Assembly: GCA_015233395.1 (NCBI GenBank)
Contig: JADFXV010000018.1
Location: 1-44,259, forward strand
Direction: 5' to 3'
Source: Desulfovibrionaceae bacterium
GTDB lineage: Bacteria; Desulfobacterota; Desulfovibrionia; Desulfovibrionales; Desulfovibrionaceae
DNA length: 44,259 nucleotides
Shown: piece after piece, positions 1 to 44,259 of the stretch
How the letters are laid out: each line of letters opens with the position of its first letter
How positions within the stretch are numbered: position 1 is the stretch's first letter
Notes under the pieces: model-generated
Told to the model about the DNA's origin: nothing
Databases searched by the model: none
Seen by the model: only the letters and a program-made list of their open reading frames with translations
Program-made: the position numbers and the translations under genes

Positions 1-990
1 GGGCGCGCCGCCCTCCAGGCCCCCGGCCAGGGCGCCCGCCAGTTCCACGAAGGCCAGCATGTCAAGCGCCCCGTTCGTCAGCGCGGCGGTCTGGGCGCAC
101 CCGGCGAAACATTCCTTGAAGGTTTCGTAGCCGGCTTCAAGACCGGGCGAAAGCGCGGCCCGCCCCGCCGCCAGGACGCATTCGGCCAACTCAGCCTTGG
201 CGGCGTAGACCGAGTCCGGAATCTTGTCCTCGCGGCCAAGCGTCAGGCATTTATCCAAAAACGAGGCAAAGGCCGTTTTCGCCGGACAGCCTGCGTCTTC
301 AAGCCCGAGCTTCAGGACGCGGGCGGCCTCGGCCAAGGCGTCAAGGCTCTGCCCGCGCAGCCGGATAAACGGCTGCGGGTCGGTGGCCAGCGGCCCGGGC
401 TCGGTCAGGAGCAAATGAAACACCGCGCGCAGGCGCTCGTTCCAGACCGTGGACGGCAAAAATCCCCCTGCCCCGGAAAAAGCGGCCGCGGCGCGCGACA
501 AAAGGCCCGCCTCGGGCTCGCACCCGGTCTCGGCCCGGCTGACCAGCCGGTCGTACAGGGGCGTCAAGATCTCGGACGCGTCGAACACGGTTTCAAAATC
601 GGGCGCCAGCCCGAGCTCCACGGCGAACAGCCTGGCCAGCATCACCAGCAGACTGTCGATGGTCCGGATCTGCAAGCGCTGGTAATGCTTGAATATCGTC
701 TCCAGATGCCGCCTGGCGATGTCCGGAGTGAAGCCCCCCGGCGCGGGCGCGCCCGGAATTTCAAGCGCCAGGGCCTTGAGCGAGGCCACCAGGCGCTCCT
801 TCATTTCGGCGGCGGCCTTGTTGGTGAAGGTGATGGCCATGATCTCGGCCGGGGCGAAGCGGCGGGCGCCGGCCTTGAGACAGACCGGCGGCCACTGGGT
901 CGCGGATGCGCCGAGCAAGAGCTCCAAAAAACGATTGGTGAGCTGATAGGTCTTGCCGGAACCGGCCGAGGCCGTGACTTGGATGAACAT
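1..990 (-). CDS. UvrD/AddA-like helicase, N-terminal part (partial)
   Basis: Open reading frame of 330 codons that runs off the left edge, so only the N-terminal part is present. It starts MFIQVTASAGSGKTYQLTNR, which carries the Walker A motif ASAGSGKT at residues 7-14. Around residues 51-65 comes ITFTNKAAAEMKER, the motif Ia region typical of superfamily 1 UvrD/Rep/PcrA helicases and of the AddA and RecB nuclease-helicases. Having the P-loop within the first 15 residues is more like AddA/RecB than UvrD. By family, it would be an ATP-driven 3'-5' helicase in recombination repair of double-strand breaks. An AddB partner is not visible upstream, where the next gene is divergent, so whether it is AddA-type or a stand-alone helicase cannot be settled. 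The whole visible frame was checked and is free of stops. Confidence 0.85.
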   Translation of the reverse strand, partial: MFIQVTASAGSGKTYQLTNRFLELLLGASATQWPPVCLKAGARRFAPAEIMAITFTNKAAAEMKERLVASLKALALEIPGAPAPGGFTPDIARRHLETIFKHYQRLQIRTIDSLLVMLARLFAVELGLAPDFETVFDASEILTPLYDRLVSRAETGCEPEAGLLSRAAAAFSGAGGFLPSTVWNERLRAVFHLLLTEPGPLATDPQPFIRLRGQSLDALAEAARVLKLGLEDAGCPAKTAFASFLDKCLTLGREDKIPDSVYAAKAELAECVLAAGRAALSPGLEAGYETFKECFAGCAQTAALTNGALDMLAFVELAGALAGGLEGGAP

Positions 991-1173
991 GGACGCTCGC
1001 TGTGGATGGCGCTGTTGCGTGAAGCCCCTTGTAGCCCCTTCGCCGGCCGGGCGCAAATGGGGGCAAACCCGCCTCGCCGGTCCCGTCCGGTCCCGAGAAA
1101 AGCAAAGCCGCGCTATGCGGCTGAAAGATTTCCCGGCATTTTTGCGAAGATGTTTCCATTTGCGTCAAGTTTG

Positions 1174-1202
1174 TTGCCAGGGCCGGCCATTCATTCTATG
1201 AA
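1174..1202 (+). promoter_or_regulatory. Sigma-70-type promoter upstream of the 1303 gene
   Basis: TTGCCA (1174-1179), a 17-base spacer and TATGAA (1197-1202) match the -35/-10 consensus at 5 and 4 of 6 positions. It would start transcription about 95 bases before the membrane coiled-coil gene. It lies in the 312-base divergent gap between the helicase and that gene, in which I see nothing else clear. Confidence 0.4.
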
Positions 1203-1302
1203 TAAGCTAAGGCGATGTCCCGCGGCGACCGGGACCGGCCCGCCGCGCGGCGGCTCCGGAACGCGGCAAGAGAAAACGACATCAATCCTGTAAGGAGGAA
1301 TT

Positions 1303-1746
1303 ATGCTGGGACTGGGAAAACGCATGGCGGTTTTGCACGGCGCGGACGAGGAAAACGGCGGCGCCGGACAAACGGGCCAAGAGAAAAAAGACGAATGCTC
1401 CTGCGAACCCGGCAGGATCGGTTTGATCGTCGGAATTTTGGCGATCGTGCTCATTGTCGGGCTCTACCTGACGCACGACGCGCGCATCACCAGAATCCAG
1501 ACGGAATTCAACGACAAATTGGCCTCGCTCGCGGACACGGACGCCCGGATGGGCATGCTCGAAAAACGCCTGGGCGCCATCGAGGCGCTGCCGGAAATGG
1601 CCAGGAAAATGTACGTCGACACCGCCATCGCCGACATCAAACAACGCGCCGCCGCCCTGGCGGACATGGCCGGAAAAGACCAAAAAGCGGCCCTGGCCAA
1701 AGTCGAGGAAATCCTCGGCGACCTGCAAAACGGTCCGGCGAAGTAG
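1303..1746 (+). CDS. Membrane-anchored coiled-coil protein, unknown function
   Basis: 147 residues, not recognised as a named family. A charged, Gly/Glu-rich N-terminus (about 1-36) holds a CSC pair. A single hydrophobic segment follows at about 38-56 (IGLIVGILAIVLIVGLYL). The rest is a long alpha-helical region with heptad-like Leu/Ala spacing (residues 60-145), probably a coiled coil. The start is supported by the strong ribosome-binding site AAGGAGG at 1292-1298. The layout suggests a small cytoplasmic N-terminus, one membrane anchor and an extracytoplasmic helical part, as in many envelope or cell-division accessory proteins, but no function can be assigned. It is a lone gene, followed by repeat elements. 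Confidence 0.75.
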   Translation: MLGLGKRMAVLHGADEENGGAGQTGQEKKDECSCEPGRIGLIVGILAIVLIVGLYLTHDARITRIQTEFNDKLASLADTDARMGMLEKRLGAIEALPEMARKMYVDTAIADIKQRAAALADMAGKDQKAALAKVEEILGDLQNGPAK

Positions 1747-1756
1747 GGCCGCCCCG

Positions 1757-1853
1757 GACCTGGCTGGGGCTCCGCCCCAGGCCCCGCCGGGGGCGATGAT
1801 CGCCCCCGGACCCCCGCGTCAGGGGCGCGGCCTCATCCCCTGACGCGGGGGGG
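1757..1853. repeat. GC-rich multi-hairpin intergenic repeat (three-hairpin copy)
   Basis: Three hairpins in a row after the 1303 gene: CTGGGGCTCCGCCCCAG, then arms CCGGGGGCGA/TCGCCCCCGG around a 3-base loop, then arms CCCCCGCGTCAGGGG/CCCCTGACGCGGGGG. The same modules in the same order begin the copies at 19120-19272 and 41057-41198. This copy lacks the mirrored second half. Confidence 0.75.
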
Positions 1854-1900
1854 CGCAACCGTGTTTACCGCGCCAAGAGATGACAGTTCTTCATGCACAA

Positions 1901-1970
1901 AGTTTTTTGGAGGCGGGGTCCAGGGGAGGAACCTTTTGTTCAACAAAAGGTTCCTCCCCTGGTCTCCTCT
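1901..1970 (+). repeat. Long-palindrome repeat (TTTTGTTCAACAAAA type), copy 1
   Basis: Begins AGTTTTTTGGAGGCGGGGTC. It contains a perfect palindrome at 1920-1962 with two 21-base arms around a single central C; the core is AACCTTTTGTT-C-AACAAAAGGTT. Related copies lie at 9377-9416 (opposite strand), 31910-31963 and, inside a gene, 24621-24716. Transcribed RNA would form a very stable hairpin, and the position after a gene also fits a role as terminator. Confidence 0.75.
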
Positions 1971-1995
1971 TTCTCCCTCTCCCTCCCTCTTTCTC

Positions 1996-2011
1996 TGGCA
2001 CGCTTTTGGCA
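1996..2011 (+). promoter_or_regulatory. Sigma-54-type promoter
   Basis: TGGCACGCTTTTGGCA matches the -24/-12 consensus TGGCACG-N4-TTGCA with one mismatch and exact GG-GC spacing. The predicted start near 2022 leaves room for the ribosome-binding site AAGGAGG (2028-2034) and the ATG at 2041. No enhancer-binding activator gene is in the window. Confidence 0.55.
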
Positions 2012-2040
2012 TGACATGACGCAGACAAGGAGGTCAGGCC

Positions 2041-2400
2041 ATGCAGCTTCACACCACCAGCACCGCGCGTCAGGTCCGGGTACAATCGTTGGAAAGCAGG
2101 ATTGCCGACGCCCTTGATTTGGGCGACGCGACCTTGCACCGGGTCGATTTCGACGATTTGTTTTTGTCCGAGGCGGCCATGAAGGCCTTGCACCACATCG
2201 GCGATTTGATCGTGAAGCATTACCGCCGCGAGGGCCGTGAGGCCAAATCGCACGATTTTTCGTTGCATTCGCTCACGATGCACGCCCATTGGGTGGAGCA
2301 AAGCGGCAACCTGATCATTTGCGCCGAATACGGCGAAGACATCCACTGCGTTCAGGTCCCGGCCAGGCATTGGACCTTGCGCAACGCGAAATTTCATTAA
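2041..2400 (+). CDS. Small hypothetical protein behind a sigma-54-like promoter
   Basis: 119 residues, no recognised family, no signal peptide and no membrane segment. It is rich in His (several in the 50-90 region, as in HHIG, KHY, SHDF, HSLTMHAHW) and mostly hydrophilic with mixed helix/strand character. The C-terminal half (NLIICAEYGEDIHCVQVPARHW) looks like a small beta-rich domain. The start has a strong ribosome-binding site CAAGGAGGTC seven bases upstream. A good -24/-12 promoter lies about 30 bases before the ATG, so expression is probably controlled by sigma-54 and an unknown activator. It is a single-gene unit, followed by a hairpin. Confidence 0.75.
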   Translation: MQLHTTSTARQVRVQSLESRIADALDLGDATLHRVDFDDLFLSEAAMKALHHIGDLIVKHYRREGREAKSHDFSLHSLTMHAHWVEQSGNLIICAEYGEDIHCVQVPARHWTLRNAKFH

Positions 2401-2408
2401 GGCGTGGG

Positions 2409-2438
2409 GCCGGAAGCGGCGAAAGCGCCGTTTCCGGC
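2409..2438 (+). terminator. Hairpin after the 2041 gene
   Basis: Arms GCCGGAAGCGGCG/CGCCGTTTCCGGC around AAAG, nine bases after the stop, with one mismatch. A second GC-rich hairpin (GCCCGCCCC/GGGGCGGC) follows at about 2440-2464. There is no proper T tract, so termination is likely but not certain. From here to the palindrome at 2679 the 338-base gap holds only a weak promoter-like TTGACA (2521-2526) with AAATAT 18 bases on. Confidence 0.5.
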
Positions 2439-2678
2439 TTGCCCGCCCCTCATTTCGGGGCGGCTTGGCCGTCTCGTTTTCGTTCGTTTTCCCGCTGTCC
2501 GCTTTTTGACGCCGTTTGAGTTGACAATCCGGCGAGTCAATGAAAAATATTCGCAGCTCGTGACGCGAGCCGCCGGCGGTCCAATCTTTTATTGACGGGA
2601 CGGAAAATTTTCTTCCTTTTCGCGCACCCGTTTATTTGTACGGCCCCGCTTTTGGCGCGGCCAAGCGGCATCCGCCGC

Positions 2679-2711
2679 TGGGAGCGTAAAGTGAATCACT
2701 TTACGCTCCCA
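2679..2711. promoter_or_regulatory. Perfect 33-base palindrome upstream of the Memo-family gene
   Basis: Arms TGGGAGCGTAAAGTGA and TCACTTTACGCTCCCA are exact reverse complements around a single A. It ends 27 bases before the ATG at 2739. It resembles none of the repeat families in the window and is not GC-biased in its core (GTAAAGTGAATCACTTTAC). It could be a dimeric-repressor operator or a leader-RNA hairpin controlling translation. Confidence 0.7.
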
Positions 2712-2738
2712 GGAATACAAGCAGCGTTGGATACCATC

Positions 2739-3962
2739 ATGAGCCAAGCCTGCCCCGCGTTCCGCGCCGACCTGGAGTTCGTTCCCCTGATCCAGGACTT
2801 CGACCGCATCGTCTATGTCCGCGATCCGCTGGGGCTTTTTCCGGCGGACAAGGCCCTGCCGGCCGGGCTGTTCAAGATTTTGATCCTGCTCGACGGCGCG
2901 CGCAATCTCGAAGAGGTGCGCGACGAAATTTCCAAGCATCTGCACGGCGCGGCCCTGCCTCTGGACGCCGTTTCCCGCGTGATCGGCGAATTCGACGAGG
3001 CCTACCTGCTCGACACGCCGCGCTACCGCGAAGCCGCAAAACCGGTGATCGCCGCCTACGCCGCGCTGCCCGTGCGCGAGGCCGCCCTGGCGGGCCAGGC
3101 CTATCCCAAGGATCCGGCGGAGCTTGCCGCCAAACTCCAGGCCATCCTCGATGCGCCAGACGCGCCGAACGCGCCGGACCCGGCGGCAACGCAAACGCCC
3201 CTGGCCGTCGTCAGTCCGCACATCGACCTGGACGCCGGGCGCGCCCAGTACGGCCGGGCGTTCAACCAGCTTCGCGCGGCCAAGCCGCGGACCGTGGTCA
3301 TCCTCGGCGTCGGGCACAAGCTCGACAAGGGCTTATTTTGTTTCACCCAAAAAGACTTCGCCACCCCGTTTGGCGCGGTCGCCAACGACAAGGCCGTCTC
3401 GGCCGCCCTGGCCGCAGCGGCCGGACCGGCCGCGGCCGCAAACGACTTCGCCCACAGGTTCGAGCACTCCATCGAATTTGCGCTCCTTTTCCTGCAACAC
3501 CTTCTGCCCCGGGGCTCCTTCCGGATCGTCCCGGTCCTGTGCGGTTCGCCAAAGCTCGCCCTGGCGCATTATTCCCGCCGTTGCTTCCAGGACGCGGCCG
3601 GTCCGTTTCTCGACACCCTGCGCGCGGCCATCCGTCCAGGCGGCGAAACGCTCGTGCTCGCGAGCGTGGACTTCTGCCACATCGGGCCGAAATTCGGCCA
3701 CATGGAAGAAGCCGAACAGCTCCAGCGCGACGCCCTGCTCCACGACGCCGCCCTGCTCACCGCGCTCGTCAACCGCGACCCCGAGGCCTTCTGGAACGAG
3801 TCGCGCAAGGTCAAGGACCGCTTCAACGTCTGCGGCTTCAGCGCCCTGGCCGCCCTGCTCGAAATCCTGCCGCCCTGCGCCGGAACCGTGCTCGGCCACG
3901 AAATCTCGCGCGACGACGTCTCGGCCTCGGCCGTCAGCTTCGCGGCGGCGGTGTTCAGGTAG
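2739..3962 (+). CDS. amrB: Memo-family protein (AmmeMemoRadiSam system protein B)
   Basis: 407 residues from ATG 2739; a longer in-frame start at 2592 would translate through the palindrome at 2679-2711 and is rejected. Residues about 155-407 are a Memo-like domain with the family's metal/active-site pattern: SPHIDL (H161), EHSIEF (H243), DFCHIG (near 311-316) and NVCGFSAL (C365). Residues 1-150 are an extra N-terminal region with a compact helical section (FKILILLDGARNLEEVRDEI) resembling a PqqD-like winged helix; this is inference. The bacterial homologue is often encoded near a radical SAM protein and an AMMECR1 protein, but neither is next to it here. The biochemical role is not established. 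The ribosome-binding site is weak. Confidence 0.85.
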   Translation: MSQACPAFRADLEFVPLIQDFDRIVYVRDPLGLFPADKALPAGLFKILILLDGARNLEEVRDEISKHLHGAALPLDAVSRVIGEFDEAYLLDTPRYREAAKPVIAAYAALPVREAALAGQAYPKDPAELAAKLQAILDAPDAPNAPDPAATQTPLAVVSPHIDLDAGRAQYGRAFNQLRAAKPRTVVILGVGHKLDKGLFCFTQKDFATPFGAVANDKAVSAALAAAAGPAAAANDFAHRFEHSIEFALLFLQHLLPRGSFRIVPVLCGSPKLALAHYSRRCFQDAAGPFLDTLRAAIRPGGETLVLASVDFCHIGPKFGHMEEAEQLQRDALLHDAALLTALVNRDPEAFWNESRKVKDRFNVCGFSALAALLEILPPCAGTVLGHEISRDDVSASAVSFAAAVFR

Positions 3963-4168
3963 GGGGAGGGGAGAAGGGGAGAGAATCGGGGGGGGAAACT
4001 TTTTCACGGGGAGAAGCCTCTAAACCCAGAGGACGGAAAAAAAAACTTTTTACTCCTCCCCCCTTGACAAAAAAATTTCCCCCCCCCCCCATCCAAAAAA
4101 CTGTATCCGGCAGGGGATCGGCGTCGTCTCCTTGTTATCCTAGCCCGCCGTTGTTTCCCCGCAAAGGC
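3963..4168. other. Low-complexity intergenic region with repeat remnants
   Basis: Between the convergent Memo and brnA genes. It holds a run of nine A, a run of about twelve C near 4078-4090, and GAGAATCGGGGGGGGAAAC near 3979-3998, which matches the edge of the long-palindrome repeat seen at 9371-9385. It appears to be a decayed copy. No gene seen. Confidence 0.5.
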
Positions 4169-4450
4169 TCATCCATTCGCGGCTTCCTTGAACGCCCGCA
4201 AGGCGGCGTTGATGCGCGTTTGATAGCCTTTGCCCTGCCGCTTGAACCAAACCAGAACATCGGCGTCCAGGCGCAGGGTGACTTGCTGTTTCTGCTCGGG
4301 CATCAGGTCTTCGAGCTTGATCCGCTTGGCGATGTCGAAGAACTCTCGATCAAGCGGCAAGTTGTCCGGGTCGGACTTGGCCCGGCGGGTGACTTCCGCG
4401 TCCGTGAGTTTGTCCAGGACCTTAAGATCGGTCTTCGGTTGTCTTTTCAT
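4169..4450 (-). CDS. brnA: BrnA-family antitoxin
   Basis: 93 residues, second gene of a toxin-antitoxin pair. Known BrnA proteins have a disordered toxin-binding N-terminal half and a C-terminal ribbon-helix-helix DNA-binding domain. Here the C-terminal part QQVTLRLDADVLVWFKRQG, followed by YQTRINAALRAF, is the classic beta-strand plus two-helix pattern (about residues 55-90). The start overlaps the end of brnT by 29 bases, so translation is coupled. By family it neutralises the BrnT RNase and represses the operon as a complex. The operator is probably the set of TTGTAG/CTACAA half-sites upstream of brnT. Confidence 0.88.
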   Translation of the reverse strand: MKRQPKTDLKVLDKLTDAEVTRRAKSDPDNLPLDREFFDIAKRIKLEDLMPEQKQQVTLRLDADVLVWFKRQGKGYQTRINAALRAFKEAANG

Positions 4451-4703
4451 AATATGCCGCCTCCCTCCGGTTCGCCTTACGCATGGAGATGATCCGGACC
4501 GTGTCGCCGCGCACCGTGAAGACCGTCACGACGATCCGGCCGCAAAGCGTCCCCATGCCGATATAGCGCTGTTCGCCGTACTCGCGGCGGTGGTCCTCGA
4601 AAACGATCATATCCGGCGAAAAAACAGCCGGGGCATCCTCAAAATCGATGCCGTGTTTCTCGCGATTCGAGGTCCGTTTCCGTTCGTCCCACTCAAATTG
4701 CAT
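4422..4703 (-). CDS. brnT: BrnT-family ribonuclease toxin
   Basis: 93 residues, first gene of the pair. It begins MQFEWDERKRTSNREKHGID, the conserved BrnT start (WDE.KR..N..KHG.DF), and continues with VFEDHRREYGEQRYIGMG and RIISMRKANRREAAYYE, all typical of this RelE-fold mRNA-cleaving toxin. Full length for the family. The nearest good promoter puts its -10 box only five bases before the ATG, so the transcript may be leaderless or nearly so. No ribosome-binding site is visible. The pair sits between the Memo gene and pyrC, flanked by repeats, which is a common setting for mobile toxin-antitoxin modules. Confidence 0.9.
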   Translation of the reverse strand: MQFEWDERKRTSNREKHGIDFEDAPAVFSPDMIVFEDHRREYGEQRYIGMGTLCGRIVVTVFTVRGDTVRIISMRKANRREAAYYEKTTEDRS

Positions 4704-4708
4704 AATAA

Positions 4709-4737
4709 TTTGTAGCTACAATTTGTAGTTTTGTCAA
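4709..4737 (-). promoter_or_regulatory. brnTA promoter with overlapping palindromic operator
   Basis: On the minus strand TTGACA (4737-4732), a 17-base spacer and TACAAA (4714-4709). The spacer and -10 contain three alternating half-sites: TTGTAGCTACAA (4710-4721) and CTACAATTTGTAG (4716-4728) are overlapping palindromes. Such an arrangement suits autoregulation by the ribbon-helix-helix antitoxin. Confidence 0.6.
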
Positions 4738-4767
4738 GGCCGAATAAAAGTGCGGAGGTTCTTTGTC

Positions 4768-4836
4768 GAGGGGGTCCGGGGGGAATGATTCCCCCCGGTG
4801 GGGTTCCAAGGGGCGAAGCCCCTTGGCCGCCGGAGG
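4768..4836. repeat. GC-rich hairpin repeat, two-hairpin copy after pyrC
   Basis: Hairpin with arms CCGGGGGGAAT/ATTCCCCCCGG, then CCAAGGGGCGAAGCCCCTTGG, then the edge CCGCCGGAGG, which ends four bases from the pyrC stop codon. Same module order as at 20450-20525. Confidence 0.75.
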
Positions 4837-4840
4837 CGCG

Positions 4841-6115
4841 CTACACGATTTTCTTGCCGGCCACGTACAGGCCGGCGCAGCGGCCGGTGAGCCTGGTATT
4901 GAGGAAGGGCGTATTTTTGCTTTTGGAGCGCATTTCCTGTTCGGTCAGCGTCCACGTCAGGTTCGGGTCGAACAGGACGACGTCGGCCGGGTCGCCGGGC
5001 GCGAAGCGGTTGACCGGCAAGCCGAAAATGTCGGCGCCCTTGGTCAGGGCGCGCACCAGGTCCGCTTCGGACAGGGCGCCTTCGGCGACCAGCCGCCAGG
5101 TCAGCGCCAGGGCGCTGTCCAGGCCGGAAATGCCGTTTGGGGCCTCGTCGAACGGGGTTTCCTTTTCGTGGGCCGCGTGCGGGGCGTGGTCGGTGCTGAC
5201 GATGTCGATCACGCCGGACCGCAGGCCTTCGCGCAGGGCGGCTGCGTCGTCGCTCGTGCGCAGCGGCGGGCTGACCTTGGCCTGGGTGTTGTAGCCGGTG
5301 ACCGCCTCTTCGGTGAGCAGCAGGTAATGCGGGCAGGTTTCGGCGGTGACGGGCGCGCCTTGCTCCTTGGCCCGGGCGATGATTTCCACGGACTGGCGGC
5401 AGCTTATGTGCGCCAGGTGGATGGGCGCTTGAAGATAGGCGGCCAGCAGGCAATCGCGGGCGACCTGGATGGCCTCGGAGGCGGTCGGCTGGCCGCGCAG
5501 TCCGAGCGCCGAACTGACCAAGCCCTCGTTGATGCCCGCGCCCGGGGACAAGAACGGGTCTTCGCAATGGTCGATGACGATCAGCCCGAGGTCGCTTGCG
5601 TATTCCACGGCCCGGCGGAAAAGTTCGGTGTTGTGCACCGGCAGGCCGTCGTTGGACACGGCCTTGCAGCCGGCTTCCCTGAGTTCGGCGAACGCGGCCA
5701 GGGCCTCGCCCTTGAGCTTCACGGTCAGCGCCCCGACCGGGAACAGGCGCGGGCCGCGCGGCCAGGACAGGCGGGCCTTGTCGAGCATCAGCGCCGTGAC
5801 CGAGGCGTCGTCGTTGACCGGCTTGGTGTTGGCCATGCACATGACGTTGGCGAAACCGCCGTGGGCGGCGGCGGCCAGTCCGGTGGCGACGTCTTCCTTC
5901 CATTCCTGGCCGGGTTCGCGCAGATGGACGTGGCAGTCGGTCAGGCCGGGCAAAAGGAGCAAGCCGCCCGCCTCGACGGCCGGGGCGTCGTGGGCGCGTC
6001 CGGGGTCGTGGGTTTCAAGCCCGAGGACGCGTCCGTGCGCGAGGTAGAGGTCGACGGCCGGGGCGCCGCTACCGGCGAGACGCGCGCCGCGAATGACAAG
6101 ATCGGGTGCGGCCAT
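4841..6115 (-). CDS. pyrC: Dihydroorotase (class I)
   Basis: 424 residues, full length. Catalyses the reversible cyclisation of N-carbamoyl-aspartate to dihydroorotate, third step of pyrimidine synthesis. Amidohydrolase metal ligands are visible: DCHVHLREPG (H62, H64), DHCED (H183), LAHIS (H236) and STDHAPH with catalytic D309. The substrate-binding region around ANTKPVND is also present. It lies three bases after the pyrB stop, so the two form an operon and may form the pyrB-pyrC complex known for class I enzymes in some bacteria. The stop is immediately followed by a repeat element. No pyrR-type attenuator was recognised. Confidence 0.95.
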   Translation of the reverse strand: MAAPDLVIRGARLAGSGAPAVDLYLAHGRVLGLETHDPGRAHDAPAVEAGGLLLLPGLTDCHVHLREPGQEWKEDVATGLAAAAHGGFANVMCMANTKPVNDDASVTALMLDKARLSWPRGPRLFPVGALTVKLKGEALAAFAELREAGCKAVSNDGLPVHNTELFRRAVEYASDLGLIVIDHCEDPFLSPGAGINEGLVSSALGLRGQPTASEAIQVARDCLLAAYLQAPIHLAHISCRQSVEIIARAKEQGAPVTAETCPHYLLLTEEAVTGYNTQAKVSPPLRTSDDAAALREGLRSGVIDIVSTDHAPHAAHEKETPFDEAPNGISGLDSALALTWRLVAEGALSEADLVRALTKGADIFGLPVNRFAPGDPADVVLFDPNLTWTLTEQEMRSKSKNTPFLNTRLTGRCAGLYVAGKKIV

Positions 6116-6118
6116 GGC

Positions 6119-7057
6119 TTATCCCGCGGCAGGCGCGTCGCGCCGGGTGAGGTAGAGATGGAGCAGGGCCATGCGCACGTGCACGCCGGCGGAAACCTGG
6201 TCGAGGATGCGCGATTCGACGGAATCGGCCACTTCCGAGGCGATTTCCACGCCTCGGTTGATCGGTCCCGGGTGCAGGACCGGGGCGTGGGGGTTGGCTT
6301 TGGCCAGGCGTTCGGCGGTCAGGCAGAAGCGGCGCGAATATTCGCGCAGGTTGGGCAGAAGCCCGGCCTGCTGGCGTTCGAGCTGCAAGCGCAGGCACAT
6401 GATCGCGTCCGCCCCTTCGACGGCTTCGTCCAGGTCCGGACAGGTCGTGACCGGCCAGGACTCGGGCCGGGCGGGCAGGAGCGTTTTCGGGGCGCAGAGT
6501 TTGACGTTCGCGCCGAGCATGCCAAGCAAGAGGACGTTTGAGCGGGCCACCCGGCTGTGGGCGATGTCGCCCAGGATGAGCACGGTTTTCCCGGCCACGC
6601 TGCCCCAGATCCGGCGCAGGGTGAACAGGTCGAGCAAAGCCTGGGTGGGGTGGGCGTGCCAGCCGTCCCCGGCGTTGATGATCGAGCATTTCAGGCGCCT
6701 GGCCAGGAAATCGGCAGCGCCGGAACTGGGGTGGCGGATGACGATGGCGTCGGGATTCATGGCTGCCAGCGTCAGCGCCGTGTCCTTGAGGCTTTCGCCC
6801 TTGACCAGGCTCGACGAGCTTTTGGCCAGGGAAAAGGTGTCCGCCGAGAGGCGTTTGCCCGCGATGTCAAACGAGGTCTTGGTGCGCGTGGAGGGTTCGG
6901 CGAAGAAGAGCACCACGCTTTTGCCGCGCAGCGTGGGGACTTTCTTGACCGGACGGGCGTTGATTTCCTGAAAGGAATCGGCGGTCCGCATGACGTTTTC
7001 CACGTCACCGGCGGACAATTGGGAGACGCACAGCAAGTCTTTGTGTGGCCAGCTCAT
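6119..7057 (-). CDS. pyrB: Aspartate carbamoyltransferase catalytic subunit
   Basis: 312 residues. Joins carbamoyl phosphate and L-aspartate to N-carbamoyl-aspartate, the committed pyrimidine step. The carbamoyl-phosphate motif [13 protein letters not shown] lies near residues 52-64, followed by KGESLKDT, then [14 protein letters not shown] (HPTQ motif) and [13 protein letters not shown] near the C-terminus. No pyrI regulatory subunit gene is next to it; the pair pyrB-pyrC is typical of bacteria with the catalytic subunit alone or associated with PyrC. The ATG at 7057 has a modest AAGG ribosome-binding sequence upstream. Confidence 0.95.
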
Positions 7058-7184
7058 ACGCGCCTTGCGTGGTTTCCTGGACTTTCGGCCGGGGGACGTC
7101 CCGCAAACTTGAAGTTTCTCTCACAAGCGGAAAAGTTCGTCAAGGAGGTCGCGCCGGAAGATCGGGCAAAAGGTCGGCCGGCCG

Positions 7185-7211
7185 CTTCGGCCGGTTCGGC
7201 CGGTTGGGCCT
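7185..7211. repeat. 9-base tandem repeat (GTTCGGCCG)
   Basis: Three 9-base units, CTTCGGCCG, GTTCGGCCG and GTTGGGCCT, in the gap between pyrB and sufC. The unit GTTCGGCCG also occurs in the array at 34552-34596. Confidence 0.55.
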
Positions 7212-7223
7212 GGACAAGCGCGA

Positions 7224-7252
7224 TTGTTTTTCCTGTCAAGAAAATGTACCAT
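7224..7252 (+). promoter_or_regulatory. Possible promoter of sufCB
   Basis: TTGTTT (7224-7229), a 17-base spacer and TACCAT (7247-7252), each 4 of 6 to consensus, about 84 bases before the sufC ATG. It is the best candidate in the 278-base divergent gap. No IscR- or SufR-type operator was recognised. Confidence 0.3.
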
Positions 7253-7335
7253 TGCGCCCAGTACGGCGCGGCCCGGCCGGCGGCTTTGGGCCCGTGGCGC
7301 GGGCTCCGCTCAAACCTTCGCGGAAAAGGGCATCC

Positions 7336-8130
7336 ATGCTTCATATCGAAGACCTGCACGTCAGCATCGGCGAAAAGGAAGTGCTCTCGGGCATCGACCT
7401 GCACATCGGCGAGAACGAGACCTTCATCCTGTTCGGCCCCAACGGCTCGGGCAAGACCACCCTGCTGATGACCCTGATGGGGCTTGGCGGCCTGCGCGTC
7501 ACCCGGGGGCGCGTCCTGTTTCGCGGGACCGACATCACCCGGGCGCCCATCCACGAGCGCTCGCGCCTGGGCATCGGCATGAGCTTCCAGCGCCCGCCGA
7601 CCATCCACGGCCTGACCACCCGGCGCATGGTCGATCTGTGCGCCCAGGGGCGCGAGACGAACGTCGACGCCCTGGCAGGCATGGTCAACATGAGCGATTT
7701 TCTGGACCGCGACGTCAACTCGGGCTTTTCCGGCGGCGAGATCAAGCGCAGCGAGCTGCTCCAACTCATGGCCCAGCGGCCCAGGCTCGTGCTCTTCGAC
7801 GAGCCCGAATCCGGAGTGGACCTGGAAAACATGAAGCTCATCGGCCGCACCGTGCGCGAAATGCTCGACGGCACGCTCAGCGTCGAACCGGCCTCGTCCA
7901 TGAAGGAGCGCAAGACCAAGCGCCAGACCTCCGGGCTGATCATCACCCACACCGGCTACATCCTGGAATACATCAACGCCGACCGGGGCCAGGTGCTCTA
8001 CAACGGACACCTGTGCTGCGAGGCCAACCCCCGCGAAATCCTCGATCACGTCGGCAAGTTCGGCTACCAGGAGTGCGTGCGCTGCCTTGGCAGCGGGGAC
8101 CCGGGAGAGTTGTCGCGGATCATCGCCTGA
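7336..8130 (+). CDS. sufC: SUF-system ATPase SufC
   Basis: 264 residues. ABC-type ATPase without membrane domains: Walker A GPNGSGKT (34-41), signature GFSGGEIKR, Walker B LVLFDEPESGVDLE. The GEIKR form of the signature and the DEPESGVD Walker B are diagnostic for SufC rather than a transport ATPase. The frame is open further upstream, but homology begins at MLHIEDLHVSIGEKEVL, hence ATG 7336. By family it binds SufB/SufD-type scaffolds and drives conformational change for Fe-S cluster assembly. It is followed 77 bases later by one sufB-like gene; no sufS, sufU, sufE or sufT gene is seen nearby, so this is a two-gene system. Confidence 0.92.
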   Translation: MLHIEDLHVSIGEKEVLSGIDLHIGENETFILFGPNGSGKTTLLMTLMGLGGLRVTRGRVLFRGTDITRAPIHERSRLGIGMSFQRPPTIHGLTTRRMVDLCAQGRETNVDALAGMVNMSDFLDRDVNSGFSGGEIKRSELLQLMAQRPRLVLFDEPESGVDLENMKLIGRTVREMLDGTLSVEPASSMKERKTKRQTSGLIITHTGYILEYINADRGQVLYNGHLCCEANPREILDHVGKFGYQECVRCLGSGDPGELSRIIA

Positions 8131-8207
8131 CGCCCAGTCTGCCAGTCAGCCAGTCTCGCGGCCAAACGGCATCTTTCAACGTCAAACTCCAAACGGAAAC
8201 ATCGTTC

Positions 8208-9365
8208 ATGAAAGACATCGACCTGAGCGACTACAAGTTCACCGGCCTGCCCGCGGTGACCGTGGAAAACCTGAATTCTCTGGAAGCAAGCGACAAAAAC
8301 CAGATGCTCATGGCTGGCGTGGACGTGGAGGAGGCCGGGCGCTCGGGCACCTATCTCTCCATCGACCAGGCCGGTTCGCATTGCAGCGCCCGCGTGGAGG
8401 GCGTGGAAATCCTCGACATCAAGCAGGCGCTCGCCAAATACGACGGCCTGCCCGGGCATTTCTGGAAACTCATCGATCCGGACAAGGACAAATACACGAA
8501 AAGCGCCGCCGAAAACCTCCACGGCGGCTATTTCATCAAGACCGCGAAAGGGGCCAAGATCGCCGAGCCGGTGCAGTCCTGCCTGTTTCTGAAGACCGAC
8601 GGAGCCGGGCAAAACGTCCACAACGTGATCGTCGTCGAGGACGACTCCGAACTGCACATCATCACCGGCTGTTCGGTGGCCCACGGCTCCAAGGGCGCGG
8701 CGCATCTGGGCATCTCGGAATTTTTCATCGGCAAAAACGCCAGCTTGACTTTTTCCATGATCCACAACTGGGCCGAAACCAGCGTGGTCCGGCCGCGCTC
8801 GGCCGGAGTCGTCGCCGCCGGGGGCGTGTTTTTAAACAACTACGTTCTGCTCAAGTCCGTCAAAGACCTGCAAATGTACCCGTCGATCGATCTGGCCGGG
8901 GAGGGCGCGGTGGCCCGCTTCAACTCGGTCATGGTCGCGCCGAAGGGCTCCTACGTGGACAACGGCAGCCGGATACTGCTCAACGCCGCGAACACCCGGG
9001 GCGAAATGATCGCCCGGACCATCGCCAGCGGCGGCGACATCGTGGCCCGGGGTTTCATCGGCGGCCACGCCGCCCCGTCCAAGGGCCACCTGGAATGCCG
9101 GGGACTGATCCTCGGCGGCGGCACGATCCACGCCGTGCCCGAACTCATGGCCACGGTCGACGGCGTGGAACTGTCCCACGAAGCGGCCGTCGGCAAGATC
9201 GCCCGCCGGGAAATCGAATACCTCATGTCCCGAGGCCTGACCGAAGACGAAGCCACCTCGACCATCGTGCGCGGCTTCCTGAACGTCGACATCATGGGCC
9301 TGCCCGGGAAGCTCAAGGACGTGATCGATCAGACCATCGCGGAGACGGAAAAGGACATGTTTTAG
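8208..9365 (+). CDS. sufB: SUF-system scaffold protein, SufB/SufD type
   Basis: 385 residues. C-terminal beta-helix core of the SufBD family from about residue 120 on. LECRGLILGGG holds C297, at the place of the cluster-assembly Cys of E. coli SufB. LSHEAAVGKI holds H324 and E325, equal to the conserved His-Glu pair; retention of both suggests a working SufB-type scaffold rather than a catalytically silent SufD. It is shorter than classical SufB (about 495) because the N-terminal part is reduced. It pairs only with sufC, like the minimal SUF arrangements described in archaea and anaerobes. The start ATG 8208 has a weak ribosome-binding site. Confidence 0.9.
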   Translation: MKDIDLSDYKFTGLPAVTVENLNSLEASDKNQMLMAGVDVEEAGRSGTYLSIDQAGSHCSARVEGVEILDIKQALAKYDGLPGHFWKLIDPDKDKYTKSAAENLHGGYFIKTAKGAKIAEPVQSCLFLKTDGAGQNVHNVIVVEDDSELHIITGCSVAHGSKGAAHLGISEFFIGKNASLTFSMIHNWAETSVVRPRSAGVVAAGGVFLNNYVLLKSVKDLQMYPSIDLAGEGAVARFNSVMVAPKGSYVDNGSRILLNAANTRGEMIARTIASGGDIVARGFIGGHAAPSKGHLECRGLILGGGTIHAVPELMATVDGVELSHEAAVGKIARREIEYLMSRGLTEDEATSTIVRGFLNVDIMGLPGKLKDVIDQTIAETEKDMF

Positions 9366-9376
9366 AGGAGAGGAAT

Positions 9377-9416
9377 CGGGGGAAACCCCTTTTGTGAACA
9401 AAAGGGGTTTCCCCCG
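9377..9416 (-). repeat. Long-palindrome repeat, copy 2
   Basis: Perfect palindrome after sufB: arms CGGGGGAAACCCCTTTTGT and ACAAAAGGGGTTTCCCCCG around GA. The flanks GAGAGGAATC on the left and the A-rich AAAAAACTTTT on the right match the copy at 24621-24716. It probably acts as the sufB terminator hairpin. Confidence 0.75.
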
Positions 9417-9442
9417 AACCCCCTGCCTCAAAAAACTTTTCA

Positions 9443-9485
9443 CGGCGGTCTTGCGTTTTCGCGCAGCGAAAACGCAAGACCGCCG
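9443..9485. repeat. Palindrome with GCGTTTTCGC core, copy 1
   Basis: Perfect 20-base arms (CGGCGGTCTTGCGTTTTCGC and its complement) around GCA. A related palindrome with core GCGTTTCGC-ATA-GCGAAACGC is at 31848-31898; in both places it lies next to a long-palindrome repeat. Confidence 0.7.
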
Positions 9486-9496
9486 AAAACCGTTTC

Positions 9497-9536
9497 GAGG
9501 GGGTCCGGGGGGAATCATCCCCCCGGCCGCCGGAGG
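9497..9536. repeat. GC-rich hairpin repeat, single-hairpin copy
   Basis: Starts GAGGGGGTCCGGGGGGAATC, giving a hairpin with a CCCCCCGG right arm, and ends with the edge CCGCCGGAGG. The CCAAGGGG-type hairpin is missing. Unlike most copies, its CCGCCGGAGG edge faces the start of a gene (9563). Confidence 0.7.
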
Positions 9537-9562
9537 CTCTCTTTTCCGCCAAGGAGGCAACC

Positions 9563-10183
9563 GTGAGCGACAAGGTCGACCTGAAAAAAGACTACAAGTC
9601 TCTCTACACCGCCAAGCAGGGCGTGTGCGTCCTGGTGGAGGTTCCCCAGCTATCCTATCTGATGCTCGACGGGGCGGGCGACCCGAACGCCGCGCCGTTC
9701 GCCAAGGCGGTCGAGGCTTTGTACGGCGTGGCCTATTCCATCAAGTTCGCGCGCAAGAAAAAGGGGCTGGGCCCGGACTATGCGGTCATGCCGCTGGAAG
9801 GGTTGTGGTCGGTCGCGGGCGGGAATTTTTCCTGGGACGCGCCCAAGTCCTCCTGGCGCTGGACGCTCATGATCGCGCAGCCTTCGTTCGTGTCGGTCGC
9901 GGACGCGAGCGAGGCGGTCTGCGCCCTGGAATGCAAGCAGGGCGAGGCGGCGTTGTTGTCCCTGGTGCGGCTTGAGGATTTCGCCGAGGGACCGTGCGCC
10001 CAGACGCTGCACGTCGGGCCGTACGCCGGCGAACGGCCGACGGTCGAGGCGCTGCTGGCCTTTGCCCGCGGCCAGGGTTACGTTCCGAGCGGGCGGCATC
10101 ATGAAATTTACCTGAACGATCCGCGCCGCGCCGCGCCCGCGAAGCTCAAGACGATCCTGCGCACTCCGGTGCGCCGGGCCTAG
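9563..10183 (+). CDS. GyrI-like domain protein
   Basis: 206 residues. Start is GTG 9563 with the ribosome-binding site AAGGAGG six bases upstream. The sequence matches the stand-alone GyrI-like small-molecule-binding family: MSDKVDLKKDYKSLY, then VEVPQLSYLMLDGAGDPN, KAVEALYGVAYSIKF, YAVMPLEGLW, and the C-terminal HVGPYAGERPTVEALLAF, RHHEIYLNDPRR and KLKTILRTPV. Related domains bind hydrophobic small molecules or cyanine-like compounds, and some members hydrolyse toxic cyclopropanoid compounds. Its ligand here is unknown. It is a lone gene between repeat blocks. Confidence 0.88.
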   Translation: MSDKVDLKKDYKSLYTAKQGVCVLVEVPQLSYLMLDGAGDPNAAPFAKAVEALYGVAYSIKFARKKKGLGPDYAVMPLEGLWSVAGGNFSWDAPKSSWRWTLMIAQPSFVSVADASEAVCALECKQGEAALLSLVRLEDFAEGPCAQTLHVGPYAGERPTVEALLAFARGQGYVPSGRHHEIYLNDPRRAAPAKLKTILRTPVRRA

Positions 10184-10257
10184 GCGGCCTGGGGCGAAGC
10201 CCGCCGGGAAAACACCAGGGGTTCCGGAGAGACTTGCAAAAGAGTGGTTTTTTTAAC

Positions 10258-10358
10258 GCCTCCGGCGGCCAAAGGGCTGCTCCCTTTGGAATCCCGCATA
10301 ATTTTAGCGGGTTGCTCCGCCGTGTTGCGAGTCTGACCTGGCGGCAAATGGATTTTGC
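10258..10358 (-). repeat. Extended GC-rich repeat, inverted copy
   Basis: Read on the minus strand it runs GCAAAATCCATTTGCCGCCA ... AAATTATGCGGGATTCCAAA ... GCCCTTTGGCCGCCGGAGGC. The same succession, with few differences, occurs on the plus strand at 42876-42963. This extends the common AAAGGG...CCCTTT hairpin module by about 60 bases. Its CCGCCGGAGG edge faces the 3' end of the GyrI-like gene. Confidence 0.75.
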
Positions 10359-10614
10359 AAGAGGCTTTTTCTGCAAAAGAATCCATATCCCCCCAGGAAG
10401 GTATGGAATGAATTTTCGAAAAATGCGCAGAAATTGGGCCGCGCCCGAAAAAAATCTTGCCATGGGGGATAAAAAAAAGTAGTTCGGAGTTCCCCGTGTG
10501 TCCGAGATGACGGCGCGTGGGCTCTCTCCTCGGTTTTTTCAAATTTTTCAGACTGTTTGGCGCACAGCGGATTTCCTTGTCATGGTCCGGCTCGCTGACG
10601 CCGCGCGCGAATGC
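10359..10614. other. Leader region upstream of aprB, no gene
   Basis: Together with the preceding repeat this is a 543-base gene-free gap. It contains A/T-rich stretches (AAAAAAATC near 10449, TTTTTTCAAATTTTTCAG near 10535-10552) that could hold the apr promoter. I could not pick a convincing -35/-10 pair. No protein-coding signal was seen. Confidence 0.4.
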
Positions 10615-10632
10615 TTGTTCTTTTCCTCACAA
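10615..10632. promoter_or_regulatory. Rex-like operator upstream of aprBA
   Basis: TTGTTCTTTTCCTCACAA has the 18-base layout of the redox repressor Rex (TTGTGAAN4TTCACAA): TTGT at one end and a complete TCACAA half-site at the other, with the other half-site degenerate. It lies 95 bases before the aprB ATG. Comparative studies place sulfate-reduction genes, including apr, in the Rex regulon of Desulfovibrionales. Confidence 0.4.
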
Positions 10633-10726
10633 GCAGCCGCGATGCAAAACAGGACCGATCTTTGTGTTATTTTGGATGGGGCATCGTTTGTGTTGTTTAA
10701 CTCTAAAATGATTCGGAGGAGTTGCT

Positions 10727-11218
10727 ATGCCTACCTTTGTTGATCCGAGCAAGTGTGACGGATGCAAAGGCGGTGAAAAGACCGCGTGCATGTACATCTG
10801 TCCCAACGACCTGATGATCTTGGATCCTCAGGAGATGAAGGCCTACAACCAGGAGCCCGACGCTTGTTGGGAGTGCTACTCCTGCGTGAAGATCTGCCCG
10901 CAGGGCGCGATCGAAGCCCGTCCGTACGCCGACTTCGCTCCCATGGGCGGCACCTGCATCCCGATGCGCAGCGCCGACTCCATCATGTGGACGGTCAAGT
11001 TCCGCAACGGCAACATCAAGCGTTTCAAGTTCCCCATCCGCACCACTCCCGAAGGTTCGATCAAGCCTTACGACGGCAAGCCCGAAGGCGCCAGCCTGGA
11101 AGACGAATTGCTCTTCACCGAGACCGCGCTGAAGAAGCCCAAGGCCGTTCTGATGAAGAAGTTCGACATGAACGAGGCCGACAAGACCCAGTGCTGGATC
11201 GACGGCATCTGCCAGTAA
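10727..11218 (+). CDS. aprB: Adenylylsulfate reductase beta subunit
   Basis: 163 residues. Iron-sulfur subunit of the cytoplasmic APS reductase. Two [4Fe-4S] clusters are bound by CDGCKGGEKTACMYICP (C10, C13, C21, C25) and CWECYSCVKICP (C47, C50, C53, C57); the eight-residue insert between the second and third Cys is characteristic of AprB. The C-terminal part (from about residue 75) is the beta-sheet and tail that wraps around AprA. Ribosome-binding site GGAGGA, start ATG 10727. The clusters pass two electrons, received from QmoABC, to the FAD in AprA. It is the first gene of the aprBA unit, 55 bases before aprA. Confidence 0.98.
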   Translation: MPTFVDPSKCDGCKGGEKTACMYICPNDLMILDPQEMKAYNQEPDACWECYSCVKICPQGAIEARPYADFAPMGGTCIPMRSADSIMWTVKFRNGNIKRFKFPIRTTPEGSIKPYDGKPEGASLEDELLFTETALKKPKAVLMKKFDMNEADKTQCWIDGICQ

Positions 11219-11273
11219 CGGCGCGGCGATCGTAACGACTTTAATACCTCATCATATTTGAAGGAGAACGACT

Positions 11274-13262
11274 ATGCCTCGGATTCCGATGAAAGAGGAA
11301 GCCAAAGGCTTGGCCCTGGCCGAGCCGGAGATCGTTGAGAAGAGCGTCGACATCCTGCTGGTCGGCGGCGGCATGGGCACCTGCGGCGCCGCGTACGAGA
11401 TCTGCCGTTGGGCGGACAAGATCGGCGGCATGTCCGTGCTGCTCGTGGACAAGGCCGCGCTCGAGCGCTCCGGCGCCGTGGCGCAGGGCCTGTCCGCCAT
11501 CAACACCTACATCGGCGAGAACGACGCCGACGACTACGTCCGCATGGTCCGCACCGACCTGATGGGCCTGGTCCGCGAAGACCTGATCTTCGACCTCGGC
11601 CGCCACGTGGACGATTCCGTCCACCTGTTCGAAGAGTGGGGCCTGCCCTGCTGGGTCAAGGAAGGCGACCACAACTTGGACGGCGCTCAGGCCAAGGCCA
11701 AGGGCGTTTCCCTGCGCACCGGCGCCGCCCCGGTCCGTTCCGGCCGCTGGCAGATCATGATCAACGGCGAGTCCTACAAGTGCATCGTGGCGGAAGCCGC
11801 GAAAAACGCCCTGGGCCAGGACCGCTACATCGAGCGCGTCTTCATCGTGAAGCTGCTCATGGACGCCAACACCCCCAACCGCATCGCCGGCGCGGTGGGC
11901 TTCTCCACCCGCGAGAACAAGATCTTCATCATCAAAGCCAACGCCATCATGGTGGCCTGCGGCGGCGCGGTCAACGTGTACCGCCCCCGTTCCACCGGTG
12001 AGGGCATGGGCCGCGCCTGGTACCCGGTCTGGAACGCTGGTTCCACCTACACCATGTGCGCCCAGGCCGGCGCCGAGATGACCATGATGGAAAACCGCTT
12101 CGTCCCCGCCCGCTTCAAGGACGGTTACGGACCGGTCGGCGCCTGGTTCCTGCTCTTTAAGGCCAAGGCCACCAACTCCAAGGGCGAAGACTACTGCGCC
12201 ACTAACCGCGCCATGCTCAAGCCGTACGAAGATCGCGGTTACGCCAAGGGCCACGTCATCCCGACCTGCCTGCGCAACCACATGATGCTTCGCGAAATGC
12301 GCGAAGGCCGCGGCCCGATCTACATGGACACCAAGACCGCCCTGCAGACCACCTTCGCCAAGCTGACCCCCGAGCAGCAAAAGCACCTGGAGAGCGAAGC
12401 CTGGGAAGACTTCCTCGACATGTGCGTCGGCCAGGCCAACCTGTGGGCCTGCCAGAACGTCGCCCCTGAAGAGACCGGCTCCGAAATCATGCCCACCGAG
12501 CCCTACCTGCTCGGTTCGCACTCCGGCTGCTGCGGCATCTGGGTTTCCGGTCCGGACGAAGAATGGGTTCCCGAAGACTACAAGGTCCGCGCCGACAACG
12601 GCAAAGTCTACAACCGCATGACCACGGTCATGGGTCTGTGGACCTGCGCCGACGGCGTCGGCGCCTCCGGCCACAAGTTCTCCTCCGGCTCCCACGCCGA
12701 GGGCCGCATGGCCGGCAAGCAGATGGTGCGCTGGTGCGTCGACCACAAGGACTACAAGCCGGCCATCAAAGAGACCGCCGACGAGCTGAAGAAGGAAATC
12801 TACCGTCCTTGGTACAACTTCGAGAACGGCAAGGCGCTGTCGACCGACCCGGTCGTCAACCCGAGCTTCATCTCCCCGAAGAACTTCATGATGCGCCTGA
12901 TCAAGTGCTCGGACGAGTACGGCGGAGGCGTGGGTACCTACTACACGACCTCGCAGACCCTGCTCGACACCGGTTTCAAGCTCTTGCAGATGCTTGAAGA
13001 GGACAGCCTGAAGCTGGCCGCCCGCGACCTGCACGAACTGATGCGCTGCTGGGAGCAGTACCACCGCCTGTGGACCGTTCGCCTGCACATGAGCCACATC
13101 ATGTTCCGCGAAGAGTCCCGGTACCCCGGCTTCTACTACCGCGGCGACTTCCTTGGTCTGGACGACACCAAGTGGAAGTGCTTCGTCAACTCGAAGTACG
13201 ACCCCAAGACCAAGGAGTTCAAGCTCTTCAAGAAGCCCTACTACCAGATCATTCCGGACTAG
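11274..13262 (+). CDS. aprA: Adenylylsulfate reductase alpha subunit
   Basis: 662 residues, full length. Flavoprotein subunit that reduces APS to sulfite and AMP, the key energy-conserving step of sulfate reduction. N-terminal FAD-binding Rossmann motif VGGGMGTCGAA (about 30-40) within VDILLVGGG..., followed by ERSGAVAQGLSAINTYIG, typical of the fumarate-reductase/AprA superfamily. The substrate region includes MMENRFVPARFKDGYGPVGAWF, and the C-terminal half contains SGSHAEGRM. A good ribosome-binding site, AAGGAGAA, precedes the ATG. Codon use is strongly biased to C/G-ending codons, as expected for a very abundant protein. A strong intrinsic terminator lies 16 bases after the stop. Confidence 0.98.
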   Translation: MPRIPMKEEAKGLALAEPEIVEKSVDILLVGGGMGTCGAAYEICRWADKIGGMSVLLVDKAALERSGAVAQGLSAINTYIGENDADDYVRMVRTDLMGLVREDLIFDLGRHVDDSVHLFEEWGLPCWVKEGDHNLDGAQAKAKGVSLRTGAAPVRSGRWQIMINGESYKCIVAEAAKNALGQDRYIERVFIVKLLMDANTPNRIAGAVGFSTRENKIFIIKANAIMVACGGAVNVYRPRSTGEGMGRAWYPVWNAGSTYTMCAQAGAEMTMMENRFVPARFKDGYGPVGAWFLLFKAKATNSKGEDYCATNRAMLKPYEDRGYAKGHVIPTCLRNHMMLREMREGRGPIYMDTKTALQTTFAKLTPEQQKHLESEAWEDFLDMCVGQANLWACQNVAPEETGSEIMPTEPYLLGSHSGCCGIWVSGPDEEWVPEDYKVRADNGKVYNRMTTVMGLWTCADGVGASGHKFSSGSHAEGRMAGKQMVRWCVDHKDYKPAIKETADELKKEIYRPWYNFENGKALSTDPVVNPSFISPKNFMMRLIKCSDEYGGGVGTYYTTSQTLLDTGFKLLQMLEEDSLKLAARDLHELMRCWEQYHRLWTVRLHMSHIMFREESRYPGFYYRGDFLGLDDTKWKCFVNSKYDPKTKEFKLFKKPYYQIIPD

Positions 13263-13277
13263 ACCGGAGACGACGGC

Positions 13278-13312
13278 AAACGGCCGCGGGCGCAAGCCCG
13301 CGGCCGTTTTCT
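13278..13312 (+). terminator. Intrinsic terminator of aprBA
   Basis: Perfect 12-base stem ACGGCCGCGGGC/GCCCGCGGCCGT around GCAA, followed by TTTTCTT. It separates aprBA from the downstream qmo genes. Confidence 0.85.
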
Positions 13313-13318
13313 TAAACC

Positions 13319-13431
13319 ACGGCCTCATCCCGGGCGGCGAGGAGTCTTCGCCGTCCGGGATAAGGCCGTTTGCACGCGCGATGCGGCAGACGCCCCATTG
13401 CGTTCCCGCAAGACCTGGCGCGGGAACGCAA
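13319..13431 (+). promoter_or_regulatory. Two further hairpins between aprA and qmoA
   Basis: At 13319-13369 a long imperfect hairpin: ACGGCCT-ATCCCGG-CGGCGA pairs with TTCGCCG-CCGGGAT-AGGCCGT around GGAGTC. At 13398-13431 a perfect 12-base stem, TTGCGTTCCCGC/GCGGGAACGCAA, with a 10-base loop. Neither has a T tract. They may stabilise or process the mRNA, or tune readthrough into qmo. No clear qmo promoter was seen in the 290-base gap. Confidence 0.6.
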
Positions 13432-13552
13432 GCGAGGCGGCCCGGGCGAGAACCGGCCGCTCGATTTTTTTCCGGCACGGGTCCAAAGGACCGCGACGCG
13501 GACGGACAATACCGAGTCCGCGCCGGCACGGGCCAAAAGCATGGAGGACGCG

Positions 13553-14800
13553 ATGGCGAATAACAGTATCTTGGTTGTCGGAGGGGGCTTTAGCGGCATC
13601 ACCTCCGCCTTGGAGGCCGCCGAGGTCGGCTACGAGGTCTTCATTGTCGAGAAAAACCCCTACCTGGGCGGCCGGGTGGCCCAGCTCAACCAATACTTCC
13701 CGAAACTCTGCCCGCCCTCCTGCGGCCTGGAGATCCAGTTCCAGCGCATCCGCAACAATCCCAAGGTGAACTATTTCACCCAGGCCGAAGTCACCCGCGT
13801 CACCGGCGCCCCCGGCGACTACGAGGTCACGGTCAAGCTCAGCCCGCGCCACGTCAATGAAAAATGCACCGCCTGCGGCGCCTGCGCCGAAGCGGCCACG
13901 ACCGAACTGCCCTGCGAATTCGACCTGGGCCTGGGCATGCGCAAAGCCGCCTACCGCCCGAACATCTTCGCCTTCCCCATGCGCTACGTCCTGACCAAGG
14001 AGGCCTGCGGCAAGGACGAACTGGCCAAGATCAAGGCCTCCTGCGTCTACGGCGCCATCGATCTGGACGACGCCCCCCGCGAGATCAAATTGAACGTGGG
14101 CGCGGTCGTCTGGGCCACCGGCTGGAAGCCCTACGACATGCAGCGCCTGGAAAACCTGGGCGCGGGCAAGATCGGCAACGTGATCTCCAACATGCAGATG
14201 GAGCGCCTGGCCGCGCCCAACGGTCCGACCGGCGGCAAGATATTGCGGCCGAGCGACGCGGCCGAGCCCAAGCGCGTCGCCTTTGTCCAGTGCGCCGGCA
14301 GCCGCGACGAAAACCACCTGAACTTCTGCTCCTATATCTGCTGCATGGCCTCGCTCAAGCAGGCCACGTACATCCGCGAGCGCTACCCCAAGGCCCAGGT
14401 CACCATCTACTACATCGACCTGCGCACCCCGGGCCGCTACGACAACTTCATGAAAAAGGTGACCGCCGACGAGAATCTCCACCTGGTCAAGGGCAAGGTG
14501 GCGGCCATCGTCGAGCACGCGGCCACGGGCGACGCGGTGGTCACGGTCGAGAACGCCGTGACCGGCATCAAAAGCGACGAGCGTTTCGACCTGGTCGTCC
14601 TGGCCACCGGCATGCAGCCGAGCCTTGCGGGCGCAACGGTCGCGGGGCTTCACATCGACGAGGACGGCTTCGTGACCAGCGCGCCCGGGACCGGCATGGT
14701 CGCCTCGGGGTGCGCGAAGCTTCCCCTGGATGTCATGAAATCCGCCCAGACTGCCACGGCGGCTGCGCTCAAGGCGATCCAAACGGTGGCAGGGAGGTAA
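13553..14800 (+). CDS. qmoA: Quinone-interacting membrane-bound oxidoreductase subunit A
   Basis: 415 residues from ATG 13553, chosen because GGAGG lies five bases upstream and homology begins at MANNSILVVGGGFSG; the frame is open further upstream without homology. HdrA-like soluble flavoprotein: FAD motif VVGGGFSGITSALEAAEVG (8-26), EKNPYLGGRVAQL, and a Cys group KCTACGACAEAATTELPC (C105, C108, C111, C121) that could bind a cluster. A second Cys-rich stretch, FCSYICCMASLKQA, recalls HdrA. Part of the membrane-associated QmoABC complex that passes electrons from menaquinol to APS reductase. The six-base gap to qmoB shows co-transcription. Confidence 0.96.
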   Translation: MANNSILVVGGGFSGITSALEAAEVGYEVFIVEKNPYLGGRVAQLNQYFPKLCPPSCGLEIQFQRIRNNPKVNYFTQAEVTRVTGAPGDYEVTVKLSPRHVNEKCTACGACAEAATTELPCEFDLGLGMRKAAYRPNIFAFPMRYVLTKEACGKDELAKIKASCVYGAIDLDDAPREIKLNVGAVVWATGWKPYDMQRLENLGAGKIGNVISNMQMERLAAPNGPTGGKILRPSDAAEPKRVAFVQCAGSRDENHLNFCSYICCMASLKQATYIRERYPKAQVTIYYIDLRTPGRYDNFMKKVTADENLHLVKGKVAAIVEHAATGDAVVTVENAVTGIKSDERFDLVVLATGMQPSLAGATVAGLHIDEDGFVTSAPGTGMVASGCAKLPLDVMKSAQTATAAALKAIQTVAGR

Positions 14801-14806
14801 GCTCAC

Positions 14807-17083
14807 ATGGCAGAGAAAATAGGCGTTTACATCTGCGGCGGATGCGACATCGCGGCCGCCGTCAACATCGAGGGGATCGCCGCCTCGGTGAAAAACAAAT
14901 ACGGCGGCAATTGCCCGGTCATCAAGACCGACGCCGTCCTGTGCTCGCCCGAATCCGTGGCGCGGATCAAGGCCGACGTCAAGGAGAACGCCCTTGACGC
15001 CGTGTGCCTGTGCGCCTGTTCGCCGCGCGTCAAATGGGACGTGTTCGCCTTCGACGTCCTGACCGAACGGGTCAATATCCGCGAATTCTGCGTCTGGAGT
15101 TTCGACAAACAGACCAGCGCCCCGGACGCGGCCAAGGGCATCGACAATCTGACCATCATGGCCCAGGAATACACCTTGATGGGCGTGGTCAAGCTGACCA
15201 AGTCCAGCGTCCCCGACCCCGAGACGCTCACGACCAACAAGACCATTCTCGTGCTCGGCGGCGGCTTCACCGGCCTGACCGCAGCCCTGGAAGCCGCAGC
15301 CGTGGGCCACGAGGTGGTGCTGGTCGAGCGCAAGGCCGAACTCGGCGGGCGCGCGCTTGGCATGTACAAGAGCATTCCGCTTGCGCCGCCCTACACCGAG
15401 ACCCAGGACACCGGCATCGACAAGCTCGTGGCCGCGGTGCGGGGCAACGCCAAGATCAAGGCGCTGACCTCAAGCGAACTCAAGTCGCTTGGCGGCGCGC
15501 CCGGCCTGTACACGGCCCAGATCGAGACCGGCGGGGCCGCGCACGACTACGCCATTGGCGCGGTGATCGTGGCCACCGGCTGGGAGCCCCAGGCCGCCGA
15601 ATTCCTCGCCCCCATGGGCTACGGCTCGATCAGGAACGTGGTCACCGCCGCCGAATTCGAGGCCATGGCCAAGAAAGGCGCCATTGCCCGGCCCTCGGAC
15701 GGGAAGATGCCCGCGAGCGTGGCCTTCGTGCTCGACGTCGGCATGTGCCTGGCCACTCCGGAAGCGCCGCGCGAAGACGCCTGCGCCAACCCGGCCGAGC
15801 CCGCCGAAGGCGCCGAGGCCGGTCCGGCGCCGTACCCCAACACAGAATCCTGCAAACACCTCGCCTATTCCTCGGAACTGACCAGCCTGGTGGCGCTCAA
15901 GCAAGCCGGCTACCTGCGCGAGAAAAACGAAAACGGCCTGGCCATGATCGTCTACGACCACATGATGGTCCCGGGGCTCAACGAGCGCTACTACAAGGCC
16001 GCCCAGGACGACCCGGGCGTCATGCTGACCAAGGGGACGGTCGCCGGGCTGACCGAAACGGCGAACGGCCAGATCGTGGTCAACTGCCGCGACAGCCTGC
16101 TTGGCGAGAACATCGAACTGCTCTGCGACATGGTGGTCCTGCCCACGGGCATGGTGCCGACCACGGCGCATGAGCCCACGGTCAACCTGGTCTACCGCCA
16201 GGGACCGCAGTTCCCGGATCTGGGCCTGTTCGACGGGTTCGCCGACTCCAACTACATCTGCTTTCCCTACGAAACCCGCCGCACCGGAGTCTACGCCGCC
16301 GGCTGCGTGCATCAGCCCATGACCATGGCCCAGGCCGCCGACGACGCCGCCGGCGCGGCGCTCAAGGCAGTCCAGTGCATCAGCTCGATCAACCGGGGCG
16401 TGGCCGTGCATCCGCGCTCGGGCGACAAGTCGTATCCGGTCTTCAACTTCGTGCGCTGCACCCAGTGCAAGCGCTGCACCGAGGAATGCCCGTTCGGCGC
16501 GCTCGACGACGACGAAAAGGGCACGCCCAAACCCAATCCGACGCGCTGCCGCCGCTGCGGCACCTGCATGGGCGCCTGCCCCGAGCGCGTCATCAGCTTC
16601 GACAACTACAACGTCGACCAGATCGGCACCATGATCCGCGAAATGGGCGTGCCGGCCAAGATCGAAGAGGGCGGCCCGCGCGTGCTCATCCTGGCCTGCG
16701 AAAACGACGCCTATCCGGCGCTCGACATGGCCGCCTTCCGCAAGACCGCTTGGAGCCCCTACGTGCGCTTCATCCCGGTGCGCTGCCTGGGCTCGGTCAA
16801 CGCCATCTGGGTCGCCGACGCCATGAGCAAGGGCATCGACGGCGTGATGCTGCTCGGCTGCAAATACGGCGACGATTACCAGTGCCACTTCGTCAAGGGC
16901 TCGGAATTGTGCAACCGCCGCAAGGAAAACATCGCCGAGTCGCTCAAGCGCCTGGGCGTGGAACCCGAGCGCGTGGACCAGTACCAGGTGTCCATCGACG
17001 AATACGACCGGATTCCGGCCTTGATCGAAAGCTTCATGGACATGATCAAGGAAAAGGGTCCGAACCCCTTCAAGGGGTATTAA
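14807..17083 (+). CDS. qmoB: Quinone-interacting membrane-bound oxidoreductase subunit B
   Basis: 758 residues. HdrA-like flavoprotein with a C-terminal fusion. A short N-terminal Cys domain (YICGGCDIAA) is followed by the FAD/NAD(P) Rossmann motif LVLGGGFTGLTAALEAAAVG near residues 147-166. Two ferredoxin motifs come at about 550-592: CTQCKRCTEECP and CRRCGTCMGACP. From about 625 to the end it is MvhD-like (VLILACENDAYPALD, RCLGSVNAIWVADAM, LLGCKYGDDYQCHF), a domain that binds a [2Fe-2S] cluster in hydrogenase/heterodisulfide reductase complexes. The mix of HdrA and MvhD domains underlies proposals of electron confurcation during APS reduction. Start ATG 14807, ribosome-binding site GGGAGG. 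Confidence 0.96.
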   Translation: MAEKIGVYICGGCDIAAAVNIEGIAASVKNKYGGNCPVIKTDAVLCSPESVARIKADVKENALDAVCLCACSPRVKWDVFAFDVLTERVNIREFCVWSFDKQTSAPDAAKGIDNLTIMAQEYTLMGVVKLTKSSVPDPETLTTNKTILVLGGGFTGLTAALEAAAVGHEVVLVERKAELGGRALGMYKSIPLAPPYTETQDTGIDKLVAAVRGNAKIKALTSSELKSLGGAPGLYTAQIETGGAAHDYAIGAVIVATGWEPQAAEFLAPMGYGSIRNVVTAAEFEAMAKKGAIARPSDGKMPASVAFVLDVGMCLATPEAPREDACANPAEPAEGAEAGPAPYPNTESCKHLAYSSELTSLVALKQAGYLREKNENGLAMIVYDHMMVPGLNERYYKAAQDDPGVMLTKGTVAGLTETANGQIVVNCRDSLLGENIELLCDMVVLPTGMVPTTAHEPTVNLVYRQGPQFPDLGLFDGFADSNYICFPYETRRTGVYAAGCVHQPMTMAQAADDAAGAALKAVQCISSINRGVAVHPRSGDKSYPVFNFVRCTQCKRCTEECPFGALDDDEKGTPKPNPTRCRRCGTCMGACPERVISFDNYNVDQIGTMIREMGVPAKIEEGGPRVLILACENDAYPALDMAAFRKTAWSPYVRFIPVRCLGSVNAIWVADAMSKGIDGVMLLGCKYGDDYQCHFVKGSELCNRRKENIAESLKRLGVEPERVDQYQVSIDEYDRIPALIESFMDMIKEKGPNPFKGY

Positions 17084-17148
17084 GTCGGACGCTAACCGCA
17101 AACCTGGTTCCGGCTGGTCCACCGGCTGGTCTGGAAGAGGAGGCATAC

Positions 17149-18348
17149 ATGGCTGAACCTGTCAGGATACAACCCGATCTGAAGTTCGTCAAAGAGCTTC
17201 AGGACGTAGGCGGGGAGTCGCTCAAGAAGTGCTACCAATGCGCGACTTGCAGCGTGGCCTGCCCGCTCTCCCCGGCGGAGAATCCCTATCCGCGCAAGGA
17301 GATGCTCTGGGCGCAATGGGGCCTGAAGGACAGACTGCTCAACGACATCGACGTCTGGCTGTGCCACAACTGCGGCACCTGCTCTGACCTGTGCCCGCGC
17401 GGCGCCAAACCCGGCGACCTGCTCGGCGCGTTGCGCAACATGGTCTACCGCAAACTGGTCGCCCCGACCGTGATCGGCGAATGGATGAGCTCGTCCAAAC
17501 ACCTGCCCAAGCTCATCGCCATCCCGGCGCTCTTGTACCTGTTCATCTGGTGGCTCTCCACCGGGCTGACCATCCCCGAAGGCCCGATCGAATACGGCAA
17601 GCTCTTCCCCGGCGACTTCACCATCGACCCGATCTTCGGCGCGGTGTTCCTGTTCGTCTGCGCCTGCTTCGCCGGCGGCGTGCTCAAACTCGTCAAGTCC
17701 TTCCAGGACCTGCCGCAGACCTTCGCCGTGGGCGTCAAGGCGCCGCCCAAACCCACGCTCGTCGCCTGCCTGATCGACGTGGTCAAGGACGAGATCGCCA
17801 CCCACGCCAAGTTCAACCAGTGCGGCAAGGACAATTCCGAACGCTTCACCGGCCACCTGACCCTGTTCTACGGATTCGCAGCCCTGGCCATCGTCACCAG
17901 CGTGGTGGCCGTGGCCCACTGGGGCGGCAAGATTCTGCCCTTCCTGACCCCGATGGGACACACCCCGATGCACCTGACCAACCCGGTCAAGATCCTGGCC
18001 AACGTGGGCGCGGTCCTGCTCCTGACCGGCCTGATCTACCTGACCAGGCGGCGCATGAACGCCGACCCCGCCAAGTCGGCCTCCAACTACTACGACTGGT
18101 ACCTGCTCGGCGTGATCTGGGCCGTGGCCCTGACCGGCGCGTTCAGCGAACTGCTGCGCCTGGCCGGCATCCCCACCCTGGCCTACCCGGTCTACTACCT
18201 GCACCTGGTGGCGGTCTTCATGCTCTTTGCTTACCTGCCCTGGTCCAAACTGGGGCATTTGGTATACAGAACAACGGCCCTGGTCTACGCCCGGTACTCC
18301 GGGCGGTTGCCCCTTGCCCACCCGGAAGAAAAGACGTTCAGCGTCTAG
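17149..18348 (+). CDS. qmoC: Quinone-interacting membrane-bound oxidoreductase subunit C
   Basis: 399 residues, start ATG 17149 with GAGGAGG upstream. Fusion of HdrC- and HdrE-like parts. The N-terminus has two [4Fe-4S] motifs, CYQCATCSVACP (C28, C31, C34, C38) and CHNCGTCSDLCP (C72, C75, C78, C82). The rest is a cytochrome-b-like membrane domain with about six hydrophobic segments, including LIAIPALLYLFIWWLSTGL, IFGAVFLFVCACFAGGVL and YLHLVAVFMLFAYLPWSKL. It anchors the complex, oxidises menaquinol and passes electrons to QmoA/B. The gap to qmoB is 65 bases and to qmoD 20 bases, consistent with one operon. Confidence 0.96.
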   Translation: MAEPVRIQPDLKFVKELQDVGGESLKKCYQCATCSVACPLSPAENPYPRKEMLWAQWGLKDRLLNDIDVWLCHNCGTCSDLCPRGAKPGDLLGALRNMVYRKLVAPTVIGEWMSSSKHLPKLIAIPALLYLFIWWLSTGLTIPEGPIEYGKLFPGDFTIDPIFGAVFLFVCACFAGGVLKLVKSFQDLPQTFAVGVKAPPKPTLVACLIDVVKDEIATHAKFNQCGKDNSERFTGHLTLFYGFAALAIVTSVVAVAHWGGKILPFLTPMGHTPMHLTNPVKILANVGAVLLLTGLIYLTRRRMNADPAKSASNYYDWYLLGVIWAVALTGAFSELLRLAGIPTLAYPVYYLHLVAVFMLFAYLPWSKLGHLVYRTTALVYARYSGRLPLAHPEEKTFSV

Positions 18349-18368
18349 CCGCCCCAAAGGAGGATCAC

Positions 18369-19052
18369 ATGTCCGAAGCGCGTAAAGTTTTCCCCATGAA
18401 CACCTTTGTCTCCTATCTCAAAGGCGTCGATGCCGAAGGCCAGAAAAAAGGCGTCGTGGAACTGGTCGGCTACATGACCAACAAAGTCATCGACGAAGAA
18501 TTCGCCCCCTTCGCCGCCGCCCTGGCCAAGGCCTGGATCTACGAACAGCATCCGGAACTGGCCTCGCTCTCCGCCGGCGCCGTGGCCGGCAAGGCCGACA
18601 ACGTCTCCGTGCCGGTCCTGCCCGACGCCGCCCTGGGACAGGTCAACGCCATCTTCGACAAACTCGCCGAATACAAGGCCGCCATCAATTGCAAGACCGA
18701 AAAGCTCGCCAAGGTCGAAGCCGAACTGGCTGAAAAGACCGCGATCTTAAAAGACGTCGAAACCCGCATGAAGGCCGCCGAAGCCAAAGCGAAAATGCTC
18801 GAAGCCTCGGCCAAGGACGAAGGCGAAAAAGTCATGGTCGCCTCCCAGGCCAAGGTCGAGGAATATATCGGCAAGGTCGCCGACCTGCTCAAAATGATCG
18901 AAGACGTGAAGAAACACGGCGTGGTCACCGTGGCCTCCGGCGGCGCCCCCGCCGCTGGCGGAGCAGCCCCGCTCGCCGACGGCCCGACCGACTCCGGCCC
19001 GACCGACTCCTTCGGCTTCGGCTCCGACGCCTTCAACAAGAGCGACTGGTAA
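18369..19052 (+). CDS. qmoD: Qmo-operon accessory protein (QmoD, DVU0851-like)
   Basis: 227 residues, start ATG 18369 with AAAGGAGGATC upstream. No enzyme motif. The N-terminal third (MNTFVSYLKGVDAEGQKKGVVELVGYM) is compact. The centre, about 95-180, is a long charged coiled coil (KTEKLAKVEAELAEKTAILK). The C-terminus is a low-complexity Gly/Ala/Pro/Ser tail with a duplicated GPTDS. It occupies the place of the promoter-distal qmo gene studied by deletion in D. vulgaris (DVU0851), where qmoABC is needed for sulfate but not sulfite respiration. Its exact role is unresolved. A strong terminator follows, so it closes the operon. Confidence 0.85.
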   Translation: MSEARKVFPMNTFVSYLKGVDAEGQKKGVVELVGYMTNKVIDEEFAPFAAALAKAWIYEQHPELASLSAGAVAGKADNVSVPVLPDAALGQVNAIFDKLAEYKAAINCKTEKLAKVEAELAEKTAILKDVETRMKAAEAKAKMLEASAKDEGEKVMVASQAKVEEYIGKVADLLKMIEDVKKHGVVTVASGGAPAAGGAAPLADGPTDSGPTDSFGFGSDAFNKSDW

Positions 19053-19074
19053 GCCAACCCGCCATAGCAACGCC

Positions 19075-19111
19075 AAACGGCGCTTGCGCACCCGCGCAAG
19101 CGCCGTTTTTT
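19075..19111 (+). terminator. Intrinsic terminator of the qmo operon
   Basis: Perfect 15-base stem, AAACGGCGCTTGCGC with its complement around ACCC, running into six T (19106-19111). It begins 22 bases after the qmoD stop. Confidence 0.9.
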
Positions 19112-19119
19112 GTGGGAAA

Positions 19120-19272
19120 CCAGGGGCGCTGCCCCTGGACCCCGCCGGGGGCGATGATCGCCCCCGGACCCCCACGTCAGGGGGTGCGGGCGTTTCCCCC
19201 TACGAGGGGGTCCGGGGGGCATCATGCCCCCCGGCGGGGATCCAAGGGGCGGAGCCCCTTGGCCCCCGGAGG
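19120..19272. repeat. Five-hairpin mirror-symmetric repeat block, copy 1
   Basis: In order: CCAGGGGCGCTGCCCCTGG; arms CCGGGGGCGA/TCGCCCCCGG; a central pair ACCCCCACGTCAGGGG with CCCCTACGAGGGGGT (decayed compared with 41057-41198); arms CCGGGGGGCAT/ATGCCCCCCGG; CCAAGGGGCGGAGCCCCTTGG; edge CCCGGAGG. The whole block is itself roughly an inverted repeat. It lies between the convergent qmoD and pdxA and includes the pdxA stop codon. Confidence 0.8.
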
Positions 19273-20280
19273 GTCCGCCAGGCGCAGCGCCAGCTCGATG
19301 GCCATTGTCAGGCTTTCGGTGGAGGCGGTGTCCTGGCCGGTCAAGTCGTAGGCCGTGCCGTGGTCGACGGAGGTGCGGATGAAGGGCAGCCCTAAGGTCA
19401 CGTTGACGGATTTGTTGAAGTGCAGGAGTTTGAGCGGTCCCAGGCCCTGGTCGTGGTACATGGCCAGCACGGCGGAGAATTCGCCCGCTGCGGCGCGGGA
19501 AAAGACGGTGTCGGCGGGCAGCGGGCCGACTGCCGAGATGCCCAGGCGATTGGCCTCGGCTGCGGCCGGGGCGATGGCGCGGATTTCCTCGTCGCCGATC
19601 GAGCCCGATTCCCCGGCGTGGGGATTGAGGCCGCACACGGCGATGGGTTTGCCGGCCAGGTTCAGCGTGCGCAGGAAATCCCAGGTGAGTCTCAGTTTGT
19701 CCAGCACGCGATCGAAGGTGACGAGGCCGGGCACGTCGGCGAGTCTGGGGTGGGTGGTGACCAGACTCACGCGCAGGATGTCGCCGCACAGGTGCATGCA
19801 CACGGCGTCCGGGGGCAGGCCGCTGCGCACGGCCAGAAATTCGGTGTGTCCGGGGAACGGGTAGCCGGCCTCGCGCAGCATGTGTTTGTTCAGCGGGCAG
19901 GTGACCAGGGCGCTCGCCTGGCCTCCGAGCAGGGCGGGCATGGCGGCGTCGAGGCTGAGCGCGGCCGCGCGGCCGCCTTCCGGGCGCGGCGTTCCCGGGC
20001 GCGGGCCGAAATCGGCAAGTCCCGGCGGGGTGAAGTGGTATGTTCCGCCCGGAGCGTCCGCCATCTCGTCCAGGGACTGGATGCGGGTATAAAAGGGTTT
20101 TTGGCCGCGCCGCGCGAGATGGGCGGCAAGCGCGGACTCGGGGCCGATCATGACCAGCCGTGTCCGGCCGGCGTCCAGGACCGGCAGGGCGCGGCACAAA
20201 AGTTCCGGTCCGACGCCGTCCGGGTCGCCCATGGCGACCAGAATCAGGGGCAGGCAATTGTTTGAGTTGTTCGGTATCAT
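19222..20280 (-). CDS. pdxA: 4-hydroxythreonine-4-phosphate dehydrogenase
   Basis: 352 residues. Oxidises 4-phosphohydroxy-L-threonine in pyridoxal phosphate synthesis. Conserved features: VAMGDPDGVGPE near the N-terminus, ALVTCPLNKHML, GHTEFLA, TTHPRLADVPGLV, GLNPHAGESG and AMYHDQGLGPLKLLHF, the last with a metal-binding His. ATG 20280 is the likely start, although no good ribosome-binding site is seen. The last roughly 17 residues (DPPGAKGLRPLDPRRGA) are not family sequence; they are encoded by the repeat block, whose second hairpin supplies the stop. The normal end of the protein is probably around LALRLA. Confidence 0.93.
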   Translation of the reverse strand: MIPNNSNNCLPLILVAMGDPDGVGPELLCRALPVLDAGRTRLVMIGPESALAAHLARRGQKPFYTRIQSLDEMADAPGGTYHFTPPGLADFGPRPGTPRPEGGRAAALSLDAAMPALLGGQASALVTCPLNKHMLREAGYPFPGHTEFLAVRSGLPPDAVCMHLCGDILRVSLVTTHPRLADVPGLVTFDRVLDKLRLTWDFLRTLNLAGKPIAVCGLNPHAGESGSIGDEEIRAIAPAAAEANRLGISAVGPLPADTVFSRAAAGEFSAVLAMYHDQGLGPLKLLHFNKSVNVTLGLPFIRTSVDHGTAYDLTGQDTASTESLTMAIELALRLADPPGAKGLRPLDPRRGA

Positions 20281-20449
20281 CTAGGCCAAATACCCGAGTC
20301 GCCTTTGTGGGCCAAGCGCGGGGTGCCGCCGCGGCGTCGTTTCCAGCCGGAACTTTGTTTGAAAAACCAAAAGCGGAACCACTATTTTTCCCCAAGTGGG
20401 CTGCCGCCCCCGGCCCCGGCCATGAATCGGGGCTTTGCCTCGGCCCCCC

Positions 20450-20525
20450 CGTCATGGGGGTCCGGGGGCGATTATCGCCCCCGGTGGGGATTCCAAAGGG
20501 GCAAAGCCCCTTTGGCCGCCGGAGG
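20450..20525. repeat. GC-rich hairpin repeat, two-hairpin copy after glgB
   Basis: TCATGGGGGTCC, hairpin CCGGGGGCGA/TCGCCCCCGG, hairpin CCAAAGGGGCAAAGCCCCTTTGG, then edge CCGCCGGAGG, ending 17 bases from the glgB stop. It lies in the 262-base divergent-downstream gap between pdxA and glgB. The rest of that gap (20281-20449) shows no gene. Confidence 0.75.
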
Positions 20526-20542
20526 CTCTTTCTAAACCACCA

Positions 20543-22447
20543 TCACTCCGGCTTGAAGGCCACGGCCGCCAGCGGCGGCAGGGTCAGTTCCAGGTAGTGG
20601 GGCCAGCCGCCGAGGTGCGAGGTTTTGGCCATCGCGCCGCCGGCGTTGCCTTTGTCCGAGCCGCCGTACAGGTTGGCGTCGGAGTTGAAGATTTCTTTCC
20701 ACCAGCCCGGTTCGCGGCAGCCGATGCAGTACTTTTCGCGCACCACCGGGGTGAAGTTGAACACCCACAGGATCTGCGAGCCGTCCTGGGCCTTGCGCAG
20801 GAAGCTGAACACCGAGGACTGGTAGTCCGAGAGATCGACCCATTCGAAGCCGGTCCATTCGTTGTCCTGGGCGTAGAGCGGCGGCTCTTCCTTGAGCAGG
20901 CGGTTTAAGTCCTTGAGCAGCCTCGAAACGCCCTGGTGGTTGGGGTAGTCGAGCAGGGCCCAGTCGAGTTGTTCACGGCTGTTCCATTCGCGCCACTGCC
21001 CGAATTCGCAGCCCATGAACAGCAGTTTTTTGCCCGGATGCGCCCACATGTAGGACAGAAGCAAACGCAGGTTGGCGAACATCTGCCACATGTCGCCGGG
21101 CATCTTGGAGATGAGCGAGCGTTTGCCGTGGGTGACTTCGTCGTGCGACAGCGGCAGGATGAAGTTTTCGTGGAAAGCGTAGAGCATGGAGAAGGTCAGC
21201 CGGTTGTGGTGCCACTGCCGGTGGATCGGTTCCTGGGCGATGTAGCTTAGGGTGTCGTGCATCCAGCCCATGTTCCATTTGAAGGTGAAGCCCAGGCCGC
21301 CGGTATAGACCGGCCGTGACACGCCGGTCCAGGAGGTGGATTCTTCGGCGATCATGGCCGCGCCGGGGAAATTGTCGTGCACCGTCACGTTCAGGTCGCG
21401 CATGAATTCGATGGCCTCGATGTTTTCCTTGCCGCCGTAGCGGTTGGGTATCCATTCCCCTTCCTTGCGGGAATAATCGAGGTAGATCATGCTGGCTACG
21501 GCGTCGATGCGCAGGCCGTCGATGTGGAATTCCTTCAGCCAATACAGGGCGTTGGAGAACAGAAAATTGCGCACCTCGTTTCTGGCGTAATTGAAGACGA
21601 AGGTGCCCCAGTCCGGATGTTCGCCCTGGCGCGGGTCTTCGTGTTCGTAGAGCGCGGTGCCGTCGAAGCGTCCCAGGCCCCAGTCGTCTTTCGGAAAATG
21701 GGCCGGCACCCAGTCCAGGATCACGCCCAGGCCGGCCTGGTGGCAGCGGTCGATCAGGTATTTGAGGTCCTCGGGGCTTCCGTAGCGCGAGGTCGGGGCG
21801 AAGAAATGGCCGACCTGGTAGCCCCAGGACTCGTCCAGCGGATGTTCGGCCAGAGGCATGAATTCGAGATGGGTGAAGCCCAGGTCCAGGGCGTAGGGTA
21901 TGAGCTCTTCGGCCATGTCCCGGTAGGACAGAAACGACCCGTACTCCGGCCCCTTCCAGCGCCAGGAGCCGGCGTGGACTTCGTAGACGCTCATGGTTTT
22001 GTTCAGGGGCGGGCCGCCGGCCGCGCGCCGCTGCATCCAGGCGTCGTCTTGCCACTGGTAGCCGTCCAGTCGCCAGGTCACGGCCGCGATGCCCGGCCGC
22101 ATCTCGGTGCAAAAGGCCATGGGGTCGGTCTTGGTCAGGGTGTAGCCGTCCTGGCGGGTCACGGCGAATTTGTAAAAGTCGCCCTGGGATACGCCCGGCA
22201 CGAAACCGGACCAGATCCCCGCGTCGCTGGAGAAAAGCGGATTGGCCTGCTGGTCCCAGCCGTTGAAGTCGCCGGTCACGGCCACCCGGGAGGCGTTGGG
22301 CGCCCAGACCGCGAAGCGGTAGCCGGCCTGGTCGCCGCGCGTCTCCGGATGCGCCCCGAGGATGCGGTAGAGATCGTTGTGCCGGCCCTGGCCGATCAGA
22401 TACAGATCGAAGGAGGGGATGTGGACGGGCAGCGTCGCGTGGCTCAT
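20543..22447 (-). CDS. glgB: 1,4-alpha-glucan branching enzyme
   Basis: 634 residues from ATG 22447, which has AAAAAAGGA upstream; an in-frame start at 22528 would overlap glgA and is not favoured. N-terminal carbohydrate-binding module (LGAHPETRGDQAGYRFAVWA), then a GH13 barrel with catalytic nucleophile D315 in GLRIDAVASM, acid/base E368 in MIAEEST and a transition-state Asp in PLSHDEVTHGK, then a C-terminal beta domain. D315 and E368 show the same 53-residue spacing as D405 and E458 of the E. coli enzyme. It forms alpha-1,6 branches in glycogen. Third gene of a nudix-glgA-glgB operon, 37 bases after glgA. Confidence 0.96.
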   Translation of the reverse strand: MSHATLPVHIPSFDLYLIGQGRHNDLYRILGAHPETRGDQAGYRFAVWAPNASRVAVTGDFNGWDQQANPLFSSDAGIWSGFVPGVSQGDFYKFAVTRQDGYTLTKTDPMAFCTEMRPGIAAVTWRLDGYQWQDDAWMQRRAAGGPPLNKTMSVYEVHAGSWRWKGPEYGSFLSYRDMAEELIPYALDLGFTHLEFMPLAEHPLDESWGYQVGHFFAPTSRYGSPEDLKYLIDRCHQAGLGVILDWVPAHFPKDDWGLGRFDGTALYEHEDPRQGEHPDWGTFVFNYARNEVRNFLFSNALYWLKEFHIDGLRIDAVASMIYLDYSRKEGEWIPNRYGGKENIEAIEFMRDLNVTVHDNFPGAAMIAEESTSWTGVSRPVYTGGLGFTFKWNMGWMHDTLSYIAQEPIHRQWHHNRLTFSMLYAFHENFILPLSHDEVTHGKRSLISKMPGDMWQMFANLRLLLSYMWAHPGKKLLFMGCEFGQWREWNSREQLDWALLDYPNHQGVSRLLKDLNRLLKEEPPLYAQDNEWTGFEWVDLSDYQSSVFSFLRKAQDGSQILWVFNFTPVVREKYCIGCREPGWWKEIFNSDANLYGGSDKGNAGGAMAKTSHLGGWPHYLELTLPPLAAVAFKPE

Positions 22448-22484
22448 GGTGTCGGGGTCCTTTTTTACCGAATAAAGGCTTTGC

Positions 22485-23948
22485 TCAGACCGGCAGGCCC
22501 AGTTCGCGGTAGGCTTTGCAATACTCAACGGCGGAGCGTTCCCAGGAGAAGTCGGCCAGCATGGCGCGCCGGCGCACTCCCTCGAAGATCTGGGGTTTGG
22601 TGTCGAAGACCTCCAGGGCTTGATAGATGGAGTCGTGCAACAGCCCGGCGTCGGCGTCTGGAAAGGTGAAGCCGGTGCAGGTGGGCAGCGGGTAGGGGAT
22701 GATCGTGTCGCACAGGCCGCCCACGGCCGTGACCACCGGCGGCGTGCCGAAGCGCAGGGCGTAGATCTGGGTCAGGCCGCACGGTTCGTAGCGCGAGGGC
22801 ATCAGGAAAATGTCGCAGGCCGCCTGGATGCGGTGGGCCAAATCTTCGGTGTAGCCGACCAGGACGGCCAGTTGCCCTTTATACGCCTCGGCCAGCTCGG
22901 TGAGCTCGGCTTCGAATTCCGCGCCGCCCTCGCCCAGGACCACCATGCCCACGTGCTGTTCGCCAAGCAGCCGCGGCAGCATCTCGATGACCAGATCGAT
23001 GCCCTTCTGCTCGCGCAGCCGGCCGACGAAACCGAGCAACGGGCGCTTGAGCAAGGATTTCTTCAGTCCCAGCTCCCGGATCAGATTGGCCTTGCAGACC
23101 GCCTTGCCGGACATGTCCTCGACCGAGTAGGGCAGCGGCAGGTATTTGTCGCTGCCCGGGTCCCAGACCGAATAATCCGCGCCGTTCAAAATGCCGCGCA
23201 GGCTGCCGCTTCGCTTGGCCAGGATGCCCTCCAGGCCGCAGCCGAACTCGGGGGTGACGATCTCCCGGGCGTAGGTCGGGCTGACCGTGGTGATCAGATC
23301 GGCATAGGCGATCCCGGCCTTGAGCAGGTTGAAATCGCCGTAGAACTCCACCCCGTCCATATGCCAGGCCTCGGGCGGCAGCCCCGATTCCAAAAACAGG
23401 CGGGAGGCGAAACGGCCCTGGAAAGCCAAATTGTGGATGGTCAGGACGCTGACCGTGTCCCGCCAGAACGGATCGTCGCGGCGGGCGAAATGCAGGTAGG
23501 CCGGAATCAGGCCCGTCTGCCAGTCGTGGCAGTGGAGCAGGGCCGGCGGGCCGTCCATGAGATGAATGAACGACATCGCCGCCCGGCAGAAAAAGTTGAA
23601 GCGCTCGCAGTTGTCGAAATAATCGCCCGTATGGGTGTTGTAATACGTGCGGCGGTCGAAGTACTCTCCGCGCTGGATGAAATAGACCGGCAGGCCGTGG
23701 TAGTCGGCCACGTAAATCTCGGCCGTGACCGGCGGCCAGGGAAAACCCACCGGACAATTGGAATGGATCAGGCGCAAAGGATAGGCGGTCGTGGACAGCC
23801 GGCCGTAAAACGGCGTGATCACGGCCACGTCCAGGCCTTGCTTCTTGAGCGCCAGCGGCAATGCGCCAAGCACGTCGCCAAGACCGCCGGTCTTGGAAAA
23901 AGGATAGATCTCGGAAGCGAGAAAGATGACCTGGTGGCGAAACGGCAT
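22485..23948 (-). CDS. glgA: Glycogen synthase
   Basis: 487 residues. ATG 23948 is preferred because GGAG lies nine bases upstream; the frame also has a TTG five codons earlier. GT5 family, GT-B fold: [20 protein letters not shown] with the ADP-glucose-binding KTGGL (K19), [21 protein letters not shown], then the C-terminal domain with [14 protein letters not shown] and [20 protein letters not shown]. It adds glucose from ADP-glucose to the growing alpha-1,4-glucan. No glgC (ADP-glucose pyrophosphorylase) is in the window. The gene lies between a Nudix hydrolase gene (20-base gap) and glgB on the same strand. Confidence 0.96.
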
Positions 23949-23968
23949 CGATCCGTGCTCCAACGCTC

Positions 23969-24436
23969 TCAGGACGAGACCGGGTTGAGCCGGCGAAACC
24001 GGCTGAGGTAATCGTGCAAGATCGCGGCGTGATCGAAAGCCAATGGACTGGGCCAGGCGCCAAGGGGAAACACCGCCGCCCGGGCCGCGTCGTCCCCGGC
24101 CGACAGGTTTTCCGGGTCCAAGGCCTGGGCGGTGTAAACCACGCTGATGGTGTGCAGCCGCGCGTCGCGCCGGGGATCGGAATACACCCCGAGCACGCCC
24201 GTCAGCTCGACCGAAAGCCCTGTTTCCTCCCTGGCCTCGCGCACCGCCGCCGCTTCAACCGGCTCGCCGTAGTCCACGAAACCGCCGGGCAAAGCCCAGC
24301 CGTACGGCTCGTTCGCACGCTCGATCAACACCACCCCCCGCCCGGCGATGTGGATCAAAATGTCCACCGTGGGCACGGGGTTTGTGTAGTGCACGACCGG
24401 TGCGCCGCAGGCGGGACAAGGTTTGATAAGCTCCAT
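23969..24436 (-). CDS. Nudix hydrolase
   Basis: 155 residues from ATG 24436, where homology begins ([20 protein letters not shown]). The Nudix box is complete: [24 protein letters not shown]-type sequence gives G-x5-E-x7-REAREETGL. A CxxC pair at the N-terminus may be half a zinc site. Substrate is unknown; the family hydrolyses nucleoside diphosphates linked to another group. Being first in an operon with glgA and glgB suggests, by inference only, a link to ADP-sugar or sugar-nucleotide turnover. It starts only 23 bases from the divergent GT9 gene, so at least one of the two promoters must lie inside the opposite gene. Confidence 0.85.
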
Positions 24437-24459
24437 AATCGCTACCAGGGGTACGCGAA

Positions 24460-25614
24460 ATGAGAATGGCTGACAAGGTGCTTTTCGTCCACCACGGCGC
24501 GCTCGGCGACTTCCTGCTCGCCTGGCCGGCCCTGTGGGCCGTGGCCAGGTGGGTGAGAGGCGGGATGGAGCTGGCTGGAGAGGATGGAGAGGAGAGGGAT
24601 GAGAGGGAGATGGAGAAGAGGAGAGGAATCGGGGGGAAAACCCCTTTTGTGAACAAAGGGACCACTGTCCCACGGGGTTTTCCCCCCGAACCCCCCTTTC
24701 CCCAAAAAACTTTTATGGGGGGGGAGGGGGCAGGCGATAGAATGGACGGGGATAGGGGGGGCGGAGATAGAAAGGACGATGGGCGGCCGGGTGCGCCCGG
24801 GCGGCAGAAAGCCTGCCTGTGGTTCGTGGGGGAAAAACAGCGCTCGGCGTGGACCGAACCGCTCGGGGCGCGCTTTCGGGAGCCGGATGCGGCCCGCGCG
24901 ATCGACGGGTTGTTCGGCGCGCGCGCCTGGCCGGAAAGCCTGGAAAAAACGCTCGTGATCTGGCCGGGGCTTGAGAAAAGACCGCCCGTGCCGGAACACG
25001 AAAACCTCTGGTTCCTGCCGGGCTGCGTCCCGGGCGAGCGGGTCTCGCCCAGGCGCAGATACTTGGATGAACTGGCGAAGCGGGGGGTTCCGGTCCACGG
25101 CGATTACGCCGGGGCCTTCAGGGAACTCTTCGCCGCTCGCCGGGAGCCGGACAAAACGGTCCTGCTTTTTCCCGGGACCGGCCATCCGCGCAAGGCCTGG
25201 CCCCTGGTCAAATATCTTGAACTGGCCGTGCGCCTGGCTGCAAGGGGGTTTCGGCCGATATGCGTCCTTGGGCCGGTGGAAACGCAGCAGGGTCTGCGCG
25301 CTCCCGCGGACTGCGCGCGGCCGCAAAGCCTAGCCGAACTCACGGCCCTGCTTTTGCGCGCGGCCGCCGTCGTCGGCGGCGACACCGGGCCTTTGCATCT
25401 GGCCGCGATGCTGGGCGCGCCAACGTTATCCCTCTTCGGACCGACCGATCCGGCCGTCTGGGCCCCACTCGGGGCGCGGGTATTGGCCGCCAAAGACGCT
25501 TGCGCCCCCTGCGCCGCCCTGGCCCCGGCCATCGGCTGCGCTCACGGCCGCTGCCTGGCGGAACTCACGGTCGACGCGGTTTGGACGGCCTTGGCCGCAA
25601 TGCTTGGCGATTGA
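24460..25614 (+). CDS. GT9 (heptosyltransferase-like) glycosyltransferase with repeat insertion
   Basis: 384 residues. The N-terminus [20 protein letters not shown] is the GT9 signature. The C-terminal domain has [40 protein letters not shown] and [13 protein letters not shown], and ends with the usual Cys pattern CAPC...C....C. Members transfer heptose or related sugars during lipopolysaccharide or surface-glycan synthesis. The family fold is interrupted between the first helix and second strand (about residues 32-115) by Glu/Arg-, Gly- and Pro-rich low-complexity sequence. Its middle (about 24621-24716) is a copy of the long-palindrome repeat. The frame stays open across it, so the protein may be made with the insert or the gene may be decaying. 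Confidence 0.85.
24621..24716 (-). repeat. Long-palindrome repeat inside the GT9 gene
   Basis: Flank GAGAGGAATC, arms CGGGGGGAAAACCCC (24630-24644) and GGGGTTTTCCCCCCG (24674-24688), then AACCCCCC and CCAAAAAACTTTT. The copy at 9366-9440 has the same order of parts. Here the loop CCTTTTGTGAACAAAGG is extended by a small hairpin, GGGACCACTGTCCC. A purine-rich GGAGAG stretch precedes it (about 24565-24620). Confidence 0.75.
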
Positions 25615-25618
25615 AATA

Positions 25619-25664
25619 AAAAACCGGCTTTCCGGGGGCCTGAAGCCCGAAAAGCCGATTTTCG
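25619..25664. terminator. Bidirectional terminator between convergent genes
   Basis: AAAAAACCGGCTTT-CCGGG pairs with CCCG-AAAAGCCGATTTT around a short loop, A-rich on one side and T-rich on the other, four bases after the GT9 stop. The remaining 200 bases to the Sua5 gene are comparatively A/T-rich and show no gene or RNA I recognise. Confidence 0.65.
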
Positions 25665-25861
25665 CAAATGCAGGAAAGTTGATTTTAAGAAGAGCAAGAG
25701 CCGGGCCAACTCTGGAGTTATCCCCAATATTTCGTGTAATAGACTGAAAATAAAAGAGATATTTCCAGTTTCCCGGAGCCTTCGCGTCTTGGTTTCAGCC
25801 TGCGGACGTTTAAGAAATTATACCCGGTTTTGGCTGTCGGCCCAGGCAGGGGACCGGCGGA

Positions 25862-26533
25862 CTAAATTTTTGTACTCCCGGGCGCGATCACCCGGAACCC
25901 GGCCGCTTCGAGCGCGTCCACGGACACCGCGCCCGGCCGCAAGAGAATCAGCTCCCGGTTGCCCCGGACCACGGCCACGGTCGAGGCCCGCTCTCCGGCC
26001 GGGGCCTCGCCGAGATCGAGGACCGCGTCCACCGGCAGGTCCGCAGCGAGTTCGCAGGCCAGCCGGGCCGCCTGCCTGCCGCTGATGTTGGCGCTGGTGG
26101 CGGTGATGGGCATGTCGGCGGCCAGGCACAGTTCCCGGGCCACGGCGTGGCCCGGCAGCCTCACCGAGGTCAGTCCCCGGCCATCTTTGGCCTGGGACGG
26201 GACATCCGGACCGGCGGGCAAAACCAGGGACAGGGGACCGGGCCAAAATACGGTCATCAGTTCGCTTAAATCCGCGAAATGCGGGCCGGCGGCGAAATCC
26301 GGGTGCAGGATCTTGGCCAGCTGGTCCAGGTCGCCCAGGATCAGGGGCAGCGGCTTGGCTGCGGGCCGGTTCTTGATGGCCGAGACCCTGGCCATGGCCG
26401 AGGCATGGTTCAGCCCGGCGCCCAGGGCGTAAAAAGTTTCGGTGGGATAGGCCAGCACGCCGCCGTCGCGGATGATCCGGGCGGCGTCGGCCAGGTTGAT
26501 GCGGCGCGGCGTTTTGCCTTGGGGCGTGCTCAT
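25862..26533 (-). CDS. Threonylcarbamoyl-AMP synthase (Sua5/YciO/YrdC family)
   Basis: 223 residues from ATG 26533, with AAGGA eight bases upstream; an in-frame TTG seven codons earlier is less likely. YrdC-domain features: GGVLAYPTETFYALGAGL, AIKNRPAAKPLPLIL (KxR...K signature), FWPGPLSLVLP, VRLPGHAVARELC and ITATSANISG. Makes L-threonylcarbamoyl-AMP from threonine, bicarbonate and ATP for the t6A modification of ANN-decoding tRNAs. There is no C-terminal Sua5 domain, so it is the short TsaC/YrdC form or a YciO-like paralogue. It is divergent from the GT2 gene. Confidence 0.88.
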   Translation of the reverse strand: MSTPQGKTPRRINLADAARIIRDGGVLAYPTETFYALGAGLNHASAMARVSAIKNRPAAKPLPLILGDLDQLAKILHPDFAAGPHFADLSELMTVFWPGPLSLVLPAGPDVPSQAKDGRGLTSVRLPGHAVARELCLAADMPITATSANISGRQAARLACELAADLPVDAVLDLGEAPAGERASTVAVVRGNRELILLRPGAVSVDALEAAGFRVIAPGSTKI

Positions 26534-26667
26534 TGCTGCTTCCTTCGTTGCCAAATGCGGACAAATTCTTTACGAAAATGCGTGAAAAGGCAACCATGCG
26601 CGGCATAGCGCCTGGCGCCGCGATCATCCCGGGTTGCCGGGGACACATCCTTCCCGGAGGGCCGAGC

Positions 26668-28386
26668 GTGCCCGGTTTCGACGTCGACGACCCGCTGGCT
26701 TTTCCCGACTGGCCGGAAGACCTCCCGGAGCGATTGCGCCGCCGCTTTCCGCTCTGGGCGCTCGGCAGCGAGACGCCCTGGTTCCAGTTGGGCTTTCTCG
26801 ACGCCTGCCTGGCGCTGTCTCGCGAAGACCCCCTCATGGCCCGCCTGGCCGCGTCGCTTGGCTGGTGGATGTTCCAGGAGCGTCCGCTGTGCGCCAAGCT
26901 CGCCGCCCGGTTGCCCGGGCTGATTCAGGCCGGGGCCGGGGTCGCGCCCCAGGTCAAGGCCGTGGCCGCCATGGCCGCCGCGTCCCCGCCGCCGGACCAG
27001 GCCGAACTCTACGCCCATATCGACGCCCTCGGCGACAGCGCCATGCTCGAAGACTTCCTGCGCGCCGTCCTGCCTGTCCCGGGCCTGGGGCCGATCTGGC
27101 TCGGCCGGGCGTTTGAGCTGATCCTGCGCCTGCCGGACGCGGACAAGGGCCGCGCCCTGATTGCTTCCTGCGCCCTGGGAGCCGGGCAGGAGGCCCTGCG
27201 CGAGCGTCTGGCCGCGCAGTTCGCCTTTCACCGGCTGGGCGACCAGGCCGCGAGCCGGGCGGCCGCGCGTCTGAGCGCAACGATTTTCGCGCCCTACGGG
27301 CGGCTGCTCGACGCCATGCTCGCCTTGCGGCGCGGCGAGGGCGAGACGGCGGCCGCCGCGCTTGCGCCCTTATGGCGCGCCATGCCTTGGAACGTCAATA
27401 TCGCCTGTTTGCTGTCCGGCTTGCTGTCCGGCATGCTCTCTGGGGCCGACGGCGCCCAGGCCGCCCGTTCGGCCGAGCGGGCGCTCGCCGCCGGGGACAC
27501 CGCCGTGCTCGCCTACACCTGGAACAAGGCCGAACTCATCGGCCGCACCCTGGAGTCGCTCGCGGCTTGCGCGCTCGGCGGCTGCCCGGTGTTCGTGCTC
27601 GACAACGGCTCGGCCGACGCCACCCCGGAAACGCTCGCCGCCGCGCACGGTCTGTTCGCGCCCGGGCAACTCACCGTGGTCTCCCTGCCGGTCAATATCG
27701 GCGCGCCCGGGGCGCGCAACTGGCTTTTGTCCCTGCCCGAAGTGGCGGCCAAGCGCTACGCCGCCTTCATCGACGACGACGTGATTTTGCCCGGCGACTG
27801 GCTCGCCTGCCTGCGCGGCGCGGCGGCCGCGTATCCGCGCGCCGGGGCCGTGGGCTGCCGCATCGTCGACGCTGTCGCGCCCGGGGCGCTGCAATCGGCC
27901 GATTTCAACATCCTGACTCCGGACATGGGCGAGAGCGTCCTGGCCGAGGTTCCCGAGCGCATCTTCATGTGCAACAACTGCGCGGGGCTGCCGGACCCGG
28001 GCCTTTTTTCCTACACCAGGACCTGCCTGTCGGTTTCGGGCTGCTGCCATCTGATCAACCTTTCGGCGGTGCGCGCGGCCGGTCCCTTCGACGTGGCCTT
28101 CGCCCCGACCCAGTTCGACGACCTGGAGCGCGACCTGCGTTCCTGGCTGGCCGGATTCCCAAGCGTTTTTTGCGGCCGGCTGAGCGTGTGCCACGTGCAG
28201 AATTCCAGCCTGCGCCAGGCGTCCGGCCCGGCCCAGGTGGCCCACATCAGCGGCAACAAGATCAAGCTGGAAGCGAAGTTTTCCGCGAGCCAGGCGGCCG
28301 CGCTGGTGGCGCAAAATCACGAGACGTTGTGGGAGGAATTTACGGCCGCCTGCCGGATCGCCGCCGCGGACGCCGGGCGGCGCTGA
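26668..28386 (+). CDS. Family 2 glycosyltransferase with N-terminal helical domain
   Basis: 572 residues from GTG 26668, which has GGAGG seven bases upstream; ATG 26596 (weaker AAGG site) would add 24 residues. The N-terminal half (to about residue 270) is Ala/Leu-rich and helical and resembles TPR-like packing. The GT2 domain follows at about 275-480: VLAYTWNKAELIGRTLESL, VFVLDNGSADATPETL, NIGAPGARNWLLSL and the DxD-type metal site FIDDDVILPGDW. A Cys-rich part then includes MCNNCAGLP and SGCCH. The acceptor is unknown; similar genes in Desulfovibrio lie near surface-glycan or glycosylation genes. A repeat hairpin follows. Confidence 0.85.
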   Translation: MPGFDVDDPLAFPDWPEDLPERLRRRFPLWALGSETPWFQLGFLDACLALSREDPLMARLAASLGWWMFQERPLCAKLAARLPGLIQAGAGVAPQVKAVAAMAAASPPPDQAELYAHIDALGDSAMLEDFLRAVLPVPGLGPIWLGRAFELILRLPDADKGRALIASCALGAGQEALRERLAAQFAFHRLGDQAASRAAARLSATIFAPYGRLLDAMLALRRGEGETAAAALAPLWRAMPWNVNIACLLSGLLSGMLSGADGAQAARSAERALAAGDTAVLAYTWNKAELIGRTLESLAACALGGCPVFVLDNGSADATPETLAAAHGLFAPGQLTVVSLPVNIGAPGARNWLLSLPEVAAKRYAAFIDDDVILPGDWLACLRGAAAAYPRAGAVGCRIVDAVAPGALQSADFNILTPDMGESVLAEVPERIFMCNNCAGLPDPGLFSYTRTCLSVSGCCHLINLSAVRAAGPFDVAFAPTQFDDLERDLRSWLAGFPSVFCGRLSVCHVQNSSLRQASGPAQVAHISGNKIKLEAKFSASQAAALVAQNHETLWEEFTAACRIAAADAGRR

Positions 28387-28430
28387 GAAAACAAACGATT
28401 CCGCCGCCTGCTGGAACCAAGTTTATTTGG

Positions 28431-28468
28431 ATGGGGTTCAAAGGGCGAAGCCCTTTGGCCGCCGGAGG
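28431..28468. repeat. GC-rich hairpin repeat, one-hairpin copy
   Basis: TGGGGTTC, hairpin AAAGGGCGAAGCCCTTT, GG, edge CCGCCGGAGG. It lies between the convergent GT2 and FAH-family genes, with the edge facing the FAH-family stop 32 bases away. Confidence 0.7.
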
Positions 28469-28499
28469 TTTTAAAAACGTCTCTCCATGCCTGACCCCA

Positions 28500-29273
28500 T
28501 CACTGCAGCGGGCTGGTCGGGTCGGCCACCGCCTGGGCCACCGGGTTGATCAAAAGCCCCACGCCGGGGATGTCGACGTGCACCTCGTCGCCGGGAGCAA
28601 GCGGCGAGACGCCGGGCGGGGTGCCGGTCAGGATCACGTCGCCGGGCAGCAGGGTCATGACCTTGCTGATGAAGCTCACCAGTTCGAACGGCGAAAAAAT
28701 CATGTCCGAGGTGTTGCCGTCCTGGCGCGTCTGGCCGTTGATCACGGCCTTGACCTGGAGACTGGACGGGTCGTCGACCTGGGTTTCGATCCAGGGCCCA
28801 AGCGGGCAGAAGGTGTCAAACCCTTTGGCCCGGCCGAACTGCTTGTCCTTGACCTGCAGATCCCTGGCGGTCACGTCGTTGGCGCAGCAGTACCCGAAAA
28901 TGTGGGCGGCTGCGTCGGCGATTTCGATGTTGCGGCCGGCCTTGCCGATGACCAGCGCCAGTTCGGCCTCGTAGTCCACGCGCTTGGACTGCGCCGGCAT
29001 GACGATGGTCTGGCCCGGGCCGATGATCGAGGACGGCGGCTTGAAGAAGATGACCGGCTCCTCGGGAATGGGCAGGCCGACTTCCTCGGCGTGCGCCCGG
29101 TAGTTGACCGCGGAGCAGATGATCTTGCTCGGCTGGGCCGGCGGCAGGACCATGACCTCGGCCAGGGCGATGGGCGATTCGAACCCCAGGCTGCGGTCCA
29201 GGCACAAAACTTCCTTGCCCGTCAAGGTGGCGTAGAACAGTTTGCCCTCGTATCTGACCCGAACGACGCGCAT
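28500..29273 (-). CDS. Fumarylacetoacetate hydrolase family protein
   Basis: 257 residues, FAH superfamily: an N-terminal strand domain (MRVVRVRYEGKLFYATL) and a C-terminal FAH fold from KIICSAVNYRAHAEEVG on. Metal ligands in VDYEAELALVIGKAGRNI and a substrate loop in DVTARDLQVKDKQFGRAKGFDTFCPLGPW are visible, as is DVILTGTPPGV. Members include acylpyruvate hydrolases and oxaloacetate decarboxylases or tautomerases; the substrate cannot be decided here. It is the last gene of a plsC-rnj-FAH run (30-base gap), which probably reflects chance co-transcription more than shared function. Confidence 0.9.
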   Translation of the reverse strand: MRVVRVRYEGKLFYATLTGKEVLCLDRSLGFESPIALAEVMVLPPAQPSKIICSAVNYRAHAEEVGLPIPEEPVIFFKPPSSIIGPGQTIVMPAQSKRVDYEAELALVIGKAGRNIEIADAAAHIFGYCCANDVTARDLQVKDKQFGRAKGFDTFCPLGPWIETQVDDPSSLQVKAVINGQTRQDGNTSDMIFSPFELVSFISKVMTLLPGDVILTGTPPGVSPLAPGDEVHVDIPGVGLLINPVAQAVADPTSPLQ

Positions 29274-29303
29274 CGCGTCCCCCTTTTTTTGCGTCTGGCC
29301 GCG

Positions 29304-30962
29304 TTATAAGGTGATGACCAGCGGCACGACCACCGGGTCGCGCTCCAGGATTTTGCGGAAAAACCGGCGCAGCGAGGAGCGGATGCGCTCCTTGAGTTTG
29401 TCCGGGTTTCCCGGAGGGATGTTCTCGAAAATGTCCAGGACGATGCACTTGGCGTCCTCCAGCACATGGCTGTACTGCTGCTCGAAGACAAAGCCCTTGG
29501 AGATGATGTTCGGGCCGAGCGAAATTTCGCCTGTCTTTTCCTCGATGACCATAAGCACGATGACCAGCCCGTCGCCGGCGAGCAACTGCCGCTCCTTGAG
29601 CACGCTCTGGCCGACGTCGCCCACGCCCTTGCCGTCGACGTAGATGAATTCCACCGGCACCGGATCTTCCAGCCGGATCACTCCGTCGCTGAAGGTGATG
29701 GGATTGCCGTCTTCGAGGATCATGGCGCGCTCGGAAGCGACGCCGCATTCCCGGGCCAGCTGGCAATGCTTGACCAGATGCCGGTATTCGCCGTGGATCG
29801 GAATGAAAAATTTTGGTTTCACGGTTTCGATCATGATGCGCAGCTCCGCGCGGTGGGCGTGGCCCGAGGCGTGGATGGCCTGGACCTGCTCGTAGAGCAC
29901 CTCGGCCCCGAGCTTGTAGAGCTTGTTGATGACCTTGGTGATGGCGCGCACGTTGCCGGGAATGAACCGCGAACTCATGACCACCAGGTCGCCCGGATGC
30001 ACGCGCAATTGGCGGTGCTCGCCGTTGGCCAGGCGGGTGAGCGCCGAGAGCGGTTCGCCCTGGGAGCCGGTGAGCAGGAGCACCGCCTTGGAGTGCTTGA
30101 GCCCGGCGATGTCCTCGATGCGGCATTCGGTCTCGGGCGGGATGTTGATGAAGCCCAGATCGCGGGCGATCTCGATGTTGGCGTACAGGCTCTTGCCGCT
30201 GACCGCCACTTTGCGGCCGTTTTCGTGGGCCAGATCGTAGACTTCCTGCATGCGCTGGATATGGCTGGAAAAAAGCGTCAGCAGGATGCGTCCCGGGGCG
30301 TTTTTGAAAATGGCGCTCAGGCTTTCCTTGATTTCGCGTTCGGTCAGGGCGAACCCCTCGCGCTCGGCGTTGGTCGAGTCGCTCATGAGCAGCATGACGC
30401 CGGGCTCGCAAAACCGGGAGATGGCCGCAAGATCGGTGGAATGGCCGTCCAGGGGATTGCGGTCGATCTTGAAGTCTCCGCTGTGCACGAAACGGCCCGC
30501 CGGGGTCTCGATGCCCAGGCCGTAGCTCTGGATGACCGAATGGCAGACCGGAAAAAAGGTGAAGGCGAACGGGCCGATCTCGATGCGCTCGTTGTCGGAC
30601 ACCGGACGCACGTCCACATGGGCGGTCAGGTTGTGCTCTTCGAGCTTCTTGCCGCACAGCCCGAGGGTGAAGCGCGAGCCGTAGACCGGCACGTCGACGT
30701 ACGGCAAAAGCCAGGGCAAGGCGCCGATGTGGTCCTCGTGGCCGTGGGTCAAAATGATGGCCTTGAGTTTGTCCTTGTTGGCCAGGATGAAATCGAACCG
30801 GGGAATGACGATGTCCACGCCGAAGAGGTAGTCTTCGGGAAACATCAGGCCGCAGTCGATGACCACCATGGTGTCGCCGCAGGTCAGGGCCATGCAGTTG
30901 ACGCCGATTTCGCCAAGCCCTCCGAGCGGGGTGATGGTGACGGGAAGGCCGGTTGAACTCAT
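29304..30962 (-). CDS. rnj: Ribonuclease J
   Basis: 552 residues, full length. Metallo-beta-lactamase/beta-CASP ribonuclease with 5'-3' exonuclease and endonuclease activity in mRNA decay and rRNA maturation. TPLGGLGEIGVNCMAL starts the fold. The zinc motif LTHGHEDHIG lies at 72-80 (H73, H75, D77, H78), followed by VCHSVIQSYGL, HSGDFKIDRNPLDG, LMSDSTNAER and, in the beta-CASP part, LLTGSQGEPLSALTR. IHASGHAHRAELRIMI and FIPIHGEYRHL hold further conserved residues. The ATG overlaps the plsC stop by four bases (30959-30962), so translation is coupled. Confidence 0.95.
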   Translation of the reverse strand: MSSTGLPVTITPLGGLGEIGVNCMALTCGDTMVVIDCGLMFPEDYLFGVDIVIPRFDFILANKDKLKAIILTHGHEDHIGALPWLLPYVDVPVYGSRFTLGLCGKKLEEHNLTAHVDVRPVSDNERIEIGPFAFTFFPVCHSVIQSYGLGIETPAGRFVHSGDFKIDRNPLDGHSTDLAAISRFCEPGVMLLMSDSTNAEREGFALTEREIKESLSAIFKNAPGRILLTLFSSHIQRMQEVYDLAHENGRKVAVSGKSLYANIEIARDLGFINIPPETECRIEDIAGLKHSKAVLLLTGSQGEPLSALTRLANGEHRQLRVHPGDLVVMSSRFIPGNVRAITKVINKLYKLGAEVLYEQVQAIHASGHAHRAELRIMIETVKPKFFIPIHGEYRHLVKHCQLARECGVASERAMILEDGNPITFSDGVIRLEDPVPVEFIYVDGKGVGDVGQSVLKERQLLAGDGLVIVLMVIEEKTGEISLGPNIISKGFVFEQQYSHVLEDAKCIVLDIFENIPPGNPDKLKERIRSSLRRFFRKILERDPVVVPLVITL

Positions 30963-31675
30963 ACGGTATGCTCCAGATAGGCGCGCTGCATCGTTTCGAA
31001 AAGATCGCGGCGGAAGGCGTCGCGGTCTTTGAGCGTGTAGCGCGCGAGAGGGTCGAAAGGTTGCAAGGCGGTGACGGTGACCTGCGCCTTGTGCGGGGTA
31101 AGCGACCCCTTGGGCAAAACGGCGTACGAACCGCTCACGATAATCGGAGCCACGGGCAGTCCGGATTTGAGCGCCATGATCATGCCGCCGCTTTTGAACT
31201 CGGCCAGGCTCGACGGATCGAGACTGCGCGTGCCCTCGGGAAAAATCAGCACGCCGATGCCGCGCCTGGCGGCGGCGACCGCGTCGTCGATGCTCTGCAT
31301 GGCCGCGCGCCGATTCTCCCGGTTGATGGAAATGTGCCCGACCCGGCGCAAGGCGGCTCCGAAAACCGGGATCCGGAAAAGCTCCCGCTTGGCCACGAAC
31401 CGGATGTTGTACCGGGCAAGCGCGACGAACAAAATCAAAATGTCGAAATGGCTCTGGTGGTTGGCCAAAAAGGCGTAATTGGCGTCCGGATCGAGCGCGG
31501 ATATATCGGCCTTGACCTTCACTCCGGCCAGCCACAAGGCCGCCCTGGCCCAGAAAACCTCCAGCCGGTGCGAAACGATGCTGTTTTCGCCCACCCCGGC
31601 CAAAAGCCAACAGATCGAACTGGCCAGGACGGTCCAAGGAATAAAAAACAGGCCAAAAAGAAACCGGCGCGGCAT
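30959..31675 (-). CDS. plsC: 1-acyl-sn-glycerol-3-phosphate acyltransferase
   Basis: 238 residues from ATG 31675, with GGTGGAG upstream; the frame extends 20 codons further without homology. An N-terminal hydrophobic segment (FLFGLFFIPWTVLASSICWLL) is followed by the acyltransferase motifs NHQSHFD (HX4D type) and FPEGTRS, and by VAPIIVSG. It adds the second acyl chain to lysophosphatidic acid at the inner membrane. First gene of the plsC-rnj-FAH unit. Repeats fill the region upstream (31741-31963). Confidence 0.92.
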   Translation of the reverse strand: MPRRFLFGLFFIPWTVLASSICWLLAGVGENSIVSHRLEVFWARAALWLAGVKVKADISALDPDANYAFLANHQSHFDILILFVALARYNIRFVAKRELFRIPVFGAALRRVGHISINRENRRAAMQSIDDAVAAARRGIGVLIFPEGTRSLDPSSLAEFKSGGMIMALKSGLPVAPIIVSGSYAVLPKGSLTPHKAQVTVTALQPFDPLARYTLKDRDAFRRDLFETMQRAYLEHTV

Positions 31676-31847
31676 AGGACTCCACCAAGGCGATAATAAA
31701 CAAATAATCCTACGTCGAATCCGCCCTTTCCGCAACCGCGTTACGGCAGGCCAGCGCCGCCCGGGAGACCGTTTTGAACGGGGGACGGGTGGAAGCGTCG
31801 CGGGGGGATCAGGAATGAAATTCTCCCCTGACCCGGTTCACAAACGC

Positions 31848-31898
31848 ACCGGGCCGGGAGCGGCGTTTCGCATAGCGAAACGCCGCTCCCGGCCCGGT
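31848..31898. repeat. Palindrome with GCGTTTCGC core, copy 2
   Basis: Perfect 24-base arms beginning ACCGGGCCGGGAGCGGCG and ending GTTTCGC, around ATA. It is related in design to 9443-9485 and directly adjacent to the next palindrome. Confidence 0.75.
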
Positions 31899-31909
31899 TG
31901 AAGTTTTTG

Positions 31910-31963
31910 AAGAGAGAACCAGGGGGCAACTTTTTTCAAAAAGTCGCCCCCTGGTTCTCTCTT
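31910..31963 (+). repeat. Long-palindrome repeat, copy 3
   Basis: Arms of 26 bases with one mismatch: AAGAGAGAACCAGGGGGC-A-ACTTTTT and AAAAAGT-C-GCCCCCTGG plus TTCTCTCTT, around TC. It is preceded by GAAGTTTTTGA, similar to the AGTTTTTTGG start of copy 1. Its right edge touches the stop codon of the minus-strand gene at 31962. Confidence 0.75.
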
Positions 31964-32318
31964 ATCCCTTGCCTCCGGCGCCCGCGTTGCGTTTGGCTTG
32001 GGGGACGCCGTTGTTCTTTTTGAGATTGGCGGCCGAGTGGGCGATATTTTTATGCGCTTTGACGGTGGTGGTTTTGGTCGGCATCGCGCGTTCGACGATA
32101 TCGGGTCTGGGGCTGAGCGATTTGAGTTCGTCGTAGGGGGCGGGCGCGGGCGGGAGCGGTTTGGGGGCGGCTTTGGCCGGATCTTCGACTCCGGCCACGG
32201 CGCTGGAGTTGCCCGGCATGTGCAGGACGCCGTGGCTTGAGATCACGTCCACGCCCTTGATGCACAGCAGCACGAACAGCGCGCCGAACAGGGTGAGTTT
32301 GAGATTGAAGTAACGCAT
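31962..32318 (-). CDS. Small membrane-anchored hypothetical protein
   Basis: 118 residues, not recognised. A hydrophobic N-terminal segment (LKLTLFGALFVLLCIKGVDVI) is an uncleaved anchor or signal sequence. It is followed by a Pro/Ala/Lys-rich low-complexity region (APKPLPPAPAPYDEL) and a basic tail (AHKNIAHSAANLKKNN). It is probably an inner-membrane protein with a flexible periplasmic tail. The stop codon overlaps a palindromic repeat. The 281-base gap upstream has an A/T-rich patch at 32405-32475, the likely promoter region, and a hairpin at 32497-32525. Confidence 0.65.
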   Translation of the reverse strand: MRYFNLKLTLFGALFVLLCIKGVDVISSHGVLHMPGNSSAVAGVEDPAKAAPKPLPPAPAPYDELKSLSPRPDIVERAMPTKTTTVKAHKNIAHSAANLKKNNGVPQAKRNAGAGGKG

Positions 32319-32496
32319 GTCCTTATCCGGATGGGGCCGTTTCGGGTTTCAGGCAATTCCGCATCTGAGGTTTCGGACCGTCGCCGCACCCGTTACATGA
32401 GGAATTCAAGAAGATCAAGCAAAAAATATCGTCTATCGCAAAAAAAATATCCGGGAGCGAAAAATATATTCTTGGACTCGTCCCCAGAGTGAGAGG

Positions 32497-32525
32497 GGCC
32501 ATGCGGGTCGCGCGGCCGCATGGCC
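32497..32525 (-). terminator. Hairpin after the ABC exporter gene
   Basis: Perfect 10-base stem GGCCATGCGG/CCGCATGGCC with a 9-base loop, about 75 bases after the ABC gene stop on the minus strand. There is no T tract, so it is only a possible terminator. A separate 14-base palindrome, GGCGATCGATCGCC, is at 32543-32556. Confidence 0.4.
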
Positions 32526-32599
32526 GAAAATTTCGCGCCTTTGGCGATCGATCGCCGGCTGCGGATTGTTCGCTAGAAACAGTCCGGAGGGGCCGGGCG

Positions 32600-34426
32600 T
32601 CAGACAAGGAGGGTTTGCGCCCCGGGCGAGGCGGGCTCGGCGGCCGGCGCGGCCCGGCGCGGTTTGCCGAATTGCAGCGCGTGCAGGCGGGCGAATTCGC
32701 CGCCTTTGTTCATGAGTTCGTCGAAGGAGCCGACTTCGGCGATGCGCTGGTCTTTGATGAGCACGATCTGGTCGGCGCGCTGCATCATGGACAGGCGGTG
32801 GGCGATGACGAAGGTCGTGCGTCCGGTCATCAGGCGGTCGAGGCCTTCCATGATGAGCGATTCGGTTTCCGCGTCCAGCGCCGAGGTCGGTTCGTCCAGG
32901 ATCAGCAGGGGGGCGTCCTTGATCAGCGCCCGGGCGATGGAGATGCGTTGGCGCTGGCCGCCGGAGAGGTTGGCCCCCTTTTCGCCCAGGACCGTGTCGT
33001 AGCCGGCCGGCAGGGCGGCGATGAAGTCGTGGGCGTTGGCCAGTTTGGCGGCGCTTTCGACTTCCTCCCGGGTGGCGCCGGATTTTCCGTAGGCGATGTT
33101 GTCGGCCACGGAAATGGGGAAGAGCTGGGTTTCCTGGAGCACCACGGCGGACTGGCGGCGCAGGCTTTTGAGCGTCAGCGTTTTCAAGTCCTGGCCGTCG
33201 ATGACGATGCGGCCTTGCTGCGGATCGTAGAAGCGCAGCAGCAGGCTGATCAGCGAGGTTTTGCCCGCGCCGGTCTGGCCGACGATGGCGGTCATGGCGC
33301 CGCCGGGGCAGACCAGGTTCACGTCCCTGAGCACCTCTTTGCCCGCGTCGTAGGCGAAGCTCACGTTTTCAAAGCGCACCTCGCCGGTCTTCACGGCCAG
33401 GGGCGCGGCGTCCGGGGCCTCCTTGACCTCCTGGTGGGTTTCGAGGATTTCGAGCACCCGTTTGGCCTTGGACAGCGAGCCCCGGATGTCGGCCACGGTG
33501 TTGGAGAGGTTGTTGACCGGGGTGTAGAGCGAGGCCAGGTACGAGATGAAGACCAGCAGTTCGCCGGTGGTCAGCGCGCCCGAGAGCACCTGGGTGACGC
33601 CCTCGTAGATCACCAGGGCCGTGCCCAGGGCGGTGAGTCCGCCCACCAGCCAGCCGTACGCGGTCTGCAGCGAATAGAGATAGAGTTTGCGGTCGAAGGA
33701 GAGCTGGCTCTCGGCCAAAAAGCGTTTTCTCTCCTCGTCCTCGCGGGCGAAGGCCTGGATCAGCGGGATCGAGGAGAAGATGCGTTCGGCCGTGGAATAG
33801 ACCTGCGATTCCCGCGTGCTCGTTTCGTAGGACAGGTTGCCGATGCTTTTGCTGACCTTGGCGATGGTCAGAAACAAAAGCGGCACCACGCCCATGGCGT
33901 AGATGGTGAGGGTCGTATTGACCTTGAGCAGGACCGCGAGCATGCCGGCGAGCAGGACCGAGCTGGTCAGGGTGGTGAAGACGCCGTTCATGAGCAGGGT
34001 TTGCACGGCGTAGGTGTCGCCCATGAGCCGGTAGAGCAGGTCGCCGGTCGGGCGCTGCTGGTGGAAGAGCAGCGACTGGCGCTGGATGTGCTCGAAGAGT
34101 TCCCGGCGGAAATCCTGGACCATGTTCTGGCCGATGCGGATGGTCATGTAGTTGTTGAGCAGCTGCACGAAGCCGACGCCCAGATGGGCGAACAGCAGCA
34201 GGCCCACGGCGATGAGCAGTTGTGCGCTCACGGCCAGGGTTTGGTAATCGATTTGGCGGCCCATGATCTCAAGCGGGGCCTTGCCGATGACTTGGTCCAC
34301 GGCCAGTTTCAGCGGCCAGGGCTTGAACAGCTCAAGACCGCTGGCCACGGCCACCAGCGCCAGGCACAACAGGAAGGCGCCCCGGTAGGGGCGCAGGTAG
34401 CCGGCCAGCCGCCAGAATACTTTCAT
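32600..34426 (-). CDS. ABC exporter, fused permease-ATPase (MsbA/NdvA-like)
   Basis: 608 residues, a half-transporter that works as a homodimer. Six membrane segments span about 15-300 (for example FLLCLALVAVASGLELF and LLIAVGLLLFAHLGVGFV). The ATPase domain has Walker A VGQTGAGKTS, signature LSGGQRQRISIARAL, Walker B LLILDEPTSALD and the switch His in VIAHRL. It belongs to the lipid/oligosaccharide exporter group containing MsbA and the cyclic beta-glucan exporter NdvA. It starts three bases after the stop of the hydrolase-glycosyltransferase gene, so the two are one operon. This suggests, by inference, that it exports the product of that enzyme. The C-terminus is an Ala/Pro-rich tail. Confidence 0.92.
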   Translation of the reverse strand: MKVFWRLAGYLRPYRGAFLLCLALVAVASGLELFKPWPLKLAVDQVIGKAPLEIMGRQIDYQTLAVSAQLLIAVGLLLFAHLGVGFVQLLNNYMTIRIGQNMVQDFRRELFEHIQRQSLLFHQQRPTGDLLYRLMGDTYAVQTLLMNGVFTTLTSSVLLAGMLAVLLKVNTTLTIYAMGVVPLLFLTIAKVSKSIGNLSYETSTRESQVYSTAERIFSSIPLIQAFAREDEERKRFLAESQLSFDRKLYLYSLQTAYGWLVGGLTALGTALVIYEGVTQVLSGALTTGELLVFISYLASLYTPVNNLSNTVADIRGSLSKAKRVLEILETHQEVKEAPDAAPLAVKTGEVRFENVSFAYDAGKEVLRDVNLVCPGGAMTAIVGQTGAGKTSLISLLLRFYDPQQGRIVIDGQDLKTLTLKSLRRQSAVVLQETQLFPISVADNIAYGKSGATREEVESAAKLANAHDFIAALPAGYDTVLGEKGANLSGGQRQRISIARALIKDAPLLILDEPTSALDAETESLIMEGLDRLMTGRTTFVIAHRLSMMQRADQIVLIKDQRIAEVGSFDELMNKGGEFARLHALQFGKPRRAAPAAEPASPGAQTLLV

Positions 34427-34429
34427 GGG

Positions 34430-37240
34430 TTACTGCAGGGTCCTGGCGGTTTTCGGCTCGTCGTCGCCAAGATCGATGGCCGCGCCGAAGACCGGTTCGC
34501 TCGCGTTTCCGGCCATGGCCCCGGGATCGACCGGAATGGCCGTCTCGACCAGTCCGGCCGGTTCGGCCGGTTCGACCGGTTCGACCGGTTCGACCGGGGC
34601 GACTGGGCCGGCCTGGATTTCCGGGGCCGGTTCGCCAAGCGAGGAGCCCGGCTTGCAGGCGATCATGTGGTTGGCCAGCAGGGTGGCCAGGGAGGCGGCC
34701 TGGAAATGGTCGCGCGCGACCAGGAGCAGGGCGGCCAGCGGCGCGAGCCCGGCCACGGCCAGGCCGAGCAGGCCCGCGGCGGCGTAGGCCGCTCCGGCCA
34801 AGGCGGCGGACGAGACAAGCAGAAACAGCGCCGAGGAGGTGGGCAAGATGACCCCGGCCAGGCGCACGAAGCGCCGTGAGCCGCCGTGGTTCTCGACCGT
34901 CAGGCGCAAGCGCATCTTGGCCCACAGGCCGGGCTGGGCCTGGATGTCCCAGGGCGCGGCGCCGGACTCGGAAAAGCCGGAGTCGATCTTCTGCGAGACG
35001 CCGAGCGAACCGAGCAGGGCCATGGTGTGGTCGATGACGTCTTCGCGCTCCAGGCCCTGGGTGTTCCAGAAGTAGCGGTGGAAGGTGAAGCCGTGGGTGA
35101 GGAGCATGGCGGCCTCGGAGGCCTTGTTCCACAGCCTGCGCGGCAGGCTTGCGGTTTCGCGCGGCAGGCCCATGCCGGTCTTGCGCTGGCTGCGGAATTT
35201 GCGCCAGGCGGTCAGGCGCAGGGCGAGCAGGGTGCGGTAGCGGGTCTGGCCGCGCAAGACCGGCTGGGACAGGGTGAGCAGGGCGATGATCAGGCGCGAA
35301 CGCCAGTTGTCGTAGGCGCGCGGCAGCCTTGCCTTGCTGGCCATGTGGCCGACGAAGGCGAGGCTGGTCAGGGCCATGAAGGCGGCCGGCAGCGCGGCCA
35401 GCGGATAGAGCACGGTCAAAAATCCAAGCGCCAGCGTGAGCATCATCCATTCGAAGCTCATGGGCAGGTAGGCGAGCAGGCTGCCCTTGGGCTCGTATAA
35501 GGTTTGGAACAAGCCCATGCCGAAGACGCCGTGGTAGATGACCGGGCGCGAGGTGAGCAGGGCGCCCGAGATGTCGCCGTAGATGCGACCGGCCCAGCGG
35601 GAATTGCCCAGCTGGTTGAAGCGGTCCGGATGCTTGGGCGTGAGCAGCGCCTCGGCGCGGCCGTAGCCCTTTTGCTGCTTGAGATAGGCCTTGATGGTGT
35701 TGCGGCGGTGGTGCCAGACCATCATGGCGGCGGAAAAACCGATCTCGTAGCCCTGGTTTTGCAGGCGCCAGCACAGATCCACGTCGTCGCCGGCGGCCCG
35801 GTACAGGGCGTCGAAGCCGCCGATCTCCATGAGCTTGTCCTTGCGGAAGGCCATGTTGCAGCCCGGGATGTGCTCGGCGATCTCGTCGGTCAAGAGGACG
35901 TGGGTGGGCGCGCCCGGGGACACGGCCACGCAGGCGGCGGTGCGGTTGTCTTCGGGGGGCGGCAGGTTGGGGCCGCCGACGCCGGCGAAGCGGCCGTCGG
36001 CAAAGGCCCAGGCCATGAAATGCAGCCAGTGCGGATCGACGTAGCAGTCGGAATCGGTGTAGGCGACGATCTCGCCCTGGGCGGCGTTCATGCCCACGTT
36101 GCGGGCCGCCGACAGCCCCAGGTTGGGCTGGTGGATGACGTGGATGAAGGGAAAGAGCGCGGCGTACCGGTCGGCGATCTCGCCGGTGGCGTCCGTGGAG
36201 CCGTCGTCCACGACGATGACCTCGAATTCCGGATAGGTCACCTTTTCAAATGATTTCAGACAGCTGTCCATGGTCGAGTCGGCGTTGTAGGCGCAGACCA
36301 CCACCGAGATGAACGGCGGCTTGTGCGGCAGTCCCGGCAGGTCGTGGGCGTAGGCGTTGGACACGGCGTGGTAGGCGGCCTTGGGCACGCGCGCGGCGTC
36401 CACCAGGCCGAACGCCCAGTCGTCGATCAGATGCCCGCCGGTGTACCATTCGTCGGTCCAGGCGAAGACCACCGTGCCGGAAACGCCCAGCTCAAAGGCC
36501 GCCCGGACCTGCCAGTCCAAGGTGTTGGCCTGGGCCTCCTGGCCGTGGCGGATGGAGTCCATGCCGAATTCGGACAAGACCAGCGGCATCTCGCCGGCCA
36601 CGTTCTGCAGGCGTTTGACGTACGCCCGGAAGGATTTTTCCTCGTGCAGGTAGACGTTGAAGGACAAAAAATCCAGAAAGGGGAGCTTTAAGTACTCGGT
36701 CGAGGGATAGTTGGCGTAGGTGACCAGCGCGGTCGGGTCTTCGGCGCGCACGATTTCGGTCAAAACCTTGAGGAATTTTTCGATGTGGCTCGCGCCGCTC
36801 CAGCGCACGATGTGCGAGGGGATCTCGTTGCCGATCAGGTAGGCGAGCACGGCCGGGTGGCCCTTGCAGGCCGTGACCGCGTCGCGCACGGCGTCCTTGA
36901 CCGACTCCTTGACCTCCCACTGGTCGAGAAAGCACAGATGCTGCGGCCAGGGAATGCCGATCATGACGTGCACGCCGCTTTTCGCGGCCAGGTCCAGAAG
37001 CCACGGCGGCGGGACGTAGTACACGCGGATGGTGTTGACGCCCATGGCCCGCATCATGTCGAAATCCTTGGCGGCCATCTCCGGTTCGGGCAGCGGTTCG
37101 CCGAGCGAGTTGGCCGGGAACGGACCGTAGGTCACACCCTTCATAAAGAACTTGTCGTCGCCCAGATACAGGAAACGGCCGTGGGCCCGGGGCCTTTCGA
37201 CGATTTGCCGGTCGGTGACGGCTTGATCCAAGCGGAACAT
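34430..37240 (-). CDS. Glycoside hydrolase / family 2 glycosyltransferase fusion membrane protein
   Basis: 936 residues with three parts. Residues about 15-300 are a clan-A-type TIM-barrel hydrolase-like domain: MRAMGVNTIRVYYVPPPWLL, AYLIGNEIP with the acid/base pair N138-E139, and PLVLSEFG with nucleophile E224. Residues about 308-560 are a GT2 domain: FISVVVCAYNADSTMDSCL, VVDDGSTD (D345-D346), YTDSD (D396, D398), and a GDDVDLCWRLQNQGYE acceptor/base region. From about 575 on come several hydrophobic segments, then an Ala/Leu-rich membrane pair (about 805-860) and a tail with VEP repeats. Such proteins could synthesise and trim or transfer a beta-glycan. The ABC exporter gene follows directly. 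Confidence 0.88.
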   Translation of the reverse strand: MFRLDQAVTDRQIVERPRAHGRFLYLGDDKFFMKGVTYGPFPANSLGEPLPEPEMAAKDFDMMRAMGVNTIRVYYVPPPWLLDLAAKSGVHVMIGIPWPQHLCFLDQWEVKESVKDAVRDAVTACKGHPAVLAYLIGNEIPSHIVRWSGASHIEKFLKVLTEIVRAEDPTALVTYANYPSTEYLKLPFLDFLSFNVYLHEEKSFRAYVKRLQNVAGEMPLVLSEFGMDSIRHGQEAQANTLDWQVRAAFELGVSGTVVFAWTDEWYTGGHLIDDWAFGLVDAARVPKAAYHAVSNAYAHDLPGLPHKPPFISVVVCAYNADSTMDSCLKSFEKVTYPEFEVIVVDDGSTDATGEIADRYAALFPFIHVIHQPNLGLSAARNVGMNAAQGEIVAYTDSDCYVDPHWLHFMAWAFADGRFAGVGGPNLPPPEDNRTAACVAVSPGAPTHVLLTDEIAEHIPGCNMAFRKDKLMEIGGFDALYRAAGDDVDLCWRLQNQGYEIGFSAAMMVWHHRRNTIKAYLKQQKGYGRAEALLTPKHPDRFNQLGNSRWAGRIYGDISGALLTSRPVIYHGVFGMGLFQTLYEPKGSLLAYLPMSFEWMMLTLALGFLTVLYPLAALPAAFMALTSLAFVGHMASKARLPRAYDNWRSRLIIALLTLSQPVLRGQTRYRTLLALRLTAWRKFRSQRKTGMGLPRETASLPRRLWNKASEAAMLLTHGFTFHRYFWNTQGLEREDVIDHTMALLGSLGVSQKIDSGFSESGAAPWDIQAQPGLWAKMRLRLTVENHGGSRRFVRLAGVILPTSSALFLLVSSAALAGAAYAAAGLLGLAVAGLAPLAALLLVARDHFQAASLATLLANHMIACKPGSSLGEPAPEIQAGPVAPVEPVEPVEPAEPAGLVETAIPVDPGAMAGNASEPVFGAAIDLGDDEPKTARTLQ
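34552..34596. repeat. 9-base tandem repeat coding for VEP units
   Basis: Five units: GTCCGGCCG, GTTCGGCCG and three of GTTCGACCG. On the minus strand they encode the EPV/EPA repeats in the C-terminal tail of the fusion protein. Length is a multiple of three, so copy-number change would keep the frame. Confidence 0.75.
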
Positions 37241-37374
37241 GGGGGCGTCTCCTTCTTATCCGCGCGAAGCGGCGACCATGGGCCCGGCGCGCGGCCTTTC
37301 TCGTATTGCTTCTCTCCGGCCGCCGCACCTTGGCGCGAACGGTGTAAAGCAATAACCGAGCCAGTATTTACCGC

Positions 37375-37402
37375 CTAATATCATTGGCTATTTTTTTGTC
37401 AA
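37375..37402 (-). promoter_or_regulatory. Promoter of the hydrolase-glycosyltransferase operon
   Basis: On the minus strand TTGACA (37402-37397), a 16-base spacer and TATTAG (37380-37375). Transcription would start about 130 bases before the ATG at 37240. Its -35 box overlaps the -35 box of the divergent promoter. Confidence 0.45.
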
Positions 37403-37441
37403 AGCCCATTTCGGTTACGATAAATGCAATGCCGGTTACGA
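37396..37441 (+). promoter_or_regulatory. Divergent promoter with CGGTTACGA direct repeats
   Basis: TTGTCA (37396-37401), a 17-base spacer and GATAAA (37419-37424), reading toward the gene at 37573. CGGTTACGA occurs twice, at 37412-37420 and 37433-37441, exactly 21 bases apart. That spacing puts both on the same face of the DNA, so they may be regulator sites covering the -10 and start region. The rest of the 332-base gap shows nothing else clear. Confidence 0.4.
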
Positions 37442-37572
37442 AAATTGCCCTTTGCCGGGCCGACCGGTCCCAGCCGCGACGCGTTCAGGGAATGGTATTT
37501 GCACAGACCATGTTCAAGGCGCAGCTCATGGCGAGGAACGCGCAAGACGCTATCCGCAACAAAGGACGGACC

Positions 37573-38091
37573 GTGAAATCGATCGTATTTACCGCCGCAT
37601 TGGTCTGTTGGGCCGCCCTGGCGCAGGCCCAGGGCATCGATGACGCAACCGCGATCCATCAGTGCAAAATCAAGGGCTTTCATCCCGGCATGTCCCGTCA
37701 CGACAAGGTCCGCCTGCTCGGTGACCGCTACGGCGACGCGGCTCTGGCCAAGGACGCCTGCTACCGGTCCGAAGCGGAGTTCGCGCAACTCTACAACCTG
37801 GACGCGGGCGAGGCGAAGTCCCTATACGCCCCGGAATGCCGGGCCGAGGCCGTCGAACTGGTTCTGGAGCGGGCCGAGGTGCAGCGCGTCTTCGGCGAGG
37901 CCGCAAAGGACCCCGGAGAATTCGCGCGGGAGCTGGCCTTCGCCTTCGGCGTCTATTTCCAGTTCGACGCGCAGGCCGGTTCGTACGAATACGCGAACGC
38001 CAAGGACAAGTGCGCCCTGACCGTGGACAAGGACTTGCGCCTGATCCTGTCTCGTCCAGCGGCGCTGGGGAAGGAACAGGGCAAGAAATAA
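37573..38091 (+). CDS. Exported hypothetical protein
   Basis: 172 residues from GTG 37573, supported by AAAGGA six bases upstream and by a clean signal peptide starting there (VKSIVFTAALVCWAALAQAQ, likely cleaved near residue 20). Longer in-frame starts would place the signal internally. The mature part has single Cys residues in HQCKIKGFHPG, KDACYRS, YAPECRAEAV and KDKCALTV, which could form two disulfides in the periplasm. No family was recognised. It is divergent from the fusion-glycosyltransferase operon with overlapping promoters, so joint regulation is possible. Confidence 0.7.
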   Translation: MKSIVFTAALVCWAALAQAQGIDDATAIHQCKIKGFHPGMSRHDKVRLLGDRYGDAALAKDACYRSEAEFAQLYNLDAGEAKSLYAPECRAEAVELVLERAEVQRVFGEAAKDPGEFARELAFAFGVYFQFDAQAGSYEYANAKDKCALTVDKDLRLILSRPAALGKEQGKK

Positions 38092-38093
38092 AG

Positions 38094-38129
38094 GGATTCC
38101 AAAGGGCGAAGCCCTTTGGAATCCGGAGG
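38094..38129. repeat. GC-rich hairpin repeat, one-hairpin copy
   Basis: GGATTCCAAAGGGCGAAGCC forms the start of a hairpin closed by CTTTGGAATCC, then GGAGG. Here the right arm copies the whole GGATTCC start, so the usual CCGCCGGAGG edge is altered. It lies between the exported protein and the vapC stop. Confidence 0.65.
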
Positions 38130-38137
38130 CTATTCTC

Positions 38138-38545
38138 TTACTCGGCGTCGTCCGCCGTGACGAACCGCGGCCAAAGCGCCGCGAGCTTGCGGTCGAAGCT
38201 GACGAAGCGCCGCGCGCCGTGGAGTTGGGCCTGTTCGGCGAGAAGCAGGTCGGGGAAATGTCCGCTGGAGCGATACTTCAAAAGCGCGCGTTGCACGGCC
38301 TCGCGGTCCTGGATTTCAAAGGCGGACGTTTCCAGCAAATAATTCAGAAAACGGACGATGCCCGCGCGATCGAATTCGTAGGTGGAGGCAAGCACCCAAA
38401 CGGCTTCGAGCGTCACTCCGGTCAGAATGAGGATGGCCTCGCCGCTCTCGTTTGCGAGTTCGACAATGCTGTTGGCTCTGGCGGACTGCGCCGGGTCGTC
38501 CTGGACCGCCAAACGGATCAAGACGTTCGTATCCAGGGCGATCAT
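38138..38545 (-). CDS. vapC: VapC-family PIN-domain toxin
   Basis: 135 residues, PIN nuclease fold. The start MIALDTNVLIRLAVQDDPAQ carries the first catalytic Asp (D5) in the usual DTNVLIR context. The conserved middle acidic residue lies in TLEAVWVL, and HFPDLLLAEQAQ and FVSFDRKLA carry the remaining acidic sites. Such toxins are Mg-dependent RNases that often cut tRNA. The start overlaps the antitoxin gene by four bases. It belongs to the PIN group paired with AbrB-type antitoxins. Confidence 0.9.
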   Translation of the reverse strand: MIALDTNVLIRLAVQDDPAQSARANSIVELANESGEAILILTGVTLEAVWVLASTYEFDRAGIVRFLNYLLETSAFEIQDREAVQRALLKYRSSGHFPDLLLAEQAQLHGARRFVSFDRKLAALWPRFVTADDAE

Positions 38546-38820
38546 TTCTCAAGCCCGGCCATCCCGGCCGCAAGTCTCTCCCGGTCAATCGCCGCATCCA
38601 TTTCTTCCAGAGACACAGTCCCCTTGCGGCCGCGCGGCACGTCCTTGAGGCAGCCGATGAATTCCGAAAGCGGCCGGTTGCGGGTGGTGATGAGCGCCTT
38701 GCCGCCTTCCAGAATCACGAACCCGACCGAGTCCGAAGGCTTAAGCCCCATGCTCTCGCGGACTTCCTTGGGGATGGTGACCTGGCCCTTGGAGGTGATC
38801 TTGCTGGTGAGGGTGTGCAT
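38542..38820 (-). CDS. vapB: AbrB/MazE-type antitoxin (VapB)
   Basis: 92 residues. The N-terminal swapped-hairpin DNA-binding domain is clear: TSKITSKGQVTIPKEVRESMGLKPSDSV-type sequence at residues 5-32. The C-terminal part (about 45-92), charged and helical, is the likely toxin-binding arm. Start ATG 38820 with GGAG seven bases upstream. The inverted repeat just upstream is the likely autoregulatory operator. The pair lies where many bacteria have cdsA and dxr after uppS. Confidence 0.9.
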   Translation of the reverse strand: MHTLTSKITSKGQVTIPKEVRESMGLKPSDSVGFVILEGGKALITTRNRPLSEFIGCLKDVPRGRKGTVSLEEMDAAIDRERLAAGMAGLEK

Positions 38821-38828
38821 GGGGTTTC

Positions 38829-38873
38829 TCCATGTTGGTATTACTAAAGGAGGAAAGTAATACTACACATGGA
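38829..38873. promoter_or_regulatory. Inverted repeat upstream of vapBC
   Basis: GTATTACT (38838-38845) and AGTAATAC (38856-38863) are exact inverted arms ten bases apart, enclosed by a second pair TCCATG (38829-38834) and CATGGA (38868-38873). The location directly before vapB fits an autoregulatory operator. On the minus strand TTGACT lies just upstream, but no well-spaced -10 is apparent. Confidence 0.55.
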
Positions 38874-38904
38874 AAAGTCAAGAAGAATGGTCCGAGTGAG
38901 GAGT

Positions 38905-38940
38905 GGGATTCCAAAGGGCGAAGCCCTTGGCCGCCGGCAG
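38905..38940. repeat. GC-rich hairpin repeat, one-hairpin copy after uppS
   Basis: GGGATTCCAAAGGGCGAAGC, then CCTTGG and the edge CCGCCGG. It ends six bases from the uppS stop codon. Confidence 0.65.
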
Positions 38941-38946
38941 CTTTGA

Positions 38947-39639
38947 TTACTCGGGACTGAGGACCTGCTCCCCAGTCAGCCCGAACCGCCGCTGTCTGGC
39001 GGCATACTCCGCCAAGGCTTTATCCAGCTCGTCCGGGGAAAAATCGGGCCAGGGGACGGGGGTGAAGTAGAGCTCGGAATAGGCGGCCTGGTAGAGCAGG
39101 TAGTTGCTCAGGCGGATCTCGCCGCTGGTGCGGATGATGAAGTCCGGGTCGGGCTGGCCGGCCGTGTACAGGAAATCCGAAAAGCGCTCCTCGTCGATCT
39201 CGTCGGGCTTGATCCCCTGGCGGATCATCTCCCGGGCGGCGCGCACGATCTCGGAGCGGCCGGAATAATTGAGCGCCAGATTCAAAATCATGCCGCTGCA
39301 ATGCGCGGTCTTCTTGGCGACATGGCTTAGAACCTTGCGCACGGCGAAAGGCAGATCCGAGGCCTCGCCCAAAATCCGCAGCTGGATCGACTGGTCGAGC
39401 AGGCTTTTGAGCTCCTGCCCGAGGAAACGGATCAAAAGGTCGAACAGGAAGCTGATCTCGTCCTTGGGCCGGCCCCAGTTTTCCTTGGAAAAGGTGTACA
39501 GCGTCAGATGGCCGATGCCGAGCTCGCGGCAACGGGTGACGATGGCCTTGGCCGCCTCGGTGCCGGCCCGGTGACCCTCGCCGCGAGCCAGGCCCCTGGC
39601 CTTGGCCCAGCGGCCGTTGCCGTCCATGATGACGGCCAC
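38947..39639 (-). CDS. uppS: Isoprenyl transferase (undecaprenyl diphosphate synthase)
   Basis: 230 residues if started at GTG 39639; the protein probably begins further upstream. The reading opens VAVIMDGNGRWAKARGLARG with the catalytic Asp in MDGNGRW, then GHRAGTEAAK, LTLYTFSKENWGRP, and DFIIRTSGEIRLSNYLLYQ with the conserved RTSGE. The family motif LPRHVAxIMDGN needs residues before the GTG. CTG 39675 would supply LDANDSQHLPRHV and has GGAG eight bases upstream, overlapping the frr stop. It makes the C55 lipid carrier for peptidoglycan. cdsA and dxr, usual next genes, are absent. Confidence 0.93.
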   Translation of the reverse strand: MAVIMDGNGRWAKARGLARGEGHRAGTEAAKAIVTRCRELGIGHLTLYTFSKENWGRPKDEISFLFDLLIRFLGQELKSLLDQSIQLRILGEASDLPFAVRKVLSHVAKKTAHCSGMILNLALNYSGRSEIVRAAREMIRQGIKPDEIDEERFSDFLYTAGQPDPDFIIRTSGEIRLSNYLLYQAAYSELYFTPVPWPDFSPDELDKALAEYAARQRRFGLTGEQVLSPE

Positions 39640-39677
39640 GTGCCGGGGAAGGTGCTGCGAATCGTTGGCGTCCAGGA

Positions 39678-40232
39678 CTAAATCTCCATGATTTCCTTGT
39701 CCTTGGCCGCTAAGACTTTGTCCGTCTTGGCCACGTACTCGTCGGTCAGCTTCTGGACGTCGGCCTCCAGGCGCTGCTGGTCGTCCTCGGAAATCTTCTT
39801 GTCGCTTTTCTGCTTCTTGAAGGCCTCGTTGGCGTCGCGCCGGATGTTGCGCAAGGCCACCTTGGACTCCTCGGCGTACTTCTTGGCCACCTTGACCAGA
39901 TCCTTGCGGCGGTCCTCGGTCAGCGGCGGAATGACGATGCGGATGATCTTGCCGTCGTTGACCGGATTAAGCCCCAGATCCGACTTTTGAATGGCCTTCT
40001 CGATCAGGGAAAAAGCGGCCCGGTCCCACGGCTGGATGGTGATGGTCCGGCTGTCGGGCGTGGACACCGAGGCGATCTGGGCGATCGGCGTGGGCGTGCC
40101 GTAATAGTCGACCTTGACCCCGTCGAGCAGCGTCGACGAGGCCCGGCCGGTGCGCAACCTGGTGAATTCCTTGTCCAGATTGGCCAGCGCCTTGTCCATG
40201 CGGTCTTTGTATTCTTTGAGTTCCTCGCGCAT
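39678..40232 (-). CDS. frr: Ribosome recycling factor
   Basis: 184 residues from ATG 40232, with GGAGG nine bases upstream. All of the family's hallmarks are present: [31 protein letters not shown]-type N-terminus, [40 protein letters not shown], and a long helical C-terminus. With EF-G it splits post-termination ribosomes. It is part of pyrH-frr-uppS; 81 bases separate it from pyrH, while its 3' end may overlap the true start of uppS. Confidence 0.97.
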
Positions 40233-40290
40233 GATCTTCGTCCTCCGGATGTGAGGTGATACGGCTCTACCGCCCAACCGCCCTCTCGGT

Positions 40291-40314
40291 CAACCGGCCA
40301 ACCGGCCAACCGGT
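40291..40314. repeat. 8-base tandem repeat (CAACCGGC)
   Basis: Three units, CAACCGGC, CAACCGGC and CAACCGGT, directly at the pyrH stop codon, in the pyrH-frr gap. Similar in flavour to the CCGGTTCGG arrays at 7185 and 34552. Confidence 0.6.
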
Positions 40315-41030
40315 CAGCCGCGAACGATGGAACCGACGTTTTGACCGGTCACGGCCAAACGCAAATTGCCCGGCTCGAACATGTTGAAGACGATGATGGG
40401 CATGGCGTTGTCCATGGCCAGGGTGACGGCCGTGGAATCCATGACCCGAAGCTGCTTCTCCAGCACGTCCATGTAACTCAGTTCCTTGAACATCACCGCG
40501 TCCGCGTGCGCGACCGGGTCCTTGTCGTACACCCCGGACACCTTGGTGGCCTTGAGGATCGCCTGGCAACGAAGCTCCATGGCCCTCAGCGCCGCCGCCG
40601 TGTCGGTCGTGAAATACGGGTTGCCCGTGCCGGCGGCGCAAATCACCACCCGGCCCTTGTCCAGATGCCTGAGCGCCCTGCGGCGGATGTACGGCTCGCA
40701 CACCTGCTGCATGGGAATGGCGCTCATCACCCGGGTGGCCAAACCCTGCTTCTCCAGGGCGTCCTGCACCGCGAGCGCGTTGATCACCGTGGCCAGCATG
40801 CCCATGTAATCGGCCGAGGCGCGATCCATGCCCTGGGCCGACGAAGACAAACCGCGAAAAATATTGCCGCCGCCGATGACCAAGGCCACCTGCAAACCCA
40901 TGGCCGCGGCGTTTACGATCTCGCGGCAAAAAGCGCCGGTGGTCTCCGGATCGAGACCGGTCTTGCGCTCCCCGGCCAAAGCCTCGCCGCTGAGCTTCAA
41001 AAGTACCCGCGAATACCGCAATTTGTCCAT
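40314..41030 (-). CDS. pyrH: UMP kinase
   Basis: 238 residues, amino-acid-kinase fold. [16 protein letters not shown] begins the fold; [36 protein letters not shown] and [23 protein letters not shown] are the classic bacterial UMP kinase motifs. Makes UDP from UMP, acting downstream of the pyrB/pyrC pathway also encoded in this window. The start has AAGGAG seven bases upstream. A terminator and a 142-base repeat block separate it from tsf, so pyrH-frr-uppS probably has its own promoter or depends on readthrough. Confidence 0.97.
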
Positions 41031-41056
41031 AGGAAGTCTCCTTGACAGAGGGACGA

Positions 41057-41198
41057 CCAGGGGGCTTTGCCCCCTGGACCCCCACCGGGGGCGATGATCG
41101 CCCCCGGACCCCCGCGTCAGGGGACACGGCCGCGCCCCTGACGCGGGGGTCCGGGGGGCATCATGCCCCCCGGCGGGGTCCAGGGGCGGAGCCCCTGG
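41057..41198. repeat. Five-hairpin mirror-symmetric repeat block, copy 2
   Basis: The best-preserved copy: CCAGGGGGCTTTGCCCCCTGG-type hairpin, arms CCGGGGGCGA/TCGCCCCCGG, central arms ACCCCCGCGTCAGGGG/CCCCTGACGCGGGGGT, arms CCGGGGGGCAT/ATGCCCCCCGG, then CCAGGGGCGGAGCCCCTGG. The order H1-H2-H3-H2-H1 makes the entire block a large inverted repeat. It sits between the co-directed tsf and pyrH. Confidence 0.85.
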
Positions 41199-41233
41199 TC
41201 GGGGTTCGGGGCGCGGCCCCGTGGGTTTTAGGC

Positions 41234-41261
41234 CAAAAAAAACGGGCCGTGCGGCCCGTTT
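41234..41261 (-). terminator. Intrinsic terminator of rpsB-tsf
   Basis: On the minus strand AACGGGCC-GCAC-GGCCCGTT followed by a run of T, starting about 12 bases after the tsf stop. Confidence 0.85.
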
Positions 41262-41272
41262 TGGTTTGCGAT

Positions 41273-41875
41273 TTAGGCCCCTTCGCCCAGGGCCAGGCGG
41301 GTGAACCGTCCGATTTGGATATTTTCGCCGAGCACCGCGATCAGTTCGGTGAGCAGGTCTTGGATGGACAGTTTGTCGTCGCGGATGAAGCCTTGTTCGA
41401 GCAGGCAGACTTCTTTCTGGTATTTCTTGACGCGTCCGTCGACGATTTTATCGACGATGGCGGCCGGCTTGCCTTCGGCCAGGGTCTGATTTTTGTAGAT
41501 TTCGCGTTCCTTTTCCAGGATATCGGCAGGGATCTGGTCGGCGCTGACGCACAGGGGGTTGGCGGCGGCGATCTGCATGGCCACGTTCTTGGCGAATTCC
41601 TTGAACTTGTCGGAGCGGGCCACGAAGTCGGTTTCGCACATGATTTCGACCATCACGCCGATTTTGCCGTTGGAGTGGATATAGGAGCCGATCAGTCCCT
41701 CGGAGGTGGCGCGGCCGGCTTTTTTCGCGGCTTTGGCCATGCCTTTTTCGCGCATCCAGGAGATGGCTTTGTCGGTGTCGCCTCCGCAGGCTTCGAGCGC
41801 TTTTTTGCAATCCATCATGCCCGCGCCGGTTTTGTCGCGCAGGTCTTTGACGAGAGTGGCGGAAATCTGGGTCAT
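41273..41875 (-). CDS. tsf: Elongation factor Ts
   Basis: 200 residues, the short form without the full second core domain of E. coli EF-Ts. [31 protein letters not shown] is the family N-terminus; [19 protein letters not shown] and [11 protein letters not shown] follow, then [12 protein letters not shown] and the C-terminal [17 protein letters not shown]. Exchanges GDP for GTP on EF-Tu. It lies four bases after rpsB, the standard operon, and is followed by a strong terminator. Confidence 0.97.
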
Positions 41876-41879
41876 TGGG

Positions 41880-42680
41880 CTACACCTCCGAAGTTTCTTC
41901 GCCAGCGGTTTCGTCGGCGGCGGCGGGTTCGGGCTTTTCTTCCTGCTCGGGCTCGGGCTCGGCCTTAGCCTTTTGGATTTCGGCGCGTTCGTCCTTGCGC
42001 GAGGCCGAGCCTTCCAGGCAGGCCTCGGCGATCGAGCCGACGAAGAGCTTGATGGCCCGGATGGCGTCGTCGTTGCCCGGGATGATGTAGTCGATGATGT
42101 CCGGGTCGCAGTTGGTGTCCACCACGGCCACGACCGGGATGCCGAGCTTGCGGCATTCCTGGACCGCGATTTCCTCGCGCTTGGGGTCGATGATGAAGGC
42201 GGCGGCGGGCAGGCCGTCCATGTCCTTGATGCCGCCGAGGGCCATGTTGAGCTTGCCGACTTCGCGGCTCATCATCAGGATTTCTTTCTTGGGAAAGCGG
42301 TTGATCGAGCCGTCCTCGAACATGCGTTCCAGGGTCTTGAGCCGCTCGATGCTCTTTTTGATGGTGTTGAAGTTGGTCAGCATGCCGCCCATCCAGCGGT
42401 GGGTGACGCAAGGCTGTCCGGCGCGCTCGGCCTCTTTCTTGACCGAGTCCTGGGCCTGGCGCTTGGTGCCGACGAAGATGATCTTGCCGCCGGCGGCCAC
42501 GGTCTCGACGATGAAGTTGTGGGCTTTCTGGTAGAGTTTGACCGTCTGCTGCAAGTCGATGATGTGGATGCCGTTGCGGGCCCCGAAGATGTAAGGGCGC
42601 ATTTTGGGGTTCCAGCGGCGGGTCTGGTGACCGAAATGCACGCCGGTCTCCAGCATCTGTTTCATGGTGACGTAAGGCAT
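41880..42680 (-). CDS. rpsB: 30S ribosomal protein S2
   Basis: 266 residues from ATG 42680, with AAGGAG upstream; the frame continues upstream but without homology. [63 protein letters not shown] and [17 protein letters not shown] are hallmark S2 segments. The C-terminal 40 residues are a charged Glu/Ala/Pro-rich tail, longer than in E. coli. It binds the platform side of the small subunit and leads the rpsB-tsf operon. Confidence 0.97.
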
Positions 42681-42875
42681 AGACTCTCCTTGGGTTGGCC
42701 TCCGCCCCGCCGGGCCGCTTACGCGGACCCAAGGTCTGGGGGCGTGTGGATTTGGGAAACAGGGATAACTAAACCAATCGCCCGTGGAGGGCAAGTGTTT
42801 TTTGGGGAGGAGGGGGGGCCGCTTTCAAGCCCGATCGCGTCAGCCTTTTGAAGGGCAAAACCTGGGAGCTTCGCG
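42681..42875. other. rpsB upstream region
   Basis: With the following repeat this makes a 325-base gap. AAGTGTTTTTTGGGGAGGAG near 42794-42813 resembles the AGTTTTTTGG start of the long-palindrome repeat, so it may be a truncated copy. A promoter for rpsB must lie here, but no convincing pair was found. No gene seen. Confidence 0.4.
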
Positions 42876-42963
42876 CACAATCCATTCGCCGCCAGGCCAG
42901 ACCCGCAATACGGCTCAAATTATGCGGGATTCCAAAGGGCACGGCCCTTTGGCCGCCGGAGGC
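42876..42963 (+). repeat. Extended GC-rich repeat, plus-strand copy
   Basis: GCACAATCCATTCGCCGCCA ... AAATTATGCGGGATTCCAAA, hairpin AAAGGGCACGGCCCTTT, edge CCGCCGGAGG, then CGTTAAAAATCC. It is the counterpart of the inverted copy at 10258-10358. The edge faces the 3' end of the DUF2950 gene. Confidence 0.75.
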
Positions 42964-43005
42964 GTTAAAAATCCCACTATTTCGCCAGCCCCTCCGGGCC
43001 ACGGT

Positions 43006-43959
43006 TCATTCGGCTTTGGTCCAGGTTGCGTCCGGGTCGTAGGCGGTCATGGCTTTGGCCGCGGCTTCGGTTTTTTTGCCCAGGTTTTTCTGGCGCACCT
43101 CGCCGTCCTGGTTCACGACAAAGGTCATGATGCCGGTGTCGCCGAATTTTTCGGGATAGGCGACGCAGGCGAAGCCCAGGACCATTTCGCCGCCGGCGAG
43201 GTAGTCGTAGCTTCCGCCTGGCGCGTGTTTGCCCTGGCGGGTGAGGATTTTGAAATAGTAGCCGTTGAAGGCGACCGGCTTGACGCCTTGCGCCAGGCAT
43301 TCCTCCTTGGCCGCCCGGGCGAGCTTCGGCCCGCCCGGACTGTCCTGCGCGCCCTCCGGGGCCGGCCAATAGAGGCCGTTTTTCTTGTCCTTGGCGCTGA
43401 AGAACCGGCAGGCGAATTGCCGCGCGCCTCCGTCCTTGGGGTGCGTGGACGCGTATTCCCGCTGCGCGGCGACAAAGGCTTTCAGAGTCTCGATCGTCAG
43501 CAGCTCGTTGCCGCCGATGCGGCGATTGAAGATCTCCCGTATTCCCGCCTGGGTGTCGAAACGCCAGGTCTGGCCTTGCTGCACAAGCGGCGCCGGGAAC
43601 GTCCAGTTGTCCTCGCCCACGGTCAGCATGGCGCGCCCCGGCCGCGACAGGTCGAGCGTTTGTTTGGCGTCGTACGCCTTCAGAAAGGCCTCGACGTCGG
43701 CGCGATCTTCCTCTTGCGCGCGTGGAGTCAGGCGCGTGTCTCCCAGAATTGCTATCAATTCCGAGTGGTTGTCGCTGCGCAAGGTTGCCGCCAGGGCCTC
43801 GACCGCCGCTTGGGGCGTGTCGAAGGTCTTTTGCCGGAGCGTGGCCGCTCCGGCCGTTTCGGCGCTAACGCCGGTCAAAAGAGCCAGGCAGGCCAGGCAC
43901 GCCGGGAGCAACCGGCCGGACGTGGAGCGCGAGGCGAGTGAGGCGATAAAACCGTGCAT
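43006..43959 (-). CDS. DUF2950 family exported protein
   Basis: 317 residues from ATG 43959, with GGGAGG five bases upstream. A signal peptide is clear (LLPACLACLALLTGVSAETAGAA). The mature part matches the DUF2950 family: FDTPQAAVEALAATLRSDNH, VGEDNWTFPAPLVQQGQTWRFDTQAG, NELLTIETLKAFVAAQREYA, LYWPAPEGAQDSPGGP, FNGYYFKILTRQGKHAPGG and GEMVLGFACVAYPEKFGDTG. The function is unknown and the location is probably periplasmic. It follows the end of a Gly/His-rich gene on the same strand by 31 bases; that partner is typical of this family. Confidence 0.9.
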   Translation of the reverse strand: MHGFIASLASRSTSGRLLPACLACLALLTGVSAETAGAATLRQKTFDTPQAAVEALAATLRSDNHSELIAILGDTRLTPRAQEEDRADVEAFLKAYDAKQTLDLSRPGRAMLTVGEDNWTFPAPLVQQGQTWRFDTQAGIREIFNRRIGGNELLTIETLKAFVAAQREYASTHPKDGGARQFACRFFSAKDKKNGLYWPAPEGAQDSPGGPKLARAAKEECLAQGVKPVAFNGYYFKILTRQGKHAPGGSYDYLAGGEMVLGFACVAYPEKFGDTGIMTFVVNQDGEVRQKNLGKKTEAAAKAMTAYDPDATWTKAE

Positions 43960-43990
43960 GATATCCTCCCAACGGGCCAAGGGGCCCGGA

Positions 43991-44259
43991 TTACCGGTGA
44001 TGTCCGCCGCCGCCTACGCCGCCGCCATGCTCGAACGACCGGCCGCCTGCGCCGCCGCCATGGCCTAACGAAGGCCCGCCGAAACCGCCGCCATGGCCGG
44101 GCGGGGAAGCGCCGCTGGCCGCGCCGCGCCTGCTGGCGCTGGATGAAAAAGCGCCGCCGTGGCTGCTTCCGGCAAAGGGCGAGAAAGACGGCCCGGAGCG
44201 CGCGCGACCAGGCGAACCGGGAGGTGAACCTGGGGCCGAACCGGCGGCCGGCCGGGGGG
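43991..44259 (-). CDS. DUF3300-like protein, C-terminal end (partial)
   Basis: Open from the right window edge to a TAA at 43991. It encodes a Pro/Ser/Gly-rich stretch (SGPSFSPFAGSSHGGAFSSS) ending in repeated HGGGFGGPSLGHGGGAGGRS and a final GGGHHR. DUF3300 proteins end in just such a Gly/His-rich tail, and they are frequently encoded next to DUF2950. The folded DUF3300 domain itself lies outside the window, so this assignment rests on tail composition and neighbourhood. An exported or envelope location is likely. Confidence 0.6.
   Translation of the reverse strand, partial: PRPAAGSAPGSPPGSPGRARSGPSFSPFAGSSHGGAFSSSASRRGAASGASPPGHGGGFGGPSLGHGGGAGGRSFEHGGGVGGGGHHR

Follow-up and report, generated by a model that had tools for sequence, protein, structure and literature searches.

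Results

A Glycosyltransferase Gene with an In-Frame Insert

In a member of the Desulfovibrionaceae, the open reading frame of a GT9 glycosyltransferase gene contains sequence resembling a palindromic repeat that also lies between genes. Is this a protein-coding element comparable to those of Rickettsia, or an intergenic repeat that one gene has captured, and what is the repeat itself? The gene lies in the window, by which we mean the whole 44,259-nucleotide stretch of DNA that was analyzed; its features are collected in Table 1. A preliminary description had proposed that the gene is split by extra sequence through which the frame stays open. Both claims hold: the frame reads over the whole gene without a stop or frameshift, the product matches Pfam GT9 with an E value of 3e-20, and once aligned with eight homologues drawn from relatives at the family and order level, it showed about 83 extra residues (33–115) where all eight have between zero and three. 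The insert also differs in composition. Its codon score was -0.27, as against 0.43 for the part of the gene before it and 0.15 for the part after it, and its GC3 was 0.63, as against 0.91 and 0.79, a deviation that is expected if the insert is former non-coding DNA.

Table 1. Features of the GT9 gene and of the repeat copies in the window
Feature	Coordinates	Strand	Basis or comment
GT9 (heptosyltransferase-like) glycosyltransferase gene, 384 aa, containing the insert	24460..25614	+	Open ORF, Pfam, homologue alignment
In-frame insert, 249 nt = 83 codons, not in homologues	24556..24804	+	Alignment, codon score
Degenerate array of purines before the element, about 7 units of GGATGGAGA	24563..24627	+	
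5′ arm of GT9 copy, GGGGGGAAAA CCCC TTTTGT	24631..24650	+	
3′ arm of GT9 copy, interrupted by nested palindrome	24653..24687	+	
Nested 14-nt palindrome GGGACCACTGTCCC in 3′ arm of GT9 copy	24658..24671	+	
Tail of GT9 copy, CCCCCCTTTCCCC AAAAAACTTT	24691..24713	+	Mirror of 5′ arm
3′ low-complexity part of insert, purine-rich	24714..24804	+	Predicted RNA fold: first G-run pairs with tail
Intergenic copy of the repeat, immediately after a stop codon	9369..9439	+	
Third copy, divergent; stem GGGGAGGAACC, tail CCCCGCCTCC	1899..1969	-	

The alignment, together with a profile match, places the insert in the turn that links helix 1 to strand 2 in the N-terminal domain. A profile built from the alignment matches WaaC (2gt1) through this turn, and it also matches 3tov, the N-terminal piece of which aligns weakly. 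The GT9 protein may tolerate the insert as a loop at this position, and the captured copy is probably a surface loop of a protein whose glycosyltransferase activity is itself predicted. A search of genome contigs with the GT9 protein returned no confirmed relative.

We considered that the gene might be a decaying pseudogene, its function destroyed by the insert and its frame open by chance. About two in three copies of the repeat are open in any given forward frame, and the GC3 of the C-terminal part of the gene is lower than that of aprA (0.90), as decay would have it. Against this stand the intact frame, the retention in the window protein of the columns that are invariant among the homologues, and the location of the insert in a turn, and we consider a pseudogene rather unlikely.

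The Insert Contains a Copy of a Dispersed Repeat

The insert was also said to share a repeat with the intergenic sequence at 9366–9440. This was borne out: the pieces GAGAGGAATC, the arms, TTTTGTGAACAAA and CCAAAAAACTTTT follow in the same order at both places, and positions 24621–24713 are a copy of the repeat whose counterpart is the intergenic copy at 9369–9439. The core CCCCTTTTGTGAACAAA has three matches in the window as against 0.06 expected, a number reached in none of 100 shuffles. A purine tract at the place of the GT9 copy's array is common in other copies too. The 14-mer GGGACCACTGTCCC, which is missing from the 9369 copy, has five exact occurrences in the genome, one in the GT9 copy and four elsewhere (contigs C44, C103, C109 and C139); several copies of the repeat have it nested within their 3′ arm.

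Elsewhere in the window, the repeat profile has a further weak match at 31902–31957 (E value 0.0004), and other palindromic repeat families are found at 4767–4836, 19203–19272, 20453–20522, 41142–41211, 1775–1825 and 41073–41123. A search of the window against Rfam at the curated gathering thresholds gave no match. Judged by eye, the translation of an ABC-ATPase (SufC-like) reading frame at 7330–8130 also seems to have additional sequence, TLSVEPASSMKERKTKRQTSG, ahead of LIITHTGYILEYI.

First-look searches of the draft genome (3.37 Mb in 158 contigs) gave about 150–200 candidate copies of the repeat, and motifs of the tail type described below number 151, as against 7 for a reversed control. 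In two consensus searches of the family, covering 149 genomes from 44 genera, matches were obtained in 30 genera and in 33; the carriers include Solidesulfovibrio aerotolerans DSM 16695 and a Solidesulfovibrio MAG. Plasmid and phage collections yielded no match, and we found no earlier description of the repeat in Desulfovibrio or its relatives in the open-access literature.

The Tail Mirrors the Stem

The most telling feature of the repeat, one not among the observations of the preliminary description, is a relationship between its stem and its tail. An element consists of a hairpin, G_k A_n C_m T_p, and then a tail, C_k T_(n-1) C_m A_q, such that the tail can be written down from the 5′ arm, read from the outside inwards, by replacing G with C and A with T, skipping the last A and leaving C as C. 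Examples are GGGAGAGGAACC, with the tail CCCTCTCCTCC; GGGGGAGGGAGGAAGCCCC, with CCCCCTCCCTCCTTCCCC; and GGGGGAAGGAGAAAACCC, with CCCCCATCCTCTTTCC. The length of the A-run in the tail equals that of the inner stem in 53 of 72 copies from the genome itself and in 41 of 56 copies from relatives. The GT9 copy, which falls outside the automatic parse because of its nested palindrome and was judged by eye, follows the same rule: G becomes C, A becomes T, C is unchanged, and the A-run matches the inner stem.

The rule was tested on the parseable copies, the family-wide matches resting on sequence similarity. Fit was expressed as the mean edit distance, with one element for each distinct stem, and compared with the distance after tails had been permuted among stems 20,000 times. 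For all 76 distinct stems the distance was 2.42, as against 5.25 ± 0.18 when permuted; the values were 2.73 and 4.64 ± 0.19 for the genome itself and 1.95 and 5.09 ± 0.25 for relatives. None of the 20,000 permutations gave a distance as low in any of the three sets, counts that are not of independent events since the copies are related by descent. Foreign tails of matched length fitted worse in 67 of 74 cases. Parsing demanded a pyrimidine-rich tail and so favored the right type of tail, though not the right order. A reversed rule, the one expected if the tail formed Watson–Crick pairs with the 5′ arm, gave 4.80, at or near the permuted level, and such pairing was rejected. Because the tail is a parallel complement of the arm, it cannot pair with that arm in register in the Watson–Crick manner; and because no polymerase could make a parallel complement from a template, copying errors would not account for it.

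Departures from the rule depend on the type of base pair. Opposite G pairs the tail has C in 821 cases, T in 27, and A and G in one each, whereas opposite interior A pairs it has T in 78, A in 30, C in 8 and G in 3; for A against C, the Fisher p was about 6e-47. Positions that break the rule include CCTC in place of CCCC and, facing the GT/AC pairs within the inner stem, a T.

Could the element be a plain REP or terminator-like hairpin, with a pyrimidine-rich accessory tail that has no structural role and resembles the stem through inheritance within subfamilies? The GT9 copy does have a strong RNA hairpin (z = -3.05), copies are placed after stop codons, and copies form subfamilies, all as this explanation would have it. 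But the tails track 40 distinct stems in each of the two sets, relatives and the genome itself, in mirror order and in their block lengths too, and descent alone supplies no rule for new variants to obey; we therefore judge this explanation unlikely. A G-quadruplex of the G-rich strand, for which the G-runs would be kept, could draw on the three or four runs of four to six G's on that strand. A quadruplex has no need of mirror placement, however, and stems with interrupted runs (GGGAGAGGAA and GGGGGAAGGAGAAAA) retain it for their A positions and C block, which makes this reading very improbable.

A Candidate Alternate-Strand Triplex

The arrangement is instead what might be expected of DNA that folds into a triplex. 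Three tracts on one strand satisfy the triplet rules of purine-motif triplexes (G.G-C and A/T.A-T), as set out by Holder et al. (PMC4666352), who also report the in vitro formation of a G/C-rich intrastrand purine triplex from Escherichia coli (Holder et al. 2015). In the structure that we propose, the third strand would be 5′-T_q G_m A_(n-1) G_k, on the strand complementary to the tail, lying in the major groove of the hairpin; for the GT9 copy, the complement of the tail on the other strand is the candidate. Along the outer purine tract the third strand would run antiparallel, with the triplets G.G-C and A.A-T. At the junction of purines and pyrimidines it would switch strands, with one nucleotide skipped, and beyond the junction it would run parallel, this time along the other arm's purines, with the triplets G.G-C and T.A-T. 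The geometry of the switch would be that of alternate-strand triplexes in general. The substitution pattern agrees with a triplex: T or A in the tail at interior A pairs gives A or T in the third strand, both of which make accepted purine-motif triplets, and opposite G pairs the tail is nearly always C. We thus view the repeat as a putative intrastrand-triplex former with a strand-switching extension. That the insert in the GT9 gene is an in-frame capture of a family-wide intergenic repeat forming such a putative alternate-strand triplex is the reading we favor, with somewhat better than even confidence. The capture may be fairly recent, because the GT9 copy still obeys the tail rule.

An Intergenic Family with One Captured Copy

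We read 91 copies with their flanks, about half of the number estimated for the genome, picked by similarity or motif. By codon statistics just one of them, the GT9 copy, is flanked on either side by coding signal in a single frame; the others are intergenic. Of the 80 parsed hairpins, 37 have a coding stop no more than 130 nt away on the purine side, before the hairpin starts (median, 20 nt). In each of two forward frames 55 of 80 copies are open, mostly because stops are missing from the G/C arms, and most reverse frames are open too; the element has no special coding frame, and a chance in-frame insertion is therefore not improbable. Given that one copy in 91 is intragenic and that chance open frames are common, we judge the repeat to be an intergenic family, captured in a gene once among the copies read. 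A protein-coding palindromic element that spreads through genes, like the RPEs of Rickettsia, would be in keeping with the one clear in-frame capture and with the openness of most frames, but is the most improbable reading of all in view of that single intragenic copy and of nine long ORFs over other copies that have no Pfam match and an antisense type of codon use.

The copies vary in architecture. A two-hairpin module (GCGTCGGCCAGCGC...GCAAGGCGAGAG...) takes the place of the 3′ arm in five copies (L085, about 1870–1990; L092; L110; L112; and L059, about 900–1060), all of which retain the tail; the copy at L067 has a different module, placed in the loop. Elements also occur in pairs, tail to tail and a few nucleotides apart (L061, 2975–3118; L065, 3019–3162; L071, 2999–3148; L077, 2967–3126). 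Of 69 copies, 17 have a second repeat, GGGGGTCCGGGGG, no more than 300 nt away on their tail side, and none of 70 has it on the purine side; an example in the window is at 9496–9529.

Discussion

In E. coli, the potential intrastrand triplex (PIT) elements and TM-ECO (Hoyne et al.; Holder et al. 2015, PMC4666352) are what the element most resembles. They too are short, G/C-rich and intergenic, and in them a reverse-Hoogsteen tract adjoins purine and pyrimidine tracts on one strand (their class I order, or class III when the other strand is read). The present element differs in that the third strand would run on past the strand switch and in that stem and tail co-vary across genera. It also exceeds the loop limits of the surveys (1–6 nt in ITxF [Holder et al., PMC4666352] and 0–10 nt in Hoyne et al.), its inner hairpin usually putting about 20 nt between the purine and pyrimidine stems, so that the search of Holder et al. 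would have missed most such elements. Neither Desulfovibrio nor covariation comes up in the main text of Holder et al. (2015, PMC4666352).

REP and BIME sequences (the GTAG and CGTC families; PMC3733652) are also small palindromes, mostly downstream of coding regions and in some cases within ORFs; here the stem is longer and a mirror tail is present. A constant GTAG or CGTC tag was not found in the copies, the ends of which are GAGAGG-AATC and AAAAACTTT. The genome has two Y1_Tnp matches, one a 135-aa TnpA of the IS200/IS605 type, after which comes an ORF bearing a TnpB-like zinc motif, and the other shorter. A RAYT as the mobilizer is not supported: neither match is a clear RAYT, and a motif search found no element near either of them.

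In-gene palindromes are best known from the RPEs of Rickettsia (PMC2229807, PMC3767692). As with the RPEs and the WPEs of Wolbachia, a conserved gene carries a palindrome in frame, which probably forms a surface loop; unlike them, the present repeat shows no tendency toward genes, with one of 91 copies intragenic. Of the proposed likeness to Rickettsia, then, in-frame capture stands, given homologues without the insert, a multicopy repeat and an open frame, and a coding family does not. The suggestion that such a capture is unreported in sulfate reducers narrows in the same way: since REPs of other families have been reported within ORFs in several bacteria outside Rickettsia (PMC3733652), the lineage alone is new. 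Finally, ERIC, NEMIS, YPAL and similar MITEs are intergenic hairpin repeats with occasional in-frame gene fusions (PMC2229807), and they are not known to have a mirror tail. For the present repeat, neither a target-site duplication nor a terminal TA has been established.

The GT9 capture is one more case of how such repeats enter a protein, and the larger finding is the repeat itself, with a tail that tracks its stem. Whether bacteria make use of DNA triplexes is an old open question, candidate motifs being plentiful and selection on the third strand hard to show. An alternate-strand intrastrand triplex might act at the ends of genes, for example as a block to polymerase or as a boundary. We see an even balance for and against the wider proposal that this repeat of the Desulfovibrionaceae forms, family-wide and under selection, such a triplex, its stem and third strand having evolved together, in many genera, across dozens of variants. 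The many natural stem variants, each with its matching candidate third strand, are a ready-made test set, and if the proposal is true, they would be comparative evidence that alternate-strand intrastrand triplexes matter in living bacteria.

Follow-up and report, generated by a model that had tools for sequence, protein, structure and literature searches.

A REP-dimer-like repeat of nested palindromes in a Desulfovibrionaceae genome, and its possible reshaping by template switching

What is a set of hairpins in mirror order doing between the genes of a Desulfovibrionaceae bacterium? The window, by which we mean the whole 44,259-nucleotide stretch of DNA that was analyzed (from contig JADFXV010000018.1), holds two full copies and a half copy of such a block. 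The original prediction described five consecutive hairpins, H1-H2-H3-H2-H1, and offered several purposes for them: transcription termination, protection of mRNA ends, or a substrate for a REP-associated or DNA-structuring protein. The three copies are indeed where they had been placed (Table 1). The second full copy starts at 19120, as described, and ends at 19262; the proposed end at 19272 takes in a CCCCCGGAGG tail. The inventory was also short of several partial copies, which lie near 4764-4838, 9374-9540, 20407-20525, and 31827-31925.

The mirror order of the hairpins is real. It arises because the block is one imperfect dyad palindrome, and both full copies are nested dyad palindromes. 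Rather than five separate hairpins, the RNA of 41057-41198 is predicted to form a single long nested one of -135.8 kcal/mol, with a z score of -10.2 against 200 shuffles. The DNA fold of the same 142 bases has a z score of -9.5 (again 200 shuffles), and in its minimum form H2a, H3, and H2b remain three distinct hairpins, with H1/H1' as the outer stem that carries them. Rfam has no match above the gathering score in the window. The H1 loops there (e.g., 4806-4826 and 19242-19262) often read GC-GNA-GC, a motif of unusually stable DNA mini-hairpins. A nine-base direct repeat of the CCGGTTCGA type is found at 34537-34616, within a called gene on the minus strand (34430-37240).

Table 1. Positions in the window of the blocks, their parts, and neighboring elements
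Feature	Positions	Strand	Description
Full block	41057-41198	.	H1-H2a-H3-H2b-H1'
H1	41057-41077	.	Outer hairpin, 9-bp stem, variable type
H2a	41085-41107	.	10-bp stem, ATGAT center; directional unit, points left from block center
H3	41108-41150	.	Structured spacer: ACCCCC/GGGGGT heads and GTCAGGGG/CCCCTGAC arms
H2b	41151-41173	.	10-bp stem, ATCAT center; directional unit, points right
H1'	41180-41198	.	Outer hairpin
Extra outer unit	41200-41221	.	GGGGTTC and hairpin; extends the array
Intrinsic terminator	41235-41263	-	Behind tsf; separate neighbor, outside the block
Second full block	19120-19262	.
H1 of second block	19120-19138
H2a of second block	19145-19167
H3 of second block	19168-19211
H2b of second block	19212-19234
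H1' of second block	19242-19262
Intrinsic terminator	19077-19111	+	Just before second block; separate neighbor, outside the block
Half copy	1764-1852	.	H1-H2a-H3
H1 of half copy	1764-1780
H2a of half copy	1787-1809
H3 of half copy	1810-1852
Single outward unit	4764-4838	+	GGGGGT-H2-TGGGGTT-H1-CCGCCGGAGGC
Partial copy	20407-20525	+	H2-H1 unit with CCGCCGGAGGC tail
Second-class doublet	9374-9540	.	T-rich hairpin, 20-bp center 9443-9485, H2 unit 9505-9526, CCGCCGGAGGC tail
Second-class relic	31827-31925	.	24-bp central palindrome 31848-31898

How common is the block in its own genome, a draft of 3,372,092 bases in 158 contigs at 98.9% completeness? A search of both strands together gives at least 86 matches, a lower bound with 40 of 219 first-look candidates scored. 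The H2 pattern, allowing up to three mismatches, has 105 matches on one strand and 113 on the other, counts that are inflated by shifted matches, against 0 and 0 for a reversed control. The original prediction staked itself on many copies, and mapping of the core on the window and 40 genome stretches bears it out: near full-length cores number at least 43, and 11 more are partial.

An alignment of 42 cores (the 43rd has a deletion and was omitted) shows H2a-H3-H2b as the only conserved part. Contrary to what had been proposed, this core does not read alike on both strands. It has a polarity, with CG around ATGAT on the left and GC around ATCAT on the right. Each half, followed from the center outward, consists of GGGGGT, H2 with ATCAT, CGGGGT, and an H1 hairpin, often with CCGCCGGAGGC behind it. 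Nor is H1 one repeated hairpin, as was thought, but a mixed set of types (CCAAGGGGC, GAGGAGGC, AGGGGC, TGGGGC, and others), and the outer boundaries of the copies are mosaic. With 43 sides of each kind, CCAAGGGGC lies beside H2a 13 times and beside H2b 12 times, GAGGAGGC 5 and 6, AGGGGC 9 and 7, and TGGGGC 4 and 5, while no H1 was detected on 6 H2a sides and 4 H2b sides. Since the types are about equally frequent on either side, the orientation of the core looks independent of its flanks. Between tandem genes, 12 cores lie one way relative to the genes and 8 the other, with no clear bias. Further families of short hairpins between genes are present at L155, L156, L158, L166, and L170; GGGAGCAAAAAG...CTTTTTGCTCCC and GAAAATG...CATTTTC are examples.

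Are the stems maintained as stems? In all, 94.1% of cells are paired over the 42 sequences. The covariation that the original prediction called for is found in the H2 stems; over the structure as a whole, 10 pairs have changed on both sides compared with 4.8 expected, a number reached by none of 500 shuffles. Pairing by helix is 99.0 and 96.2% for the two H2 stems and 89.7% for H3, which is imperfectly paired in this family; two of its positions are unpaired in 25 and 19 of the 42 sequences. Among 1,512 cells, the mispairs comprise 41 A.C, 37 G.T, and 48 others. A.C mispairs are as common as G.T, and therefore neither strand looks favored as RNA.

What about relatives? Under strict filters, a covariance model built from the core matches 19 of 119 family genomes (own included) in 10 of 44 genera, and has no match in 80 loci of named relatives, chosen by pyrH and too distant. 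The grammar is kept across the matched genomes, and the H2 stems and central palindromes differ; G047 (L177 and L189), for example, has a center with long perfect arms, and G044 and G113 have other arms. In the genus of G044, 7 of 15 genomes have matches. Four sites in this genus were compared by way of the neighboring gene, and its two H2 types, a and b, are given here in order toward that gene. Flips and arm turnover are seen solely in this other genus because the searched sets included no congener of the own genome.

Site 1, with the gene present in 11 genomes, reads b-a in G044 and G140, and a-b in G098 and G141, the G141 reading being based on two contigs that both break off inside the block. 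In G139 the array is built differently and contains two central palindromes, in five genomes (G113, G125, G142, G143, and G144) the block is absent or reduced to degenerate pieces, and G136 is unreadable at a contig end. Upstream of the site 1 gene (L249 and L250), an H1 unit ends in a CGCCGGAGGC tail immediately ahead of an ATG, for which this tail could serve as the ribosome-binding site. At site 2 (14 genomes), G113, G140, and G044 read a-b, and G141 reads b-a, with a single flank to go by. The upstream gene is also there in G125 and G142, where the block is absent or decayed, and the other eight genomes do not show that neighborhood. Site 3 (seven genomes) reads a-b in G044 and b-a in G125, with both flanking genes in one alignment. 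Here G136 has a on the first side and a masked partner, G140 and G098 have b on the first side and a partner that is decayed or rebuilt, and G113 and G143 have no block. Site 4 (10 genomes) is a-b in both G044 and G140; seven genomes show no block, and L312 gave no N terminus to read. Orthologous sites 1 and 3 thus show both orientations, and for each orientation at least one genome carries the two flanking genes on a single contig.

The central palindrome could be scored in 13 of the 23 loci at these four sites, and in nine of the 13 it is mismatch-free over 19 to 24 bp, two of the nine (G139 and G098) being additional rather than standard centers. Compared over 19 pairs, the seven mismatch-free standard centers show between 1 and 8 changed pairs among themselves, and every pair is Watson-Crick. 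Even arms at the same site differ, by 1 pair at site 2 (G140 and G044) and by 6, 7, and 8 pairs at site 3 (G044, G140, and G136).

A second class of doublet exists in the own genome, at 9374-9540 and 31827-31925 of the window and at L160, L167, and L013. It has T-rich outer hairpins, ACCCCC...CAAAAAACTT linkers, and perfect centers, mostly of 17 to 24 bp, that are specific to each copy. The same turnover is seen in this class: around a TTTCGCnnnGCGAAA apex, nine intergenic centers carry arms that pair perfectly over 13 to 24 bp, two of them cut by contig ends. The apex was the search condition, and therefore the outer arms alone count; the outer parts of all nine differ. A tenth match (6 bp) falls within a long stretch that looks coding.

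How might palindromes stay perfect as their sequences and orientation change? The block is best read as a non-coding, REP-dimer-like (BIME/REPIN-like) intergenic repeat in which two directional palindromic units stand head to head around a palindromic spacer. Our preferred reading, to which we give a probability of roughly 0.55, adds that template switching rewrites the arms of this repeat and inverts its inner segment and that the repeat spreads as non-autonomous DNA. In replication, DNA polymerase would switch template between the inverted repeats. Such switching would both rewrite an arm to match the other and invert the inner segment. Palindromes would in this way be kept perfect and orientation kept random, with no selection for RNA structure and no dedicated protein. 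Template switching by itself does not account for dispersal to new sites, and copies would presumably spread as non-autonomous DNA. The available text of PMC8604942 describes template switching as homogenizing the arms of inverted repeats and inverting the spacer, and that of PMC8794818 holds that it can create and maintain hairpins. These published effects predict arm rewriting and flips, and so both would be explained. Support comes from the dispersed copies with their conserved core, the covariation, the grammar shared across the family, and the two orientations at orthologous sites, as well as from an orientation that is unbiased with respect to H1 types and tandem genes, from the lack of strand bias among mispairs, and from arms that are free of mismatches in 9 of 13 centers yet differ from each other. 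The imperfect H3 of the own family speaks against it, as does the failure to find a mobilizing protein in the genomes searched. The main alternative for the flips is independent insertion, in either orientation, at a favored spot; the roughly 30 extra bases beside the gene-proximal H1 of G098 at site 1 fit such separate insertions. A broader claim would treat nested bacterial palindromes of this kind as a class in need of no transposase, with template switching by itself perfecting, rewriting, flipping, and perhaps multiplying them, and with covarying stems arising in the absence of selection for structure; it seems to us rather doubtful.

Could the block instead be a bidirectional terminator or mRNA 3'-end stabilizer, as originally suggested? 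A transcript of either strand would form a very stable hairpin, and gene context offers a further argument. By a home-made gene caller, the 44 classified copies comprise 20 between tandem, 14 between convergent, and 9 between divergent genes, and 1 at a contig end. No copy midpoint falls inside a called gene, and a few copies overlap gene ends by about 40 bases. The comparison sample, 439 kb from 20 stretches and the window, has 243 junctions of at least 30 nt, of which 40 are convergent, 48 divergent, and 155 tandem. Convergent sites are thus enriched about 2-fold among copies (14/43 versus 40/243), and at several of them the block is no more than 30 nt from both stop codons. Divergent sites, upstream of both genes, are just as common as expected (9/43 versus 48/243; the proteins flanking these nine copies were read by eye). 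Only 7 of 76 H1 tails have at least five T's in 10 nt, a U-tract terminator was detected at 4 of the 44 copy junctions (such terminators are rare in this genome by the detector used), and both full copies in the window adjoin a distinct U-tract hairpin, at 41235-41261 and at 19077-19111. Given the divergent copies, the rare U-tract tails, the separate neighboring terminators, and mispairs that do not point to selection on either RNA strand, the evidence does not support a dedicated terminator role. We consider such a purpose unlikely, though termination or insulation may be a secondary function of some copies. The other suggested role, a site for a DNA-structuring protein such as gyrase or a nucleoid protein, with the extruded cruciform as the functional state, would suit perfect palindromes kept despite large sequence change and a location between genes of any orientation. 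Two observations argue against essential sites: H1 types mix freely, and in related species the copies at orthologous positions are missing or decayed. It appears very unlikely.

A further possibility is that the block is a true REPIN or BIME whose RAYT has since been lost, was missed in the draft, or was replaced by an IS200/IS605 TnpA. Its anatomy is that by which REPINs are defined, an inverted doublet of short palindromic units with many extragenic copies; single-unit relics occur as well, and the own genome has two Y1-transposase genes. These two are the matches to PF01797, both IS200-like by eye, and the RAYT model NF047646 scores at best 26 bits there against a cutoff of 80. None of the 19 doublet-bearing genomes, among 119 family genomes sampled, has a RAYT over the cutoff, and RAYT-like genes in relatives are without flanking H1/H2 units (six loci examined). 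GTAG tags are found in 2 of 42 cores, as is CTAC. The cores likewise lack the tag of CGTC REPs, an unpaired CGTC at one end with AT at the first stem positions. CGTC is instead read inward, within a stem, in 21 of 41 left halves and 34 of 42 right halves, and the H2 stem starts with CC. The greater conservation of doublet over single units that REPINs would predict was not seen (0.884 and 0.883; permutation P = 0.53), in an underpowered comparison of 4 and 16 units on stretches chosen partly away from known blocks. The block resembles a REP dimer and may function as one. Because no RAYT was found and both tags are lacking, it is placed as a new variant rather than as a member of the REPINs or CGTC REPs, and true REPIN status is improbable. 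A REP-associated transposase was searched for and not found, nor was any mobilizing protein, in a draft own genome and, for RAYT, in the 119 family genomes. The more general description, a REP-like, DNA-structured repeat with no transposase of its own, is supported.

Two side observations belong here. Single GGGATTCCAAAGGGCnnnGCCCTTTGGCCGCCGGAGGC hairpins occur at 10269, 28439, 38094, and 42932 of the window, at L157 10881, and at L162 13617; such a hairpin is present in 8 of the 40 convergent junctions, 2 of the 48 divergent ones, and 7 of the 155 tandem ones, and these hairpins are possibly genuine 3'-end elements. An IS200/IS605-like TnpA with a TnpB-like neighbor, judged by eye, lies at L042 10-1981, at a contig start. 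A plasmid origin was also considered and set aside; distant BLAST gave two partial matches, over 37 and 51% of the query.

If the template-switching reading of this REP-dimer-like repeat is true, the presence of compensatory changes does not prove that a repeated hairpin is a functional RNA. Covariation of many pairs, as well as inversion in place, would look like by-products of copying through inverted repeats, and orthologous sites would form a natural set from which the rate of such events is measurable. It also adds a REP-like family without RAYT. In the literature searched, mainly outside subscription journals, we found nothing linking repetitive extragenic palindromic elements with template switching and nothing on inversion of REPIN spacers; titles and the beginnings of abstracts from the same range gave no description of Desulfovibrio REP, palindromic or hairpin, BIME, or MITE repeats like these.

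How does the block compare with known systems? Enterobacterial BIMEs are intergenic mosaics of different palindromic units in alternating orientation. The block, by analogy, may be seen as a similar alternating mosaic between genes, and differs in its unrelated sequence, the lack of RAYT, and its failure to avoid divergent intergenic regions. The y/z1/z2 REP mosaics of Escherichia coli are mentioned in the available text of PMC8266576. Head-to-head REP heterodimers with structured spacers are described in the accessible part of PMC3733652 (Di Nocera 2013), whose CGTC-tagged dimers, as presented there, share with the block this architecture and the absence of a dedicated transposase; in the block, CGTC sits in the paired spacer, varies among copies, and appears as GACG when read in the direction of the unit, the stems are without an initial AT, and divergent sites are not avoided. 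REPINs, so far as the available text of PMC3116915 (Bertels and Rainey 2011) describes them, differ from the block in that its carriers yielded no RAYT, it has no GTAG tag, it bears extra outer H1 units, and its doublet units looked no more conserved than singles in a small sample. Both consist of two short palindromes, inverted relative to each other, on either side of a spacer that is less conserved and forms a hairpin; both also have many extragenic copies, compensatory changes, and relic single units.
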